The notes beneath the pieces are model-generated. The model saw nothing but the letters and a program-made list of their open reading frames with translations. It made no database searches and was not told the DNA's origin. From the NCBI GenBank assembly GCA_012518215.1, contig JAAYSV010000029.1, positions 1 to 64,000 on the forward strand: a DNA stretch of 64,000 nt, written 5' to 3'. A program made the position numbers and the translations under genes. Below, piece by piece: positions 1 to 64,000 of this stretch (its first letter is position 1; each line of letters begins with the position of its first letter). This stretch comes from Bacillota bacterium (lineage in GTDB: Bacteria > Bacillota > Dethiobacteria > DTU022 > PWGO01).

Positions 1-32
1 CCGGGAAATTCCAGAGGGCTTAACCTACGAAG

Positions 33-55
33 ATTTGCTGTACACAACAGCAAAT
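33..55. terminator. Hairpin downstream of pth
   Basis: A perfect 9-bp inverted repeat (33-41 and 47-55, arm ATTTGCTGT) with a 5-nt loop lies 46 bp past the pth stop. No T-tract follows on either strand, so it may be a weak or factor-assisted end of the rplY-pth transcript. Confidence 0.35.
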
Positions 56-100
56 TATTCTTGATTATAGCTATACCTTGGGGCTAATGTTTACTCATTT

Positions 101-712
101 TCAGGACATTTTCCCTTTTCCTTGACATACATTGAATTTATTCATGGCTGCATCCAGACCTTCGTCGATCGTTACCAGTATCGCTTCGGCCGCCTTCTCC
201 TCTGCCCGGGCCATGATTTCTGAATCGGCAACACCCCGCGTTTTCAATAAATAAAACTCGGGTTCCATGCCAGGAGGCGGCCTGTCAACCCCCACCCTCA
301 GGCGAGAAAAATGTTCGGTGCCGAGGCTTTCAATAATCGAAACAATCCCCTTATGTCCTCCACTGCCTCCCTGCGGACGCAGGCGTATCACTCCGCGTTC
401 AAGATCCATATCGTCGTATATAACCATCAGCTGTGCAGGTTGGAGCTTGTACCAACGCAACGCTTCGATGACGGCCCTGCCGCTCAAGTTCATATAGGTC
501 AAAGGTTGGAGCAGAACCAACCTTTTACCCCTGTAGTCTTTTTCGGCGTAAACGTAAAAACCCCTTCGGCGAACCTGCCCTCCACCCAATTTCCGGAACA
601 CCCTTGTGATGACACGAAATCCAACGTTATGAAGGGAATGTTCATACTTTTTTCCGGGGTTGCCAAGACCTACAATCAATTGTTCAACGGTCTTCCCCTT
701 CTTCCACAGCAT
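101..712 (-). CDS. pth: Peptidyl-tRNA hydrolase
   Basis: Cleaves the ester bond of peptidyl-tRNAs that drop off the ribosome, recycling tRNA in the cytoplasm. The family signature GLGNPG (about residues 16-21), the catalytic His in HNVGF (about 28), the Asn in TYMNLSG and the Asp in YDDMDL are all present; about 200 aa is normal. It follows rplY by 5 bp, so the two are cotranscribed, as ctc-spoVC (pth) are in B. subtilis. The ATG at 712 adds about 11 residues before the usual Met-x-Ile-Val-Gly start; a TTG at 679 with an upstream AAGGGG is an alternative start. Confidence 0.95.
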   Translation of the reverse strand: MLWKKGKTVEQLIVGLGNPGKKYEHSLHNVGFRVITRVFRKLGGGQVRRRGFYVYAEKDYRGKRLVLLQPLTYMNLSGRAVIEALRWYKLQPAQLMVIYDDMDLERGVIRLRPQGGSGGHKGIVSIIESLGTEHFSRLRVGVDRPPPGMEPEFYLLKTRGVADSEIMARAEEKAAEAILVTIDEGLDAAMNKFNVCQGKGKMS

Positions 713-717
713 GGCTT

Positions 718-1425
718 TTATTCTTCCGGAGCCGTTTCTTCACTGCTTTCGTCTTCTGCCGGAACTTCTTCGCCCTCTTCAGCAAGTTCTTCGACCTCGT
801 CTACTTCTTCTTCCTCCTCCTCTTCTTCCTCCTCCTCCTCCCGTGGCATGAGGACCTGGACAAGAATCTCTTCCGGATCGGTTTCCAATTCGATATTCTC
901 GGGCAGTTCCAGTTCACGGGCCAGGATACCATCACCAATTTCCAGGGATGAAATATCTACCTCCAGAAAATCGGGGATTTCGGCCGGCAGGCAGAAAATC
1001 TGCACATCACGCCTCAACAACTGCACAACCCCATCTTCCCTGACACCCGGCGACTCCGTTTCCCCCACCACCTGCAAGGGAACATCCGCCAAAATCTTCT
1101 CGGTCAACGAAATGCGGATAAAATCTATGTGAAGAAGACGATCACTGTACAGAATGTCCCTTTGAAGTTCCTTGAACATTACCGTTTCAACGGCCTTCTC
1201 ACCCGTTTTCTTTCCATTTATTATTTTCAATTCAACAATTGCATTCTCTCCGGCACCGGAGGAAAGAGCTTTGCTCAGCGCCCCCCCGTCTACCAACAAA
1301 GAAATTGTTTCTTTCCCGCGTCCATAAACAACGGCCGGGACCAGATTTTCCTGACGAAGCCGGTTGAGCTCACCCCTGGTTCCACGCCCGGGCCGCAACT
1401 GTGCCTCCAGGGCTATCCTGTCCAT
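718..1425 (-). CDS. rplY: Ribosomal protein bL25, CTC/TL5 type
   Basis: Binds 5S rRNA in the large ribosomal subunit; the longer CTC/TL5 form has an N-terminal 5S-binding beta-barrel and a C-terminal domain. The N-terminal part (residues 1-95) and the TL5-type C-terminal domain (about 95-185) are recognisable. The last ~45 residues are almost entirely acidic, including 12 consecutive Glu encoded by a purine-rich repeat near 795-842. I chose the ATG at 1425 because GGGGG lies 8 nt upstream; a TTG at 1431 is in frame. It is first in a two-gene unit with pth, under the promoter at 1465-1494. Confidence 0.93.
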   Translation of the reverse strand: MDRIALEAQLRPGRGTRGELNRLRQENLVPAVVYGRGKETISLLVDGGALSKALSSGAGENAIVELKIINGKKTGEKAVETVMFKELQRDILYSDRLLHIDFIRISLTEKILADVPLQVVGETESPGVREDGVVQLLRRDVQIFCLPAEIPDFLEVDISSLEIGDGILARELELPENIELETDPEEILVQVLMPREEEEEEEEEEEEVDEVEELAEEGEEVPAEDESSEETAPEE

Positions 1426-1464
1426 AATCAAAACCCCCTTTTTAACGTCTCAACAGTAACAAAT

Positions 1465-1494
1465 AGTATACAATAAGCCTGTACAGAAGGTCAA
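1465..1494 (-). promoter_or_regulatory. SigmaA-type promoter of rplY-pth
   Basis: On the minus strand TTGACC (1489-1494) and TATACT (1465-1470) are separated by 18 bp, just beyond the prs stop codon. Confidence 0.7.
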
Positions 1495-1498
1495 TTTG

Positions 1499-2449
1499 TT
1501 ATTCGAAAAGTTCACTGACCGACCTGCGTTGATGGATACGCACTATTGCCTCTCCGATCAACGGAGCCACTGACATGATCTTTATTTTTTCAGGGCATTC
1601 CTCCCTCAAGGGAATGGTATTGGTAACAATTATTTCTGTCAAACTGGACGCACATAGCTTTTGCAGGGCAGTCCCCGAAAAAACAGGGTGGGTACAGCAA
1701 GCATAGGTCTTCCTGGCCCCCTTTTCAAGCAGGGCCTCGGCCGCCAGGATGATCGTCCCACCGGTATCGATAATATCATCCATCAGAATAGCAGTCTTGC
1801 CCTCAACGTTACCGATAAGATTCATCACCTCGGTCTGATTTGGGGCGTATCGTCTTTTATCAACTATGGCTATCGGCATTTCCAGATAATTGGCCAATTT
1901 TCGTGCACGCGTAACCCCACCCAGATCGGGAGATACGACAATCCCATCCTCAATATGCTTGTCCTTGAAGTATTTGGCCAGAATGGCGATCGTGGTCAGG
2001 TGATCGAATGGGATATTGAAGAAACCCTGAATCTGGCCGGCGTGCAAATCCATGGCGATGACCCGGTTTGCCCCGGCAGTGGTTAACAGATCCGCCAGCA
2101 ATTTGGCGGTAATCGGTTCGCGTCCCCTTGATTTACGGTCCTGCCGGGCATATCCGTAATAAGGAACCACCGCATTCACCGATTTGGCCGATGCCCTTTT
2201 GAGAGCATCCATCAAAATAAGAAGTTCCATAATGTTTTCATTGACGGGGGAACAAAGAGGTTGAATGATAAAAGAATCGTCTCCCCTGACGCTTTCCTCG
2301 ATAAAAATTGTAATTTCACCATCTTTGAAACGGTTCAATTTTGCTTTGCCCAGGGGAACACCTACATGATTTGCAATTTCCCGCGCCAAAGACGGATTGG
2401 CCGTTCCACTAAATATTTTGATGTTGTTTTCTATACCATCGGTTACCAC
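1499..2449 (-). CDS. prs: Ribose-phosphate pyrophosphokinase
   Basis: Makes PRPP from ribose 5-phosphate and ATP for purine, pyrimidine, His, Trp and NAD synthesis. At 316 aa it is full length for a class I enzyme. Visible motifs are the ATP/Mg site [11 protein letters not shown] (about 133), the flexible-loop region [14 protein letters not shown] (about 172) and the PRPP-binding loop DDIIDTGGT (about 224). The start is GTG at 2449 with GGAGGG 9 nt upstream. It sits between glmU and rplY exactly as in B. subtilis (gcaD-prs-ctc); the 74-bp gap to glmU suggests cotranscription. Confidence 0.97.
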
Positions 2450-2523
2450 TTCTTTTATCCCTCCCCCAAATTTTACAAAAATGATCCAACTCTATGCTTC
2501 TCTATTTGACAGTTTTTATCCTT

Positions 2524-3894
2524 TTAATCGTTACTATCTTTTAGAAACCGTTTTGCCATCCTGTCCTTGTTGATCTGGGGAGCACGTCCCAGAGCCAACG
2601 CCCCGGCCGGAACATCTTTGTTGAGCGTTGAACCTGCAGCCACGTAAGACCCTGCACCGATCTTGATGGGAGCAATGAGATTGCTGTTGCATCCGATGAA
2701 AGAATTTTTCTGTACGCAGGTACGGTGTTTGATCTGACCATCATAATTGACAATGATCGAACCTGCACCAAAATTGACGCCGGTTCCTATATCTGCATCG
2801 CCGATGTAGCTGAGATGCGGAATCTTGGACCCGGCTCCTACATCGGAATTTTTAACCTCGACAAAATTACCGATCTTGACCCCCGCGCCGATCACAGTTC
2901 CGGGGCGCAAATAAGCAAAGGGGCCGATATTTGCCCCTTCGTTGATGGTACTTTCTTCCGCCACGGAATTTTTTACCGAACATCCATCACCGACCGACGT
3001 ATCCCGCAAATGCGTTCCCGGCCCAATCCGGCAATCGTTCCCTATCCTGGAATTTCCTTCAACAATTGTCTGTGGATAGATCGTCGTGCCGTTGCCCACC
3101 TCCACCCCGTCATCCATAAAAGTAGAGTCCGGATCAATGATATTAACCCCTGTTTCAAGCAACTTCCTGTTAATACGGCCGCGCAATATCCTGACTGCTT
3201 CGGCCAATTGCAAATAATCATCGATCTTCATACTTTCCCCGAAATCTTCAGCCACAACCGCCCCTACATTCAGGCCATCCTTGATCATTGAAGAAATGAT
3301 ACTGGCAAAAAAACATCCATCAGCCATTTCCCGGGACCCGGTCTGTTTCAGGTATTTCTTGAGTGTCCGGGCCGCCAGGCAGTACGCTCCCGTGTCTGTC
3401 TCCTCAATCGTTTTCTCCCCGGCCAGAGCCTCCCCATCATCGACCACAATTTGAATGTCTCCATTTGCGTTGTGGATCATCCTTCTGTATCCGGAAAGTT
3501 CAGGTATTTTCGCGGCAAGCAAGACGACATCTCTTTCCTGCGCCGCTTCTGCCATCCTCTTCAAAGTCCGTGGTAAAAGTAACGGCATGTTTCCATGAAG
3601 AACAAGCACCGATCCGGAATCCGGAAGAACGTCCACCAATGATTCTACCTTCGCGCGGGGATTCTGTTGCCATGCTCCCGGGATACAGTGCGCCCCCCCC
3701 GCTCCGTGCAACATCTGCAACTCTCCTTCAGAACCACCCAGAAAGATAAGATTTTTCGTCAATAAACGAGCACCGTCTGCCACATACTCAAGCATCGGCT
3801 TGCCACAAAGCACCTGCCCCGATCGGGGTCGGCATGAATCTGTGCAGGGGGCAACCCCGTCGATCAACAATATTATTGCTGCTGTACAGCTCAT
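2524..3894 (-). CDS. glmU: GlmU-like protein with a degenerate uridylyltransferase domain
   Basis: GlmU normally acetylates GlcN-1-P (C-terminal domain) and then uridylylates GlcNAc-1-P (N-terminal domain) to UDP-GlcNAc. The C-terminal left-handed beta-helix (about 250-456) is intact: LRPGT with R330, VEVK with K348, PHLSYIGDA with H360 (equivalent to the E. coli catalytic His363) and Y363, then VNYDG. The N-terminal domain keeps its length but not its active site. The LAAGxGTRM loop reads LLIDGVAPCTDS (9-20), the GDxPL metal motif reads GNMPL (101-105, Asp to Asn), the QxGTGHA segment is unrecognisable and the GVNxR motif reads KIDDY. The reading frame is open throughout, so this is divergence, not a frameshift. 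Start ATG has GGAGG upstream. Acetyltransferase function is likely; uridylyltransferase function is doubtful. Confidence 0.88.
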   Translation of the reverse strand: MSCTAAIILLIDGVAPCTDSCRPRSGQVLCGKPMLEYVADGARLLTKNLIFLGGSEGELQMLHGAGGAHCIPGAWQQNPRAKVESLVDVLPDSGSVLVLHGNMPLLLPRTLKRMAEAAQERDVVLLAAKIPELSGYRRMIHNANGDIQIVVDDGEALAGEKTIEETDTGAYCLAARTLKKYLKQTGSREMADGCFFASIISSMIKDGLNVGAVVAEDFGESMKIDDYLQLAEAVRILRGRINRKLLETGVNIIDPDSTFMDDGVEVGNGTTIYPQTIVEGNSRIGNDCRIGPGTHLRDTSVGDGCSVKNSVAEESTINEGANIGPFAYLRPGTVIGAGVKIGNFVEVKNSDVGAGSKIPHLSYIGDADIGTGVNFGAGSIIVNYDGQIKHRTCVQKNSFIGCNSNLIAPIKIGAGSYVAAGSTLNKDVPAGALALGRAPQINKDRMAKRFLKDSND

Positions 3895-3964
3895 GAACTG
3901 ACAACCTCCATCAAATTAATTATTTCCAACCTAACCTTACTATATAATAATATCGGCAGAAGGA

Positions 3965-4001
3965 AACCAAAAAAGAGGAATGATGTATCCATTCCTCTTT
4001 T
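3965..4001 (-). terminator. Intrinsic terminator after spoVG
   Basis: The 12-bp inverted repeat AAAAGAGGAATG (3971-3982) / CATTCCTCTTTT (3990-4001) is followed on the minus strand by a T-run, 43 bp past the spoVG stop. It separates spoVG from glmU. Confidence 0.8.
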
Positions 4002-4043
4002 CTGGAATAATTGGATTTATTAGGCCTCCGTGGCCCCCGTCCC

Positions 4044-4376
4044 TTACAAAAAGGTATCTTCTTCCTGTACATCCTGTGTATCGTGTACATCCAATTCCTG
4101 CCTGGCAATCTCCTCTTTCTCCGCCAGCTCCTGACGATAAGCTTCGATAACCACTTCTTCTATCTTTCCCCTGGCCTCGGAAGTAATGGGGTGGGCTATG
4201 TCCTTGAATTCACCAGAAGGCGTTCTTTTGCTGGGCATCGCCACAAACAATCCGTTATTACCCTCAATAACCCGCACATCATGGATGACAAATTCGTCAT
4301 TCAACGTTACTGATACAATCGCTCTCATTCTTCCATCATTATTTATCTTTCTGACCCTTACATCGGTGATAATCAA
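4044..4376 (-). CDS. spoVG: Septation/sporulation regulator SpoVG
   Basis: Small nucleic-acid-binding regulator affecting asymmetric septation and many other processes. The protein is 110 aa. The conserved N-terminus [10 protein letters not shown], the central [20 protein letters not shown]-like segment (about residues 31-50) and DIAHPIT (about 59-65) identify the family. An acidic C-terminal tail of about 25 residues is lineage-specific. The start is TTG at 4376 with GGGGGTG 7 nt upstream. A sigmaH-like promoter precedes it and a terminator follows, so it is probably a monocistronic early-sporulation gene, as in B. subtilis. Confidence 0.95.
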
Positions 4377-4421
4377 AAGGTAACACCCCCGGATAAACAG
4401 GATTTTTTAATTTGTGTACTA

Positions 4422-4446
4422 ATTCTACAGATTATTCCATAATCCT
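4422..4446 (-). promoter_or_regulatory. SigmaH-like promoter of spoVG
   Basis: On the minus strand AGGATTA (4440-4446), a 13-bp spacer and AGAAT (4422-4426) fit the sigmaH pattern AGGAWWT-N12-14-RGAAT. SpoVG is a classic sigmaH target in B. subtilis. Confidence 0.6.
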
Positions 4447-4474
4447 TCAAATTGAAGATATTTCTTTAAATTTA

Positions 4475-5236
4475 TTAATTTTCTGTAGATAACAATTTGC
4501 GAACCAACTCCAGATCCGAAGGCTTATCCACATCCACGCCTATCTCTGCATAAGGGGTAACCACTGCCCGTGCCTTGACCTTGAAAAGTCCCGATAAATA
4601 GGTTTCCAGTTCTTTGATCGACAGACGTTTGATAAGAAATTTTATGATATAAATCAGGGGCAGAGTCTGTACCAGTTTCCACGGTCTTTTTCGATAGGAC
4701 AGGTATACTTCAATATCGTCAATCTGCTCCAAAATCCAATACGGCTTGGTCATCATGACATTGCTACCGGTAAAAGTTCCTTCTTTGAGTTGCACATAAG
4801 TCCTCTTCACTCCAGGATAGTTTTTCTCACAGCTTTCCCGGGTGATGATCGGATAGTAAAAATCATGCTCGTAAGGGGAACAACGTTCCATCAAATCTTC
4901 AATTGCCTCCCTGGAAAGTAGAGGTATATCTGCCGAGATGATCAAACAGGGCCTGTACGGGTCCAATTCACCGAGACCGGCGGCAATATTGTCAAGAAAC
5001 GAACCGCGGGGGGTGATCGACTGGAAACTGTAACGGTCAATATTCAATTTTTCTAGCTCGTCGGGCATTCCTACCACGATGATATCTCCAATTTCAGGCA
5101 CTTCTCTCAAGGTCCCCATTATAATTTCGATCATTGTACGTCCTTCAATTTTTATGTAGGCTTTGTTCTCCACTTTCTCCATGATTTCCAGATCGCCCCT
5201 GCGGGTAGCTCCCGCCAGGATAACCACGTTCAACAC
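4475..5236 (-). CDS. MobA/GlmU-like nucleotidyltransferase family protein
   Basis: A 253-aa protein with an N-terminal NTP-transferase (Rossmann-like) fold. It starts VVILAGATRRG (about 4-14), a divergent form of the sugar-nucleotide loop LAAGxGTRM. It keeps an ADIPLL metal-binding motif (102-107, Asp103) and ends with a VDxxxDL segment typical of MobA-like enzymes. Substrate is unknown. It lies between ispE and spoVG, where related genes of uncharacterised function occur in other Clostridia. I chose GTG at 5236 because GGAGGAGGG lies 9 nt upstream; the longer open frame to 5338 would overlap ispE. Its proximity to a GlmU with a damaged uridylyltransferase half is suggestive, but no function should be transferred from that alone. 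Confidence 0.75.
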   Translation of the reverse strand: MLNVVILAGATRRGDLEIMEKVENKAYIKIEGRTMIEIIMGTLREVPEIGDIIVVGMPDELEKLNIDRYSFQSITPRGSFLDNIAAGLGELDPYRPCLIISADIPLLSREAIEDLMERCSPYEHDFYYPIITRESCEKNYPGVKRTYVQLKEGTFTGSNVMMTKPYWILEQIDDIEVYLSYRKRPWKLVQTLPLIYIIKFLIKRLSIKELETYLSGLFKVKARAVVTPYAEIGVDVDKPSDLELVRKLLSTEN

Positions 5237-5276
5237 GATACCGATCCCTCCTCCTGTCACATTATGGCAAAACAAT

Positions 5277-6137
5277 TCAAAGAGTCCAACTGATCCAGGC
5301 TTCATATCCTTCCTGTTCAAGGATAAACACAACGGCATGCGCCATCTCGAGAGAATCAGTCAATGCAAACATAACCGGGCCGCTTCCCGACATCAAGGGC
5401 AGCAACCCCGATTCTCTGAAAAGATTTTTCAGCCGATCCAACGAAGTATTGTCCCGGAATATTATTTCTTCCAGCATATTGACGCAATCCCGGGCCAGCC
5501 AATTCAAAATATTTTCCCGGTCCCCCCTCTCCAGATGCCGCCTTAAACGATCATAGCCAGAAGTAGTAGCAGGCAATTCACGGGGCAACTTCCTGTATAC
5601 CCCGCCGGTATGAATCACAAGACCCGCGGGCCTGGCCAGTACCAACCAGGAAAAAGGCAAAGAAGGCCACCGTTCCAGTATCTCCCCCCGTCCACGGGCC
5701 AGGGCAGTTCCTCCCTGAAGGCAGAAAGGCACATCGGAGCCCAGTTCAACAGCAATTGCCGCCAACTCATCCCGCGAAATCTGCAAATTCCATATCCTGT
5801 TCAGTGCAGTCAGTACAGTGGCCGCATCTGCACTCCCTCCACCCAGTCCGGCTCCCATGGGTATATTTTTGTACAGCGTTATGTTCAGCCCCCTGTTGAT
5901 CCGGGCCCTTTTTTTCAATGCAATCGCTGCACGGTAGGCCAGGTTTTCATCCCGGGGAATAACGGCTCCCCTGGTACAAAGATTGATCCCGCTGTTCTGA
6001 ATTTCCTGAAATATCAGGTAATCACAAAGGCCAATCTGCTGCATGACCGTTTCTATTTCATGATAACCATCAGGCCGCCTTTGAAGCACCTTCAAACCAA
6101 GATTGATTTTTGCCGGAGCGTTGAAAACCACATCCAT
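5277..6137 (-). CDS. ispE: 4-diphosphocytidyl-2-C-methyl-D-erythritol kinase
   Basis: GHMP kinase of the MEP pathway; phosphorylates CDP-ME to CDP-ME2P for isoprenoid synthesis. It is 286 aa, normal length. The substrate loop PAKINLGLKV (8-17), the ATP-binding GHMP motif PMGAGLGGGSADAA (about 92-105) and the C-terminal GSGP motif are present. It stands between sspF and the MobA-like gene, as in B. subtilis (sspF-ispE). The 40-bp gap to the next gene suggests cotranscription with it. The ribosome-binding site is weak (GGGGAAGG about 14 nt upstream of ATG). Confidence 0.95.
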   Translation of the reverse strand: MDVVFNAPAKINLGLKVLQRRPDGYHEIETVMQQIGLCDYLIFQEIQNSGINLCTRGAVIPRDENLAYRAAIALKKRARINRGLNITLYKNIPMGAGLGGGSADAATVLTALNRIWNLQISRDELAAIAVELGSDVPFCLQGGTALARGRGEILERWPSLPFSWLVLARPAGLVIHTGGVYRKLPRELPATTSGYDRLRRHLERGDRENILNWLARDCVNMLEEIIFRDNTSLDRLKNLFRESGLLPLMSGSGPVMFALTDSLEMAHAVVFILEQEGYEAWISWTL

Positions 6138-6210
6138 GATGCTGTTTTTTTACCTTCCCCTCCCTGGATCTGATCATCTTTTCTTCCACATGGTTCATAA
6201 TAATTCCTCC

Positions 6211-6240
6211 AAAAAAGGTGCGCCCTTGAAGGACGCACCC
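6211..6240 (-). terminator. Intrinsic terminator of sspF
   Basis: On the minus strand GGTGCG and CGCACC arms (within 6217-6239) enclose a short loop and are followed by six T residues, 8 bp past the sspF stop. Confidence 0.85.
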
Positions 6241-6247
6241 TGCCACC

Positions 6248-6436
6248 TTAACTATTATTGATGTTATTATCCCGGAGCATCTGCTCAGCTTTCTCGATAG
6301 CCAATCTGACCATATTCCCGCATTGTCGGGAGGTAACTCCGCCCCAGCCCTCCCTTTCGACAATGTCGGCAACACCCATGTCCCTGGCCATTTCGTACTT
6401 CATGGCTTCGGACATTACTGATCGACGACGGGCCAT
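6248..6436 (-). CDS. sspF: Small acid-soluble spore protein, alpha/beta type (SspF-like)
   Basis: DNA-binding protein that coats and protects the chromosome in dormant spores. The 62-aa sequence has the typical MARRRSVMSEAMK N-terminus, the ARDMGVADIVEREGWGG segment around the germination-protease region, and the conserved GNMVRLAIEKAE near the C-terminus. RBS AAAGGAG lies 10 nt before ATG. Its own terminator and a possible forespore promoter suggest monocistronic expression. Position between veg and ispE is as in B. subtilis. Direct evidence of a spore-forming host. Confidence 0.95.
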   Translation of the reverse strand: MARRRSVMSEAMKYEMARDMGVADIVEREGWGGVTSRQCGNMVRLAIEKAEQMLRDNNINNS

Positions 6437-6473
6437 TCAGCATCAACTCCTTTAAATAAAATGGTGGCGTGAT

Positions 6474-6502
6474 TATTTTGCCACGATACGTTTTTCAAAT
6501 AC
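6474..6502 (-). promoter_or_regulatory. Possible sigmaG promoter of sspF
   Basis: Minus-strand GTATT (6498-6502), 17 bp, then CAAAATA (6474-6480) differs by one base from the CATNNTA -10 pattern. SASP genes are usually sigmaG dependent; this match is suggestive only. Confidence 0.35.
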
Positions 6503-6576
6503 GAGAAAATGTAATCCAGTTGATGAAAATGAACCATGATTTATGAATAGTTATCCACTTGCTTTCAAATTTAAAA

Positions 6577-6613
6577 CAAAAAAAGAACCTTTTTCTTTCA
6601 AAGGTTCTTTTAA
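6577..6613 (-). terminator. Intrinsic terminator of veg
   Basis: AAAGAACCTTT and its complement around a TTTCTTTC-type loop, followed on the minus strand by seven T residues, begin 20 bp past the veg stop. Confidence 0.85.
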
Positions 6614-6632
6614 AGATATTTCCATTCAACTT

Positions 6633-6896
6633 CTAGTTTCCCGAAGCAAACACTTTGTTTTCATTGAAAAAACTAAGTTCAACCGTTTCCGTCAAAACAT
6701 CGGCATAACTGAAAGTAAATCTTTGATAGTAGTTTGGTTCATCAACCCTGATAACAAATATTGATGGGTAGGTACTCTCCAGCACTCCTTCTTTTTCAAA
6801 AGTCCTGCGTCTTCCCCGGTTGGCTTTCAATTTGATCTTTTCTCCTACACGAGATTCCAGGCTTTTGCGGATCTCATACAGAACATTTTTGGCCAC
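6633..6896 (-). CDS. veg: Veg family protein (DUF1021)
   Basis: Small conserved Firmicutes protein linked in B. subtilis to biofilm matrix gene expression; its biochemical role is uncertain. The 87-aa sequence matches the family: KANRGRRRT (about 24-32), a TYPSIFVIRVDEP-like core and SYADVLTETVEL (about 64-75). The start is GTG at 6896 with GAGGTG upstream. A strong sigmaA promoter precedes it, as in B. subtilis, and it has its own terminator. Confidence 0.93.
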   Translation of the reverse strand: MAKNVLYEIRKSLESRVGEKIKLKANRGRRRTFEKEGVLESTYPSIFVIRVDEPNYYQRFTFSYADVLTETVELSFFNENKVFASGN

Positions 6897-6956
6897 TATC
6901 TTATCACCTCAGCAATTATTCTGTACCATATAAACACAAGCATATCATACAGCTTT

Positions 6957-6985
6957 ATATTAACATAATTCCCGGGCAGGGTCAA
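6957..6985 (-). promoter_or_regulatory. SigmaA-type promoter of veg
   Basis: Minus-strand TTGACC (6980-6985), exactly 17 bp, TAATAT (6957-6962). The veg promoter of B. subtilis is likewise strong. Confidence 0.8.
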
Positions 6986-7144
6986 GCTTCTTCTGGGAAA
7001 TATTGGCATCGGGGCGCTGAAAACAAATTGTCTCCCGGGTTTCTGGATACACTGTTTTTTCGAACCCTGTCCGCCTGAAACAATCGGGGAAAATGTTGCT
7101 GTCCGCTCGCCACTCACCAAATATCATTTTGACAGAAAAAATTG

Positions 7145-7621
7145 TTATTTGGTATACCTGTCTGCTACCTTGGAAGCACCGTACGAATCGGGCTTGATCC
7201 GTGCATCATAGCCACTGCCTATCACCATGCCCACAACTTCTTTGATAATTTCCCTGGTTTCGCCTTTTTCCCCCACATCCAGATGTATTTCAATGTTCAG
7301 TTCCGAGAAACCGTTCTGTAACAATTTGTCTGTGAGCCGGCTGGCGACCTCCAGGCTCAGCAAAGTTTCGTAGAAGATTCTCTGACGCATACTCTCCATG
7401 TAGCGATGCCTTCGTTTGTGAAAAAAATAACGCCCGCCTTTGCCCACCCTGTGTATCACAATTGCCGTAACGAAAACGACTTTGTCGTTGATGTATGCAT
7501 GGGAATCGGTACCGATAATAAGCTTGTAATTTTCCTCATGACTTTCGTTTACATAGGAGGTTAGTTCTGCAAAAGTATCATCGAAGGAAAGCCTGCCTCT
7601 GGAGGGACTAATGAAATTCAT
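7145..7621 (-). CDS. RNase H-like YkuK family protein (DUF458)
   Basis: A 158-aa protein of the YkuK/DUF458 family, predicted to have an RNase H-like fold. The family N-terminal FISPSRGRLSFDD (3-15), the IIGTDSHAY segment (about 39-47, with an acidic residue placed as in RNase H folds) and a C-terminal GYDARIKPDSYGASKVAD stretch (about 137-154) support this. Molecular function is not established. It occupies the place between rsmA and veg where B. subtilis has the spore protease gene yabG. The gap to rsmA is about 50 bp, so they may share a transcript. Confidence 0.85.
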   Translation of the reverse strand: MNFISPSRGRLSFDDTFAELTSYVNESHEENYKLIIGTDSHAYINDKVVFVTAIVIHRVGKGGRYFFHKRRHRYMESMRQRIFYETLLSLEVASRLTDKLLQNGFSELNIEIHLDVGEKGETREIIKEVVGMVIGSGYDARIKPDSYGASKVADRYTK

Positions 7622-7671
7622 CTGCCCGGACCTTTCATTTTCGATCTAGACGCTGGCACTGAAATTATCGG

Positions 7672-8550
7672 TCAGGATTGTCTATCACTAGCATTATAAA
7701 TCAATCGACAAAGGTTTGCAAATTCTGCAACAGCAAGCGATTCCGGCCGTTGTTGCGGATCAATTTGAGCCTCTTTCAACAATGAAGTCAGGTATGGTTT
7801 CTCGTAACCAAAACAATATCCCAGAGAGTTCAACAAGGTTTTGCGACGATACTTGAATACCCCCGTTACCAATTTTTTGAACAAAGTTTTGTCGCCCATG
7901 TCGGGGAGAACAATTTTTGGTTTGGCAACCAACACCGTTGAATCTACCTCGGGAACGGGATAAAAAACATTGGGCGGGACATTGAAAGCTATTTTCAGAT
8001 CGAGATAACACTGACTCAGGACAGATAAAGAACCATATATCGGGGTTGAAACCGGGGCAACAATTCTTTCCGCTACCTCTTTTTGAAGCATAAAAACTGC
8101 TTTGCGCCAGAAGATATCCCCCTCCAGAAGTTCGTAAATAAACAGCGAGGAAATATAATAGGGCAAATTCCCCACCAGTTTGACAGACCTCTTTTCAGAG
8201 CCCCAGACCGAATTACAAAGATCCTCCATGTTCAGTTCGCGGACATCATCCTCTACCAGCGTTACATTGGTCGGGGAAGAAAACAACTGTCTCAAAAAAC
8301 GAACCAGACCCCGGTCGATCTCGATGGCAATAACTCTGTCCGCTCCCTGGCTCAACGGCAAGGTCAATACACCCAAACCGGCACCGATCTCCACAACGTG
8401 ATCGCCCGGTTGTAAATCAACCTCGGTGACAATCTTCCTGACAATATTGGCATCGGCAAGAAAATTTTGCCCCCATTTCTTGCTAGGCTGGAGGCAAAAT
8501 TCAGTCATGATCTTTTTGATTTCACGCGGCGATGCCAGATTGATTTTCAT
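7672..8550 (-). CDS. rsmA: 16S rRNA dimethyladenosine transferase
   Basis: SAM-dependent enzyme (KsgA) that dimethylates the two adjacent adenosines near the 3' end of 16S rRNA during 30S maturation. It is 292 aa. Features are KKWGQNFL (24-31), the SAM-binding VVEIGAGLGVLT (about 53-64), the EIDRGL acidic motif and the catalytic NLPYYISS (about 128-135). In B. subtilis it follows rnmV (RNase M5); here rnmV is missing and the YabE-like gene lies directly upstream. Confidence 0.96.
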   Translation of the reverse strand: MKINLASPREIKKIMTEFCLQPSKKWGQNFLADANIVRKIVTEVDLQPGDHVVEIGAGLGVLTLPLSQGADRVIAIEIDRGLVRFLRQLFSSPTNVTLVEDDVRELNMEDLCNSVWGSEKRSVKLVGNLPYYISSLFIYELLEGDIFWRKAVFMLQKEVAERIVAPVSTPIYGSLSVLSQCYLDLKIAFNVPPNVFYPVPEVDSTVLVAKPKIVLPDMGDKTLFKKLVTGVFKYRRKTLLNSLGYCFGYEKPYLTSLLKEAQIDPQQRPESLAVAEFANLCRLIYNASDRQS

Positions 8551-8601
8551 TTATGTATCAAACTCGTTATCCTTATCGGCCCTTCAGAAATATATACTTG
8601 T

Positions 8602-9774
8602 TCAGGGGAGTAAATATACCTTCAAGTTACGTCTTCCAAAACGCAACGCGCTGCTATGAGTTGAAAACAGGATATCGATCTTGTTCCCTTTTATCGCCCC
8701 GCCGGTATCAAGAGCCACGGCATATCCATAACCCTCGATGTACACGTTGCTGTACAGGGGGATAACCTTCGGGTCTACAGCAATAATGTAGGGGTTCTGT
8801 TTTGTGCCGTCCCCCCCGCGTGCCACTGCTCCCGTCGCCGTCCTGCCGGTGGCTTTCCCGGTACAAACCGAATAGCCCCTCGAATCAACCGGACAGCCGG
8901 AACCCGGAGTGCCGGGGCAATAAGCGGTGGCATTGACATTCAGCATTTTGACAAATTGGATATCCAGCCCGGGGACCACCGCCCTGGTTCCCCGTTCGAT
9001 TATCTTGTTGCGAGGCGGACTTATGATCGTTTCATCGATTACAGCCCTGCTTACCTCCCGGCCATCGGCCAGAACTATTTCCATCGTCTCTTTTTTCAGT
9101 CCTTCCTCGCCTTCACAGACGACACAGACTGATCCCATGTCCATGGCCGGATTCTCCCGGTATACCGAATTGAACGGGATAGCCGTCTCGGCAGACGTAT
9201 AAATCTTTTCGATCCTTACGATGGAAATCTCATCGTAAGGGCCGAGTATTTCATTCAAACCGGGATCGACTTCATCAAATTCACCGATTTCAATTCCTTC
9301 TGCCACAAGAAAATCTCCCACCGAAACGGGTGAAGTCCAGAATTCAGCGACCTCGCTGTCGGCGCACAAGATAACTGGAAAAGCCTTTTCTATGTAAACA
9401 TGCTCATTTCTGCACAACAAATCTCTTCCGCCTGGCACGATCCTGTCCCGGGGGTGTGTCTCCATATTCAACTCATCCAACAATTCCTCCGGGGTGCGGC
9501 TGACTGTTCTTACTTCCTTCACGAACTGGCCATCTACATAAACCCGGGCTGTATTCAACGATCCATGATATACAAGAAACATGGAAAGAATTATGCCTGC
9601 AAAAAAAAGCATCTTGGACTTCCGAGGCAACCAGGCGGAAATTTTTTCCTTGAAATCATTCCTGATCTCTTGCCGTCTTTGACGCTTTAAACGTTTTTCA
9701 TACCTTCGCTGTTTTGTTTCAGATCTAACCAGTATACAGGCTTCAGGTTCCTCATTTATGGATAAACCACTCAT
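8602..9774 (-). CDS. yabE: YabE-like G5 and 3D domain cell-wall protein
   Basis: Membrane-anchored cell-wall-associated protein of the YabE/Rpf-like group, probably a peptidoglycan-active enzyme. From the N-terminus: a basic cytoplasmic segment, one membrane span (about 54-70), DUF348 segments (about 75-180), a G5 domain (about 205-275) and a C-terminal 3D domain (about 300-390) with the conserved VDPKVIPLYSNVYIEGYG-type core and the DTGGAI and NKIDI motifs. The 390-aa length is normal. Promoter at 9799-9827; RBS GGGGGG about 8 nt before ATG. Context between tatD and rsmA matches B. subtilis yabE. Confidence 0.9.
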   Translation of the reverse strand: MSGLSINEEPEACILVRSETKQRRYEKRLKRQRRQEIRNDFKEKISAWLPRKSKMLFFAGIILSMFLVYHGSLNTARVYVDGQFVKEVRTVSRTPEELLDELNMETHPRDRIVPGGRDLLCRNEHVYIEKAFPVILCADSEVAEFWTSPVSVGDFLVAEGIEIGEFDEVDPGLNEILGPYDEISIVRIEKIYTSAETAIPFNSVYRENPAMDMGSVCVVCEGEEGLKKETMEIVLADGREVSRAVIDETIISPPRNKIIERGTRAVVPGLDIQFVKMLNVNATAYCPGTPGSGCPVDSRGYSVCTGKATGRTATGAVARGGDGTKQNPYIIAVDPKVIPLYSNVYIEGYGYAVALDTGGAIKGNKIDILFSTHSSALRFGRRNLKVYLLP

Positions 9775-9798
9775 TGTAGAGCCCCCCTGCTTGGCAAC

Positions 9799-9827
9799 AT
9801 CTTATATTTGTTAAGAAAATTTGTCAA
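9799..9827 (-). promoter_or_regulatory. SigmaA-type promoter of the yabE-like gene
   Basis: Minus-strand TTGACA (9822-9827), 17 bp, then TAAGAT (9799-9804), a 4/6 match to TATAAT. Confidence 0.6.
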
Positions 9828-10068
9828 ACCCCCCATTTATTATTAAGATACGTTAATAATTTGAAAGATTACGCTCTACATTGATAAGTATCCCTATTGA
9901 TCTTTATTTTGCCATTTATCTCCTGACTTCTTTCGGATACAGACAATTCCCGGTCAATATTTGCCATTATATTCCTTTATTGCCCCGATACGGCGCAGAA
10001 AGTTTGTCCATTTATTATATACAAGCTCTCTCTCAATTATTCGGACTATTGTGCCAATTGCAGAAGTA

Positions 10069-10842
10069 TTATCGGGAGATAGAAATGCCCAGCAAGCGCT
10101 GGAAATTGCGGCGGCATTGTCTCTGCAGTTCCTCGGGGGATATCCCTTTGAGGGCTGCAATCCTTTCGTATGTGGCGTGAATAAATGAAGGTTCATTCCT
10201 TTTACCGCGGTATGGCTGGGGGGTCAAAAATGGAGCATCGGTCTCAACGAGGAGGCGGTCAAGAGGAATCATCCTGACCACATCCCTCAAACGATCTGCC
10301 CGGGGATAGGTAACGGGGCCGGCAATAGAAATATACAGGCCCAGATCCAGGCTCTTGCGAGCAAACGATTCATCCCCGGAAAAACAATGGAGGATCCCCC
10401 CCACCCGGCCTATTTCTTTTTCAACCATTATTTTCGCCAGATCGTCATAAGCATCCCGGCAATGAATAACCACCGGTTTCTTCACCTCGCGGGCAACATC
10501 TATCTGGGTACGAAATATTCGTTGCTGAACATCACGTGGAGAATGATCACGATAATAATCGAGGCCCATCTCCCCGATAGCAACTACCCCGGGAAGAAAC
10601 GCCAGCTCTTTTAAAGAGCGGGGAAAAGTGGGAGTAACACGCGCAGACTCATGGGGGTGAATCCCAACGGTTGCCCATATCCACGGAGTTTCCGCGGCGA
10701 TAGCCACTGCCCGCGACGAAGATTTCTCGTCAATTCCAACAGAAACAATAGCCGATACTCCGCGTGCAGCGGCTCGTTCGAGAACTGCTGAAAGATCTTT
10801 TTTGAAATCGGGAAAATCAAGATGGGCATGGGTGTCGATCAA
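10069..10842 (-). CDS. tatD: TatD family metal-dependent hydrolase
   Basis: TIM-barrel hydrolase of the amidohydrolase superfamily; family members act as 3'-5' exonucleases or D-aminoacyl-tRNA deacylase-like enzymes. The 257-aa protein has all metal-site motifs: DTHAHLD (3-9), GEMGLDYY (about 92-99), VIHCRDA (about 126-132), HCFSG (about 153-157) and VETDAPFLTP (about 202-211). Start TTG at 10842 with GAGGG 7 nt upstream. It follows metG by 10 bp (same operon), as in B. subtilis metS-yabD. Confidence 0.95.
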   Translation of the reverse strand: MIDTHAHLDFPDFKKDLSAVLERAAARGVSAIVSVGIDEKSSSRAVAIAAETPWIWATVGIHPHESARVTPTFPRSLKELAFLPGVVAIGEMGLDYYRDHSPRDVQQRIFRTQIDVAREVKKPVVIHCRDAYDDLAKIMVEKEIGRVGGILHCFSGDESFARKSLDLGLYISIAGPVTYPRADRLRDVVRMIPLDRLLVETDAPFLTPQPYRGKRNEPSFIHATYERIAALKGISPEELQRQCRRNFQRLLGISISR

Positions 10843-10852
10843 TGGAGATCCC

Positions 10853-12811
10853 TCACGTTATGATAGTACCGGCGGGAATATCTCTGTCCACCGTTACAAG
10901 GCTCAATTCACCGTCATCATTTTCGGCCGCCAGCAGCATCCCCTCGGACTGGATCCCCCTGAGTTTGACCGGCTGCAGGTTGGCAACCAGCACCACTTTC
11001 TTGTCTTCCAGCTCCTGCGGTGAATAACTCGGGGCTATCCCGGCCACCACCTGCCTGAGTTCACCATTTTTCAATTCCAGGGTTATTTTCAAGAGTTTAT
11101 CCGTCCTGGCCACTTTTTCGGCCGATAGTATCCTGGCCACGCGCAATTCCGCTTTCTGGAACTCTTCCAGGCTGATGAGGCCCCGCTTGTCCCCGTCATC
11201 ATCCTGCCGGACACGTTCACCCCGTGATTCATCGTTGCCTTTGTGCCAGTTTATCTCTTCATTCAGGTTCAAGCGGGGAAAAAGATCTTCCCCCCTCCTG
11301 GTTGTCAAACCTGCCTTGATCCCTCCCCAACGGTCAAGGCTTTCCCGGCTCTGTCCCTCTTCATCTCCGGCGAGGCCCAGCTGGATCCACATTCTCTGCG
11401 GAGTACCGGGCATGAAGGGACACAACAGCACCCCGATAAATCTCAAACCCTCGGCCAGATTGTACATTACCGTCCGGAGACGCCCCCTGGCAGCCTCCCC
11501 TCCATCCTTGGCCAGATCCCAGGGAGCATTCATGTCGATATATTTATTGCATTGCCGCACAAGTTGCCATAACTCGGCCAGGGCATTGCTGATCTGCAAC
11601 CTGTCCATCAACGTTTCCATCTTCCCCGGAACTTGCAACGCCAGCGATACCAATTCATCATCACCGATGGCAACCCCGGCAGGCGCGGGTATAACACCGT
11701 TGAAATAGCGGTCCATCATCGTCAGGGTACGGCTTACAAGATTGCCCAGATCGTTGGCCAGATCGGAATTGATTCGCTGTACCAACGCTTCAATGCTGAA
11801 TACACCGTCGGCACCAAAAGGTATCTCCCGCAGAAGATAATATCTGATAGCGTCCGCCCCGTACCTCTTTATCAATACCCGCGGGTCAACAACATTGCCC
11901 TTGGATTTGGACATCTTTCCCTCATTCAATATCAACCACCCGTGGCCAAAAACCTTCCTGGGCAGGGGCAGATCCAGTGCCATCAGGAATATGGGCCAGT
12001 AGATGGTGTGAAAACGCACGATTTCCTTGCCAATAAGGTGGACATCGGCAGGCCAGTAGCGGTTGAATTTACGGTCATCCTCACCCAGATAATCGAGGGC
12101 GGTAAGATAGTTGCTCAGTGCATCGAGCCATACATAGACAACATGGTCGGGGTCAAAAGGAACGGGTATCCCCCATTTGAAAGCGGTCCGTGATATACAG
12201 AGGTCTTCCAGGCCAGGTTCAAGAAAATTGTTGATCATCTCGTTTTTTCGCGAGGGGGGTTGGATAAATTCCGGATTTTCTTCTATGTAGGAACGCAATC
12301 TATCCGCATATCTGGACATGCGGAAAAAATATCCTTCCTCGGAAACCAGTTCCACTTCCCGCCCGCAATCGGGGCATTTGCTTTCTTCGACCTGCCTGTC
12401 CTGCCAGAAAGCTTCACATGGCGTGCAGTACCATCCCCGGTAATTGCTTTTGTAGATATCGCCATTTTCAAAAAAACGGTTGAAAATTTTTTGCACCACC
12501 ACCTTGTGTCTTTCCTGGGTAGTGCGAATAAAATCATCATAAGAAATCGCCAGTTCTTCCCAAAGTTCCTTGATCCATTCTACAATTTCATCCACGAAAA
12601 CCTGAGGTGGCTTTCCGGCAGCTTCGGCCTGACGCTGTATTTTCTGCCCGTGTTCATCCGTGCCCGTTAAAAATAACACGTCATAACCGGCCTGCCGTTT
12701 GAAACGGGCCAACGCATCGGCGGCAACCGTGGTGTACGAGTGCCCGATATGAAGTTTGTCGCTGGGATAATATATGGGAGTGGTAATATAAAAACTTTCA
12801 CCCTTGCTCAT
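10853..12811 (-). CDS. metG: Methionine--tRNA ligase
   Basis: Class I synthetase charging tRNA-Met. The 652-aa protein has the HIGH motif (21-24) after TTPIYYP, a CxxC...CxxC zinc knuckle (about 129-147), KMSKSKGN (about 300), the anticodon-binding helical domain, and a C-terminal OB-fold tRNA-binding (EMAP/Trbp111-like) domain from about 545. A charged linker around 505-545, rich in Arg, Asp and Gly, joins the last two domains and looks lineage-specific. ATG follows GGAGGATATC. It has a strong promoter divergent from abrB and a ~140-nt leader. Confidence 0.97.
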   Translation of the reverse strand: MSKGESFYITTPIYYPSDKLHIGHSYTTVAADALARFKRQAGYDVLFLTGTDEHGQKIQRQAEAAGKPPQVFVDEIVEWIKELWEELAISYDDFIRTTQERHKVVVQKIFNRFFENGDIYKSNYRGWYCTPCEAFWQDRQVEESKCPDCGREVELVSEEGYFFRMSRYADRLRSYIEENPEFIQPPSRKNEMINNFLEPGLEDLCISRTAFKWGIPVPFDPDHVVYVWLDALSNYLTALDYLGEDDRKFNRYWPADVHLIGKEIVRFHTIYWPIFLMALDLPLPRKVFGHGWLILNEGKMSKSKGNVVDPRVLIKRYGADAIRYYLLREIPFGADGVFSIEALVQRINSDLANDLGNLVSRTLTMMDRYFNGVIPAPAGVAIGDDELVSLALQVPGKMETLMDRLQISNALAELWQLVRQCNKYIDMNAPWDLAKDGGEAARGRLRTVMYNLAEGLRFIGVLLCPFMPGTPQRMWIQLGLAGDEEGQSRESLDRWGGIKAGLTTRRGEDLFPRLNLNEEINWHKGNDESRGERVRQDDDGDKRGLISLEEFQKAELRVARILSAEKVARTDKLLKITLELKNGELRQVVAGIAPSYSPQELEDKKVVLVANLQPVKLRGIQSEGMLLAAENDDGELSLVTVDRDIPAGTIIT

Positions 12812-12892
12812 GAAAAGATATCCTCCTGCTACCCCCGATAAGATGGATCTGCATCTTTAGTATTTGTTCAATCTTGAAAAAGAATCAATCTT

Positions 12893-12929
12893 AAAAAAAC
12901 GGGCCTTCCGGATCGTTTTTGATACGGAA
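12893..12929 (-). promoter_or_regulatory. Hairpin plus T-run in the metG leader
   Basis: On the minus strand arms at 12921-12929 and 12906-12914 pair at 8 of 9 positions around AAAAAC, followed after GGCCCG by a run of seven T residues (12893-12899). It could be an attenuator-like structure, but the T-run is not adjacent to the stem and no T-box or SAM-riboswitch signature is visible. Confidence 0.3.
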
Positions 12930-12954
12930 ACGAAATTGCCAAACATATACAACA

Positions 12955-12982
12955 ATTATAGCAAACCCAATATCCGTGTCAA
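12955..12982 (-). promoter_or_regulatory. SigmaA-type promoter of metG-tatD
   Basis: Minus-strand TTGACA (12977-12982), 16 bp, TATAAT (12955-12960): both hexamers perfect. The rest of the 12812-13173 gap holds the metG leader and the divergent abrB promoter. Confidence 0.85.
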
Positions 12983-13107
12983 GAAAATACCTCCTGATTG
13001 TGGCGGCTTCTACCGCCCCGCAAGGCACTTTTACGGTGCCCGGAAAGGTGTTTTCAAGTCATGATTTCTGGCATATTTTGTATGCCAATGGCTTCCATGA
13101 TAAAGCA

Positions 13108-13135
13108 TTGACATGGTTACAGTAATTGGTATAAT
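13108..13135 (+). promoter_or_regulatory. SigmaA-type promoter of abrB
   Basis: Plus-strand TTGACA (13108-13113), 16 bp, TATAAT (13130-13135): both hexamers perfect. It is divergent from the metG promoter, with about 125 bp between the two -35 boxes. Confidence 0.85.
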
Positions 13136-13173
13136 ATCTCTTAGAGCGTTACAAAAAAAAGGGGGAATATCTT

Positions 13174-13422
13174 TTGAAATCAACAGGAATCGTAAGAAAA
13201 GTAGATGAACTTGGCAGAGTAGTTATCCCTATCGAACTCCGTAGAACGCTGGGCATAGAAGTCAAGGATGCGCTGGAAATTTACGTCGACGGGGTAAGCA
13301 TTATTTTGAAGAAGTATGAACCTGCATGTATCTTCTGCAATAGTGCGGACGACATGGTCAAATATAAAGGAAAGAATGTTTGCAAGGAATGCATCTCCAT
13401 CATGTCGGGTAGCAACGATTAA
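13174..13422 (+). CDS. abrB: AbrB family transition-state regulator
   Basis: Swapped-hairpin AbrB DNA-binding protein, a repressor of post-exponential and sporulation genes. The first ~50 residues match the AbrB domain: STGIVRKVDELGRVVIPIELRRTLGI, with the usual DALEIYVD following. The C-terminal part carries two cysteine pairs, CIFC (about 53-56) and CKEC (about 72-75), flanking YKGKN, as in many clostridial AbrB proteins and unlike B. subtilis AbrB; zinc or redox sensing is possible but unproven. Start TTG with AAAGGGGG upstream. Monocistronic, on the opposite strand to its neighbours. Confidence 0.93.
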   Translation: MKSTGIVRKVDELGRVVIPIELRRTLGIEVKDALEIYVDGVSIILKKYEPACIFCNSADDMVKYKGKNVCKECISIMSGSND

Positions 13423-13435
13423 ATTTTTTAAAAGG

Positions 13436-13476
13436 AAAAAAAACAAGCACTTTTTTGAAGCTGCTTGTTTTTTTTA
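13436..13476. terminator. Bidirectional terminator between abrB and rsmI
   Basis: AAACAAGCA (13441-13449) pairs with TGCTTGTTT (13462-13470). T-runs follow on both strands, so it can end abrB (plus) and the guaB-to-rsmI operon (minus). Confidence 0.9.
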
Positions 13477-13487
13477 TTCCTGTTTTT

Positions 13488-14354
13488 CTATCTTTCCTTC
13501 TTCAGTTTCAACTGTAGCTTGTAAACCCGGTTGCGCGGTTCTTTCCTCAACAAGGATACAGCTTTAACGGCAAATCCCGGCGGAATCCCGGCACGGGCCA
13601 AAGTGACAAGATCATCGTACAACTTCTGGTCGGCTGCCTGTTCCTTCCCCGGTGGATCCGGGGCAAGTACCATCGTAAGTTCGCCGCGCGGTTCCTTTTT
13701 CTGAAAACGGCGCAGATGCTCACCGGGCGTCCCACGGGTAACTTCTTCGAATTTTTTGCTCAGTTCCCTGACCATCGCAATTTCACATGCCTCCCCGAAA
13801 ATTTCCTCCAGTTCCTGCAGTGTCTCCATGATACGATGGGGCGCTTCAAAGATAACGATTGTAACCTTGCTGCAACGGAGTTTGCCAAGGATTTCTTTAC
13901 GCTGCCCGGGGGAAAAGCGATTCAAAAAACCAAGGAAAACAAAACTATCGGCGGGCATGCCTGAGATGGCAAGAGCTGCGGTAACCATTGATGGCCCGGG
14001 CAGAACGGTTACTTCAAATCCGTTCTTCCATGCATGGGAAACCAGTTCCGAACCGGGATCTGATAGTCCGGGCATCCCCGCATCCGTAACCATGGCCAGG
14101 TCTTTTCCCTTTTCCAGGAACCTCAGGATGTAATCGACACGCTCCGGAGGACTGTGCTGATGATAACTGATCAATTTATGGGGTTTTATTCCGTAATGAT
14201 GTAATAATTTCGAGGTCCTTCTCGTATCTTCACATACGATTATTTCGACTTCGCGCAAAATATCCAAGGCGCGAATGGTTATATCCGCAAGGTTTCCGAT
14301 AGGTGTTGCACAGAGATAAAGAATGCCGTGGCCATTGCCTGCGATTTTACTCAT
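13488..14354 (-). CDS. rsmI: 16S rRNA (cytidine(1402)-2'-O)-methyltransferase
   Basis: SAM-dependent tetrapyrrole-methylase-fold enzyme that 2'-O-methylates C1402 of 16S rRNA. The 288-aa protein shows LYLCATPIGNLADIT (12-26), CEDTRRT (about 41-47), the TDAGMPGLSDPG loop (about 90-101) and the VLPGPSMVTAAL segment. It is last in a tight operon and overlaps ricT by 8 bp. In B. subtilis the orthologue also lies between the holB/ricT cluster and abrB. Confidence 0.96.
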   Translation of the reverse strand: MSKIAGNGHGILYLCATPIGNLADITIRALDILREVEIIVCEDTRRTSKLLHHYGIKPHKLISYHQHSPPERVDYILRFLEKGKDLAMVTDAGMPGLSDPGSELVSHAWKNGFEVTVLPGPSMVTAALAISGMPADSFVFLGFLNRFSPGQRKEILGKLRCSKVTIVIFEAPHRIMETLQELEEIFGEACEIAMVRELSKKFEEVTRGTPGEHLRRFQKKEPRGELTMVLAPDPPGKEQAADQKLYDDLVTLARAGIPPGFAVKAVSLLRKEPRNRVYKLQLKLKKER

Positions 14355-15162
14355 TCCCCCCTGCCAGCGGTTCTATTTCTTCCACGGGAAATTCGCGGTT
14401 TCGTTTCATTTCCGCCAATTCCACCTGTACCGTTTTACTTACCACGTTCACGGACACAACCCTGCCCTCTCCATCGGGGGTAATCACTCGATCTTTCACC
14501 GCCGGATATTTATCTTCCAGATCTTCGTAAATCTCGGCTTCAAAACGCAAGCAACACATCAGACGGCCACACAAGCCGGATATTTTGGTTGGATTCAAAG
14601 AAAGGTTCTGTTTCTTGGCCATGCGGATGGAGACCGATTCGAAATCCTCCAAAAAAGTTGTACAGCAGAAAGGCCGCCCGCAGGGCCCCACCCCTCCAAC
14701 AAGCTTGGCCTCATCCCTTACACCTATCTGCCGAAGTTCTATCCTGGTATGAAAGACAGAAGCAAGATCCTTGACCAATTCGCGGAAGTCAATCCTCCCC
14801 TCGGCCGAGAAATAAAAGATGATCTTGTTGCGGTCAAAAGTGCATTCCACCTTGATCAACTTCATTTCAAGCCCGTGTTTGGCTATTTTCTGCTGACATA
14901 TCTTGAAGGCCTCCTCTTCCTTGCGCTTGTTGTCCTCCAGCTGATACAGGTCGGCCGATGTCGCCTTGCGCAAAACCTTTTTCAACGGGAGTACAAGCTC
15001 CTTTTTACGAACCTTTCTGCTTTCCTCGACTACCCTGCCCAATTCCAGGCCACGGGATGTTTCCACAATAACCATGTCATCATTTCTCAATTGTTTATCT
15101 TCAGGGTCAAAATAATATATTTTCCCCGCTTTGCGAAATCTGACACCAATTACTCTATACAT
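14347..15162 (-). CDS. ricT: RicT/YaaT PSP1-domain protein
   Basis: Subunit of the RicT-RicA-RicF complex that carries 4Fe-4S clusters, supports RNase Y-dependent mRNA maturation and influences sporulation and competence in B. subtilis. The 271-aa protein has the PSP1 domain with conserved cysteines in GPCGRPFCC (about 164-172) and GLCGRLMCCLRFE (about 197-209), the likely cluster ligands. Overlaps holB by 8 bp and rsmI by 8 bp. RicA and RicF are not in this window. Confidence 0.93.
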   Translation of the reverse strand: MYRVIGVRFRKAGKIYYFDPEDKQLRNDDMVIVETSRGLELGRVVEESRKVRKKELVLPLKKVLRKATSADLYQLEDNKRKEEEAFKICQQKIAKHGLEMKLIKVECTFDRNKIIFYFSAEGRIDFRELVKDLASVFHTRIELRQIGVRDEAKLVGGVGPCGRPFCCTTFLEDFESVSIRMAKKQNLSLNPTKISGLCGRLMCCLRFEAEIYEDLEDKYPAVKDRVITPDGEGRVVSVNVVSKTVQVELAEMKRNREFPVEEIEPLAGGNE

Positions 15163-16150
15163 TTTCTACCCTCCTTCTGATCTGTAAAAAAACATTCTCG
15201 ATGGCCAGTGTTAAATTCACATTGGAAAACAACATCCGACGTGTGCGGTTGAGGATTTTCAAACAATCCATCAAAACAGAATCACTGGTGTTATGCTTCT
15301 CCCAGAAAGCTTGCCGCGTTATATCTGTCAACATCATCGGATCCCTGCACAAACTCCAGAAAAGCCCATCCCGAAAAAAGGTGGCAAGCAATTCCAATAG
15401 ATAGGGAAGGTCTTTGCGTTCAACCCAGCTTTGGGCCCTGTCCAGCAGATATTGATCAACTGCCGACTGACCCGGTGCCACCATCCTTGCACCCAGATCA
15501 TAAGCCTCCTGTCGTCGCGCCCCCCACTCCCCATCAACAAGTATTTCCAGGGCACGCCCGGCAATTCCCTCTCCCATCTTTACCGCCAGATCGATATCTT
15601 CTTCCGATGATGCGGGACTTTTTTGGGATAGCAAATCGGCCATCTCCCGATCATTCAACCGCCTCATCATGAAATGCTGACAGCGCGAAACCACTGTCGG
15701 TGGAAGCCGGGACGGATTGAACGTAGTCAAGATAAATACCAGCCTCTCGGGAGGTTCTTCGAGGATCTTGAGCAGGGAAGACGCTGCTTCGGGAGTAAGG
15801 TCATGGGCATCTTCGATAATGCAGACTCTTCTACCCGGACCATGCGCAATATAAACAAACTGCTTTCTGGCCGCCCTGATCTGATCTATTTTAATACTCT
15901 GCCCTTCCGCTTCAACCACCACCACATCGGGGTGCCTCCCCGCAGCAATGCCCTTGCAGGAGATACACTCTCCACAAGGCGGGGCGGGAGCCGTACAATT
16001 GAGAAATTGCGCAATCAACAGGGCCATGGTGCTTTTTCCAGTACCCTGCGGGCCGGAAAAAAGCAGGGCATGGGGTAAGCGATCATTGACAAGGTAATGC
16101 CGCAAAACTTTGATGATCATTTCTTGCCCGACCAAACGTTCAAGTCCCAA
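15155..16150 (-). CDS. holB: DNA polymerase III delta' subunit
   Basis: Clamp-loader subunit that helps place the beta clamp on DNA. The 331-aa protein has a P-loop GPQGTGKST (about 33-41), a zinc-binding cysteine cluster CGECISC (about 58-64), an EDAHDLT box and an SRCQ arginine-finger region (about 155). Unlike E. coli HolB, it retains the P-loop sequence. Start TTG at 16150, overlapping tmk by 11 bp. tmk-holB-ricT order is conserved in Firmicutes, although yaaQ and yaaR, found between tmk and holB in B. subtilis, are absent. Confidence 0.95.
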   Translation of the reverse strand: MGLERLVGQEMIIKVLRHYLVNDRLPHALLFSGPQGTGKSTMALLIAQFLNCTAPAPPCGECISCKGIAAGRHPDVVVVEAEGQSIKIDQIRAARKQFVYIAHGPGRRVCIIEDAHDLTPEAASSLLKILEEPPERLVFILTTFNPSRLPPTVVSRCQHFMMRRLNDREMADLLSQKSPASSEEDIDLAVKMGEGIAGRALEILVDGEWGARRQEAYDLGARMVAPGQSAVDQYLLDRAQSWVERKDLPYLLELLATFFRDGLFWSLCRDPMMLTDITRQAFWEKHNTSDSVLMDCLKILNRTRRMLFSNVNLTLAIENVFLQIRRRVENV

Positions 16151-16780
16151 TCGTAACCCTCCCCTTCAATTCCTCCCATATCGTGGCATGCGCCTCTTCG
16201 ATGGACAGATGTGAAGGTATAACGACCATCCTTTCCGGATCCCCGGCAGCCAGGGCAAGGTACCCCTGACGCACCCGATTGTAAAACCCGGAATCTCTCT
16301 GCTCGATACGGTCTTTCCCGGCGCGCCTGTCTTCCTTCCGATCGATTCTGCGGCTACTTTCAGCCACCTCAATGTCAAAAACAAAGGTCAAATCCGGCCA
16401 GAGCCCACCCGTTGCCTCCCCATTGATCATTTTGATCTTCTCCTGTGCGTAGCCCAGGCCAAACCCCTGATAGGCAAGACTTGAATGAATGTAACGATCG
16501 CAGACCACCATTTTACCTTCATCCAATGCCGGCCTGATCTTCTCCGTTACGATCTGAGCCCGGGCAGCAGCATAGAGCAGTATTTCCGTTGCCGGTGCCA
16601 TCCCTTTGTTTTCCGGGGTCAGCAATATCTGGCGTATTTTTTCCCCGACCTGCGTCGATCCCGGTTCACGGACAAACAGGGAAGCGATCCCTTGACGGGC
16701 CAATTTTTTCTCCAGCAATCCTATCTGTGTCGTTTTCCCGGCGCCGTCTATTCCCTCAAAGGTCAGGAACAAGCCCCTTT

Positions 16781-16784
<4 letters not shown>
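16140..16784 (-). CDS. tmk: Thymidylate kinase
   Basis: Phosphorylates dTMP to dTDP. The 214-aa protein has the P-loop FEGIDGAGKTTQ (about 9-20), the DRYIHSSLAYQG substrate/catalytic segment (about 96-107) and a basic LID region rich in Arg and Asp (about 145-165). Start TTG at 16784 with GGGAGGG 6 nt upstream, overlapping the decarboxylase stop by 4 bp. Part of the six-gene guaB-to-rsmI operon. Confidence 0.96.
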
Positions 16785-19727
<2,943 letters not shown>

Positions 19728-19729
19728 CT

Positions 19730-19758
19730 AGCATAACAAACCTTTTTTTTGGTGTCAA
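19730..19758 (-). promoter_or_regulatory. SigmaA-type promoter of the guaB operon
   Basis: Minus-strand TTGACA (19753-19758), 17 bp, TATGCT (19730-19735). The -35 abuts the stop codon of the upstream DUF523 gene. Confidence 0.8.
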
Positions 19759-20211
19759 TTATACCGATGGTAAATTGTTCACCGTGTATATTTTGAAATG
19801 GTTTGCTTCCAGCAAGGAGGCGGTAACGCCATGCCCTTCCCGCCATCTTCCCGTAAAACTCCCATCATGAATCCTTCCATAACCGCAGGAAGGGCTACCC
19901 TCTTTGAGGATGATTCCCCTGACCTTCAGCAAGATGGCCATCCTCAGTGTTTCTTCCGCCCCCCGCACGAAATTTGCCGTCACGTCATGGCCTTCCCTTG
20001 TGACCACAGCGGCCCTTCCCTGCAAGACATCATTGCCATCGCCTCCCCTTATCTCCGCAGGCTCCCTCGGAGTGGGGAGGCCTCCCAACTGTTCAGGGCA
20101 GATGGGTATCAAAGCCAATCTATCCCTGCTTTTCAACAACAACCGGCAGGGGCTGGATCCCCCGTCATATCTACTCCTTATCCCCAGAAGGCAGGCACTG
20201 ATCAGATACAT
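19759..20211 (-). CDS. DUF523 (TudS-like) protein
   Basis: A 150-aa DUF523 protein. The family includes TudS, a thiouracil desulfidase that holds a [4Fe-4S] cluster with three cysteines. Here three cysteines sit in the expected motifs: SACLLG (Cys7), ICPEQLGGLPTPR (Cys38) and KEGSPSCG (Cys109). The RYDG, EIRGGDG and GVTASLLE segments are also conserved. Function in this organism is inferred from the family only. RBS AGGAGAG precedes ATG. It lies just upstream of guaB and is divergent from the DUF3786 gene. Confidence 0.85.
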   Translation of the reverse strand: MYLISACLLGIRSRYDGGSSPCRLLLKSRDRLALIPICPEQLGGLPTPREPAEIRGGDGNDVLQGRAAVVTREGHDVTANFVRGAEETLRMAILLKVRGIILKEGSPSCGYGRIHDGSFTGRWREGHGVTASLLEANHFKIYTVNNLPSV

Positions 20212-20338
20212 TTTTGCTCTCTCCTGTCAACTTCTTTTCCAAGCATACCATATTTATAGCCCCCGAAACCCCGATTTTATGCTAATATGAACATGAACCT
20301 GATTTAAAATTTCATTGAATTGGACAGGGAGGCTTGCA

Positions 20339-20968
20339 ATGAACCGCAAAAAGGAAGGTGGTTTCCTGAACCTGGAAACAACCCTGCGTTATGCCATTGA
20401 TGATTTTTCGATCAAGGAACCGTACGATATTGCACGCAAAAGCGCTGTTGAATATGACCAGGACAGAAATTCATTCAGTATCCAGTTGTTGAATAAAAAT
20501 TACAAAGTTTTTCATCCTTCCGGCGAAATCCTTGTCTCCGACGGTGAGAAAGCACCTCTTTATCAAAGCATCATTATCCTGCATTATCTTAACACCGCTG
20601 ATGGGTCCCCGCTGGCGGGTCGATGGATATCATTCCAGGAACTTCCGGGGGGGCAGATCTATGCCAATCCCTTCAACAGAAGAGCTGTTACCCCTTTTGT
20701 GCAAGCTTTCGGTAATTCCGCCGCTTCCTTTGCCCGGGCAGCTGCCAAAATAGGAGGATTCCCCCATGCTCAAACAGGAAAAAACAGCATGGTCATCCCT
20801 GTCATGCCCCGGGTTCCTGTAAATTTTATACTGCATGAAGGAGACGAGGAATTTCCGGCTTCGGCCAATATTCTTTTCGATGCGCATGCAGCAAACTATC
20901 TTCCCACGGAAGACTACGCCCACCTGCCAGCATTGATAATCGGGGAAATGCAGGCAGCCCTGGAATAG
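20339..20968 (+). CDS. DUF3786 domain protein
   Basis: A 209-aa soluble protein resembling the DUF3786 family, which is seen mostly in anaerobes and has no assigned function. Recognisable parts are the N-terminal ETTLRYAIDD segment, the LVSDGEKAPLYQSIIILHYL stretch (about 60-79) with GRWISFQELPGG after it, and the C-terminal VPVNFILHEGDEEFPASANILFD-like region (about 158-181). No signal peptide or membrane segment. ATG at 20339 follows AGGGAGG by 6 nt; the open frame extends to 20315 but lacks an RBS there. It converges with the flavoprotein gene, 15 bp between stop codons. Confidence 0.75.
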   Translation: MNRKKEGGFLNLETTLRYAIDDFSIKEPYDIARKSAVEYDQDRNSFSIQLLNKNYKVFHPSGEILVSDGEKAPLYQSIIILHYLNTADGSPLAGRWISFQELPGGQIYANPFNRRAVTPFVQAFGNSAASFARAAAKIGGFPHAQTGKNSMVIPVMPRVPVNFILHEGDEEFPASANILFDAHAANYLPTEDYAHLPALIIGEMQAALE

Positions 20969-20983
20969 CATGGCCGAACAGGC

Positions 20984-22357
20984 CTAATGCTTGGCCGTAT
21001 CAGCCATGGATCCCGCCGAAGCCCAGAGTGCCTCGGCCTTTCGTTTCCATGTTTCATAGGCAGAGATATCTGCAGGAAATTTCTCGTAGTGTTTCTGAAG
21101 CTTGTCGGCAACCAGCACTGCCCTGATCAGTTCCTTGAGCGTGTGGAGCGAGATATTCCGGGTCAAAACCCCGCCAATTATTTTCAGTACAAGTGATATG
21201 ATGGAACCGATACCCAGGTTGACACCGAAATCCCGGTTCATGTCCGTCATGTCTTTTTCATTGAAAACAATGCCTTTTTTGAACTGGTAATGATTTTCTT
21301 CTGCCGTGCCGTTTACCGCGCCGATGAGTGTAGCCATGATGTAGGCAAATTTCGCACCCTGGCCCCGTTGATAGCGTACATTCGTATTCCACACGCTTCC
21401 GGTGTCGGGATAGCGGCCATCCCGCATCGCATTTGAAAATTCCTCTGCAGCGATCTTGCATAGCACCCATGCGGCGGTAATACCTTCGCCGCTGTACGGT
21501 TTGGTCAAACAGGCAGAATCTCCCAGTACCACAAACCCGTCAGCCACAAAAGAGTAAGGGGGGCGGCGGTATGGGGTAGTCCCTTTTTCGAAATATTGCA
21601 GTTCATGGGGGGGCAGTTCTACCCGGGCCGTGAATTTTTGGTAGATCTCTTCCGCGTATTCAAAGGAAAAGTTGGCGCCGACACCGATTATAGCCCCATC
21701 CGGATCATGCTGGGGGGCAATCCAGGTCTTGTAGAAAGGCCAGTTGGTTGTAATGTCAACACGGTCGGTTTCCGGATTTTTCAGTTTTACGTAGCGCAAG
21801 ATCACATAAAATTTGCTGTCGGGGCCGATCTCGAAATTTTCCACCCCGTAGCCGTCCCCGAGCTTGCGGCGCACTTCCGAGGAGATGCCCGAAGCATCGG
21901 CAACCAGCCTTGAAGACACCTCATGAATGTTACCGCCTTGCCTTAGCTTTGCTCCTTCAATCCGACCCCGGGAATAAACAAAATCCACAAACTCGGTCTC
22001 GTATGCGTATTCAACCCCGAATCCTTCCGCCCATCGGGCCAGTCTGGCCAGAAACAACGGCAGATGCATGACCACGAAAGGGTAATCCGTCCGCTTGGGA
22101 TATTGATCAAACGCTGATTTGCTGATCGCATATTTGAAAACACCCACATAGTCCTCGTCGGTAGCCGAAGGAACGGGTACATCAAACTCCTCGAACAGTT
22201 CTTCATCGATGTGGAATATGTCAAGACGTTGGCCCAAATTTTCTTTGGCCGCTTTTTCAGCCACCAGAACTTTGTATCCCCGGGCAGCCATCAACTTTGC
22301 AAAATATGTCCCGGCCGTACCGGCTCCAACAACGATGACATCGTAACTTTTTTCCAT
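20984..22357 (-). CDS. FAD-dependent oxidoreductase, geranylgeranyl-reductase/FixC-like
   Basis: A 457-aa flavoprotein. The N-terminal Rossmann motif DVIVVGAGTAGTYFAKLM (6-23) with an acidic residue at the end of beta-2 (VAEK), the middle ADASGISS segment (about 165-172) and GDSACLTKPYSGEGI (about 284-298) fit the geranylgeranyl reductase/FixC-like group. The C-terminal ~100 residues are hydrophobic and helical and could lie on the membrane. Substrate unknown; a prenyl-lipid or quinone role is only one possibility. RBS GGGGGGAAAG precedes ATG. It stands alone between bofA and DUF3786. Confidence 0.75.
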   Translation of the reverse strand: MEKSYDVIVVGAGTAGTYFAKLMAARGYKVLVAEKAAKENLGQRLDIFHIDEELFEEFDVPVPSATDEDYVGVFKYAISKSAFDQYPKRTDYPFVVMHLPLFLARLARWAEGFGVEYAYETEFVDFVYSRGRIEGAKLRQGGNIHEVSSRLVADASGISSEVRRKLGDGYGVENFEIGPDSKFYVILRYVKLKNPETDRVDITTNWPFYKTWIAPQHDPDGAIIGVGANFSFEYAEEIYQKFTARVELPPHELQYFEKGTTPYRRPPYSFVADGFVVLGDSACLTKPYSGEGITAAWVLCKIAAEEFSNAMRDGRYPDTGSVWNTNVRYQRGQGAKFAYIMATLIGAVNGTAEENHYQFKKGIVFNEKDMTDMNRDFGVNLGIGSIISLVLKIIGGVLTRNISLHTLKELIRAVLVADKLQKHYEKFPADISAYETWKRKAEALWASAGSMADTAKH

Positions 22358-22657
22358 ATTCGACTTTCCCCCCGTTCCGATTTTGGCAAGGGCACCACCG
22401 GTAAGTTCGAGTCAGGGTTACCCGATTCCTTCTTTGACGGCCTGGAATCCAAACAGGATTTTTCGCCTCCGGAAGTTTTACATTTTGATCCACCATCCGG
22501 GGTTCGATTCCCTGAAAAGAATCAAGAAACGGACCATGAATTCCCGGAAGATAGAATCTGGCGGAGCAGGGATTGAATCCAGATCATCATCAAGATGAAG
22601 GGCCTCGCCGATAACGCGGGGCCCTTCATTGCAGTGCGCGGCAAAAACAAAGTGATT
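22358..22657. other. Intergenic gap between bofA and the flavoprotein
   Basis: No gene is supported here. The gap holds a strong hairpin near the bofA end (22595-22629) and an isolated tRNA T-arm-like sequence at 22498-22514. No convincing promoter hexamers for the flavoprotein gene are visible. Confidence 0.5.
22595..22629 (-). terminator. Hairpin after bofA
   Basis: ATGAAGGGCC (22595-22604) pairs with GGCCCTTCAT (22620-22629) in a strong stem 28 bp past the bofA stop. No T-run follows, so termination strength is uncertain. Confidence 0.45.
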
Positions 22658-22927
22658 TTACAATATCAGTTGCAGGCAGACAAGCAGAACCAGTCCCGGC
22701 ACCCCCATCAGTCCAACCAGCAAACCTGTAACCAGGTTGACCCCGATGGAAATTCCCCAGAAAGAGGCCAGGAAATTGAAGATAACCAGGATTATCAGTC
22801 CCCCCGCAACATGCACCAGCAGACGAAAAAACCAGCGCAGGGGATGATAAAGCAATCTGGCCAGTACATAGATGACCAGAATGCTAAAAATAACAGTCAA
22901 AGCAATACTGATATGCAGGTCCGACAT
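22658..22927 (-). CDS. bofA: BofA family pro-sigmaK processing inhibitor
   Basis: Integral membrane protein that, in B. subtilis, inhibits the SpoIVFB protease and so delays pro-sigmaK processing during sporulation. The 89-aa sequence is almost wholly hydrophobic, with two or three membrane spans and the family motif near the C-terminus: GISIGVNLVTGLLVGLMGVPG (about 58-78). Adjacent yaaL, 6 bp upstream, and recR nearby match the B. subtilis order recR-yaaL-bofA, which supports the call. Confidence 0.88.
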   Translation of the reverse strand: MSDLHISIALTVIFSILVIYVLARLLYHPLRWFFRLLVHVAGGLIILVIFNFLASFWGISIGVNLVTGLLVGLMGVPGLVLLVCLQLIL

Positions 22928-22933
22928 TTACAA

Positions 22934-23230
22934 TCAACCTCCCATGCTGATCATATCCGCATACATATCCGGACTGGCGAACAGATACCCCTGCCTCTTG
23001 GCTTTTTGATAGAGGTACACATATTTTTTTTCAGCTGCACATACAGCATATATGGCGTAATCAACAAGTTCACTTTCATTCACCTGATCAAAGTAATTCC
23101 GGGCCTCTTCCCATTCCTGGTGTGCTTTTTTTATGATGCCCAGAAATTCTCTGGCTTCCTTTTCCGCCGGTGTTTCCCGCGGGAAGAAGTGCTTGGACAA
23201 TTTTTTTGCCCACCGAATCAAGAAACGCAT
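22934..23230 (-). CDS. yaaL: YaaL-like DUF2508 protein
   Basis: A 98-aa, mainly helical cytoplasmic protein of the DUF2508 family, function unknown. The FLGIIKKAHQEWEEARNYFDQV segment (about 29-50) followed by DYAIYAVCAAEKKYVYLYQKAKRQG-like sequence (about 57-81) is typical. Located between recR and bofA as in B. subtilis. RBS GGAGG lies 4 nt before ATG. A terminator at 23304-23328 separates it from the upstream operon, so yaaL-bofA should have their own promoter in 23231-23300; none is clear-cut. Confidence 0.85.
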   Translation of the reverse strand: MRFLIRWAKKLSKHFFPRETPAEKEAREFLGIIKKAHQEWEEARNYFDQVNESELVDYAIYAVCAAEKKYVYLYQKAKRQGYLFASPDMYADMISMGG

Positions 23231-23303
23231 GGCGCCTCCCTCCCCGTTGATAATATCTATGCACCGTATAAAACATTAATTCCTGGGGGAATCAGAAAAC
23301 ACC

Positions 23304-23328
23304 ATAAAAAAAACAGGTTTCAACCTGC
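23304..23328 (-). terminator. Intrinsic terminator of the dnaX-recR-DUF1287 operon
   Basis: Minus-strand AGCAGGTT/AACCTG hairpin (within 23313-23329) is followed by eight T residues. Confidence 0.8.
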
Positions 23329-23375
23329 TTCGTCAAATCGTCACTCTGCCCGTTCAGCCAAAAAAAGAGGCCATT

Positions 23376-24059
23376 TCATGGCCGGTAATCAAAACGGTAA
23401 TGCCCCGTGATCCCGTGCGTCCCGTGCCAGTGTATCAGAACATCTTCCTCCCGCACCGGTTGCCCGGCATTGTGAATCAGATACGTGATTCCATCGATGT
23501 TGCGCCTGTCCGAAATAATACCGATATGATTGTAGTTTTCTCCAAAGATAACGATATCCCCTGGCTGCCATTGCTCGATTGCGTAAGGATCAAGGGTCAG
23601 GGAGCGGGCATGTCGTTCAAAAAACACTTTCAAGTTGGGCACCCTTCTGAAATCGATATTTTGATCCGGCTTGCCATCAACGCGCGGATACATCGATAAA
23701 TTATTTTCTATATCTTCATCAACCATCTCTTTCAGTGAATATCCCGCGCTGGCAAATGCCCGCCAGACCAGATCAGTGCAGACGCCTTCATCTTCCGGGG
23801 GATAACCGCCCGCATAATAAAGACTCCTGTAGCGGGGCCTTCTGGAGGCATCTTTCCTTGCCCCGTGCAGAATATCGGTATAGTCATCAACGCCGTTATG
23901 GTTATAATCATTCTTGCTGTATATGGTTTCGATCCCAAAATCTTCGGCTCTGTAGAACCTGCGTGGAAGCAAGTTAAAGCAAGAAAGGACAGCGAGTACG
24001 AAAAAAGAAGTGGTGATCAGAACAACGATTGATAATAAAACAAATTTCTTTTTTTTCAT
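23376..24059 (-). CDS. DUF1287 exported/membrane-anchored protein
   Basis: A 227-aa protein of the DUF1287 family (E. coli YijF is a member), predicted NlpC/P60-like fold; enzymatic role unproven. An N-terminal hydrophobic segment (about 6-31) should export or anchor it. Family motifs are GVCTDLVWRAFASAGY (about 92-107), NIDFRRVPNLKVFF (about 134-147), WQPGDIVIFGENYNHIGIIS (about 164-183) and the terminal GHYRF. Ahead of the domain, DYNHNGVDDYTD (about 51-62) resembles an EF-hand or dockerin calcium loop. It lies 21 bp after recR, in a place with no counterpart in B. subtilis. Confidence 0.82.
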   Translation of the reverse strand: MKKKKFVLLSIVVLITTSFFVLAVLSCFNLLPRRFYRAEDFGIETIYSKNDYNHNGVDDYTDILHGARKDASRRPRYRSLYYAGGYPPEDEGVCTDLVWRAFASAGYSLKEMVDEDIENNLSMYPRVDGKPDQNIDFRRVPNLKVFFERHARSLTLDPYAIEQWQPGDIVIFGENYNHIGIISDRRNIDGITYLIHNAGQPVREEDVLIHWHGTHGITGHYRFDYRP

Positions 24060-24080
24060 CGTTTGCCGAAGTAAAGCCTG

Positions 24081-24680
24081 TCATATTTCTACTCTGCCTG
24101 CCAATGAACGACCCATGGTCTGCACATCGGCATACTCCAGATCGCCACCTACAGGCAGGCCAAAAGCAATCCGGGTAACTTTCACGCCCAGGGGTTTAAG
24201 GTTGCGGGCAATGAAAACAGCCGTGGCATCCCCTTCCACATTGGGATTGGTAGCAACGATAACTTCCTTGACCTCCCCCGAGGCAACTCTCTCTTTCAAT
24301 AGTGGTATTCTCAACTCCTCGGGTCCGATCCCATCCAGGGGCGAGAGGGCTCCGTGCAAAACATGATAACGCCCACGATAATGCCCCGTCTTCTCGACGA
24401 CCATCACATCATGCGGGTGTTGAACCACACAGATGATGGATTGGTCACGCCGGGCATCCGTGCACAAGTTGCAGGGGTCATTTTCGGTAAAACCGGCACA
24501 GATGGAACAATAACGTATTTTTTTTCGTGCCCGGACCATGGCCCTGGCCATCTGCTCGGCCTCCTCCGGGGGCCGCGACAACAGGAAGAAAACAAGGCGC
24601 TGCGCAGTCTTCGGCCCTATCCCCGGAAAACGGCAGAACATTTCTATCAGATTCTGCAATGATGGCGGATAGTTCATCAT
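24081..24680 (-). CDS. recR: Recombination protein RecR
   Basis: Toprim-fold ring protein that acts with RecO to load RecA at gaps. The 199-aa protein has a helix-hairpin-helix (FPGIGPKTAQRL, about 18-29), a C4 zinc finger (Cys58, 61, 70, 73) and the Toprim domain with VVEKTGHYRGRYHVLHG and the ATNPNVEGDATA motif. Start ATG (two consecutive Met codons) after GAGGGG. Operon dnaX-ebfC-recR as in most Firmicutes. Confidence 0.97.
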   Translation of the reverse strand: MMNYPPSLQNLIEMFCRFPGIGPKTAQRLVFFLLSRPPEEAEQMARAMVRARKKIRYCSICAGFTENDPCNLCTDARRDQSIICVVQHPHDVMVVEKTGHYRGRYHVLHGALSPLDGIGPEELRIPLLKERVASGEVKEVIVATNPNVEGDATAVFIARNLKPLGVKVTRIAFGLPVGGDLEYADVQTMGRSLAGRVEI

Positions 24681-24718
24681 CGATCCCCTCTATCGAGCCC
24701 TACCGTTATATTCATAAA

Positions 24719-25033
24719 TCACAGCAACCCCGGGGGAAGTTCCATTCCACCGGTTACTTTTTTCATCTCCTCGGCAGTGACCGCATCCACCCGGTCCATA
24801 ACCTCGTTTACCGCTGCTACAATCAGATCCTCCAACATCTCCGGATCATCCGGATCAATCGCTTCCGGAGCGATGGAAACAGAAAGCAGTTTCTTGGCCC
24901 CGCTGGCGACCACACGCACCGCGCCACCGCCGCTGGTGGCTTCGATCTCTCTTTCCGCAATCTCTTCCTGCATTCTCATTACCTTGTTCTGAACTTGCTG
25001 GAGCTGTTTCATCATCTTCCCCAAATTGGCCAT
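24719..25033 (-). CDS. ebfC: Nucleoid-associated protein, YbaB/EbfC family
   Basis: Small dimeric DNA-binding protein. The 104-aa sequence has the family MANLGKMMKQLQQVQNKVMRMQEEIAE-type N-terminal coiled coil (1-27) and the core GGGAVRVVASG (about 35-45) with DPEMLEDLIVAAVNEV (about 63-78). RBS GGGGAGG precedes ATG by 7 nt. It stands between dnaX and recR with gaps of 26 and 38 bp, as in B. subtilis (yaaK). Confidence 0.96.
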   Translation of the reverse strand: MANLGKMMKQLQQVQNKVMRMQEEIAEREIEATSGGGAVRVVASGAKKLLSVSIAPEAIDPDDPEMLEDLIVAAVNEVMDRVDAVTAEEMKKVTGGMELPPGLL

Positions 25034-25059
25034 CTGGTAACCTCCCCTTGATAGTAAAA

Positions 25060-26907
25060 TCAGTTTTCGCTTTCAATTATCTTGCCCTTGAATAACTTCA
25101 AAGCCTCATTCAATATCAAATCGTCCCCGGCCTCTGCCTTTTTTGCAGAACTGCCCCGGTACCCCCTGGCTTCTTTCTCCGCGGAATGCGATTTTTCAGC
25201 CGCCGATGTCACCGCGGGCCTGGCTTCTTCCGGGCCCGGCGGCGGTTCTTTTTCCAATTCGCCTTCGGGAATACCATCGGGCGATCCGGGCCTGTCTTCT
25301 TCCCCGTCCCGGGAAGAAATCCGGGGTTCCAGCTTGATACGGATCTTCTTGCCCGCCAATTGAGCCGCAACCCCTTCCAGCAGCCTCAGCCGCCCCGGTT
25401 CGGTCAATTTGCCTTTCAAAAAATCCAGATTGCTATCATACGAAAGGGTAAGAACTCCACGGGTCAACGATACGGGGTGGACCATCTCGAGCAGAGTCAA
25501 TGTGCTGATCCCTTTTTTCTTCTCCCTGAGAAGCCCGACTATCGCAGCATGAAGTTTGCCTGCCGATGAAAGGGGATCGCCGCCAGAGGAAACGCCCCCG
25601 GAAGAAGGGGTAACCTTCTCTTTTTCGTCTGCACGGGGCAATTTTTCCACGGCGATCTCCCCGGCTGTTTCAACATCCGCGGCCATCTTGCCGTTCTTCT
25701 CCACTTCCTGCAAGTCAGCATCCGGATCAGATGATTTCTGCTCCGCCCCGGCGTTGACAGATCCTTTTTCCAGTTTTTCAATCCTTTGTATCAGACGTCT
25801 CATGGATTTGTCCATGGCATTGCTTTTTGCCACTTTCAACATATTCAAGAAAAGTGTTTCCAGTATAAAAAAAGCATGCTCGGCAAAACGTATCTCACCG
25901 GTTGTCTCATGCAGCAATGAAATCATCTCCAGCAAGACGTCATCCGAGAATATATTGCTGTATTGCTTCAAATATTTTTCATATCTTTTATCTTCGAGGG
26001 CCTCCAATCCCGCCGACTGGACTACCAGCAGTTGCTTGAAAAAGATGATCTGTTCCTTGAGAAACAAATAGAGATCCTTCCCCCCGAAGGCAATCTCCCG
26101 GGCCGCTGCCAGCCCGCCCACGATATCCTCCTTTACCAGGGCCTCCACCACCCGTCCCACCGCTTCTTCCCTGGCCAGCCCCGTCAGAATATAGACGTTT
26201 TCGGCCATGACCTTGCCTTCTCCGAGAGCATGAGCCTGTTCCAGCAATCCAAGAGCATCCCTCATCGCCCCTTCAGACAGCCGGGCAATGAGCCGGAGCG
26301 CCTCCTCCTCGAAAGGCCAATCTTCCTTGCGGGCCACTTCCGCCATTCTCTCTTTTATTTCCTCCGAGGTCAGAAGGCGGAAGTCAAGACGCTGACAGCG
26401 CGAGATCACCGTGGAGGGCAATCTGGAAGGATCCGTGGTGGCCAGGATAAAAATAACGCCCGGGGGCGGCTCTTCAAGTGTCTTCAACAGGGCATTGAAA
26501 GCTTCATGGGTAAGCATGTGTACCTCATCGATGATATAAACCTTGTACTGCCCCTGGGTGGCAACATACCGTGTTTTTTCTCTCAAATCACGCACCTCAT
26601 CGATGCCACGGTTCGAAGCAGCGTCAAGTTCCTGCACATCCATCGAAGAACCTTCCATGATCTGTCTGCAGGAGGAACATTCGCCACAGGGTTCTGCCTC
26701 TTGCGAGAGGTTGGGACAGTTGACGGCACGGGCAATAATCTTGGCAACTGTTGTTTTTCCCGTGCCCCTTGGCCCACAAAACAGGTAAGCGTGGGAAACA
26801 TTGCCACGCAAAAGCGCATTCTGAAGCGTGCGCGTGATATGTTCCTGGCCGACTATCTGATTGAATTTTAGGGGACGCCAGCGCCGATACAAACTACGGT
26901 AAGACAC
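25060..26907 (-). CDS. dnaX: DNA polymerase III subunits gamma/tau
   Basis: Clamp-loader ATPase that also links polymerase and helicase. I place the start at GTG 26907, giving SYRSLYRRWRP as in homologues and a 615-aa protein, with GGAGG 12 nt upstream. The frame stays open to 27132, but that extension is the SRP RNA gene read as protein. Motifs are GPRGTGKTT (45-53), a zinc cluster CGECSSC (74-80), DEVHMLT, and SRCQRLDFR. The tail from about 380 is poorly conserved and charged. No A-rich programmed-frameshift site is evident by eye. First gene of the ebfC-recR operon. Confidence 0.96.
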   Translation of the reverse strand: MSYRSLYRRWRPLKFNQIVGQEHITRTLQNALLRGNVSHAYLFCGPRGTGKTTVAKIIARAVNCPNLSQEAEPCGECSSCRQIMEGSSMDVQELDAASNRGIDEVRDLREKTRYVATQGQYKVYIIDEVHMLTHEAFNALLKTLEEPPPGVIFILATTDPSRLPSTVISRCQRLDFRLLTSEEIKERMAEVARKEDWPFEEEALRLIARLSEGAMRDALGLLEQAHALGEGKVMAENVYILTGLAREEAVGRVVEALVKEDIVGGLAAAREIAFGGKDLYLFLKEQIIFFKQLLVVQSAGLEALEDKRYEKYLKQYSNIFSDDVLLEMISLLHETTGEIRFAEHAFFILETLFLNMLKVAKSNAMDKSMRRLIQRIEKLEKGSVNAGAEQKSSDPDADLQEVEKNGKMAADVETAGEIAVEKLPRADEKEKVTPSSGGVSSGGDPLSSAGKLHAAIVGLLREKKKGISTLTLLEMVHPVSLTRGVLTLSYDSNLDFLKGKLTEPGRLRLLEGVAAQLAGKKIRIKLEPRISSRDGEEDRPGSPDGIPEGELEKEPPPGPEEARPAVTSAAEKSHSAEKEARGYRGSSAKKAEAGDDLILNEALKLFKGKIIESEN

Positions 26908-26968
26908 CTTTTGATGGATCCTCCTGTACAGCGAATCTTTCAGCCAAAATGGAAAAAGATACAATTTA

Positions 26969-27238
26969 GGCCGTGCACCTGCCTTTGTCCTCCGTCTCCA
27001 GGCGGAACCCGGGCAGTTAACTCCGGTTCGGCTACCCCGTGGCACCCGCAACATCTCACTTACCGCTGCTTCCTCCCGGACCTGACGGGATTTATGAGCT
27101 TGCGCCGCACAGGACCGAACTTTCTTCGTCACTTTCCCGAGGCAGCCCTGGGGACCAAAGAGCCCGAGGGCAGGAATTAAACCCCGCTATAGCGGATTGC
27201 GGGTACAGGACACCGCTACCTTCCCGTCTAGCACGACC
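26969..27238 (-). ncRNA. ffs: Signal recognition particle RNA, large Bacillus type
   Basis: About 270 nt. The 5' segment GTGCTAGACGGGAAGGTAGC, the Alu-type CCTGTACCCGCAATCCGCT, the conserved SRP54-binding core GTCAGGTCCGGGAGGAAGCAGC (27070-27091 area) and the 3' GGTGCACGG are all present. The ends pair perfectly: GGTCGTGC (27231-27238) with GCACGGCC (26969-26976). The apical tetraloop reads GGGA rather than the common GGAA. It lies just before dnaX, as scr does in B. subtilis, and its 5' end is 9 nt from the CCA of tRNA-Ser(GGA), so both probably come from one precursor. Confidence 0.95.
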
Positions 27239-27247
27239 CAAAAACAA

Positions 27248-27342
27248 TGGCGGAGAGAGAGGGATTCGAACCCTCGAGACGAGGTTTTGCCCCATCTACT
27301 CGCTTTCCAGGCGAGCGCCTTCGTCCACTCAGCCATCTCTCC
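27248..27342 (-). tRNA. tRNA-Ser(GGA)
   Basis: A 95-nt class II tRNA with long variable arm. The anticodon loop CTGGAAA gives anticodon GGA (bases 27306-27308); T-arm GGTTCGAATCC and encoded CCA (27248-27250) are present. Confidence 0.96.
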
Positions 27343-27373
27343 ATACAAAGCAATTTGCCTCCTGGCACCATTC

Positions 27374-27402
27374 AGTATAACACTTTGCCTTGCTGTATTC
27401 AA
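27374..27402 (-). promoter_or_regulatory. SigmaA-type promoter of tRNA-Ser(GGA)-SRP RNA
   Basis: Minus-strand TTGAAT (27397-27402), 17 bp, TATACT (27374-27379), about 25 bp before the mature tRNA. The 27343-27647 gap otherwise holds only the divergent promoter of the 5'-nucleotidase gene. Confidence 0.75.
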
Positions 27403-27583
27403 CAGGCCGGACTCGTGAATCGGCTCCGTACAAACCACTTTATTTTTGCCGGGATCCCCGCTTTTTATTGCATGAACCCGACGCGGACACCGCCACATAT
27501 GAAGCAAACAGGATTTGCGTGGCGGCTTCAAAAAACCTGAACGGAAACATGGGAAATCTCCCCCCGCCACCCTGCAGTCAACT

Positions 27584-27611
27584 TTGAAAGATGATGCTAC
27601 AATGTTATAAT
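27584..27611 (+). promoter_or_regulatory. SigmaA-type promoter of the 5'-nucleotidase gene
   Basis: Plus-strand TTGAAA (27584-27589), 16 bp, TATAAT (27606-27611), 36 bp before the start codon. Confidence 0.75.
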
Positions 27612-27647
27612 AATTTATAAAAGATTAGGAGAGGTGTGTGATCATTC

Positions 27648-29642
27648 ATGTCCCCTGGAAAGTACAATATTGCTTTAACCATCTGTTTGGTCCTGGCCCT
27701 GCTGTTCTCCCCCTTCATGCAACTGTTATACGGCCCTGCTGTTGCAGCAGAGGCTGTGGACGGGGAAATATTATTTACCATTCTGCATACAAACGATGAA
27801 CATTCCTCCCTTCTGGCACATTCCCCGGCCATCGATTTCGATCCCGAAAAAAAGAATAACGCCATCGGGGGCTTCGCGCGCCTGGCCACGGCTATCGAAG
27901 AGGTCAGGGAACGCAAAAACAGTGAGGGTGAAGAGGTTCTGCTTTTTTCTGCCGGCGATTACCTTGGGGGATCATCTTTCGCCTGGCTGTCCACTCAAGG
28001 CTCCGCCCCGGAGTTGAAATTGCTGCAACAGATGGGGTACGATGCCGTCACCATCGGCAACCATGAATTTGATTTTGGCGAAGATGTCTTGCTCGACTAT
28101 CTGAAAGAAGCGGGCTATCCCGAAGCTCATGAAAAAACTGCATTGATATCATCGAATATTCTGGCACCCGATCATCCGCTCGGGGAACCGGGACTCATCA
28201 AGAACACGCACATGCTGGAAGTTGAAGGGTTGAAAATCGGTCTGTTTGGACTGATCGGGGAGACAGCCGTTATCTTTGCTTCCTCCAATGTCAAGGACAT
28301 CGATTTTGCCGACCAGACAGAGGCCGCCAGGGAAGCGGTCGCCGAATTGAAAGAACAGGGGGCCGATATCATCATCGCCATCACCCATTGCGGTGTGGAT
28401 GAAGATCAGCAGCTGGCACGCAAGGTCAAAGGAATAGATATCGTTGTCGGCGGCCACAGTCATACCGTCCTGGAAGAACCGGTGATCGAGGGCGAGACGA
28501 TCATCGTGCAGACCGGTTCGCTTCTTCATTACATGGGGATCCTGGAAGTCGCCTACAACCCTGAAACGGGGAAAGTGCGCCTCCGCAACACAGAAAATGG
28601 AGTTCCCTATCTGCGCCCTCTGGATGGCACTGTCCCCCCTCACCCCGGAATGATGGACGCCCTGGAGGAATACATCGGCGAACTTGATTCCTTTATCAGT
28701 GAACGCACCGGCGGGAAAGTAAACAGTATCATGGATACCATTGCCTATGCGGACTTTCCCTTGCCCAACAAACCTCCGCTTGAAGAATCAACCCTGGGCA
28801 ACTTTGTCGCCGATGCAATGCGCCTCATCACCGAGGAGAAAACGGGAAAGAAGGTTGATTTTGCCGTCCAGGCCAATGGCTCCATACGTGGCAGTATTAT
28901 TCCCGGAACAGAACCCTATTCCCTGAACCGCATTTCCTTCTACGATATCGTGGAGCAGGTCGGGCTGGGCAGCGACCCCGACGGTGATCCCGGCTACCCC
29001 ATGGTCTCGTTCTATCTGAACGGCAAGGAAATTTCCCGCGTTCTGGAGATCGCCGCCTTGCTTCCCGAAGCATTCGGAAATGAATTTTTCCTCCAATGGT
29101 CGGGATTGCGCTTCACCTACGATCCGGACAGAACCATCATATTCAAAATCCCCTTCACCATCTTCCCCCTTCCTTCACTTCATGCTGTCCTTGAATCGGA
29201 AGCATATGTGAAAGAGGGAGTACAGACTGCCGATGACGGGGACTATCAGCCGATCGATCCTGAAAAGCTGTATTCGGTGGCAACAGACCTGTATGTTCTC
29301 TCCTATCTGCCAATGATCGGGGACTTTCTGCCGATGATGAAAATAGTTCCCAAAGACAGTGCAGGCAACCCGGTGGAAGATCTGGATACCCTGATCGTAT
29401 ATTCGCCGGAGGGTGAACAGCTGAAAGTATGGCAGACGGTGGTCGAGTATGCATTGAAACAGCCGGTGGGTGAATCCGGATACCCCGAAATTCCATCCTA
29501 CTATCAATCGACCATGGGGCGGGTGAATTATGGTAAAGGTGTCCCGCTGCAGGTCTGGTATCTGCCTGCAGGATTGCTGCTTTTGCTACTGGTCTACCTG
29601 ATAATCCGCAGAAGAAAAGCAAAGAATGTTTCACAGGTTTGA
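27648..29642 (+). CDS. Membrane-anchored 5'-nucleotidase/UDP-sugar hydrolase family protein
   Basis: Extracytoplasmic metallophosphoesterase that dephosphorylates nucleotides. The 664-aa protein has a signal peptide (1-34, ending AVAAEA), a calcineurin-like domain with HTNDEHSS (about 47-54), GDYLGGSS, GNHEFDFG (about 125-132), THCGVD and GGHSH (about 252-256), then a C-terminal 5'-nucleotidase domain with NGSIRGSI. A hydrophobic span (about 636-653) followed by RRRKAK anchors it in the membrane rather than through LPXTG. AGGAGAGG lies 13 nt before ATG. Own promoter and terminator; monocistronic on the plus strand. Confidence 0.92.
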   Translation: MSPGKYNIALTICLVLALLFSPFMQLLYGPAVAAEAVDGEILFTILHTNDEHSSLLAHSPAIDFDPEKKNNAIGGFARLATAIEEVRERKNSEGEEVLLFSAGDYLGGSSFAWLSTQGSAPELKLLQQMGYDAVTIGNHEFDFGEDVLLDYLKEAGYPEAHEKTALISSNILAPDHPLGEPGLIKNTHMLEVEGLKIGLFGLIGETAVIFASSNVKDIDFADQTEAAREAVAELKEQGADIIIAITHCGVDEDQQLARKVKGIDIVVGGHSHTVLEEPVIEGETIIVQTGSLLHYMGILEVAYNPETGKVRLRNTENGVPYLRPLDGTVPPHPGMMDALEEYIGELDSFISERTGGKVNSIMDTIAYADFPLPNKPPLEESTLGNFVADAMRLITEEKTGKKVDFAVQANGSIRGSIIPGTEPYSLNRISFYDIVEQVGLGSDPDGDPGYPMVSFYLNGKEISRVLEIAALLPEAFGNEFFLQWSGLRFTYDPDRTIIFKIPFTIFPLPSLHAVLESEAYVKEGVQTADDGDYQPIDPEKLYSVATDLYVLSYLPMIGDFLPMMKIVPKDSAGNPVEDLDTLIVYSPEGEQLKVWQTVVEYALKQPVGESGYPEIPSYYQSTMGRVNYGKGVPLQVWYLPAGLLLLLLVYLIIRRRKAKNVSQV

Positions 29643-29663
29643 ACAACGGAATGAAACTATCAA

Positions 29664-29704
29664 TACAGGGGGCCGTTCTGCATGAACGGCCCCTGTACTT
29701 TCTT
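29664..29704 (+). terminator. Terminator of the 5'-nucleotidase gene
   Basis: TACAGGGGGCCGTT (29664-29677) pairs with AACGGCCCCTGTA (about 29685-29697) around CTGCATG, followed by a T-rich stretch. Confidence 0.75.
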
Positions 29705-30049
29705 ATCTTCTTCAACATCCCGGATTTACCAGCTCCCCCTGTAGATCAAGGTTCGCCTTTAACGATCCCTGCTGCTTCGCGAAATGCCGTCCTCTCCCTG
29801 AAAAGTTCGATGACCGCCTGTCGATCAGATGACATTAATTTCCATCAGGAGCCTTCTCATCTTGATCCGTTCAACACCACTTTTCATGCCAACCGTGCAG
29901 GCCCAAAATGCGCATACCATCTTCCCCTTTCCCCTGCAACGCTTCTTCTTCGGGCTTACACCACCAAAATCCGTCACCTTTTCCCATCTTTTTACTCTTT
30001 TACAGGATGTAACAACCCTGTTGCATGGATATTGTCTCCGTTTTTGTTT

Positions 30050-30063
30050 ATTTCCCGGGAAAT
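30050..30063. other. Noc-binding site (NBS), exact consensus
   Basis: ATTTCCCGGGAAAT is identical to the 14-bp palindrome bound by the B. subtilis nucleoid-occlusion protein Noc. It lies in a non-coding gap, and a noc gene is present at 60430-61320. Confidence 0.75.
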
Positions 30064-30213
30064 ATGTCGCGCAATATTGCCCGCCAATGGCTACGCCCAC
30101 CATCGATAATGTCAGTGATTGACATGTCATTCTTTCCAGGGTCGCGGTGAAGATCTTCCCCAAACATTTTCCCGCGGCAGCTCCCGGGCAACCGCTACAC
30201 CGGGGCACAACAT

Positions 30214-30246
30214 GGGGCGGCCGCCCTCTCTGGCCGGGGCCGCCCC
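30214..30246 (-). terminator. GC-rich hairpin after the SleB-like gene
   Basis: GGGGCGGC (30214-30221) pairs with GCCGCCCC (30239-30246), about 16 bp past the stop codon. There is no T-tract, so its role as a terminator is uncertain. Confidence 0.4.
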
Positions 30247-30262
30247 CACGCCTTGAAATCAT

Positions 30263-30868
30263 TCACCTGCTTTTGAAAAACACATGGTTGCCGATAACAT
30301 TGGTTACCGGTTGCCGCCTGACCCATCGGTCATCTGTCTTGCGTGGATTGTAAAAACTTGTAGCTCCTCCGGATGGATCCTCTCCCTTGAGCGCATCCTT
30401 GATTGCCCGCAATGCGGGCTGTTCCGCTTCCTGCCAGATACGGCCATCCCTTACGGGTGAATACTGGTAATGCCCGGATTCCAGCTGGAAGATCACACCC
30501 TTGAGGTCATCAGGATAATTTTTGTCATGGATACGGTTCAGCACCGTTGCCGCAACCGCAACCATTCCGCTGTACGGTTCACCATTGGCCTCGGCATGAA
30601 CCAGTTGTGCAAAAAGCTTCATTTCCTCGGGAGTGAGATCCCATTTTATCGTCTCCGATCTGCACGGGCAATTTGGCCGGACGGCGGAACTTTTATCTGC
30701 TTTCTTCGCTGCCTTGCCGATCAGATTGTCGGCAAATATTGCCTTGACCGGGCTCTGTTTGTTCATACACTCGCGGGCAGCGGCATCAACCGCAGGTGGA
30801 TACCATGACAACACCAGGGCAAACACCATCAACATGCAGAGCCATCCGGTCCATTTTGCTTCAAACAC
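30263..30868 (-). CDS. SleB-type cell wall hydrolase
   Basis: Peptidoglycan lytic enzyme of the SleB/CwlJ hydrolase family, often used in spore-cortex lysis at germination. With start GTG at 30868 (AAAGGAGGT 7 nt upstream) the protein is 201 aa: an N-terminal signal/anchor segment (about 8-27), a short linker, then the hydrolase domain (about 85-200) with FAQLVHAEANGEPYSGMVAV holding the likely catalytic Glu, AATVLNRI, SGHYQY, GATSFYNP and IGNHVFFK. There is no SleB-type N-terminal peptidoglycan-binding domain. The frame stays open to 31144, but that part lacks an RBS and family similarity. Confidence 0.9.
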   Translation of the reverse strand: MFEAKWTGWLCMLMVFALVLSWYPPAVDAAARECMNKQSPVKAIFADNLIGKAAKKADKSSAVRPNCPCRSETIKWDLTPEEMKLFAQLVHAEANGEPYSGMVAVAATVLNRIHDKNYPDDLKGVIFQLESGHYQYSPVRDGRIWQEAEQPALRAIKDALKGEDPSGGATSFYNPRKTDDRWVRRQPVTNVIGNHVFFKSR

Positions 30869-30942
30869 TCTACTGACCTCCTTTCTTCCTGTTACTTGAA
30901 TCCTGAACAAAAGGCTGACCCCTCCGGGCCAACCGTCCCCAT

Positions 30943-30970
30943 ATTTTAGAACATCGCCAACAAAAATCAA
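30943..30970 (-). promoter_or_regulatory. Probable promoter of the SleB-like gene
   Basis: Minus-strand TTGATT (30965-30970), 16 bp, TAAAAT (30943-30948), about 75 bp before the chosen start. The rest of the 30869-31291 gap shows nothing recognisable apart from the permease upstream region. Confidence 0.5.
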
Positions 30971-31291
30971 TAATGCCTCCGCTTCCTCAACATCGATAAA
31001 AATGGGCGTAACTTGCTCATAGTCAACATCCTCTCCCGAACGGACTGAACCATTGCAATCCGGCCCGATGGCATCATCCGGCAGTATTTTACGCCTTTTC
31101 CCACCGGAATCACCACCCCATATCGGCATCTCCTTTCTCCCCACCCGACGCCCCCGTTCCGGACTGAGTTTTTCCTTTCCGGGGCTGCCCGATTGCCATA
31201 TCCGACTTTTTGATTTATGATATTAATGTTGAACAAACAAGGAATTGTGTTCATAACCGGGTAATATTTACAACACAGGGAGGCCGTAGCA

Positions 31292-32734
31292 ATGCAAAAT
31301 GAAAGAAAAAAATTGGAAAAATCACTGAAACCGTTTCCCATCTTTGCCATTGCGATGGGGAGCATCATCGGTTTCGGGTGTTTCGTGTTGCCCGGCAACC
31401 TTTTTCTGCCCACCGCAGGCCCCCTGGGGACAGCCATAGGAATGACCCTGGGGGCTCTGATTACCATTCTTATAGCATCAAACTACGGCTACATGGTCAG
31501 GAAACTGCCCGTGGCAGGAGGTGCATTCGCCTATACATACAAATGTTTTGGGAGAGTTCATGCCTTCGTATGCGGCTGGTTTCTGGTCCTGACTTATCTT
31601 TCCATCGTCTCTTTGAATGCTACAACCCTCGGGCTTATCGGCCGTTACATGATACCCGGTGTTTTTCAGAAAGGTTACATGTACTCCATCGCCGGCTGGG
31701 AAGTCTACGCCGGGGAGATAGCGATAGCCTGCATCGCTCTGATTTTTTTCGCTTACGCCAACAATCGCGGCGTGGAGATCGCCGGATTCATGCAGACCAT
31801 CATGGTCGTGGCACTGCTCGGTTCGGTAATCGTCCTGATTGCAGCGGCGTTTGTCAGCCCACAGGCCTCCTTCCGCAATCTTCTGCCCGGATTCCCCACG
31901 GGAAGTGTCCCTCTGACCGGCGTACTGGCCATTGTGGCCATAGCACCATGGGCTTACATCGGATTCGACTGTATCCCGCAGGCTGCCGAAGAATTTGATT
32001 TCTCACCCCAAAAAACCTTCAAACTCATGGCCCTGGCCATCGGGAGTGGCGCGTTCTGTTATGTCGCCGTTTCCGCGGTTACCGCCATGGTCTTTCCCTG
32101 GGAAGAGTTTATCGCCGGCAACCCCATCTGGGCCACGGGGCAGGCTACGGAAGAGCTCCTGGGAAAAACAGGCATGATCTTCCTGGGCCTGGCTCTGACC
32201 GCTGCCATCGTTTCAGGAATAAACGGTTTTTATGTGGCTGCAAGCCGCCTGCTGTTTGCCATGTCCAGGGCCAGGGCACTGCCGACCTGGTTCGAGAAGA
32301 TCCATCCCCGCTATCATACGCCCTCCAACGCTCTTCTTTTTTCCATGGCCATATCCCTGGCCACCCCCTGGTTCGGCCGGGAAGTCATTCTCTGGGTAGT
32401 GGATATGGCTTCCACCGGTGGCGCAATCGCCTATCTCTATACCAGTCTCGGGGTGTTCGTCCTGGCCAGGGGTATCAGGGATGTTTCGGCCAGCAAGACC
32501 AGGACGCTCGGGCTCGTGGGAGCGATTCTCTCCGTTTCTTTTCTTTTTCTGCTGCTCCTGCCGGGAATGCCCTCATCCCTGTCCCATCAATCCCTGGTTG
32601 CACTGATCGTATGGTCCGTGCTGGGGGTTGTATTCTATGCCCTGATGAAAAAAAAATATCAATCCACGAGCAAAAAAGACCTCGACCGCCTCATCTTTGG
32701 CAACGTGGACCATCAACTCCCAACGGAAAAATAA
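31292..32734 (+). CDS. APC family amino-acid permease
   Basis: Secondary transporter of the amino acid-polyamine-organocation superfamily. The 480-aa protein has about 12 hydrophobic spans. The first, with AIAMGSIIGFGCFVLPG (about 18-34), matches the family's substrate-binding break in TM1; VAGGAFAYTYKCFG (about 74-87) and the TM6 region PWAYIGFDCIPQAAEEF (about 213-229) also fit. Substrate cannot be assigned. AGGGAGG lies 8 nt before ATG. Single gene on the plus strand, divergent from the SleB-like gene; possible promoter TTGAAC...TCATAA at about 31229-31256 is weak. Confidence 0.88.
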   Translation: MQNERKKLEKSLKPFPIFAIAMGSIIGFGCFVLPGNLFLPTAGPLGTAIGMTLGALITILIASNYGYMVRKLPVAGGAFAYTYKCFGRVHAFVCGWFLVLTYLSIVSLNATTLGLIGRYMIPGVFQKGYMYSIAGWEVYAGEIAIACIALIFFAYANNRGVEIAGFMQTIMVVALLGSVIVLIAAAFVSPQASFRNLLPGFPTGSVPLTGVLAIVAIAPWAYIGFDCIPQAAEEFDFSPQKTFKLMALAIGSGAFCYVAVSAVTAMVFPWEEFIAGNPIWATGQATEELLGKTGMIFLGLALTAAIVSGINGFYVAASRLLFAMSRARALPTWFEKIHPRYHTPSNALLFSMAISLATPWFGREVILWVVDMASTGGAIAYLYTSLGVFVLARGIRDVSASKTRTLGLVGAILSVSFLFLLLLPGMPSSLSHQSLVALIVWSVLGVVFYALMKKKYQSTSKKDLDRLIFGNVDHQLPTEK

Positions 32735-32890
32735 TCCTTGCAGCCCTGCCTGCATAAACAGCAATTCCCGGCCAGCAAATGATGCTTTCACCATCTCCCC
32801 CGAAAAGTTTTTCAAGGTACCGGTGCGTGCTTTCCGGCGAATCCGGGCCACAAAACCTGTACACGGAATCTTTGAATTCTGGAAAGATGA

Positions 32891-32918
32891 AAAGGCAGCC
32901 TCTTCCGAAGCTGCCTTT
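32891..32918. terminator. Hairpin between the permease gene and tRNA-Ser(CGA)
   Basis: AAAGGCAGC (32891-32899) pairs with GCTGCCTTT (32910-32918). Short T-runs on both sides suggest a modest bidirectional terminator for converging transcripts. Confidence 0.6.
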
Positions 32919-32925
32919 CATGATC

Positions 32926-33019
32926 TGGCGGAGAGACAGGGATTCGAACCCTGGAAGCGGCTCATCACCACTTACTCGATTTCGAGTCGAGCGCCTTCGT
33001 CCAGCTCGGCCATCTCTCC
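32926..33019 (-). tRNA. tRNA-Ser(CGA)
   Basis: A 94-nt class II tRNA with long variable arm; anticodon loop CTCGAAA gives CGA. T-arm GGTTCGAATCC and encoded CCA (32926-32928) are present. It begins 9 nt after the tadA stop codon. Confidence 0.96.
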
Positions 33020-33028
33020 ATGCTACTT

Positions 33029-33460
33029 TCATGCCCGACGCATCTGAAAAAAACGCGACAGAAGCTCGCCGCACTCTTCCTCCAGGACTCCCGGTGTTAC
33101 CTTCATACGGTGATTCAGCCGTTCATCCTGTACCAGATTGTACAGGCTGCGCACCGCCCCCGCCTTGGGGTCAGCCGCACCGTAAACCAGCCTTTCCACC
33201 CGGGCCTGCACAAGGGCGCCGGCACACATGGAGCAGGGCTCCAAGGTGACATAGACCGTGGTTCCCGTCAAGCGCCAGCTCCCCGATTTGCGACATGCTT
33301 CCCGGATGACCAGCATTTCGGCGTGTGCCGTGGCATCGCCGCTTTTTTCCCTGCGGTTATGGTCGGAGGCGATCACTTTCCCGTCACCGACAAGCACCGC
33401 CCCCACCGGAACCTCCCCTTCAAGGAAGGCTTCACGGGCTTCCTCCAATGCCAACTGCAT
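33029..33460 (-). CDS. tadA: tRNA-specific adenosine-34 deaminase
   Basis: Converts A34 to inosine in tRNA-Arg(ACG), letting it read CGU, CGC and CGA. The 143-aa protein has the deaminase zinc motifs HAE (about 46-48, catalytic Glu) and PCSMCAGA (about 75-82). The ATG at 33460 lacks a good RBS, and the frame continues upstream (EADLEY) to a GGGGGGAAGG without an ATG, GTG or TTG, so the true start may be a rare codon such as ATC near 33484. Its tRNA-Arg(ACG) substrate is encoded 1.6 kb away. Confidence 0.94.
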   Translation of the reverse strand: MQLALEEAREAFLEGEVPVGAVLVGDGKVIASDHNRREKSGDATAHAEMLVIREACRKSGSWRLTGTTVYVTLEPCSMCAGALVQARVERLVYGAADPKAGAVRSLYNLVQDERLNHRMKVTPGVLEEECGELLSRFFQMRRA

Positions 33461-33577
33461 ATATTCAAGATCTGCCTCGTAGATGGACCTTCCCCCCTAC
33501 CAATATATATCCGTTGCCGCCGTTTGTAAAGCCTTGACCATGGCCCCTCACCGACCATCCGCCCGGGCAAACCATCC

Positions 33578-34153
33578 TCAGTCCCCGAGGTTGAAATCAT
33601 CTATGGTGAATACCGCATCCAGGACAAAACCCTCCCCCGCAAAGGCCCGGGCAGCCCCTTCCTTGCGATCAAGCAAGGCCAGCACTTTTAAAATTTCAAA
33701 CCCCTTTTCGCGAAGATAAGAGGCCGTTCCCAGAGCAGAGCCTCCCGTGGTGACCACATCCTCGACCACGATTATCCTGGCCCCCGGTTCAAGCGGTGGC
33801 CCCTCGATCCTTTTGGAGTCGCCATGTTTTTTGGCCTCTTTACGATCGATGAAAAATTTGATATGGGCGAGCCCCTCCTGGTAACATAGCGGCGCCAACG
33901 AGCCTGCAAGCGGGACAGCCCCCATGGCCGCTCCGCCTATGGCATCAACTTCGATGCCCCTGATTCTCTCCAGAAAAGCCCGGGCCACGAGATAGGCGCC
34001 TTCTGCAGTGAGAATTACATTTTTACTGTTGAAATAATACCCGCTCATCTTGCCCGAGGTGAGACGGAATTTCCCTACCTTGAAGGCATGTTCCTGCATG
34101 TAACGCCTCAACTTCTCGCGTTCCTGTTCCAGGCTGCTGACCCGATCTTTCAC
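33578..34153 (-). CDS. pyrE: Orotate phosphoribosyltransferase
   Basis: Joins orotate and PRPP to give OMP in pyrimidine synthesis. With start GTG at 34153 (AAAGGAG 8 nt upstream) the protein is 191 aa. Motifs are FRLTSGKMSGYYFNSKNVIL (about 26-45), DAIGGAAMGAVPLAG (about 67-81) and the PRPP loop IIVVEDVVTTGGSALG (about 126-141). No other pyr genes are nearby; it lies between deoC and tadA, so it is separated from the usual pyr operon. Confidence 0.94.
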   Translation of the reverse strand: MKDRVSSLEQEREKLRRYMQEHAFKVGKFRLTSGKMSGYYFNSKNVILTAEGAYLVARAFLERIRGIEVDAIGGAAMGAVPLAGSLAPLCYQEGLAHIKFFIDRKEAKKHGDSKRIEGPPLEPGARIIVVEDVVTTGGSALGTASYLREKGFEILKVLALLDRKEGAARAFAGEGFVLDAVFTIDDFNLGD

Positions 34154-34241
34154 CGTGCAAACTCCTTTCTTTCCGTGGTTCCTGCCTCCACGCCAAAAAT
34201 ATTTTCCTGAACATACGATGCCCTTCATGCAGTTAAAAATA

Positions 34242-34916
34242 TTATTTTTTGTTTTCAAGCTCCCTGGCAATAGCCACCCCGGAGCTGCTTCCTATCCTGC
34301 TGGCACCGGCATCGATCATCTGCAACAGGGTCTCGAGGTCCCTGATTCCCCCGGAAGCCTTGACCCCGATGTCCGGCCCCACCGTGCTGCGCATCAGGCG
34401 AACATCTTCCACGGTGGCCCCACCGTGGCCGAACCCGGTGGAGGTTTTGACAAAATCGGCCCCCTCCCCGACGGCCAACCGGCAGGCCGTAACTTTCTCC
34501 GCCGCGGTCAAGAGAGAACACTCGATGATCACCTTTACCAGCGCCCGCCCCGCCACGGCCCTGATCACCGCCTTGATATCTTCCGATACCTGGTTGCCCC
34601 GGCCATCTTTCAGCGCACCGATGTCAAGCACCATGTCAATTTCATCGGCACCATCTTCAACTGCCAGCGCAGCTTCCGCAGCCTTTATTTCCGTCCTGTG
34701 GGCCCCCAGGGGAAACCCGACCACCGAGCAGGTCCGGATCCCGGTGGCCTTCAATTCCCGCGCAACAAGCGGTATGTGACAGGGGTTCACACATACGGAA
34801 GCAAAACCATACTGCCGCGCCTCCTTGCAAAGCTGCACCACCTGCACGGCGGTGGCCTCGGGCTTCAACAGGGTATGATCGATATATTGACAGATCCTTT
34901 CCAGATTGTGTGGCAC
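34242..34916 (-). CDS. deoC: Deoxyribose-phosphate aldolase
   Basis: Cleaves 2-deoxyribose 5-phosphate to glyceraldehyde 3-phosphate and acetaldehyde in deoxynucleoside catabolism. TIM-barrel motifs are [33 protein letters not shown], the Schiff-base Lys in DFVKTSTGF and GVKASGGI. I chose GTG at 34916 (GGGGG 10 nt upstream, 224 aa); TTG at 34940 adds eight residues. The 88-bp gap to pyrE suggests shared transcription. Confidence 0.95.
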
Positions 34917-34963
34917 TGTCTCACATCCCCCGATTTTCAACTACCTGCAAACTCTTCCCACAA

Positions 34964-34969
34964 ATTATA
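34964..34969 (-). promoter_or_regulatory. Extended -10 promoter of deoC
   Basis: Minus-strand TGTTATAAT is a perfect TATAAT with an upstream TG extension. The -35 region is poor. Confidence 0.5.
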
Positions 34970-35014
34970 ACACAAGTAATATACGATCAGGCCGTTCCAT
35001 GTCACGGAATGTTA

Positions 35015-35050
35015 ATAAATAAAACCCGCTCCGTCAGCGGGTTTTATTTA
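35015..35050. terminator. Terminator after the tRNA cluster
   Basis: AATAAAACCCGCT and AGCGGGTTTTATT form a long stem around CCGTC, with A/T-rich flanks that give T-runs on both strands. It directly abuts the 3' end of tRNA-Arg(ACG). Confidence 0.85.
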
Positions 35051-35127
35051 TGGCACGCCCGGGAGGACTTGAACCCCCGACCTACTGATCCGTAGTCAGT
35101 CGCTCTAATCCACTGAGCTACGGGCGC
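35051..35127 (-). tRNA. tRNA-Arg(ACG)
   Basis: A 77-nt tRNA; anticodon loop CTACGGA gives ACG, the substrate of TadA. D-arm TAGCTCAGTGGA, T-arm GGTTCAAGTCC and encoded CCA (35051-35053) are present. Confidence 0.96.
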
Positions 35128-35137
35128 CCAATTCTTT

Positions 35138-35230
35138 TGGCGGAGAGAGTGGGATTTGAACCCACGAAGCAGCTGTTAACCGCTTAATCGCTTAGCAGGC
35201 GACCGCCTTCGACCTCTCGGCCATCTCTCC
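35138..35230 (-). tRNA. tRNA-Ser(GCT)
   Basis: A 93-nt class II tRNA; anticodon loop CTGCTAA gives GCT. T-arm GGTTCAAATCC and encoded CCA (35138-35140) are present. Confidence 0.96.
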
Positions 35231-35238
35231 CTGATTCG

Positions 35239-35325
35239 TGGCGGAGGGGGTGGGATTCGAACCCACGGCCCTCTCGGGTCACCGGTTTTCAAGACCGGCT
35301 CCTTAAACCTCTCGGACACCCCTCC
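35239..35325 (-). tRNA. tRNA-Ser(TGA)
   Basis: An 87-nt class II tRNA; anticodon loop CTTGAAA gives TGA. T-arm GGTTCGAATCC and encoded CCA (35239-35241) are present. First gene of the three-tRNA unit. Confidence 0.96.
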
Positions 35326-35337
35326 GGGTGCGAAAAC

Positions 35338-35367
35338 AGTATAACACAATCCTGTTTACATAGTCAA
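35338..35367 (-). promoter_or_regulatory. SigmaA-type promoter of the tRNA cluster
   Basis: Minus-strand TTGACT (35362-35367), 18 bp, TATACT (35338-35343), 13 bp before tRNA-Ser(TGA). Confidence 0.75.
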
Positions 35368-35597
35368 TCTGTACAGGTAGCCAGGACGGTGTCACCTGCT
35401 GCAGAAAAAATCAGAGAACCCCCGGGGGTCAGTGTCCTGTATTCCGACAAAAAGGAAATATGTTCACCCGTGCAGAATAAAACAAGCAGAGAAACCGTGC
35501 GGGGGCGGCTACACCCGGTCCATCATGATCCCATTCCGGCCTGCCTCCACCTGTAGCGGTGTATCACAAAATCGGTTTGAAAAAGGAGTTATCCGGA

Positions 35598-36344
35598 ATG
35601 AAGGTTGTTTACCATGAAGATTATAACGAGGTTTACACATCCGATCCAGCCGCTTCCGAAGGAAGGATCCAGGCGGTTGTAAAGGCCCTTGAAGGAAGGG
35701 TTTCATTTGTTGAACCGGAACCGGCATCGGAAGAAATTATTCTATCGATACATACACCGGAACATGTAAAATCCGTGGAAAGGGCCGGTTTGTATGACAT
35801 TGCAGCACTGGCGGCAGGGGGCGCCATCAAGGCTGCCGAGATCGCCCTTTCCGAACCATGTTTTGCCCTCATCCGCCCCCCCGGCCATCACGCATCGGCA
35901 AACAGTTCCTGGGGTTTTTGTTATTTCAACAACATGGCCATCGCCCTGGAACACCTGAAAAACCGGGGGGAAATCGGAAAGGCATTTATTCTGGATTTCG
36001 ATCTGCACTTCGGTGATGGAAATGTCAATATCCTGGGCAACAGGGAATACGTTACGATCTGCAATCCTTCCGCACAGAAGCGGCCCGAATATCTGGAAGA
36101 GGTGGAAAATGAATTGGCCGAAACCGATGCGGATATGATCGCCGCCTCCGCCGGATTTGACAATCACGAAGCCGACTGGGGCGGGCTGCTGAAAACGGAA
36201 GATTATACCTGCATGGGCCGGCTGATGAAACAAGCCGCCCAACGCAACGGGGGAGGCTGCTTCGGCATCCTTGAAGGCGGTTACAATCATTACGTCCTGG
36301 GTAGAAACGTCCTTGCTTTCATCGAGGGTCTGAAAGAAACATAG
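35598..36344 (+). CDS. Histone-deacetylase-like amidohydrolase (AcuC/acetylpolyamine deacetylase superfamily)
   Basis: Zinc-dependent deacetylase fold. With start ATG at 35598 (AAGGAGT 8 nt upstream) the protein is 248 aa, short for the family (about 300-375). The active-site set is present: His97-His98 in RPPGHHA, metal ligands Asp135 and His137 in DFDLHFGDGN, Asp188 in AGFDNH, and the Tyr of GGYN near the C-terminus. Substrates in the family include acetylated polyamines, lysines and small amides; none can be assigned. Single plus-strand gene converging on serS. Confidence 0.87.
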   Translation: MKVVYHEDYNEVYTSDPAASEGRIQAVVKALEGRVSFVEPEPASEEIILSIHTPEHVKSVERAGLYDIAALAAGGAIKAAEIALSEPCFALIRPPGHHASANSSWGFCYFNNMAIALEHLKNRGEIGKAFILDFDLHFGDGNVNILGNREYVTICNPSAQKRPEYLEEVENELAETDADMIAASAGFDNHEADWGGLLKTEDYTCMGRLMKQAAQRNGGGCFGILEGGYNHYVLGRNVLAFIEGLKET

Positions 36345-36462
36345 GGGCAATTTGATTCAAAGGCCGTGAAAAAGGAAATGACTGCCGTCAGCCTTTACTT
36401 GCAATCCTGCGATGCTTTTACAAATATCACTCTTTAACCCCATTTTCGGAGGTATCATCCTT

Positions 36463-37749
36463 TCAACGATTCGAATGGATAACGGTAATCGTCGGGTCGG
36501 GGAAATATCTCCTCAGAACCTCGGGAATGACAATACTTCCATCCTTCTGTTGATAGTTTTCCATCAATGCAGCAACCGTGCGGCCTATGGCCAGCCCCGA
36601 GCCATTCAGGGTATGGACAAATTCTACCCTTTCCCTGTCCGCCGGGCGAAAACGTATCTGCGCCCTGCGGGACTGGAAATCGCGGAAATTGCTGCAGGAG
36701 GATACTTCGCGGTAGGTCCGGGCAGAGGGCATCCATATCTCCAGATCGTATTTTTTGGCGGCGGCAAAACCCAGATCCCCTGCACACATGAGCATCACGC
36801 GGTAGGGAATATTCAACAGCTGCAATACCTTCTCCGCGTTGGCCACCAGGCTTTCCAGCTCGTCATCAGAACTCCGGGGTGTCACGAATTTCACCAGCTC
36901 TACCTTGTTGAACTGATGTTGGCGTATCAGCCCCCGGGTATCCCGACCATGAGCGCCGGCTTCCGCCCTGAAACATGCGGTATAGGCCACATAATAAATG
37001 GGCAGTTCATCCTCCTGCAGTATTTCGTTGCGGTGAAGGTTGGTTACCGGAACTTCCGCGGTGGGCACCAGGTAGTAATCCCGTCCCTCGATCTTGAAGG
37101 CATCCTCGGCAAATTTGGGTAGCTGGCCCGTACCGGTCATGCTCTCGCTGTTGACCATGAAGGGAGGGAATACTTCATGATAGCCATGTTCCCGGACATG
37201 CAGATCGAGCATAAAATTGATCAGGGCACGTTCCAGTTGCGCCCCCAATCCGTAATATATTGCAAAGCGGCTTCCCGTTATCTTTCCGGCCCGCGGGAAA
37301 TCGAGAATGTTCAGATCGGCTCCCAGGTCCCAGTGAGTTTTTGGTTCAAAGTCGAACCGTGGTTGCTCTCCCCACCGCCTGGTTTCCACATTGTCCTCCT
37401 CGGTAGCACCCGGTGGGACCTCTTCATCGGGAATGTTGGGGATATGCAGGAGTATCTGCTCCATCTCCTCGTTGAGCAGGCGCAATTTGTCGTCCATCTC
37501 CCTGATACGGTCTGCAACCTGCCGCATTTCTGCAACTTTCTCCCCGGCCTCCCCCCCTTTTGCTTTCCGATTGCCGATTTCTTTGGAGACTACATTGCGT
37601 CGATGTTTCAGTTCCTCGACATCCTTGAGCATGACCCTTCTGTTGTTGTCCAGCTCCAGCAGCCTGTCAAGATTGGCCTCGTCGCCTTTCAGTTGCATCG
37701 CTCTTCTGACCACGTCCGGATTGTCTCTGATAAATTTAACGTCCAGCAA
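36463..37749 (-). CDS. serS: Serine--tRNA ligase
   Basis: Class II synthetase charging all tRNA-Ser. With start TTG at 37749 (GGGAGG 9 nt upstream) the protein is 428 aa and begins [11 protein letters not shown], as homologues do. It has the N-terminal coiled-coil arm (about 28-105) that grips the long variable arm, motif 2 [22 protein letters not shown] (about 255-276) and motif 3 near the C-terminus ([16 protein letters not shown]). The 48-bp gap shows it is in an operon with argS. Three of its tRNA substrates lie within 5 kb downstream and the fourth within about 10 kb. Confidence 0.97.
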
Positions 37750-37797
37750 TGGTTGATACCTCCCTTTCCCATAGCATTGCTCCATCCCCTGATTGTC

Positions 37798-39528
37798 TTA
37801 CATTTCCTCCGGGGCTTCGATACCCAACAATTCCAGTCCACCGGCCAGCACTATCCGCGTGGCATCGATCAGAATCAACCGGGATGATGTCTTTTTGTCG
37901 TCCCCGGCACCAAGAACCGGGCAGTTGTGGTAAAAACGATTGAACTCACGCGCCACATTGATGAGGTAACGGGCAAGCAGCGATGGCTTGTCAGCTTCCG
38001 CCGAACGCAAGATTGCATCGGGCATCAGTGCCAGTTCCTTTACCAGGCATTCTTCCTCTTCCGCGGTAAATTCTTTGATCATTTCCATTGTATCGGTATG
38101 CCCGGACAGCAGGTGGCGATGCTCCTCCCTGGCCTTCCTTGTTATGCTGCAGATACGGGCATGGGCATACTGGATATAGGGAGCCGTTTCACCCGAAAAA
38201 TCCAGGACTTTCTCCCAATCAAAATCGATATTTTTGATACGATCATTGCTCAGATCACCGAATTTTATGGCCCCCAGGCCCACAATGCGGGCCGCATTTT
38301 CCTTGTCGTGCAGATCGGGATTTTTTTCTTCTATTATATCCCCGGCAAGGGCGATGGCCCTGTCGACAACCTCTTCAAGGAGGATAACATTCCCTTCCCG
38401 TGTGGACATCCGCCCTTCCTTGAAACGGATAAGCCCGAACGGGACATGAACACAATTTTCGGCCCAATCGTAGCCGAGCAACTCCAGTATCTTGAACATC
38501 TGCTGAAAATGCAGAGTCTGCTCCGACCCCACCACATAGAGCATCCTTGAGAAATTGAATTGTTCGTGGCGGTAAATTGCCGCGGCTATATCCCTGGTCA
38601 TGTAAAGAGTTGTACCGTCTTTTTTCTGCAGAATGCTTGTTGGCAGGCCGTACTTTTCCAGATCAACGATCAGTGCCCCGTCACTCATCCTGGTGATGCC
38701 TTTTTCTTTTATCAGGCTCAGGGTTTGTTCCAGATATGGATTGTAATGGCTTTCCCCGTGATAATAATCAAATTCGATGCCAAGGATCCTGTAGACACGC
38801 TTGAACTCCTCCAGACTGAATTGGCAGAAGGTTTTCCAGAGAGACAGGGCTTCCTTTTCACCGCCCTCGAGGCGCCTGAACCAATCGCGGGCATCGTCTT
38901 CCAGGCTTTCCTGGTTTTTTGCTTCCTGATGGAATTTGACATAGAGCTCGTAGGCATAATCAACGGGATCATCCTGCAATTTTTGCTCTTCTCCCCACAG
39001 GGTGTATGCGGTTATCAGTTTCCCGAACTGTGTCCCCCAATCCCCGAGATGGTTGATTCCCACGCAATTGTACCCCAGAGCACGGTAAATCAGATACAGG
39101 GCGTTACCGATGATCGTGGAACGCAGGTGCCCGACCCCAAAAGGTTTGGCGATATTGGGTGCAGAATAATCGATCACTACCGTGCCCCCCTCGCCTTCAT
39201 GGCACCATTCATTCCATTGCCTTCCGGCAAGAATCTCTTCGATGACCCTGCCGCCAAGTGCGTTGAAATTCATATGGAAATTCAGGTAGGGGCCTTTGGA
39301 ATCCACGGCATTCCAGTAGATCCCCTGTTGGTGGCGCAACCGGTCCGCCAGTTCCCCGGCAATCAATGCCGGCGGTTTGCGTCTCTCCTTGGCCAGAACG
39401 AAACAGGGAAAGGAAAGATCCCCCATGTTTTTTTCCGGGGGGATTTCCAGCAGTTCCTGGATCTGCTCCGCATCTATATTTGTCCAGGGGGAAAGCAACT
39501 GACTGATTTCTTTTTTTAGTCTCAGCAT
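37798..39528 (-). CDS. argS: Arginine--tRNA ligase
   Basis: Class I synthetase charging tRNA-Arg. With start ATG at 39528 the protein is 576 aa. It has the N-terminal additional domain, the HIGH-type motif in SAPNIAKPFGVGHLRST (about 118-134), the GDWGTQFG element (about 153-160), the KMSKS region replaced by RMSTREGN as is common in ArgRS, and the DALR anticodon-binding domain at the C-terminus. GGAGG lies 13 nt before the ATG. Own promoter; shares the transcript with serS. Confidence 0.97.
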   Translation of the reverse strand: MLRLKKEISQLLSPWTNIDAEQIQELLEIPPEKNMGDLSFPCFVLAKERRKPPALIAGELADRLRHQQGIYWNAVDSKGPYLNFHMNFNALGGRVIEEILAGRQWNEWCHEGEGGTVVIDYSAPNIAKPFGVGHLRSTIIGNALYLIYRALGYNCVGINHLGDWGTQFGKLITAYTLWGEEQKLQDDPVDYAYELYVKFHQEAKNQESLEDDARDWFRRLEGGEKEALSLWKTFCQFSLEEFKRVYRILGIEFDYYHGESHYNPYLEQTLSLIKEKGITRMSDGALIVDLEKYGLPTSILQKKDGTTLYMTRDIAAAIYRHEQFNFSRMLYVVGSEQTLHFQQMFKILELLGYDWAENCVHVPFGLIRFKEGRMSTREGNVILLEEVVDRAIALAGDIIEEKNPDLHDKENAARIVGLGAIKFGDLSNDRIKNIDFDWEKVLDFSGETAPYIQYAHARICSITRKAREEHRHLLSGHTDTMEMIKEFTAEEEECLVKELALMPDAILRSAEADKPSLLARYLINVAREFNRFYHNCPVLGAGDDKKTSSRLILIDATRIVLAGGLELLGIEAPEEM

Positions 39529-39557
39529 GATCCTATTGCTTCCTCCTTTTTTTATAT

Positions 39558-39586
39558 ATTTTATCCCATAATTTACATTAAAACAA
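39558..39586 (-). promoter_or_regulatory. Probable promoter of argS-serS
   Basis: Minus-strand TTGTTT (39581-39586), 17 bp, TAAAAT (39558-39563). Confidence 0.55.
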
Positions 39587-39621
39587 TTGCTTCCCGGCCG
39601 GCCATGGCCATATTTTGACCG

Positions 39622-39656
39622 AAAAAAACCCATCTGTTCATATTCTCAAAGATGGG
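39622..39656 (-). terminator. Intrinsic terminator of the beta-propeller gene
   Basis: CCCATCT (39629-39635) pairs with AGATGGG (39650-39656); on the minus strand seven T residues follow directly. Confidence 0.85.
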
Positions 39657-39702
39657 ATCGGGGGACATAAATGTTTTTCAACGGGTGGCGGATTCTTCTG
39701 GT

Positions 39703-40881
39703 TTACTTCCGGCCAAGTAGATTGACCTGATATACACTGCCATCATTGCCAATAACAAATACATTGTTGCACGGAGAAGCGACGACCCTTTCAACCTTGA
39801 TGGGAAGATCTATCTCCCTGTCCGGTTCGCCTTTCTCGTTCACCAGCACCATCCTGCTAAAACTCTCCCTGGTTTTATTTACCTTGTTCTCCAGGACCCC
39901 GGCGCAGTATATTGTACCCCGTCCGTCCGGGGAAAAGGCAACCCGGGCATCAACGTCGACAAGATTTTCCCAGATCAGTTTCCCCCGGGCATCAAAGAAA
40001 TAAAGATTGTTTTTCCGGTTGCCCTGCTTATCAAAAACCAGCATCCTGTCACCCGCGGGATTGATGAAAACTTCCGCAGGATCCATCCTCCATGCCGTTC
40101 TCCATATCTCCTCCATCAGGTTGTTGTAAACAACGATATTGCCGACTTCATCTTGCATCGCAAGGAAGTTGCCCGCAGGTGACAAAGCTTTCAACTCGGA
40201 ACCTTCAATCCTCCATAGTTCTTTCCCTTGCAGGTCAAGAACCACGGTGCTGCAAGAGTCCTCCTCCTTTTCCGTGTAGTAAATCTCTTGATCATCTGAT
40301 GATGCCGCGAGGCAGAGAATTGTCCCTGTCTCCACATCCCATTCCTGACCTGTCCGATGATTGTAATATGCAAGCCGTTCAGAGCCGTTCTTGCCCCCGC
40401 TCCCCGATACCAGCCATTCTCCGGAAGAAGAAAGGGCCAGGTGAGTGACCGGGCCTTCAAAGTTACTTTCCCTGATCACCTCCTGGTTTTCTTTGATCAA
40501 GAAAAGGCCTCCCGATGAGGTTCCGATCGCCAGGTATTGCCCGCAGGCACTTATCTTTGTCTGCAAGGGATCGCTTTCAAAATCCTTTTCCCATTTCAAA
40601 TTTCCCCCGTTATCGGTCAATACAACTGACTTTATATCGCTACCAAAGAATATGTCCGCCCCGTCGCGGCTGATGGAAAGATCAAGGACCTGGACATCGG
40701 AGCAGGGGTAATATTTTAATTCAAAAAGGTTCTCCTCGTCATGCTTGAAACTGATAAATGGCTCAACCGGAACCGCGTCTGTTTTTTTGAAGGGGAAAAG
40801 GCCATAGTACAGGGCAACCCCGAGATAAAGCAAGGCTGCCACAATCACAACCAGTCCCAGAATTTTGCTTCTTTTTTCCAT
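39703..40881 (-). CDS. Membrane-anchored beta-propeller protein of unknown function
   Basis: A 392-aa protein with one N-terminal membrane span (about 8-28) and an extracytoplasmic part made of repeated beta-strand units resembling WD40/PQQ blades (for example VQVLDLSISRDGADIFFG, VTHLALSSSGEWLVSGSG, ILCLAASSDDQEIYYT, ARVAFSPDGRGTIYCAG). No catalytic motif is visible. It could be a scaffold or sensor; specific function unknown. It lies 190 bp downstream of the histidine kinase gene and upstream of argS, with its own terminator. Confidence 0.75.
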   Translation of the reverse strand: MEKRSKILGLVVIVAALLYLGVALYYGLFPFKKTDAVPVEPFISFKHDEENLFELKYYPCSDVQVLDLSISRDGADIFFGSDIKSVVLTDNGGNLKWEKDFESDPLQTKISACGQYLAIGTSSGGLFLIKENQEVIRESNFEGPVTHLALSSSGEWLVSGSGGKNGSERLAYYNHRTGQEWDVETGTILCLAASSDDQEIYYTEKEEDSCSTVVLDLQGKELWRIEGSELKALSPAGNFLAMQDEVGNIVVYNNLMEEIWRTAWRMDPAEVFINPAGDRMLVFDKQGNRKNNLYFFDARGKLIWENLVDVDARVAFSPDGRGTIYCAGVLENKVNKTRESFSRMVLVNEKGEPDREIDLPIKVERVVASPCNNVFVIGNDGSVYQVNLLGRK

Positions 40882-41073
40882 GATGATCCGCCCTGTCTGT
40901 TGTTATTGCTTTGATATTGCGACATATGGATGCTATTATTATTTTACTCCTTTGCATGATCAAAAGGTTTAACAAGTTTTAATATCCGGGACAGCAAGAT
41001 TAAATCTTGCTAATAACTAACTGCAGATATCCGTGGAGTCCGGGGCGCATCCCGGTTTCTTCTCCTTGACGTC

Positions 41074-42528
41074 CTACTTTTCTTCCGGTTTCTGTGTAAC
41101 GATAACCCGGGGAAGGGAGACATAAAAACTGCTGCCCCGCCCTTCCTGACTTTCCACGCGTATCGTTCCCCCGTGAACCTCAACAATTTCACGGGCAATA
41201 GCCAGCCCCAGACCTATTCCCCCTTCATCACGCGAACGAGCGGTGTCCACGCGGAAAAACCTCTCGAATATAAGCTTCTGTTCATCCATCGGTATCCCTT
41301 TTCCCGTATCTTCCACTTTTATCTCTACTGTATCTGCCTCTTCCCATGCTGTGATGCTTACCTGCCCTCCCGCTCCGGTAAATTTCAACGCATTGTCAAG
41401 CAGATTGTAGAACACCTGTCTTATCTGTCCCGGGGAACCCGAAATCATGAGCACGGCAACCGGAATTTCATGAACGAATTTCACATTGGCCCGGGTGAAC
41501 CAGTGGGACATCTGCTCGATAACCTCCAGCAAGATGTTTCTCAGGGAAAAATGCTTGCCGTGTTCCTTGACTTTGGTGTGTTGCAATTTGGTCAGCTCAA
41601 GAAGATCGGTTACAAGATTGGTCAATCTCTGGGTCTGCTGGTCCAGATCCTCGAAAAAATCCCGCTGCTGTTCGGGTTCCATTTCATGTTCTTTCAAAGA
41701 TTGTATCAATATGCTCAGGGTGGCGAGCGGGGTGCGCAGTTCATGAGACACATTGGCCGCAAAAGCCTGGAGGTTTCTGGTCATATAGTTGATGCGTTCG
41801 GCCATAACATTGAACTGTCCCGCCAGCCTGCCAATCTCATCCCCGGATGGAATCTTTATTTTCTGATCGAGGTCCCCGTCAGCCATCTTTTGTGCCGCCA
41901 GGGTCAGAGCTCCCAGGGGCTCCGAAAAGCGCCGCGCCAACAAAAATGATGCCACGGCAACCAGGAAAACAGCGGCCATGGTTGTCCAGAAGAGGAGCAT
42001 GCGGATATCCCCCAGTATTTGATATACCTCAAGAAGGGAGGCAGACAGGAAGATGGCCCCGATGGGGGGGGAATTGTCATTTTCATCACTTTTGACGGGT
42101 ACCGCAACCTGCATGATCCAGTTCCGGGATTCCTCGCTGTACTGTACACTCCTGCCAATCTCCCCACGCAAGGCATCGTTGATTTCAACACGGTCAAGTT
42201 TCTTGCCCAGCTTGCTGTTGACTCTCAACGAGTCGCCTATCACATTTTTTTTACTGTCCACAACAATGAGGCGCGTTGGTGGCTGGGTCTGATGACCGAT
42301 GTTCTCGGTCAGGGAGATCAATCTGGGCTGGTCGATGTCGTCTTTCATGTAACCCCTGACAAACTCTGCCGCAAGGGTGCCGCTGCGCACCAGCATCTCT
42401 TCCTGATGAACAAAATAATAATGCTTGAGCCAGTTGTACAATGTCAGACTGGCCACAAGCATTACCGGCAAGATAACTAGCAGAAAATATAACATTAACC
42501 TGTTGCGGATGCTCGTAATTTTAAACAT
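41074..42528 (-). CDS. Sensor histidine kinase with HAMP domain
   Basis: Membrane sensor kinase of a two-component system. The 484-aa protein has TM1 (about 12-32), an extracytoplasmic sensor region (about 33-175), TM2 (about 178-200), HAMP (about 200-255), HisKA with the phosphorylated His in AANVSHELRTPL (about 262-273), and HATPase_c with NLLDNALKF (N box), DTGKGIP (G1) and GIGLGLAIA (G2). It overlaps the response regulator gene by 8 bp. It lacks the PAS domain typical of WalK; PhoR/ResE-like is closer, but the signal is unknown. Confidence 0.92.
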   Translation of the reverse strand: MFKITSIRNRLMLYFLLVILPVMLVASLTLYNWLKHYYFVHQEEMLVRSGTLAAEFVRGYMKDDIDQPRLISLTENIGHQTQPPTRLIVVDSKKNVIGDSLRVNSKLGKKLDRVEINDALRGEIGRSVQYSEESRNWIMQVAVPVKSDENDNSPPIGAIFLSASLLEVYQILGDIRMLLFWTTMAAVFLVAVASFLLARRFSEPLGALTLAAQKMADGDLDQKIKIPSGDEIGRLAGQFNVMAERINYMTRNLQAFAANVSHELRTPLATLSILIQSLKEHEMEPEQQRDFFEDLDQQTQRLTNLVTDLLELTKLQHTKVKEHGKHFSLRNILLEVIEQMSHWFTRANVKFVHEIPVAVLMISGSPGQIRQVFYNLLDNALKFTGAGGQVSITAWEEADTVEIKVEDTGKGIPMDEQKLIFERFFRVDTARSRDEGGIGLGLAIAREIVEVHGGTIRVESQEGRGSSFYVSLPRVIVTQKPEEK

Positions 42529-43222
42529 TGGAATGGTCTACAAATTTGTAACCGGTCCCCCATACGGTAATGATCAGTTCGGGGTTCCCGGGATCCTTTT
42601 CGATTTTTTCCCTCAGGTGCCTGATATGTACATCCACCGTCCGCGCATCTCCGTAATAATTGTAACCCCAAACCTGTTCCAGCAATTCTTCCCTGGAAAA
42701 TACTTTGCCCGTGTTGGTTGCAAAGAAGCTGAGCAATGCAAATTCTTTCGATGTGAGTTCAACTTCTTCTTCCCCCAGACGGACTTTTCTCTGTAACAAA
42801 TCGATGCGGATATCCCCCACGTTGATATGTTTTTTGAGGACTTCCGGCCGGGATTCGACCCTTCTCAAAACCGACTTCATCCTCGCCACCAATTCACGGG
42901 GGTTGAAGGGCTTGGTAAGATAATCGTCAGCACCCAGCTCCAGCCCCAGAACCTTGTCTATATCCTCGGTGCGTGCCGTAAGCATAATTATCGGGGTATC
43001 CATCTTTTTGCGTATGATACGGCAGACCTCAAACCCATCGATACCGGGCAGCATCAGATCCAGAATTATCAGGTCATATTTCTGTTCGGGATCATTTATC
43101 TTCTCGACCGCTTCTCTGCCATCATAAGCTGCATCGATTTGAAAACCCTCTTTTTCAAGGTTGAACTTTAACGCTTTTACCAAGGTTTTCTCATCATCCA
43201 CGATTAACACTTTCTTGTACAT
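42521..43222 (-). CDS. OmpR/PhoB family response regulator
   Basis: DNA-binding response regulator of 233 aa. The receiver domain (1-120) has acidic pocket DD at 9-10, phosphoacceptor Asp55 in ILDLMLPG, conserved Thr in LTAR and Lys in TKPFNP. The C-terminal winged helix (about 133-230) has LTSKEFALL and the DVHIRHLREKI recognition helix. Cognate of the kinase encoded directly downstream; 3 bp from the uracil-DNA glycosylase stop. Confidence 0.95.
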   Translation of the reverse strand: MYKKVLIVDDEKTLVKALKFNLEKEGFQIDAAYDGREAVEKINDPEQKYDLIILDLMLPGIDGFEVCRIIRKKMDTPIIMLTARTEDIDKVLGLELGADDYLTKPFNPRELVARMKSVLRRVESRPEVLKKHINVGDIRIDLLQRKVRLGEEEVELTSKEFALLSFFATNTGKVFSREELLEQVWGYNYYGDARTVDVHIRHLREKIEKDPGNPELIITVWGTGYKFVDHSNV

Positions 43223-43225
43223 GAA

Positions 43226-43873
43226 CTACCCTCCCTGATCTAGTATCTCACGATATTTTTTTTCAACCTGTTTGAAATCTTCCCAGACCGGCCGCTTTTT
43301 GCGGGGGTCCCTTAACAATGCCGCCGGATGAAATGTGGGCATGTACATCCGCGAGCCGATTTTTTTCCATTGCCCCCTCATCCTCGTGATCAGCGCTTTT
43401 TCATCGATAAGTGTACGTGTCGACAGAGATCCCAGGCAGACGATTATACGAGGATTGATAAGCGCAATTTGTTGGTGCAAATATGCAAGACACGAACTGA
43501 TTTCTTCAGGTTCGGGCATCCTGTTCCGCGGTGGCCGGCATTTTACGATATTGGTGATATATACTTCTTCCCGGTTGATGTTTACCGCAGCCAAAATCCT
43601 GGTCAGTAGCTGACCGGCACTGCCAACAAAGGGGATACCCTGTTGGTCTTCACTCGCGCCGGGAGCCTCCCCCACCAACATGATTCGGGCCTTCCGGGAA
43701 CCGGCTCCGAAAATGACCTGTATACAGCCATCCCTCAACGAGCACCGTCTACAGGCCAAACACTGCTTTTCCAGTTTCTCGATGGTCATTGCCCGAGGTT
43801 GATCTTTACTTTCCCCGGAACCATCATTTATCAAGCTGAGCAGATCTTTCTGCCCACCTGTAACTCGTTCCAT
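43226..43873 (-). CDS. Uracil-DNA glycosylase, family 4 (Fe-S type)
   Basis: Removes uracil from DNA. The 215-aa protein has the family 4 motif A GEAPGASEDQQGIPFVG (about 69-85), motif B HPAALLRDPRKK near residue 185, and four cysteines for a [4Fe-4S] cluster (Cys41, Cys44, Cys112, Cys128). The N-terminal ~28 residues before MTIEKLEKQC are not conserved; ATG at 43873 follows AGGAGGG closely (3-4 nt), so the Met at residue 29 is an alternative. Heads an operon with the two-component genes. A possible -10 TAATAT at 43946-43951 lies upstream. Confidence 0.92.
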   Translation of the reverse strand: MERVTGGQKDLLSLINDGSGESKDQPRAMTIEKLEKQCLACRRCSLRDGCIQVIFGAGSRKARIMLVGEAPGASEDQQGIPFVGSAGQLLTRILAAVNINREEVYITNIVKCRPPRNRMPEPEEISSCLAYLHQQIALINPRIIVCLGSLSTRTLIDEKALITRMRGQWKKIGSRMYMPTFHPAALLRDPRKKRPVWEDFKQVEKKYREILDQGG

Positions 43874-44022
43874 CTTCCCTCCTGATCAATCCGGTTTTTC
43901 GCGAGCCAATCGGCAATCTTCGATACGGTGATCTGCAACCTTTTAATATTATCTCCGATATGTACAGTCTTTAAAATTATTCCACGTTCAGCTGACAAAT
44001 CCTTTTTATTCACCACTTGCAA
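43831..44022 (-). CDS. Possible small protein upstream of the uracil-DNA glycosylase gene
   Basis: An open frame of up to 63 codons (TTG at 44022, or GTG at 44013) begins immediately after the aminotransferase terminator and overlaps the glycosylase gene by 43 bp. The middle (HIGDNIKRLQITVSKIADWL) looks amphipathic and helical. No family recognised and no clear RBS; it may be untranslated leader. Confidence 0.2.
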   Translation of the reverse strand: MQVVNKKDLSAERGIILKTVHIGDNIKRLQITVSKIADWLAKNRIDQEGRWNELQVGRKICSA

Positions 44023-44024
44023 TA

Positions 44025-44048
44025 AAAAAAAGAGCCCTCCCGGGCTCC
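44025..44048 (-). terminator. Intrinsic terminator of the aminotransferase gene
   Basis: Minus-strand GAGCCC, GGGA loop, GGGCTC, then eight T residues, about 22 bp past the stop. Confidence 0.9.
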
Positions 44049-44069
44049 ATCAATTCATCGTTGCCGCTT

Positions 44070-45218
44070 CTATATATCCATAATTATTTTCTGGGCTTCG
44101 CTTACTCCGGATCCCAATTCCAGGTTGTAGCCCATTTCCAGAAGGCTCATTTCCAGAGCAGCAATGGTAGCCACGATGTCCAATTCGGAAACAGCCCCGA
44201 GGTGTCCGATCCTGAAAGTTTCGTTGGACAGCTTTCCCTGTCCGCCGGCAATATCCACACCATATTTTTCATGCATGATCAGGCGCAGGTTTTTAACGTC
44301 AATGTTACGGGGGGATTTGATCGCCGTAACAGTTCGGGAAGCATCATTCTCGTTGGAAATCAGAAGGTCAAGCCGCAAGGCTTTGGCCGCGCCTCTGACC
44401 GCCCTCATCATGCGTAAATGCCGTTCATGCACCCGGTCGCGGTTTTCCTCCAGAAGCTTGTCCAATGCCGTGTTCAATGCCTCAACCTGCAGGACAGCCG
44501 GCGTAAACGGAGTCTGCCCTATCTCCATGAATTCCCTGGCCTTTTTCAGGTTGAAATAATAACAACCCGAAACATTTTTTTGTGCTGCCCACGCCCTGGG
44601 ACTGACGCTCACAAAAGCAAGGCCCGGTGGAGACATCAATGCCTTCTGGGAACCGGTAAAGCAGACATCGATCTTCCAATCATCCACAGGAAGGGGGACC
44701 GCACCCAGGGAACTGACCGTATCCGTTATCAGTAGGGCCGGATGTTCGCCGCGGATCTTGCTGACTTTCTCCACATCATTCATCATCCCGGTGGATGATT
44801 CATTGTGTACCATCAGGATGGCCTTTATTTTTCTGGCGGTGTCCACCGCCAATTTCTGGGCCAGCACATCGTAGTTGAGTGGTTTTCCCCATTCAGAATT
44901 TATGCCGACGACCTCTACGCCGTATGCTTTGGCTATCGCTGCCATACGTTCCCCGAACACCCCGTTGGAAAGAGATAGAACCTGTTCCCCGGGAGGAATA
45001 TGATTGACGATACCGGCTTCCATTGCGCCGGTTCCTGATGAAGTAAGTATGAATATATCATTGCTGGTTTGAAATATTTTTTTCAATTTCCCCGTAACTT
45101 CTTCGATCAAGGCTCTGAATCTGGGGCCGCGATGATTGAAAATTTCTGCACCCAGAGCCTGTGATACTTCCCGGGGAATGGGCGTCGGCCCGGGAATCAT
45201 CAGATATTCTTTTTTCAT
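44070..45218 (-). CDS. PLP-dependent aminotransferase, serine-pyruvate/alanine-glyoxylate type
   Basis: Fold-type I class V aminotransferase that moves amino groups between serine or alanine and glyoxylate or pyruvate. The 382-aa protein starts YLMIPGPTPIPREV, has TSSGTGAMEAG (PLP phosphate loop, about 59-69), ITDTVSSLGAVPL with the PLP-contacting Asp, and the Schiff-base Lys in FTGSQKALMSPPG (about 188-200). In several Clostridia the homologue lies beside serA and serS; here serS is 6 kb away and serA absent. GGAGGAGGAG upstream of ATG. Confidence 0.9.
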   Translation of the reverse strand: MKKEYLMIPGPTPIPREVSQALGAEIFNHRGPRFRALIEEVTGKLKKIFQTSNDIFILTSSGTGAMEAGIVNHIPPGEQVLSLSNGVFGERMAAIAKAYGVEVVGINSEWGKPLNYDVLAQKLAVDTARKIKAILMVHNESSTGMMNDVEKVSKIRGEHPALLITDTVSSLGAVPLPVDDWKIDVCFTGSQKALMSPPGLAFVSVSPRAWAAQKNVSGCYYFNLKKAREFMEIGQTPFTPAVLQVEALNTALDKLLEENRDRVHERHLRMMRAVRGAAKALRLDLLISNENDASRTVTAIKSPRNIDVKNLRLIMHEKYGVDIAGGQGKLSNETFRIGHLGAVSELDIVATIAALEMSLLEMGYNLELGSGVSEAQKIIMDI

Positions 45219-45298
45219 TATTTTTCCTGCTCCTCCTCCGTTTTCAACATTGTGTGATATCCGTTCTTGTATATATAATGTGTTTTATGCTGTCGTTC

Positions 45299-46417
45299 TT
45301 AAATTGGAGGCAAGTTGCTCAACCTTTTACGCCGTTCATTTCTCTGCATGGCTATTTGAATCAACTCCTCGATCAGTTCCCGGTATGAAAGTCCGCTGAC
45401 TTCCCATAGTTTTGGATACATGCTGATGCTGGTAAACCCCGGAATCGTGTTGATCTCATTGATAAAAATATTTCTATTCTCCGTATCAACAAAAAAATCC
45501 GCCCGGGCCATGCCGCTGCCATCTATGGCCTTGAAAGATCTTATCGCCAATTCCTGCACTTCCTCGATCAGCGCCTCTTCAAGTCTGACGGGAATGATCA
45601 ATTCGGAGTGGTCATCGATATACTTGGTCCTGTAATCATAAAAGTCATGGTTCGGTATAATTTCTCCGGGCAATGAAGCCCGCACCTCCCAATCTCCGAG
45701 GACACTGCACTCTATTTCCCTGCCGGGAATAAAAGCTTCCACAATCGCTTTTTCGTCGTAGGCAAATGCTTCTTCCGTTCCCCGGACCAGCTCTTCATCG
45801 GAGTATGCTTTGGAAATCCCCACGCTGGACCCCAGGTTTGCAGGTTTTACAAAACATGGATAGCCTATTTCTGCCTCAACCCGGCTTACCCATGCGTTCC
45901 GATCCGCAAGCCAGTCCCGCTGTCCAAAATAGAGGTAGCGGCCCACGGGCAGACCGTGCTGAACAAACAGCTCCTTCATCACGGCCTTGTCCATACCCAC
46001 TGCCGAGGACATAACCCCGCAACCAACATACGGTAGCCCGGCCATTTCCAGCAGTCCCTGAATGGCCCCATCCTCGCCATAAGGACCGTGAAGAACAGGA
46101 AAAACAACATCTACTTTCCGGAAAGATTGGATATCATATTTCTCGCCATCGTCCCTTCCCGCCCATAGAAAAAAGCCGGGACAGGTAGGATCCGTCACCA
46201 ATGTGGCACGAAAACAGTCTTCCGGGGTTTCATTTTTTGACAGAACCCCCCAGGAATTACCCCCGGCAATCCACGTTCCCTCCCGGGTAATACCCACCGG
46301 CAAGATTTCGTAACGCTTGCGATCCAGGGTTTCCATTATCGAAGCTGCCGAACGCAGCGAAACTTCATGTTCCCCCGAACGCCCACCAAAAACCACAGCG
46401 ATTTTTATTTTGGTCAT
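45299..46417 (-). CDS. ddl: D-alanine--D-alanine ligase
   Basis: ATP-grasp enzyme that makes the D-Ala-D-Ala dipeptide for peptidoglycan. About 372 aa, slightly long because of an insertion around 65-95 typical of Ddl A-type enzymes. Motifs are [12 protein letters not shown] (about 9-20), [16 protein letters not shown] (about 106-121), the omega-loop YDYRTKY and the metal site [11 protein letters not shown] (about 313-323). The tyrosine in the omega loop fits D-Ala rather than D-Lac specificity. ATG at 46417 preferred over the TTG before it; RBS is weak. An 82-bp gap follows the EF-G paralogue. Confidence 0.95.
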
Positions 46418-46499
46418 CAACTATACACACCCGTTCCGGGTTCTGGATTGAAGCCCCCACATCACATTATATGTCTGTTTTTCCCCGGTGGCACTTCCT

Positions 46500-48581
46500 C
46501 TATTCGCTTTCTTTCTCTTCTTTGGCCGCCTCGATAATCTTCTCCGCTATCTGGAACGGAACTTCTTCGTAACGGGCAAATTTCATCAGGAAAAACCCTC
46601 GTCCCTGGGTCATGGAACGAAGATCGATGGCATAACGGAACATCTCGGCCATCGGAACCTGGGCCCTGATCATCTGCATACCGTTTGAAGGTTCCATACC
46701 CTGGATTTTCCCCCTGCGGCTGTTCAAATCTCCCATTATATCGCCCATGAAATCCTCGGGTACCGTTACTTCAACGTCCATGACAGGTTCCAGCAAAATT
46801 GGCTCCGCTTCCATGAAACCTTTCTTGAAGGCCACGGAAGCCGCAATCTTGAATGCCAGTTCTGAAGAATCCACGGTATGATATGAACCATCCACCAGGG
46901 CCACCCTGATGCCCACCACGGGGTAACCGGCCAGAACGCCCTCCTCCATCGCTTCCCTGATGCCTTTTTCGACGGCCGGGACGTACTGTTTGGGAACAAC
47001 CCCCCCAAAGATCTTGTCTTCAAAGGTAAAGTCGTTTTCAATATCAGGCTCGATTTCAAGAAAAACATGCCCGTACTGCCCGCGGCCACCACTCTGCTTC
47101 TTGTGCTTGGCCTCGGTGCGGGCCTGGCCCTTTATCGTTTCTTTGAAAGGCACCCTGGGCGTTGACAGAACAACCTCCACGCCGAACTTTTTTTGAAGAT
47201 TGTTAACAATATTTTCCAACTGGAGCTCGCCCATCCCCGAGATCACGGTCTGCCTGGTCTCAATCTTTCTTTCCAGCCGGAAAGTGGGATCTTCATCCAG
47301 GAAACGGGCCAACCCGCTACCCACTTTTTCTTCCTCCCCTTTGGTCTTGGGCTCGACCGCGAAAGAAATCACCGGCTCCGGGAATGATATGCGTTCGTAG
47401 CAGATCGGGTCATTGCGATCTGAAAGCGTATCACCGGTTGAAGTGGTCTGAAGCTTGGCTACCGCTCCGATATCCCCCGCCATGATCTCTTCTGCCGGAA
47501 TCTGGGTTTTTCCTCTCATGAAGAAGACCTGCCCGATCCGTTCAGTCTTTTCCTGGCTGCAATTGAAAATCTGGGTGTCCGGCTTCAAAACGCCGGAGTA
47601 GACCCTGAAGTAATTGATTCTGCCCACGTAGGGGTCAGCCAGCGTTTTGAAAACTATCGCTGAAAAAGGATCTTCCCGCGATGGCCGTCGTTCAATTTTT
47701 TCTTCTTTACCCGGAATCTGCCCGGTCACGGAGCCGCTGTCTTCGGGAGAAGGCATGTAGTCGCTGATGAAGTCCAGCAATGTTTGGATTCCAATACACA
47801 TGGTCGAAGAACCGCAAAGAATGGGAACTATTGTATTGGAGACGGTACCCTTCTTCAGCCCATCTTTTATCTCATCGTCCGTCAACGGTTCGCCGTCCAG
47901 ATATTTCATGAGCAGATCATCATCGGTTTCGGCTACCAGTTCCATCAGTTTTTCTCTCAACTCTTCTACTTTGTCCATGTATTCTGCCGGAATCTCTTCC
48001 TCCTGCGAAGACCGCCCCGTATCAGAAAAAGAAATCGCTTTCCTTCCAATCAGGTCAATAACCCCTTTGGTGTCAGCTTCTTCACCCCAGGGAATGGTGA
48101 CCGGTACAACTTTGTTCCCGTAGGCTTTCTGCAACTGATCCACCGCCTTGAAATAGTTGGCGTTCTCTCTATCCTGTTTGTTGATAAAGATCAGGCGTGG
48201 CAAATTGTTCTCCTGGGCGTAATTCCACATTTTTTCGGTTCCAACCTCGAGGCCACCCACCGCGCAAACAACGAGCAATGCAGCATCGGCAGCACGCAAC
48301 GCCCCTAGAACGTCCCCGATAAAATCGAAGTATCCCGGCGTATCCAGCAGGTTGATCCGGTGGTTCTTCCAATCCAGGGGGGCGGGGACAGTGTTGATTG
48401 TGATCTGCTTTCTTATTTCCTCGTCATCATAATCGGTCACCATGTTTCCGGCCTCGATTTTACCCAGCCTGTTGGTTGCCCTGGAAACATAGAGCAAGGC
48501 TTCTGCCAATGAGGTTTTCCCGGCACCGCCATGAGAAATAAGTGCCAGATTCCTGACCTGACTGATATCGTATTTTGACAT
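46500..48581 (-). CDS. Elongation factor G-like protein (EF-G paralogue)
   Basis: Translational GTPase of EF-G architecture, 693 aa. The G domain has the P-loop SHGGAGKTSLAEALL (16-30), DTPGYFDF, and FINKQDRE, followed by domains II to V. It differs from canonical EF-G in the P-loop (GGAGKTSL instead of DAGKTT) and fits the EF-G2-like paralogues of Clostridia and Actinobacteria, whose roles are unsettled. It is placed 17 bp after leuD, at the end of the ilv/leu operon, not in the rpsL-rpsG-tuf cluster where the main fusA normally lies. Confidence 0.88.
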   Translation of the reverse strand: MSKYDISQVRNLALISHGGAGKTSLAEALLYVSRATNRLGKIEAGNMVTDYDDEEIRKQITINTVPAPLDWKNHRINLLDTPGYFDFIGDVLGALRAADAALLVVCAVGGLEVGTEKMWNYAQENNLPRLIFINKQDRENANYFKAVDQLQKAYGNKVVPVTIPWGEEADTKGVIDLIGRKAISFSDTGRSSQEEEIPAEYMDKVEELREKLMELVAETDDDLLMKYLDGEPLTDDEIKDGLKKGTVSNTIVPILCGSSTMCIGIQTLLDFISDYMPSPEDSGSVTGQIPGKEEKIERRPSREDPFSAIVFKTLADPYVGRINYFRVYSGVLKPDTQIFNCSQEKTERIGQVFFMRGKTQIPAEEIMAGDIGAVAKLQTTSTGDTLSDRNDPICYERISFPEPVISFAVEPKTKGEEEKVGSGLARFLDEDPTFRLERKIETRQTVISGMGELQLENIVNNLQKKFGVEVVLSTPRVPFKETIKGQARTEAKHKKQSGGRGQYGHVFLEIEPDIENDFTFEDKIFGGVVPKQYVPAVEKGIREAMEEGVLAGYPVVGIRVALVDGSYHTVDSSELAFKIAASVAFKKGFMEAEPILLEPVMDVEVTVPEDFMGDIMGDLNSRRGKIQGMEPSNGMQMIRAQVPMAEMFRYAIDLRSMTQGRGFFLMKFARYEEVPFQIAEKIIEAAKEEKESE

Positions 48582-48598
48582 AAAACATCCTCCCTGTC

Positions 48599-49096
48599 TT
48601 ATAATTTCTTCAATTTTTTCCGGGCATAATTAACCAGTCCGCCTTCTTCTATGAGTTGACGCATGAAAGGAGGAAAGGCCTTGGCCGTGAAACTCAGGCC
48701 TTTTTCCGGCAATATGAAGTTGCCTTCTTCAAAATCTATGCTTATCCTGTCTCCGGTCTTCACTTGCGATACGATCCCGGGGCACTCCCAGATGGCAAAA
48801 CCGATATTCAAAGCATTTCTATAAAATATCCGGGCAAAACTGGTAGCGATAACTCCCGCAATACCGGTGGCTTTCAATGCTATGGGTGCATGTTCACGAG
48901 AACTTCCACAGCCAAAATTGCTTCCGGCGACCAGCACATCCCCGGGGTTCACTTCCGCAGCAAACGAAGGATCCAGATCCTCCAGGCAGTGCCGGGCCAG
49001 TTTTTCGGGGTCAGATGTGTTCAAATACCTGGCCGGTATGATCACATCGGTGTCCACATCATCACCATAAACCCAAACCCTTCCCTCCGTAATCAT
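48599..49096 (-). CDS. leuD: 3-isopropylmalate dehydratase small subunit
   Basis: Swivel domain subunit that, with LeuC, isomerises 2- to 3-isopropylmalate in leucine synthesis. The 165-aa protein has GRVWVYGDDVDTDVIIPARYL (5-25), the substrate-binding AGSNFGCGSSREHAP (about 57-71) and ITSFARIFYRNALNIG-like sequence. Length and start fit the short (archaeal/clostridial) LeuD type. AGGAGG within the leuC end serves as RBS; the genes are 3 bp apart. Confidence 0.95.
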   Translation of the reverse strand: MITEGRVWVYGDDVDTDVIIPARYLNTSDPEKLARHCLEDLDPSFAAEVNPGDVLVAGSNFGCGSSREHAPIALKATGIAGVIATSFARIFYRNALNIGFAIWECPGIVSQVKTGDRISIDFEEGNFILPEKGLSFTAKAFPPFMRQLIEEGGLVNYARKKLKKL

Positions 49097-49099
49097 GTG

Positions 49100-50362
49100 T
49101 CAAGACACCTCCTGCGGGTGTGTTATCCTCCCCGTAATCGCGGAAGATGCAGCCACAAGGGGACTGCACAGATATACTTCGCTGGTCGGATGCCCCATCC
49201 TCCCCACAAAATTGCGGTTGGTCGTCGCCAGCGCTTTTTCCCCGGGTGCCAGTATGCCCATGTGTCCACCGAGGCAGGGCCCGCAGGTAGGGGTACTGAT
49301 GGCCGCCTCCGCGCTGATAAAGATATCTATCAGCCCTTCCTGCAATGAACGGGCGTAAACCTCCTGTGTTGCGGGAATGATGATCAGACGCACCGAGGGA
49401 TCAGCCCTTCTGCCCTTCAAAATAGACGCCGCCTGCCTCATGTCTTCAATTCTTCCGTTTGTGCATGAACCGATAACAACCTGATCTATTTTGATATCGC
49501 CTGCTTCGGTCACCGGGTAAACGTTGGAAGGAAGATGTGGAAAAGCCACCTGGGGTTCCAGTTCACCGATATCAAAAATCGAAGTCTGTTCATAGATAGC
49601 ATCGGCATCGCCATATATTGGCTCGTAATGCCGTGCCGCCCTTTCCCGAGCATAGGATAGAACCTTCTCATCAGGCTCCATATAGCCACATTTTGCACCG
49701 GCTTCAATGGCCATGTTGGTCATCGTCAGCCGCCCTTCAAGACTCAATTCGTCGATGGCCTCTCCCGAAAATTCCATCGCCTTGTACAGTGCCCCATCAA
49801 CACCGATCTTGCCAATGGTATAGAGAATAAGATCTTTTCCGCCGATCCATTTTCCCGGTTTCCCCCTGTAAACAAATTTCAATGTGGGAGGCACTTTGAA
49901 CCAGGCTTCTCCCAGGGCCATTCCCGCTGCCAGATCGGTACTCCCGACCCCGGTGGCAAAAGCACCCATCGCCCCGTACGTGCAGGTATGGGAATCCGCT
50001 CCAATGATGATCTCTCCGGGCAAGGCCAGGCCTTTTTCCGGCAAGAGAGCGTGTTCAACTCCCATCCTTCCTATCTCGAAATAATGTTTTATTTGATGTT
50101 TTCGGGCAAAATCTCGCATGCGTTGACACTGTTGCGCGGAGGCAATATCCTTGTTGGGTGCGAAATGATCCGGAACCAGGGCGATACGTTCAGGATCAAA
50201 AACCCTGGAAGCTTCCATACGTTCAAATTCATTTATGGCCACAGGAGCGGTAATATCATTGCCCAGACACATATCAATTTTAACCCTGACGATGTCGCCG
50301 GGGCGCACGTGGCTTTTCCCCGCCCCGCGAGCAAGGATCTTTTCTATCATCGTCAGCCCCAT
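49100..50362 (-). CDS. leuC: 3-isopropylmalate dehydratase large subunit
   Basis: Aconitase-family [4Fe-4S] subunit of isopropylmalate isomerase. The 420-aa protein is of the shorter homoaconitase/LeuC type. Cluster cysteines are Cys300 (GSCTNG), Cys360 and Cys363 (CGPCLGG). GADSHTCTYGAMGAFATGVGST-like substrate site lies at about 121-142. GGAGG lies 9 nt before ATG. Pairs with leuD; leuA and leuB are not in the operon. Confidence 0.95.
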   Translation of the reverse strand: MGLTMIEKILARGAGKSHVRPGDIVRVKIDMCLGNDITAPVAINEFERMEASRVFDPERIALVPDHFAPNKDIASAQQCQRMRDFARKHQIKHYFEIGRMGVEHALLPEKGLALPGEIIIGADSHTCTYGAMGAFATGVGSTDLAAGMALGEAWFKVPPTLKFVYRGKPGKWIGGKDLILYTIGKIGVDGALYKAMEFSGEAIDELSLEGRLTMTNMAIEAGAKCGYMEPDEKVLSYARERAARHYEPIYGDADAIYEQTSIFDIGELEPQVAFPHLPSNVYPVTEAGDIKIDQVVIGSCTNGRIEDMRQAASILKGRRADPSVRLIIIPATQEVYARSLQEGLIDIFISAEAAISTPTCGPCLGGHMGILAPGEKALATTNRNFVGRMGHPTSEVYLCSPLVAASSAITGRITHPQEVS

Positions 50363-50448
50363 CCCCTACCACCTCCTGTTATTCTTGATTCTTGCAGTGG
50401 CAACCTCCCCGGAAGCAGATTCGCCCATATAATTCATTTCCGTGACGA

Positions 50449-50949
50449 TCAAGCATTGTATTCCCGGGTGGTTTTGCTTCCTCGCAACAGGGCCACCTTG
50501 CCCGTACGGACCAATTCCTTGATGCCAAAGTGTTGCAGAAGGATTTCCATGGCCTCAAGTTTTTCTTCATTGCCGGTAATTTCTATGACCATCGAGTCAA
50601 GGGATACATCGACTACTTTTCCCCTGAACGTCTCCACAATTTGCTGGATGTCGCTGCGCGTCTGCGGAGCAGCTTGCACTTTTATCATCATCAACTCCCT
50701 TACTACCGCAGGTTCCTCGGTAATGTTACTTATTTTGATGACATTTACCAATTTGTTCAGCTGCTTCACAACCTGTTCGAGAGTGGAAGCATCGCCGCTA
50801 ACCGTTATGGTCATGCGCGAAATGCCCGGATCAAGAGTTTCCCCCACCGCCAGGCTGTCGATGTTAAATCCACGGCGGCTGAACAAACCCGAAACCCGGG
50901 TCAGCACTCCCGGCTTGTTATCGACCAGTATGGCCAGAACATGCTTCAT
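50449..50949 (-). CDS. ilvN: Acetolactate synthase small (regulatory) subunit
   Basis: ACT-domain subunit that gives valine feedback control to acetolactate synthase. The 166-aa protein has the N-terminal ACT domain with ILVDNKPGVLTRVSGLFSRRGFNIDSLAVG (about 7-36) and the usual C-terminal ALS_ss domain. Overlaps the ilvB stop by 4 bp, so the two subunits are probably translationally coupled. Confidence 0.96.
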   Translation of the reverse strand: MKHVLAILVDNKPGVLTRVSGLFSRRGFNIDSLAVGETLDPGISRMTITVSGDASTLEQVVKQLNKLVNVIKISNITEEPAVVRELMMIKVQAAPQTRSDIQQIVETFRGKVVDVSLDSMVIEITGNEEKLEAMEILLQHFGIKELVRTGKVALLRGSKTTREYNA

Positions 50950-52625
50950 TGACCATCCCTCCCATCCATGATCTCATCGAGTGGGCTATCAGGGGCCACC
51001 ATGGGAAAAACATTGCCCTCCGGTTCTACATGGAAATCCATCACCACCGGCCCCTGCACGGAAAGGGCCCGGTTGATCGCCTCTTCCACCTTTCCGGGGG
51101 AATCGACGCGTATACCTGCTATTCCATACGCTTCCGCGACCTTGCAGAAATCCGGACTGCCCGACAAGGTTGTACTGGAATACCTCTTCCCGAAGAAAAG
51201 TTCCTGCCACTGCCTGACCATTCCCAGATAACCGTTATTCATTATGGCCACTTTAACGGGAATATTGTAGTTGGCTGCCGTGGCCAGTTCCTGGATATTC
51301 ATCTGGAAACTTCCATCCCCGGCTATGCAGAAAACCGTTGATTCCGGCGAAGCCGTCTGTGCCCCGATTGCAGCAGGGAAACCGTAGCCCATCGTGCCCA
51401 GCCCTCCCGATGAAACAAGCGTTCGGGGCTCCTCGAAACAATAATGAAGTGCTGTCCACATCTGGTGCTGACCCACATCGGTGGTGACTATCGTTTTGCG
51501 ATCCGTGGTCAGCCTGGAAATGGCCTCTATGATATTGGGAACCTTCAAAGAGTCTTTATCAGTTGCTCCGTCGTATTCCTCCGTTTTCCAACTCTTTATC
51601 CTTTCCAGCCATTTTTCCGTCTGCCCCGCTTTGAAGACCTTCATCAATCTCTTCAATGTTTTCTTGACATCGCCGACAATGGGAATATCCACAGCTATGT
51701 TCTTGCCTATCTCCGCCGGATCTATGTCAACGTGTATAACCTTGGCATGGGGCGCAAAGGAATCCAGGGAACCTGTAACCCGGTCATCAAAGCGCATCCC
51801 TATAGCAATGATCAGGTCCGCTTCCATGACCGCGTAGTTGGCCGCCTTGGTTCCATGCATGCCCAGCATCCCCAGGAACAACGGGTTGCTTCCAGGCACC
51901 CCCCCCAGCCCCATGAAAGTCAATGACACCGGAATCTGCCCTTTTTCTGCAAGTTCCAACAAATATTTGCCCGATCCCGAACTGACAACCCCGCCCCCAC
52001 CGATGATTACCGGGCGGCGTGATGCTTTTATCGCTTTGGCCATCCGGTTTATCTGTCCGGGATGCCCCTCGATCGTGGGCCTGTATCCGGGGATATCGAC
52101 ATTTTCCGGGTAAACGAACTCGCCAACGGCATTCTGAACATCCTTGGGGATATCTATCAGGACGGGGCCGCGCCTTCCCGTCGTGGCAATGTGGAAAGCT
52201 TCCTTGAAAATCCGCGGCAGTTCTCCAACATCCTTGACCAGGTAATTGTGCTTGGTAATTGGCAAGGTTATCCCGGTGATATCTGCTTCCTGAAACGCGT
52301 CAGTGCCAATGAAAGGAGTGCTCACCTGGCCGGTAACAAAAACCACGGGCACTGAATCCATGTAAGCATTGGCAATGCCGGTAACCAGGTTGGTAGCACC
52401 GGGACCGGAAGTGGCAAAGACCACACCGGGCTTGCCACTGGCCCGGGCATAGCCATCCGCGGCATGAGCAGCCCCCTGTTCATGGCGGGTTAATATATGT
52501 TTTATAGATGAATCGTACAAACTATCATAGAGGGGCAGGACCGCTCCCCCGGGGTAACCGAATACCGTCGTCACCTTTTCATGCTCAAGAGCCGAGATGA
52601 CCATATCAGAACCTTTAAGCTTCAT
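50946..52625 (-). CDS. ilvB: Acetolactate synthase large subunit
   Basis: TPP-dependent catalytic subunit that makes acetolactate or acetohydroxybutyrate. The 559-aa protein has the catalytic Glu in GYPGGAVLPLYD region (RHEQGAAHAADGYARASG, about 43-60), the central FAD-binding domain and the C-terminal TPP motif from GDGSFQMN to NNGYLGMVRQWQ (about 433-465). Typical length. The start lies 2 bp after the ilvD stop. Confidence 0.97.
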   Translation of the reverse strand: MKLKGSDMVISALEHEKVTTVFGYPGGAVLPLYDSLYDSSIKHILTRHEQGAAHAADGYARASGKPGVVFATSGPGATNLVTGIANAYMDSVPVVFVTGQVSTPFIGTDAFQEADITGITLPITKHNYLVKDVGELPRIFKEAFHIATTGRRGPVLIDIPKDVQNAVGEFVYPENVDIPGYRPTIEGHPGQINRMAKAIKASRRPVIIGGGGVVSSGSGKYLLELAEKGQIPVSLTFMGLGGVPGSNPLFLGMLGMHGTKAANYAVMEADLIIAIGMRFDDRVTGSLDSFAPHAKVIHVDIDPAEIGKNIAVDIPIVGDVKKTLKRLMKVFKAGQTEKWLERIKSWKTEEYDGATDKDSLKVPNIIEAISRLTTDRKTIVTTDVGQHQMWTALHYCFEEPRTLVSSGGLGTMGYGFPAAIGAQTASPESTVFCIAGDGSFQMNIQELATAANYNIPVKVAIMNNGYLGMVRQWQELFFGKRYSSTTLSGSPDFCKVAEAYGIAGIRVDSPGKVEEAINRALSVQGPVVMDFHVEPEGNVFPMVAPDSPLDEIMDGRDGQ

Positions 52626-52627
52626 CT

Positions 52628-54295
52628 TTATTCCTTGACCTCCAGTATTGCTCCCCTGCTTGCCGAGGAAACCATCTTGCTGTATCGATAAAGGTAACCG
52701 TGGTTGACCTTTGGTTCAGGGCTGACAATATTATTCAAGCGTTGCTGGATCTGTTCCTCCGGAACGAGAAGTTCCAGGCGCCGGTTGGGAATATCGATAA
52801 GAATATTATCACCGTCTTCAACAGCGGCTATGATTCCCCCTTCGGTCGCCTCCGGCGAGATGTGCCCGATCGCTGCTCCCCTGGTAGCCCCGGAAAAGCG
52901 GCCATCGGTTATCAGCGAAACTTTTGTTCCAAGTCCCATACCAATCACCGCCGAGGTGGCTGCAAGCATCTCCCTCATTCCCGGCCCCCCTTTGGGCCCT
53001 TCGTATCTGATCACCACCACATCGCCGGCCTTGACTTTCCCTTCAAGAACAGCGGCCACGGCGTCATCTTCTTTTTCAAAGACACGTGCAACACCCCTGG
53101 AACAAAGCATTTCCGGCGACACGGCCGCCTGTTTCACCACCGCTCCCTCGGGAGCAAGGTTGCCAAACAGAACGGCCAGCCCTCCGCTGGGGCGGTACGC
53201 ATCCTCAAGGCGCCGGATAACCGTACCATCCACTTCGGGTGCATCGTCAAAACAATCCGCAATCGTATCTCCACCAACGGCGGGATTGTTACGATCAACA
53301 AGCCCTTCACGATTCAATTCTTTCATAACAGCCGGGATCCCCCCCGCCCTGTTCAGGTCTTCGATATGGTCATCTCCCGCCGGCCTCAGGGAACATAACT
53401 GGGGGGTAGAAGCGCTGATCTCATTTACAAGTTTCAAATCCAAAGACATACCAGCCTCATGAGCGATGGCAGCCAGGTGGAGCAAAGTATTGGTTGACCC
53501 CCCCAGGGCCATATCCAGGACCAGCGCATTCCTCAGTGCGCCTGCCGTGACGATGTCGCGGGGGCACTTGTTTTCTCGCCAAATTTCAACTACCCGCATC
53601 CCCGCTTCCTTGGCCAGGCGAATTCGTTCGGCGCTTATGGCCGGTATCGTTCCGTTGCCGGGAAGCGCCATTCCCAGGGCTTCCGAAAGGCAATTCATCG
53701 TGTTCGCGGTAAACATCCCCGCACACGAGCCGCAGCCGGGGCAAGCACGAACAGTCAATTCATCAAACTTCTCCGGGGTTATCCTGCCCGCCTTGACAGC
53801 CCCGACCCCCTCAAAAACCGTATTCAGATCTATCTTTTTCCCATCCAGCTCACCGGCCAGCATCGGCCCACCGCTGATGATCAGCGCGGGGATATTCAGG
53901 CGGACAGCCGCCATCAACATCCCCGGGGTTATCTTGTCACAATTTGTAATCATGACCATGGCATCGAAACGATGTGCTTCGACCATGCATTCTATACTGT
54001 CGGCAATCACTTCCCTGCTGGCCAGGGAATAGTGCATTCCTTGATGATTCATGGCGATGCCATCACAGACACCCACTGTCGAAAATTCAATCGGTGTCCC
54101 TCCACCCATAACCACCCCGGTCTTGACCGCGGAGGCAATACGGGGCAAATGAATATGCCCGGGAACGATTTCATTGGCCGAGTTTACAACGGCCACCAGC
54201 GGGCCCTTCAATTCCTTTTCATGGTATCCCATGGCTGCAAACAACGAGCGATGGGGCGCCCTTTCGGCACTTCTGGTAACATCATCACTACGCAT
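52628..54295 (-). CDS. ilvD: Dihydroxy-acid dehydratase
   Basis: Fe-S enzyme giving 2-keto acids in Ile/Val synthesis. With start ATG at 54295 (GGGAGG 7 nt upstream) the protein is 555 aa. Conserved segments include [13 protein letters not shown] (about 118-130) and [19 protein letters not shown] (about 185-203), both with cluster cysteines, and [19 protein letters not shown] near the C-terminus. The frame remains open to 54367 without an RBS. It follows ilvE by 139 bp. Confidence 0.96.
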
Positions 54296-54434
54296 GTTCA
54301 GACCTCCCGATTTCAAGCCCTGTGGTTTTCTCCCATCCGCCACCGGTTTCAAAGAAAAAAGTCCCATTGCCTATCATGTTAACAATCATTCTGTCCCTTC
54401 CTGGCAATGCCTGCAATTTTTTGTGGGGCCCTTT

Positions 54435-55316
54435 TTATTGAGGATATACTTCTGTCCCGCTGACGTCGGTCTGCTCCTTGAATAATTTCATCAACTGCAC
54501 GGTGTTTTCACCGGGAACCCCCTGGCCTATGGTCCGGCCATCTATTTCAATTACAGGAATTATTTCCGCGGCAGTACCTGTCAAAAAACATTCATCGGCG
54601 ACATAAAGATCATAACTGGTGAAGGGCGCTTCTTCAACCGGGATCCCTATCTCCCTGGCCAATTCGATAGTAATATTGCGCGTAATCCCTTCCAGTATCC
54701 CGACATGGGAAGGAGGCGTGATCAGTTTGCCGCCCCTCATGATAAAAATGTTGTCTCCGGATCCTTCCGCCACGAAACCGTTGTTGTTGAGCATGATGGC
54801 TTCCATCACTCCGGCGTTGTTTGCTTCAATTTTTACCATGATGTTATTCAGGTAATTCAATGATTTGATTTGCGGGGCAAGAGCGTCCGGTATATTGCGG
54901 CGAGTGCTGACGGTGATCACTTTCAAACCTTTTCTGTAGAGCTCGTCCGGAAAAAGATTGATCTTGTCAGCAATGATGACCACGGAAGCCTTTTTGCACT
55001 TCAGGGGATCCAGTCCCAGGTCACCGGTCCCCCTGGAAACCACCACCCTGATATAGGCATCCATGAGTTTGTTTTCCTTCACAGTAAGCAATACCGCATC
55101 GGCCATTTCTTCCTGGGAACAGGGGATTGCCAGCGTTATAGCCCGTGCAGAATCATAGAGGCGCTTGATATGTTCTCGTAACATGAAAACACGTCCCCCG
55201 TATGCCCTGATACCCTCGAAGACTCCATCCCCATAAAGAAACCCGTGATCAAAAACTGATACTTTGGCCTCATTTTCTGGTACTATTTTCCCGTTCAAAT
55301 AAATTTTTAACGACAA
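54435..55316 (-). CDS. ilvE: Branched-chain amino acid aminotransferase
   Basis: Fold-type IV PLP enzyme that makes Val, Leu and Ile from their keto acids. The 293-aa protein has VFDHGFLYGDGVFEGIRAY (about 21-39), the PLP Lys in IKSLNYLNN (about 157-165) and EGSGDNIFI with the phosphate-binding GITR downstream. Start TTG at 55316 with GGAGGG 6 nt upstream. First gene of the ilv-leu operon; its RBS follows closely after the leader terminator, so expression is likely set by attenuation. Confidence 0.95.
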   Translation of the reverse strand: MSLKIYLNGKIVPENEAKVSVFDHGFLYGDGVFEGIRAYGGRVFMLREHIKRLYDSARAITLAIPCSQEEMADAVLLTVKENKLMDAYIRVVVSRGTGDLGLDPLKCKKASVVIIADKINLFPDELYRKGLKVITVSTRRNIPDALAPQIKSLNYLNNIMVKIEANNAGVMEAIMLNNNGFVAEGSGDNIFIMRGGKLITPPSHVGILEGITRNITIELAREIGIPVEEAPFTSYDLYVADECFLTGTAAEIIPVIEIDGRTIGQGVPGENTVQLMKLFKEQTDVSGTEVYPQ

Positions 55317-55566
55317 TATAATCCCTCCAAGAATATTACAAATAAAAACGCCCCCGCCTCTGCAGGCAAAGGCTTGACCTGATTACAACCCCGTAACCAT
55401 ATCAATGTTGACCGTTTTCCTTCACGGGGCTGAAAATTCACCTGCATCTGAATGACCGGATTGAAGCCCAAAGGGACAAGCCAACAATTTGCATGAACCA
55501 CAAATTGTGCTAGAAGGTACCACCCTCCGAGCTTCCCATTGCTCCCTCAACAATCGATTAATTATC
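55317..55566 (-). promoter_or_regulatory. Structured leader of the ilv-leu operon
   Basis: About 250 nt between the predicted transcription start (~55566) and ilvE. It contains GGGTGGTACC (55516-55525), identical to the T-box core up to the usual GCG; a stem ACAATTTG/CAAATTGT (55484-55508); a 9-bp stem between 55386-55394 and 55424-55432; and a terminator at 55341-55373. A standard T-box Stem I with specifier is not visible because the promoter lies only about 40 nt upstream of the core motif. No Leu/Ile/Val-rich leader peptide is evident. Confidence 0.55.
55341..55373 (-). terminator. Leader terminator (attenuator) before ilvE
   Basis: Minus-strand GCCTTTGCC and GGCGGGGGC pair (with G-T pairs) around TGCAGA, followed by GTTTTTATTT, 25 bp before the ilvE start. 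Confidence 0.75.
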
Positions 55567-55572
55567 TTTAAA

Positions 55573-55602
55573 ATTATATCTATTTGAAACCCAACTTGTC
55601 AA
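55573..55602 (-). promoter_or_regulatory. SigmaA-type promoter of the ilv-leu operon
   Basis: Minus-strand TTGACA (55597-55602), 18 bp, TATAAT (55573-55578): both hexamers perfect. The 55603-55778 stretch upstream holds no gene; a 10-bp palindrome TCGTATACGA at about 55667-55676 could be an operator. Confidence 0.85.
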
Positions 55603-55778
55603 CCATCAATTCCCGCTTCAGTCATGTAAAAACGCCACTTTGGACAGTTCCCGATTTGCCCTGTCGTATACGAAATCCGCAGATGCATTCCGTTACCCGC
55701 ATAGATACAAATGTTTTCTTTATCTTTCCCCCGGAGAAATCAACAAAATTTGAAGAGGCTTTATTCCCTGGGAAATAT

Positions 55779-56864
55779 TTATGAACTGGAAAAACGAAAA
55801 AGGAGGACATCGGCATCATGGACAACATAATTCTTGCCTTCCGTTCTGATCAAACCTTTTTCCCTGGCTGCAGCCAACGATCCGCATTCTACCAGTTTGT
55901 CAAAAGAGATTGCCTCGGCAGAAATGAATCCTTTTTGCATATCAGAATGCACTTTGCCGGCTGCAACGCCGACTCTGGTGCCGTCGTTGATCAGCCATGC
56001 CCTGGTCTCAACACCCTTGATGGTAAAAAAAGTTATCAGCCCCAGCGCCTTTCGGCAGATGTCCACGATGTTGTTCAATGCTGTTTTGCCCAGTTTGTAT
56101 TCCGTCAGAAAGAGTTCCCTTTCCCCGGGCTCCAGCTCCTGAAGCTCGGCCTCCAGCTTGGCACATACCACTGCCAATGACGCCTTCTGCCTTTCAGCGT
56201 ATTCTTTTATCTCAAGCGGTATTTCATCGTGTACATTCTCTTCATTGCGGTTGAGGACATAGATCGATCGCTTTCCTGTAAGCAAGTTTGATTCCTGCAA
56301 GAAGTCGACTTCATGGCCACTCATTTCCATCATGACCAGTGGCTGCCCATTATTTAAATGAACATGCGCCCTTTTCAAGCTTGCCAATTCCTCGGCAGCA
56401 TCTTCTCCGCCTCTCGTTTTTTTCTCTGTCTTCGATATGCGACGTTCAATTGCCGCCAGATCGGATAGAATCAATTCCTGGTTCACGGTTTCAGCCTTCT
56501 CGACCAGTTCTTCCCCTGATGCACTTCCCTGAAGTCCCTTTTCATAGTCGGCAAGCGTATGAATAAGCAGATCAACCTCCCTCAAATTCCCCAGAAACTG
56601 ATTCCCCAAACCTTCCCCCCTGCTGGCACCTTCAACCAACCCTGCCACATCAACAATTTTTAGATATGCGGGGGTGATTTTTTCTGGTTTGGAGATGAGA
56701 GCCAGGGAATCGAGACGTTCGTCAACGATAGGAACCAGGCCCACGTTCGGTTCGATTGTGGTGAAGGGATAATCCTTTATCAACACAGGTATAGAGGTTA
56801 ATGCTTTGAAAAGGGTCGACTTGCCTGCATTTGGTAACCCGACTATCCCACAGCTAACCGACAA
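55779..56864 (-). CDS. ychF: Redox-regulated ATPase YchF
   Basis: Obg-family P-loop protein that prefers ATP and binds ribosomes. The protein (361 aa from TTG 56864) has GIVGLPNAGKSTLF (about 6-19), the DVAGLV G3 motif, the atypical NRNE in place of NKxD, a coiled-coil insert and the C-terminal TGS-like domain with FFTIKGVETRAWLI and GKVHSDMQKGFI. I chose TTG at 56864 since AAAGG lies 9 nt upstream and homologues begin close to the P-loop; ATG at 56873 and TTG at 56882 are in frame. Neighbourhood (parB, DUF951, ychF) matches B. subtilis yyaF. Confidence 0.94.
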   Translation of the reverse strand: MSVSCGIVGLPNAGKSTLFKALTSIPVLIKDYPFTTIEPNVGLVPIVDERLDSLALISKPEKITPAYLKIVDVAGLVEGASRGEGLGNQFLGNLREVDLLIHTLADYEKGLQGSASGEELVEKAETVNQELILSDLAAIERRISKTEKKTRGGEDAAEELASLKRAHVHLNNGQPLVMMEMSGHEVDFLQESNLLTGKRSIYVLNRNEENVHDEIPLEIKEYAERQKASLAVVCAKLEAELQELEPGERELFLTEYKLGKTALNNIVDICRKALGLITFFTIKGVETRAWLINDGTRVGVAAGKVHSDMQKGFISAEAISFDKLVECGSLAAAREKGLIRTEGKNYVVHDADVLLFRFSSS

Positions 56865-56894
56865 ACAATTCATCCTTTCCAAGGTAATGTTTGT

Positions 56895-57083
56895 TTATTT
56901 GTTATCTTCAAGAATTTCTTTTACCCGCTGCTCGAACCTGGCCCGGGGTAAAAGGACGCTCCTCCCACATTTTTCGCACTTGAGGCGAAAATCCATGCCT
57001 ATACGGATTATTTTCCACCGATTCTCGCCACAGGGATGCTTTTTTTTCAAACTTACAATCTGCCCCAGCGAATATTTGGCCAC
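56895..57083 (-). CDS. DUF951 zinc-ribbon protein
   Basis: Small protein of the DUF951 family (YyzM in B. subtilis), unknown function. The core LGQIVSLKKKHPCG (about 6-19), WKIIRIGMDFRLKCEKCGR (about 23-41) with CxxC, and LPRARFEQRVKEI are diagnostic. I chose GTG at 57083 (GGGGTG 9 nt upstream, 62 aa); GTG at 57098 would add five residues. It sits between adk and ychF, close enough to share a transcript with both. Confidence 0.88.
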   Translation of the reverse strand: MAKYSLGQIVSLKKKHPCGENRWKIIRIGMDFRLKCEKCGRSVLLPRARFEQRVKEILEDNK

Positions 57084-57100
57084 AGCGCGACACCCCACAT

Positions 57101-57751
57101 TCAGGCCATATTGTCCAGCAACCTGCTGATCTGCCTGAAAACACCTTCTACATCCTGAGTGCCATCAACCCTGGCAAGTAAATTGTTGTTCTTGTAATAG
57201 GCTATCAGGGGTTCTGTTTGTTCCCGATAAACATGCATTCTTTGCTTTACAACCTCTATATTGTCATCATCCCGCTGGTAAAGTTCTCCCCCGCATCGAT
57301 CACAAACATTCCGAACCTGGGGAGGAAGAAATTTGACATGATACCCATCGCCGCAATCCCGGCACACCCTGCGCCCGGTCAACCGCAACACCAGCTCTTC
57401 TTCATCCACATCGATAAGAATAACACCATCTATCGATTTTTCTTTCCTTTCCAGAACACCGTCGAGCGAGCGTGCCTGAGCTACGGTTCGGGGAAAACCA
57501 TCCAGAAGGAAGCCATTTGCTCCGCCATCACTTTCCAGTTTTTCCTCGATGACCCCCACGATAACTTCATCGGGAACCAGCTCCCCCCGATCGATATATT
57601 CCCTGGCCTTGATTCCCAGGGGCATACCCTTCTTGATTGCCTCTCTCAGTATTTCCCCCGTGGAAACATGCAACAAATTGTACTTCTCTGAAATTTGCTC
57701 CGCCTGCGTTCCTTTACCCGCTCCAGGTGGCCCCAGAAGAATGAGCAACAT
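57101..57751 (-). CDS. adk: Adenylate kinase
   Basis: Interconverts ATP, ADP and AMP. The 216-aa long-form enzyme has the P-loop GPPGAGKGTQ (7-16), DGFPRT (about 84-89) and a zinc-binding LID with Cys130, 133, 150 and 153, typical of Gram-positive Adk. GGAGGG 8 nt before ATG. Its location between a cvpA-like gene and DUF951 near parAB is unusual; in most Firmicutes adk lies in the ribosomal protein operon after secY. Confidence 0.97.
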   Translation of the reverse strand: MLLILLGPPGAGKGTQAEQISEKYNLLHVSTGEILREAIKKGMPLGIKAREYIDRGELVPDEVIVGVIEEKLESDGGANGFLLDGFPRTVAQARSLDGVLERKEKSIDGVILIDVDEEELVLRLTGRRVCRDCGDGYHVKFLPPQVRNVCDRCGGELYQRDDDNIEVVKQRMHVYREQTEPLIAYYKNNNLLARVDGTQDVEGVFRQISRLLDNMA

Positions 57752-57861
57752 AAAACCATCCCTCCAACCCTTTTTTTTACAAGTTTCAGCTTTTCATGTT
57801 GCCTCAAATCAAGATATACATTTCTCTTTTCGGAGATCAATACCTTCATGTTTGGCCAAAA

Positions 57862-58542
57862 CTACCAAACATTGAACAAATTGAAAACCGTCAACCCCAG
57901 GTTCCCCAGAACGGAACCGTCGATGTCAAAAATCCGGGCTGCCGGTGGGCAGATCAACAGGCACACGCTTGCGATCCCGATAAAAAAACTGACCATGAGG
58001 CCATGTCTGCAAAGCCCAAGAAAAGCCCCACCCCACCGCCATGCTTCTTCCCTCCGGCCAGATGAAAAACATTCGTTATCTTTGCCCCATACATCCTTCA
58101 GGAGGTTCATCCAACCTGTCCACAGGCACAAAGCCAAAAAGAAAGATACTGTTTTTAGCACCAATTCATTTACCATCTCTGCAAGATGTAAAAACTCGGG
58201 GCAGTATTTACAAAGGCCATATTTATTGTCCACAAGCCTCTGCCAGATCTCTTCCTTGAATATCTCCGGCAGAGGGAGATCATTGATAATTTCTTTTACC
58301 ATGCCCATGGAACTGCTGGATACCGGCACGGTCGTGCTCGCGAAGACAGCTCGCTGAAGCATTTCATCCAGGGCAAATGCATTTACAAAATAATAAACAA
58401 AGTAACCTTTAAAAACATTGGCCAGCAATATTGCCAGGCAGATGATCAGTATTTTTCGGATCATGACCCTGGCTCCCTTGAGATACCCCTCCACGCCACC
58501 CCACAGGCAGATACTTATTATTGCCAGGTCAATCCAGTTCAT
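57862..58542 (-). CDS. CvpA-like integral membrane protein
   Basis: A 226-aa membrane protein with about four hydrophobic spans and the N-terminal NWIDLAIISICLWGGVEGYLKGA pattern typical of CvpA/colicin V production-type proteins. The middle loop (about 75-130) is hydrophilic and contains VNELVLKTVSFFLAL before the next span. Function unknown. ATG at 58542 follows GGGGGATGGG; the frame is open to 58578 without a better RBS. It lies between parB and adk. Confidence 0.7.
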   Translation of the reverse strand: MNWIDLAIISICLWGGVEGYLKGARVMIRKILIICLAILLANVFKGYFVYYFVNAFALDEMLQRAVFASTTVPVSSSSMGMVKEIINDLPLPEIFKEEIWQRLVDNKYGLCKYCPEFLHLAEMVNELVLKTVSFFLALCLWTGWMNLLKDVWGKDNECFSSGRREEAWRWGGAFLGLCRHGLMVSFFIGIASVCLLICPPAARIFDIDGSVLGNLGLTVFNLFNVW

Positions 58543-58730
58543 CCCATCCCCCGCCATCCATGGTAAAGAAAATGACACTAGAGGATATTTGAGACAGCAT
58601 CAAATAATGCCGCGAAAAACCGCTGCCCGGAATCTGGCCGTGGCCGGGGCTTGTGTTTTGCAATCTTGCTCCGGCCACACTCGTTGCCACCTTGTTTTTT
58701 GAAACAGACGGTCAGCCCCTTTTCATAAAA

Positions 58731-58746
58731 TGTTTCACGTGAAACA
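58731..58746. other. parS centromere site, exact consensus
   Basis: TGTTTCACGTGAAACA is a perfect 16-bp match to the ParB/Spo0J-binding parS palindrome. It lies 13 bp downstream of the parB stop, in the gap before the CvpA-like gene. Confidence 0.95.
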
Positions 58747-58759
58747 TTTTGGAAGGTTT

Positions 58760-59611
58760 TTATTTCATACCCAGAATCAGCTCTGCAAGCCGTTGGAGAT
58801 CATCGTAACCATAAAATTCAATCAAAATATTCCCCGATTTTGCTCCTTCGTTTATTTTGACTTTTGTGCCTAGATGTTTCTGCATTTCCTCTCTCAACTC
58901 CCTGATAAAAAGGTCTTCTTCTGCAGGAGCGCTTTTTTCTTTCTTTCTTTTTGCGGCAGCCACCCTTTTTTCGACCTGTCGTACGTTTATTTTTTTCTCC
59001 ATTATTTCCCGGGCCATCGTGATCACCTTCTGTTCGTCCCCGATGCCCAACAGTGCTCGCGCCTGCCCCGCGTTAAGTTTGCCGGAGGCCACTTCTTTTC
59101 GGACATCCGGCGGCAATGAAAGTAGCCGCAACGTGTTGGCTATGGCCGATCTGCTTTTTCCCAGTGACCTCGCAATCTTCTCCTGCGTAAACCCAAATTC
59201 CTCAATCAGGCATTGATATGCTTTGGCTTCATCGATAGGGTTTAGATCATCCCTCTGCAGGTTTTCCACCAGAGCCAGTTTTATTTTGTTCTCCGGATCA
59301 ACATCCCTTACCAGACAGGGTATTTTGTCCAACCCGACGATCTGGGCTGCTCGCAATCTTCTTTCCCCGGCTACCAGAACGTATCCACCCGGTTCATTTG
59401 AAACAATGAGCGGCTGGATAATGCCATGCTCTGCTATCGAATTGGCCAGCTCTTTCAGTTTTTCTTCATCAAATGCCGTTCTGGGCTGATATGGATTTGC
59501 CTTGATTTTGCCAACCGGAATTTCCCTTATCGTTGCAACTTCGCTTTCTCCTTCGGGGTATTTGGGTATCAATGACTCCAGCCCCCGGCCCAACCTTCTC
59601 CTGGTACTCAT
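58760..59611 (-). CDS. parB: Chromosome partitioning protein ParB/Spo0J
   Basis: CTPase clamp that loads on parS, recruits SMC and activates ParA. The 283-aa protein has PYQPRTAFDEEKLKELA (about 40-56), the CTP-binding box GERRLRAAQ (about 82-90), the ENLQRDDLNPIDEA box (about 114-127), the helix-turn-helix GFTQEKIARSLGKSRSAIAN (about 138-157) and a C-terminal dimerisation domain. Overlaps parA by 4 bp. A parS site lies directly downstream. Confidence 0.97.
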   Translation of the reverse strand: MSTRRRLGRGLESLIPKYPEGESEVATIREIPVGKIKANPYQPRTAFDEEKLKELANSIAEHGIIQPLIVSNEPGGYVLVAGERRLRAAQIVGLDKIPCLVRDVDPENKIKLALVENLQRDDLNPIDEAKAYQCLIEEFGFTQEKIARSLGKSRSAIANTLRLLSLPPDVRKEVASGKLNAGQARALLGIGDEQKVITMAREIMEKKINVRQVEKRVAAAKRKKEKSAPAEEDLFIRELREEMQKHLGTKVKINEGAKSGNILIEFYGYDDLQRLAELILGMK

Positions 59612-60366
59612 CTGTCTATCACCTCCCGTGCCAGCCCCAGATAAACTTCGCTACCTTTGCTTCGCGGGTCATATTCAATGATAGGTTTGCCGTAACTTGG
59701 CGCTTCGCTTAGCCTGACATTTCGTGGAATGATGTTCCGGTATACCATCTCATTAAAATAGTTCTTGACTTCTTCAGCCACCTGCGCTGAAAGGTTTGTG
59801 CGCACATCGAACATGGTCAATACCACGCCTTCTATGTACAGGTTCGGGTTGAGATGTTTTTTTACCAGGTTGATGGTATTCATCAGCTGCCCCAGACCTT
59901 CGAGAGCATAATATTCGCACTGAATGGGAATGATCACGCTACTCGCAGCTGTCAGCGCATTGAGGGTCAGAAGCCCCAGGGAGGGAGGGCAATCGATAAT
60001 AATTATGGAATATTTGTCCGCGATTGCGCTCAATGCCTCCTTGAGTTTGACCTCACGTGAAATGGACAGGACGAGTTCCACCTCTGCCCCGGCCAGCTGT
60101 ATCGATGCCGGTACAGCTCTCAGCCGTTCGTATTTTGTGTCAACCGTTACCCTTTCTATGGGCATTTCGTTGATCAGAACATCATAGATGCATCCCCTTA
60201 TTCTATCTCTTTCGATACCCAGCCCGCTGGTTGCATTTCCCTGGGGATCGATGTCTACCAGCAGCACTTCCTCCCCCAGATATGCCAGCGAAGCACTCAA
60301 GTTCACGGCGGTAGTTGTTTTTCCTACCCCACCCTTCTGGTTGGCAATGGCAATAACCCGGTTCAT
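59608..60366 (-). CDS. parA: Chromosome partitioning ATPase ParA/Soj
   Basis: Deviant Walker ATPase that binds the nucleoid, moves parS-ParB complexes and, as Soj, regulates DnaA. The 252-aa protein has KGGVGKTTTAVNL (11-23), the VDIDPQGNATSGLG region (about 38-51) and IIIDCPPSLGLLTLNAL (about 117-133). It lies between noc and parB, as in B. subtilis (noc-soj-spo0J). Confidence 0.97.
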   Translation of the reverse strand: MNRVIAIANQKGGVGKTTTAVNLSASLAYLGEEVLLVDIDPQGNATSGLGIERDRIRGCIYDVLINEMPIERVTVDTKYERLRAVPASIQLAGAEVELVLSISREVKLKEALSAIADKYSIIIIDCPPSLGLLTLNALTAASSVIIPIQCEYYALEGLGQLMNTINLVKKHLNPNLYIEGVVLTMFDVRTNLSAQVAEEVKNYFNEMVYRNIIPRNVRLSEAPSYGKPIIEYDPRSKGSEVYLGLAREVIDR

Positions 60367-60429
60367 GCTCTTCTCCTTTGAAAAACTTAACCCGGCCCTT
60401 GTTCACTTTTTTCTTTTTTTAAGGGGCCC

Positions 60430-61320
60430 TCAGGTTGTTGTTTGTTTGTTTTTGAATTGATTTATTTTTTTCTTCCGCTTCTGCTTCTTGGGCAATTTGA
60501 TGATGATCTCATAGTGTTCGTCCAGGTCATTTTCAATTACTTCGGGGTTTAACCCGGATTTCCTGATGATGTATATGGCCTGGCGAATGGTATTCAAAAA
60601 AATTCGCAGGTCCGTAACTACAGCCTTCCGATATCCCCAATCATCCTTGACAACCGGCCTTTTTAACATCTCCTCGATTCTATTTTCGGTCTGCCTGACA
60701 TTCATATCCCTTTTTATTATTTCGGCAACCATCTTTTCCTGCTCTTCCCTGGTAGGAAGCTTCAACAATGCCCGGGCATGGCGTTCTGTCAATTCTTCCT
60801 TGACGAGAAGAGTTTTTACCCTGTCCGGCAATTTTAACAATCTCAGTTTGTTGGCAATTGTAGATTGGCTTTTCCCGATTCTTTGTGCCAACACCTCCTG
60901 TGTAAACCCGAAATCATCGATCAGGCGGGCATACCCTTCCGCCTCCTCAATAAAGTTCAGATCTTCCCTCTGCAGGTTTTCAATAAGAGCAACCGTGGCC
61001 ACCGCATTGTCGGTGAGGTCCTTGACAACTGCCGCGATCTTCCTCATCCCCAGGCTCTTGCAAGCCAGATATCTTCTTTCCCCCACCACCAACTGGTAGC
61101 CGGCCCCTCCACGCTTGTTTCGTACAATAATCGGCTGGAGCAATCCGTACGTTTTGATGGACCTGGCCAACTCCTCTATTTTTTCCTCATCAAAACTTTG
61201 GCGCGGTTGATAGGGGTTTGGTTCGATCTTATCTATTTCTACAAAAACAATCTTGTCTTTTTCCGCGGTTCCATCCACCCAGGAAATAAACCTGCCTCCT
61301 TCTTTCACAAAACTCACCAC
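60430..61320 (-). CDS. noc: Nucleoid occlusion protein Noc (ParB family)
   Basis: ParB paralogue that binds NBS sites and keeps the division machinery away from the nucleoid. The 296-aa protein has the ParB core: PYQPRQSFDEEKIEELA, GERRYLACK, ENLQREDLNFIEEAEGY and the helix-turn-helix GFTQEVLAQRIGKSQSTIAN. The C-terminus is very basic (KKQKRKKK). Start GTG at 61320 lies only about 2 nt after the predicted transcription start, so a downstream start near the AAGGAGG at about 61295 is possible. Distinguished from ParB by place (before parA, next to rsmG) and by the exact NBS elsewhere in the window. Confidence 0.92.
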   Translation of the reverse strand: MVSFVKEGGRFISWVDGTAEKDKIVFVEIDKIEPNPYQPRQSFDEEKIEELARSIKTYGLLQPIIVRNKRGGAGYQLVVGERRYLACKSLGMRKIAAVVKDLTDNAVATVALIENLQREDLNFIEEAEGYARLIDDFGFTQEVLAQRIGKSQSTIANKLRLLKLPDRVKTLLVKEELTERHARALLKLPTREEQEKMVAEIIKRDMNVRQTENRIEEMLKRPVVKDDWGYRKAVVTDLRIFLNTIRQAIYIIRKSGLNPEVIENDLDEHYEIIIKLPKKQKRKKKINQFKNKQTTT

Positions 61321-61328
61321 CCTTGCAA

Positions 61329-61358
61329 ATATTATCCTTTTGACAAATTATTCGACAA
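61329..61358 (-). promoter_or_regulatory. Possible promoter of noc-parAB
   Basis: Minus-strand TTGTCG (61353-61358), 18 bp, TAATAT (61329-61334). It would give an almost leaderless noc mRNA if GTG 61320 is the start. Confidence 0.45.
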
Positions 61359-61386
61359 AGGTTATTTCTTACCTGCCAATAAAGAT

Positions 61387-62094
61387 TTATTTGATGGATA
61401 TATTTACGGGTTTGGTTCTTCGGCGGGGGTATCTGGGCATAGAATCTGTTACCTTTCTGAATATGTACAGAACGCGGCTGCCGCCGGACGGCAATTCATA
61501 AAAGATCCTTTTCTCCAATTTTCCCCCCATTAATTCCAATAAAGGGCCTATTCCCTGTATTTCTTCCTCCCCTTTTGGCCCCTTGTAAGCGATCATTATC
61601 CCCCCGATGCTCACGAAGGGCAGACCCATTTCCAGCAATTCCGGCATGGGGGCCACTGCCCGGCTACAGACGTATTGAAATTTTTCCCGGTATTCCTCTC
61701 TCCAGCCGTAATCCTCCGCCCGCCCGCGGAGGCAACTTGCATTCTGCAAGGCCATTTTTTGCAGGAGATATTTCAAAAAATTGATTTTGCGCCGGGACGA
61801 ATCGAGCAGACAGAGGGATATTTGTGGCGAAAATATTTTCAAGGGAATTCCCGGAAAACCTGCCCCGGTTCCCAGATCAAGCAATGTTCCCTCCACAAAT
61901 TTGCAGTGTTTGAGAAAAAAAAGGGAATCGAGATAGTGTTTTTCTATCAAATCCCCGATATCCTTTGCGGCAGTCAAGTTTAAATTCCGGGAGGCTTCCC
62001 GAACGGCCAGGAGGTGCCGGGCCGACAGTTCAATCTTTTTCTCGTCTCCTTCGATCCCTATTTTTTCGAGCCCCTGTTTGATAAGTTTATTCAT
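61387..62094 (-). CDS. rsmG: 16S rRNA (guanine(527)-N7)-methyltransferase
   Basis: SAM-dependent enzyme (GidB) that methylates G527 in the 530 loop of 16S rRNA. The 235-aa protein has the SAM motif LLDLGTGAGFPGIPL (about 66-80), LLDSSRRKINFLKYL (about 89-103), GRAEDYG and SRAVAPMPELLE (about 134-145). I chose ATG at 62094 (AGGGGG 7 nt upstream); a GTG at 62112 overlapping mnmE is in frame. It follows mnmE by 14 bp, with no mnmG between them. Confidence 0.96.
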   Translation of the reverse strand: MNKLIKQGLEKIGIEGDEKKIELSARHLLAVREASRNLNLTAAKDIGDLIEKHYLDSLFFLKHCKFVEGTLLDLGTGAGFPGIPLKIFSPQISLCLLDSSRRKINFLKYLLQKMALQNASCLRGRAEDYGWREEYREKFQYVCSRAVAPMPELLEMGLPFVSIGGIMIAYKGPKGEEEIQGIGPLLELMGGKLEKRIFYELPSGGSRVLYIFRKVTDSMPRYPRRRTKPVNISIK

Positions 62095-62108
62095 GAGACT
62101 ACCCCCTG

Positions 62109-63509
62109 TCACTTCCCGATGCAGAAATTGGAAAATATCTTTTCCAACAGATCGTCGGAAACCGTTTCTCCGGTTATTTCCCCCAGTTTTTCCTCGATCC
62201 CCTTCAGCTCTTCGGCGATAACTTCCAGGGGCTTGTGCTTTGAATCCGTACCCATTTCTACGAATAAATCCAGAGCTTCCGCGAGCGCCTGTTTATGCCT
62301 CAAGTTAAGGATCATCAAACTTTCCCCGGATGAGATATGGCCTTCTTCCACGACAGAGGCGATGCTCTCCTCAAGCCCATCCAGGCCTTCCTTGTTTTTG
62401 AGCGAAAGCTCGATTATTTTGGCTTCGGGAAGACAGTTGGTTATCGCTTCATTGGTAATGACCTTGCCCAGATCGATCTTGTTCACAATTACAATGTACC
62501 TTTTCTTTTCTTCCTTGATGATGTTGATAATATCCAGATCCTCATTTCCGATGCCCGAGGATGCATCCATCATCAACAATACCAGGTCCGCCGTGGCAAT
62601 TGCTTCCCTCGAGCGGATTACCCCCATTTTTTCAACAGGGTCACGTGTTTTTCTTATTCCGGCCGTATCAATCAAAGAGATGGGAATACCCTTGATATTC
62701 AATTGTTCCTGGAGGGTGTCCCTGGTTGTCCCCGGTATTTCCGTAACGATGGCTCTCTGTTTCTGAATCAGGGTATTGAGCAGTGAAGATTTGCCGACGT
62801 TCGGCTTTCCAACGATCGACACTTTTAGCCCTTCCTGGAATACCGTTCCTCTTTCCGCACTCACATACAGGCCGCGGACCTTCTCCTCCACTGCGTCCAG
62901 TTCCGCTTTCAGGTAACCGGAATCAATATCCTCCACTTCCTCCGGGAAATCTATGGATGCTTCAACATGCATGATCAGATCCATGATCCTGTCTCTCAAT
63001 CCCCTTATCTCCGGTGAGAGATCCCCCTTGATAAATTTTGCCGCATGTTTAAGGGCTTTTTCCGAACGGGCGTTGATCAGATTCAGAACGCTTTCGGCCT
63101 GGCTCAAGTCTATACGGCCGTTCAGATAGGCCCTCCTGGTGAACTCACCCGGTTCGGCCAGCCGAGCGCCTTCCTCCAAAACCCTGTTGAGGATCGCCCT
63201 CAAGGAGACAATGCCGCTGTGGCAATTGATTTCCACGATATCCTCTTTGGTATAGGTTGTCGGTGCCCTCATGAATGAGACCATGACCTCGTCCAGAATA
63301 TCCCCTTCCCTGTCTGTTACAAACCCGTAATACAGGCGGTGGGAACGCGGATACTCCCCCTCGCCCCTCCTCCTGGGCCTGAAAACCTTCTGCCCGATAT
63401 CAAAAGCTCCCGCCCCGCTGAAGCGGACAATCCCTATCCCCCCAACCCCAACCGGCGTGGAGATTGCAACAATGGTATCTGTTTCACTGCCTTTTTCTTT
63501 CCCTGCCAT
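62109..63509 (-). CDS. mnmE: tRNA modification GTPase MnmE
   Basis: With MnmG, installs the (carboxymethyl)aminomethyl group on U34 of certain tRNAs. With start ATG at 63509 (AAGGAG about 12 nt upstream) it is 466 aa. It has the N-terminal folate-binding domain, helical domain, inserted G domain with GKPNVGKSSLLN, DTAGIRKT and NKIDL, and the invariant C-terminal CIGK. Its obligate partner gene mnmG, usually the next gene, is not here. Confidence 0.97.
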   Translation of the reverse strand: MAGKEKGSETDTIVAISTPVGVGGIGIVRFSGAGAFDIGQKVFRPRRRGEGEYPRSHRLYYGFVTDREGDILDEVMVSFMRAPTTYTKEDIVEINCHSGIVSLRAILNRVLEEGARLAEPGEFTRRAYLNGRIDLSQAESVLNLINARSEKALKHAAKFIKGDLSPEIRGLRDRIMDLIMHVEASIDFPEEVEDIDSGYLKAELDAVEEKVRGLYVSAERGTVFQEGLKVSIVGKPNVGKSSLLNTLIQKQRAIVTEIPGTTRDTLQEQLNIKGIPISLIDTAGIRKTRDPVEKMGVIRSREAIATADLVLLMMDASSGIGNEDLDIINIIKEEKKRYIVIVNKIDLGKVITNEAITNCLPEAKIIELSLKNKEGLDGLEESIASVVEEGHISSGESLMILNLRHKQALAEALDLFVEMGTDSKHKPLEVIAEELKGIEEKLGEITGETVSDDLLEKIFSNFCIGK

Positions 63510-63555
63510 TGTTTTTCCATGCTCCTTGATCTGTTTTTCAACCAAGTTTTAATGA

Positions 63556-63582
63556 CAAAAACCGCCTTGATCTTCAAGGCGG
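63556..63582 (-). terminator. Intrinsic terminator of the jag operon
   Basis: Minus-strand CCGCCTTG, AAGAT, CAAGGCGG and TTTTT form a textbook terminator about 32 bp past the jag stop, upstream of mnmE. Confidence 0.9.
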
Positions 63583-63613
63583 CAGGACCCTCCGTTTTTT
63601 TTAACCGCGCCAT

Positions 63614-64000
63614 TTATTCCGCCGGGGAAATAACCACCCTCCGGTACGGTTCTTCCCCGGTGCTGTATGTATTTATGTTCGGATTTTCTTTCAGGGAAAT
63701 ATGGATTATACGTCTTTCTTGAGGATTCATCGGTTCCAGTGTTATGGCCTGGTGCTGTTTCTCGGCCCTGTAAGCCACATTTTGCGCCAGCTGAATGAGT
63801 GAGCGTTCCCTTTCTTCCCGATAATTTTCCGCATCGACAATGACCCTGCCGGAAAAATTTTCGTACTGACGCCGGACAATGATATTGACCAGATATTGCA
63901 ACGAGTTGAGTGTCTGTCCCCGGCGTCCGATCAGGATGCCCATTTTTTCCCCCGAAACATCTATCCATATATTTTCCTCTGTCTGCTCCACATGTACCTG
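63614..64000 (-). CDS. jag: RNA-binding protein Jag/KhpB (5' end outside the window)
   Basis: Partial: the frame is open to the window edge, so at least 128 C-terminal residues are seen. They comprise a KH-like domain with IGRRGQTLNSLQYLVN (the GxxG-type loop) and a C-terminal R3H domain with NPQERRIIH and the conserved TYSTGEEPYRRVVISP end. Jag/KhpB binds RNA and influences cell division and envelope growth in Firmicutes. The N-terminal Jag_N domain should lie beyond 64000, probably with yidC, rnpA and rpmH. Confidence 0.95.
   Translation of the reverse strand, partial: QVHVEQTEENIWIDVSGEKMGILIGRRGQTLNSLQYLVNIIVRRQYENFSGRVIVDAENYREERERSLIQLAQNVAYRAEKQHQAITLEPMNPQERRIIHISLKENPNINTYSTGEEPYRRVVISPAE

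Follow-up and report, generated by a model that had tools for sequence, protein, structure and literature searches.

A glmU gene with a degenerate N-terminal half

The gene examined here lies in a stretch of 64,000 nucleotides from a Bacillota bacterium (assembly GCA_012518215.1, contig JAAYSV010000029.1, positions 1 to 64,000; the window) and encodes a GlmU protein of 456 amino acids (Table 1). The gene order ispE, nucleotidyltransferase, spoVG, glmU, prs, rplY and pth is common to the window and its relatives, with synteny in the same-family genomes followed as far as their contigs reach. The protein scores above the cut-off of TIGR01173 (390.5 versus 366.85 bits), and both the solved structures closest to it and the best Protein Data Bank (PDB) matches of its predicted structure are all GlmU; judged by its sequence, it is a true GlmU by descent. 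Because it passes TIGR01173, annotation pipelines would label it bifunctional despite its lost uridylyltransferase site. No second GlmU was found in the rest of the genome, which is assembled in 61 contigs and 96.9% complete.

Table 1 Features of the window and GlmU-related proteins of the same order (window coordinates unless a locus is named)
Feature	Location	Strand	Basis
glmU, acetyltransferase kept, uridylyltransferase half degenerate	2524..3894	-	456-residue open reading frame (ORF), TIGR01173, closest structures, alignment
N-terminal pseudo-uridylyltransferase domain, residues 1-225	3220..3894	-	17/45 conserved positions kept; branch lengths; predicted fold
Former nucleotide loop, residues 10-18, LIDGVAPCT replacing LAAGxGTRM	3841..3867	-	Alignment
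Former GTGHA segment, residues 78-82, now NPRAK	3649..3663	-	Alignment
Metal ligand D105 changed to N102 (GNMPL)	3589..3591	-	Alignment
Sugar-site N169 changed to D167	3394..3396	-	Alignment
Second metal ligand N227 changed to D225	3220..3222	-	Alignment
C-terminal left-handed β-helix acetyltransferase, residues 226-456	2527..3219	-	42/43 conserved positions kept
Acetyltransferase active-site residues R330, K348, H360, Y363	2806..2907	-	Alignment
MobA-like nucleotidyltransferase neighbour	4475..5338	-	Homology from ORF residue 42; conserved here in relatives with intact GlmU
Truncated mirror-image GlmUs	L120-L122, L124, L125 (G032, G007, G018, G028, G027); L181-L185
Stand-alone β-helix proteins	L214:1690-2514 (beside glmM 2583-3926); L210:1715-2587; L211; L212; L213

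Loss of the uridylyltransferase site and retention of the acetyltransferase

The window protein was aligned with Escherichia coli GlmU and 49 relatives, and columns at least 95% conserved among the relatives were taken as conserved. The N-terminal domain has 45 such columns, at which the window protein has lost 28 residues and kept 17; every relative keeps at least 43. The lost residues include A11I, A12D, G15A, R17C, M18T, K24R, V25S, L26G, H27Q, Q73G, G78N, T79P, G80R, H81A, A82K, D102N, G137R, E152D, N167D, Y195F, G223K and N225D (window numbering). By E. coli positions, the nucleotide loop and GTGHA are affected, together with R18, K25, D105, G140, E154, N169, Y197 and N227. The LAAGxGTRM loop is replaced by LLIDGVAPCTDS, arginine takes the place of the catalytic lysine K25, and the QLGTGHA segment, G140, E154 and N169 are likewise gone. 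D105 and N227, which from GlmU structures we take to be the Mg ligands, are reciprocally swapped, the window protein having N102 and D225 in their place. The original prediction had named changes in the nucleotide-loop, metal-aspartate, GTGHA and GVNxR motifs, and the alignment with relatives shows all of these changes; the second Mg ligand and the catalytic lysine add to that list.

AlphaFold predicts the N-terminal fold mostly with confidence (blocks with pLDDT of 85–93), with values below 50 for residues 15–20 of the former nucleotide loop. The model suggests a domain that largely retains its fold and has lost its active site; with one remaining carboxylate (D225) at the metal site, some residual activity is conceivable.

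The C-terminal domain retains 42 of the 43 columns conserved among the 49 relatives, including R330, K348, H360, Y363, N374, N383 and K389 (R333, K351, H363, Y366, N377, N386 and K392 in E. coli). The first four had been predicted to be retained, as the alignment bears out, and at the level of residues the comparison supports an acetyltransferase that is kept alongside a uridylyltransferase that is lost.

The loss appears recent and local

Because the aligned full-length GlmUs of the same order, including those of two same-family genomes, all have an intact uridylyltransferase, the loss is, as far as these sequences indicate, recent and local. The window protein is 26–30% identical to the same-family GlmUs in the N-terminal domain versus 61–64% in the C-terminal domain, whereas between the two relatives the values are 51% and 60%. 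On a fixed tree, its branch length is 2.47 for the N-terminal and 0.36 for the C-terminal domain, a ratio of 6.9 against a median of 1.2 over sequences, and the N-terminal half would thus seem to evolve as if freed from selection.

A comparable loss was seen in none of 80 GlmUs from public genomes: at 12 catalytic positions, one protein (L035) has three changes, another (L074) has one and the others have none. A further 18 of 18 GlmUs across the phylum, chosen among the higher-scoring matches, are intact. The protein with three changes, from an uncultured Clostridiales bacterium (L035:4001-5380; G16N, K25N and N169S), also has a fast N-terminal branch and may be another GlmU in the course of decay.

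A candidate enzyme for the lost step

The genome needs UDP-GlcNAc: it encodes two MurA proteins, and contig C36 carries genes for a nucleotide-sugar dehydrogenase, an aminotransferase and a protein that joins a UDP-GlcNAc 3-dehydrogenase-like part to an acetyltransferase. Beside these genes, at the end of a sugar-nucleotide capsule cluster, lies C36:258-1181, whose product is a full-length homologue of PDB 3pnn, a ‘conserved domain protein’ of the PF00483 superfamily (267 bits, E = 1.7e-78, residues 4–304 of 307), with weaker matches to UTP–glucose-1-phosphate (GalU-type) uridylyltransferases. It contains the motifs GxGSR, GTGHAV and INADD (the G424 row was left out of the nucleotidyltransferase motif alignment, being the wrong ORF). 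A search of the remaining 97 class genomes found no 3pnn-type gene. The tetranucleotide composition of C36 correlates with that of the window at r = 0.972, the highest among seven of the genome's own contigs, which makes contamination unlikely. In open-access PMC papers, we found no demonstrated substrate for any 3pnn-family member.

Among 399 genomes of the phylum, seven carry a 3pnn-type gene, the window genome included, and six of the seven have no working GlmU uridylyltransferase. The forms of loss differ: the GlmU of G441, like that of the window, is full-length and dead (D105N in an identical GNMPLL, K25T, R18Q, G81E, N169D and N227T), that of G403 has a degenerate N-terminal domain, that of G382 has been reduced to an acetyltransferase of 233 amino acids, and in G204 and G359 no GlmU was detected, a stand-alone left-handed β-helix acetyltransferase resembling the archaeal GlmU C-terminal half being present instead. 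The seventh carrier, G424, has an intact GlmU together with the 3pnn-type enzyme. Fisher's exact test of 6/7 against at most 31/392 gives p = 2.8e-6, a value that comes from few carriers, takes no account of relatedness and concerns a pattern to which these seven genomes themselves gave rise. The figure of 31 covers weak as well as missing GlmU matches and is an upper bound, with contig-edge fragments and uridylyltransferase-only forms counted in. In G284, from the family of G441 and without a 3pnn-type gene, GlmU is intact.

The dead N-terminal domains of the window protein and G441 share 27% identity, which does not exceed their identity to intact GlmUs, and the window C-terminal domain is nearest to its own family. 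A shared origin is thus not supported, and the two losses look independent.

Salvage by N-acetylhexosamine 1-kinase (NahK) is known from bifidobacteria. Homologues of the kinase of this pathway (PMC6668579) adjoin the 3pnn-type gene in G441 and G359 (PDB 4wh1/4ocj, E < 1e-93), whereas none was seen among the genes adjacent to C36:258-1181, where the contig ends. On a Hymenobacter plasmid, the 3pnn-type gene adjoins a gene annotated as an aminoglycoside-phosphotransferase family member. Kinase and phosphotransferase neighbours would fit a HexNAc-1-phosphate substrate.

G204, in which no GlmU was detected, has its stand-alone archaeal-type acetyltransferase and its 3pnn-type nucleotidyltransferase encoded side by side (L180:4160-5152 and 5056-5661); the pair is a candidate for a complete two-gene replacement.

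Other nucleotidyltransferases in the genome

The PF00483 profile matched four proteins in the genome, three of which have similar-sized counterparts in relatives with an intact GlmU (about 360 amino acids in G002, G004, G005, G008 and G023; about 830–860 in most). The matches of C24:25257-25952 to archaeal GlmU and MurU score 198 and 148 bits, neither reaching the cut-off, and the C54 protein exceeds the cut-off for mannose-1-phosphate guanylyltransferase/isomerase. These counterparts, and for C54 its own assignment, led us to reject the C24, C38 and C54 proteins as the replacement. The proteins of C54 (L132:5504-8680) and C38 (L131:5436-7910) are nucleotidyltransferase–phosphohexomutase fusions of 1,058 and 824 amino acids, and many genomes of the order have such fusions. 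PF01704 (UDPGP) had no match in the genome, and control genomes gave no match either.

The MobA-like gene near glmU is conserved in all 14 relatives' loci tested, including those with an intact GlmU, which rules it out as a specific compensating enzyme. Its product has an unusual loop (LAGATRR...), and the gene adjoins spoVG and glmU throughout the order. The 5' end of the listed ORF overlaps ispE, with homology only from residue 42 onwards, so the true start probably lies downstream.

Explanations for the loss

We consider it probable that the window gene encodes a monofunctional acetyltransferase GlmU with a decayed N-terminal half, in a genome in which a horizontally acquired 3pnn-type enzyme makes UDP-GlcNAc. 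The β-helix would acetylate GlcN-1-phosphate, making the protein a glucosamine-1-phosphate N-acetyltransferase, and the released GlcNAc-1-phosphate would be converted to UDP-GlcNAc by the stand-alone C36:258-1181 enzyme. That gene may have been gained with or near the UDP-GlcNAc-using capsule cluster, and by supplying the activity it would have left the GlmU half free to decay as a pseudo-uridylyltransferase under relaxed constraint; we infer this order of events, gain followed by decay. The dead half may be kept in frame by the essential acetyltransferase translated downstream of it, and may aid folding. In further lineages that carry this type of enzyme, the GlmU half would have been degraded or deleted, or the whole gene lost. 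The original prediction that another enzyme must make UDP-GlcNAc gains support from the single GlmU found, the UDP-GlcNAc consumers and a candidate with six-of-seven co-occurrence; this unrelated enzyme most likely performs the missing reaction, and its presumed substrates, GlcNAc-1-phosphate and UTP, are suggested by genomic association.

A domain that still makes UDP-GlcNAc through a rearranged active site would account for the reciprocal swap (N102 and D225), the positive charge kept by K24R and the largely retained predicted fold. We regard it as very unlikely: the nucleotide loop, GTGHA, G140, E154, N169 and R18 are lost too, G441, which shares D105N, has a threonine at the second ligand, and an N-terminal domain evolving about seven times faster than the other half is what a lost rather than a shifted function would give. 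We infer from the sequence that uridylyltransferase activity is absent. That the divergence comes from a sequencing or frameshift artefact has a negligible chance, and no point in its support was found. The frame is intact, as had been claimed for the N-terminal domain, the canonical motifs occur in none of the alternative frames, the changes extend over 225 residues, codon-position GC is similar across both halves of the gene and a similar dead GlmU was found independently in G441; with the identities and branch lengths, these observations rule out a frameshift, misassembly or chance divergence.

If the uridylyltransferase is dead, the replacement could instead be a promiscuous nucleotidyltransferase acting on GlcNAc-1-phosphate and UTP, namely C24:25257-25952, C38:17438 or the MobA-like neighbour. 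The resemblance of the first to archaeal GlmU and MurU, albeit below cut-off, and the position of the last beside glmU speak for this reading, but it is unlikely, since their counterparts in relatives with an intact GlmU leave no such candidate specific to the genome with the lost activity. It is highly improbable that a second intact GlmU or pyrophosphorylase sits in the roughly 3% missing from the incomplete, 61-contig assembly, a possibility that would leave unexplained the C36 gene and its link to GlmU loss in near-complete genomes. The 3pnn-type enzyme remains our preferred replacement.

Relation to known GlmU proteins

The window protein is orthologous to bifunctional GlmU (TIGR01173; E. 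coli, Streptococcus pneumoniae and Mycobacterium tuberculosis), with the same length, synteny, fold and acetyltransferase residues, but its uridylyltransferase motifs are changed and it is predicted to be monofunctional. Single-activity GlmUs are known with the opposite half lost: Rickettsia GlmU lacks the acetyltransferase domain and keeps the uridylyltransferase, its GlcNAc-1-phosphate being thought to derive from the host (PMC5615194), and a similar loss of the acetyltransferase half has been described in Chlorobaculum limnaeum (PMC7725333). Our search of open-access PMC papers found no earlier description of an inactive, monofunctional or non-orthologously replaced GlmU uridylyltransferase.

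The mirror image also occurs within the same order, as GlmUs of about 340–375 amino acids that have intact uridylyltransferase residues and end before the acetyltransferase active site. The examined relatives with such a truncated GlmU have a stand-alone β-helix protein that resembles the archaeal GlmU C-terminal half and carries the R/K/H/Y acetyltransferase residues; its gene lies beside glmM in G007 and close to nagB in G012 and G018, and it is likely to be their replacement acetyltransferase. This archaeal type (the C-terminal part of TIGR03992) thus stands alone in relatives that have lost the other GlmU half, and beside the 3pnn-type gene in G204, whereas the window genome retains the bacterial GlmU acetyltransferase. 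Both halves of GlmU appear, from these gene complements, to be replaceable, from either side.

GlmU, usually regarded as an indispensable enzyme with two activities, is a drug target at its uridylyltransferase site (PMC9105790), the very site that the free-standing chromosomal glmU of the window has lost. The curated family model still names such a protein bifunctional, so annotation and metabolic models would be wrong for such genomes. For the 3pnn-type family, the co-occurrence offers a specific, simple and testable role as a candidate GlcNAc-1-phosphate uridylyltransferase. We lean towards the broader view that it is a bacterial UDP-GlcNAc pyrophosphorylase not recognised before, which has taken the place of the GlmU N-terminal half several times in Bacillota, in which case the two halves of GlmU would be independently replaceable.
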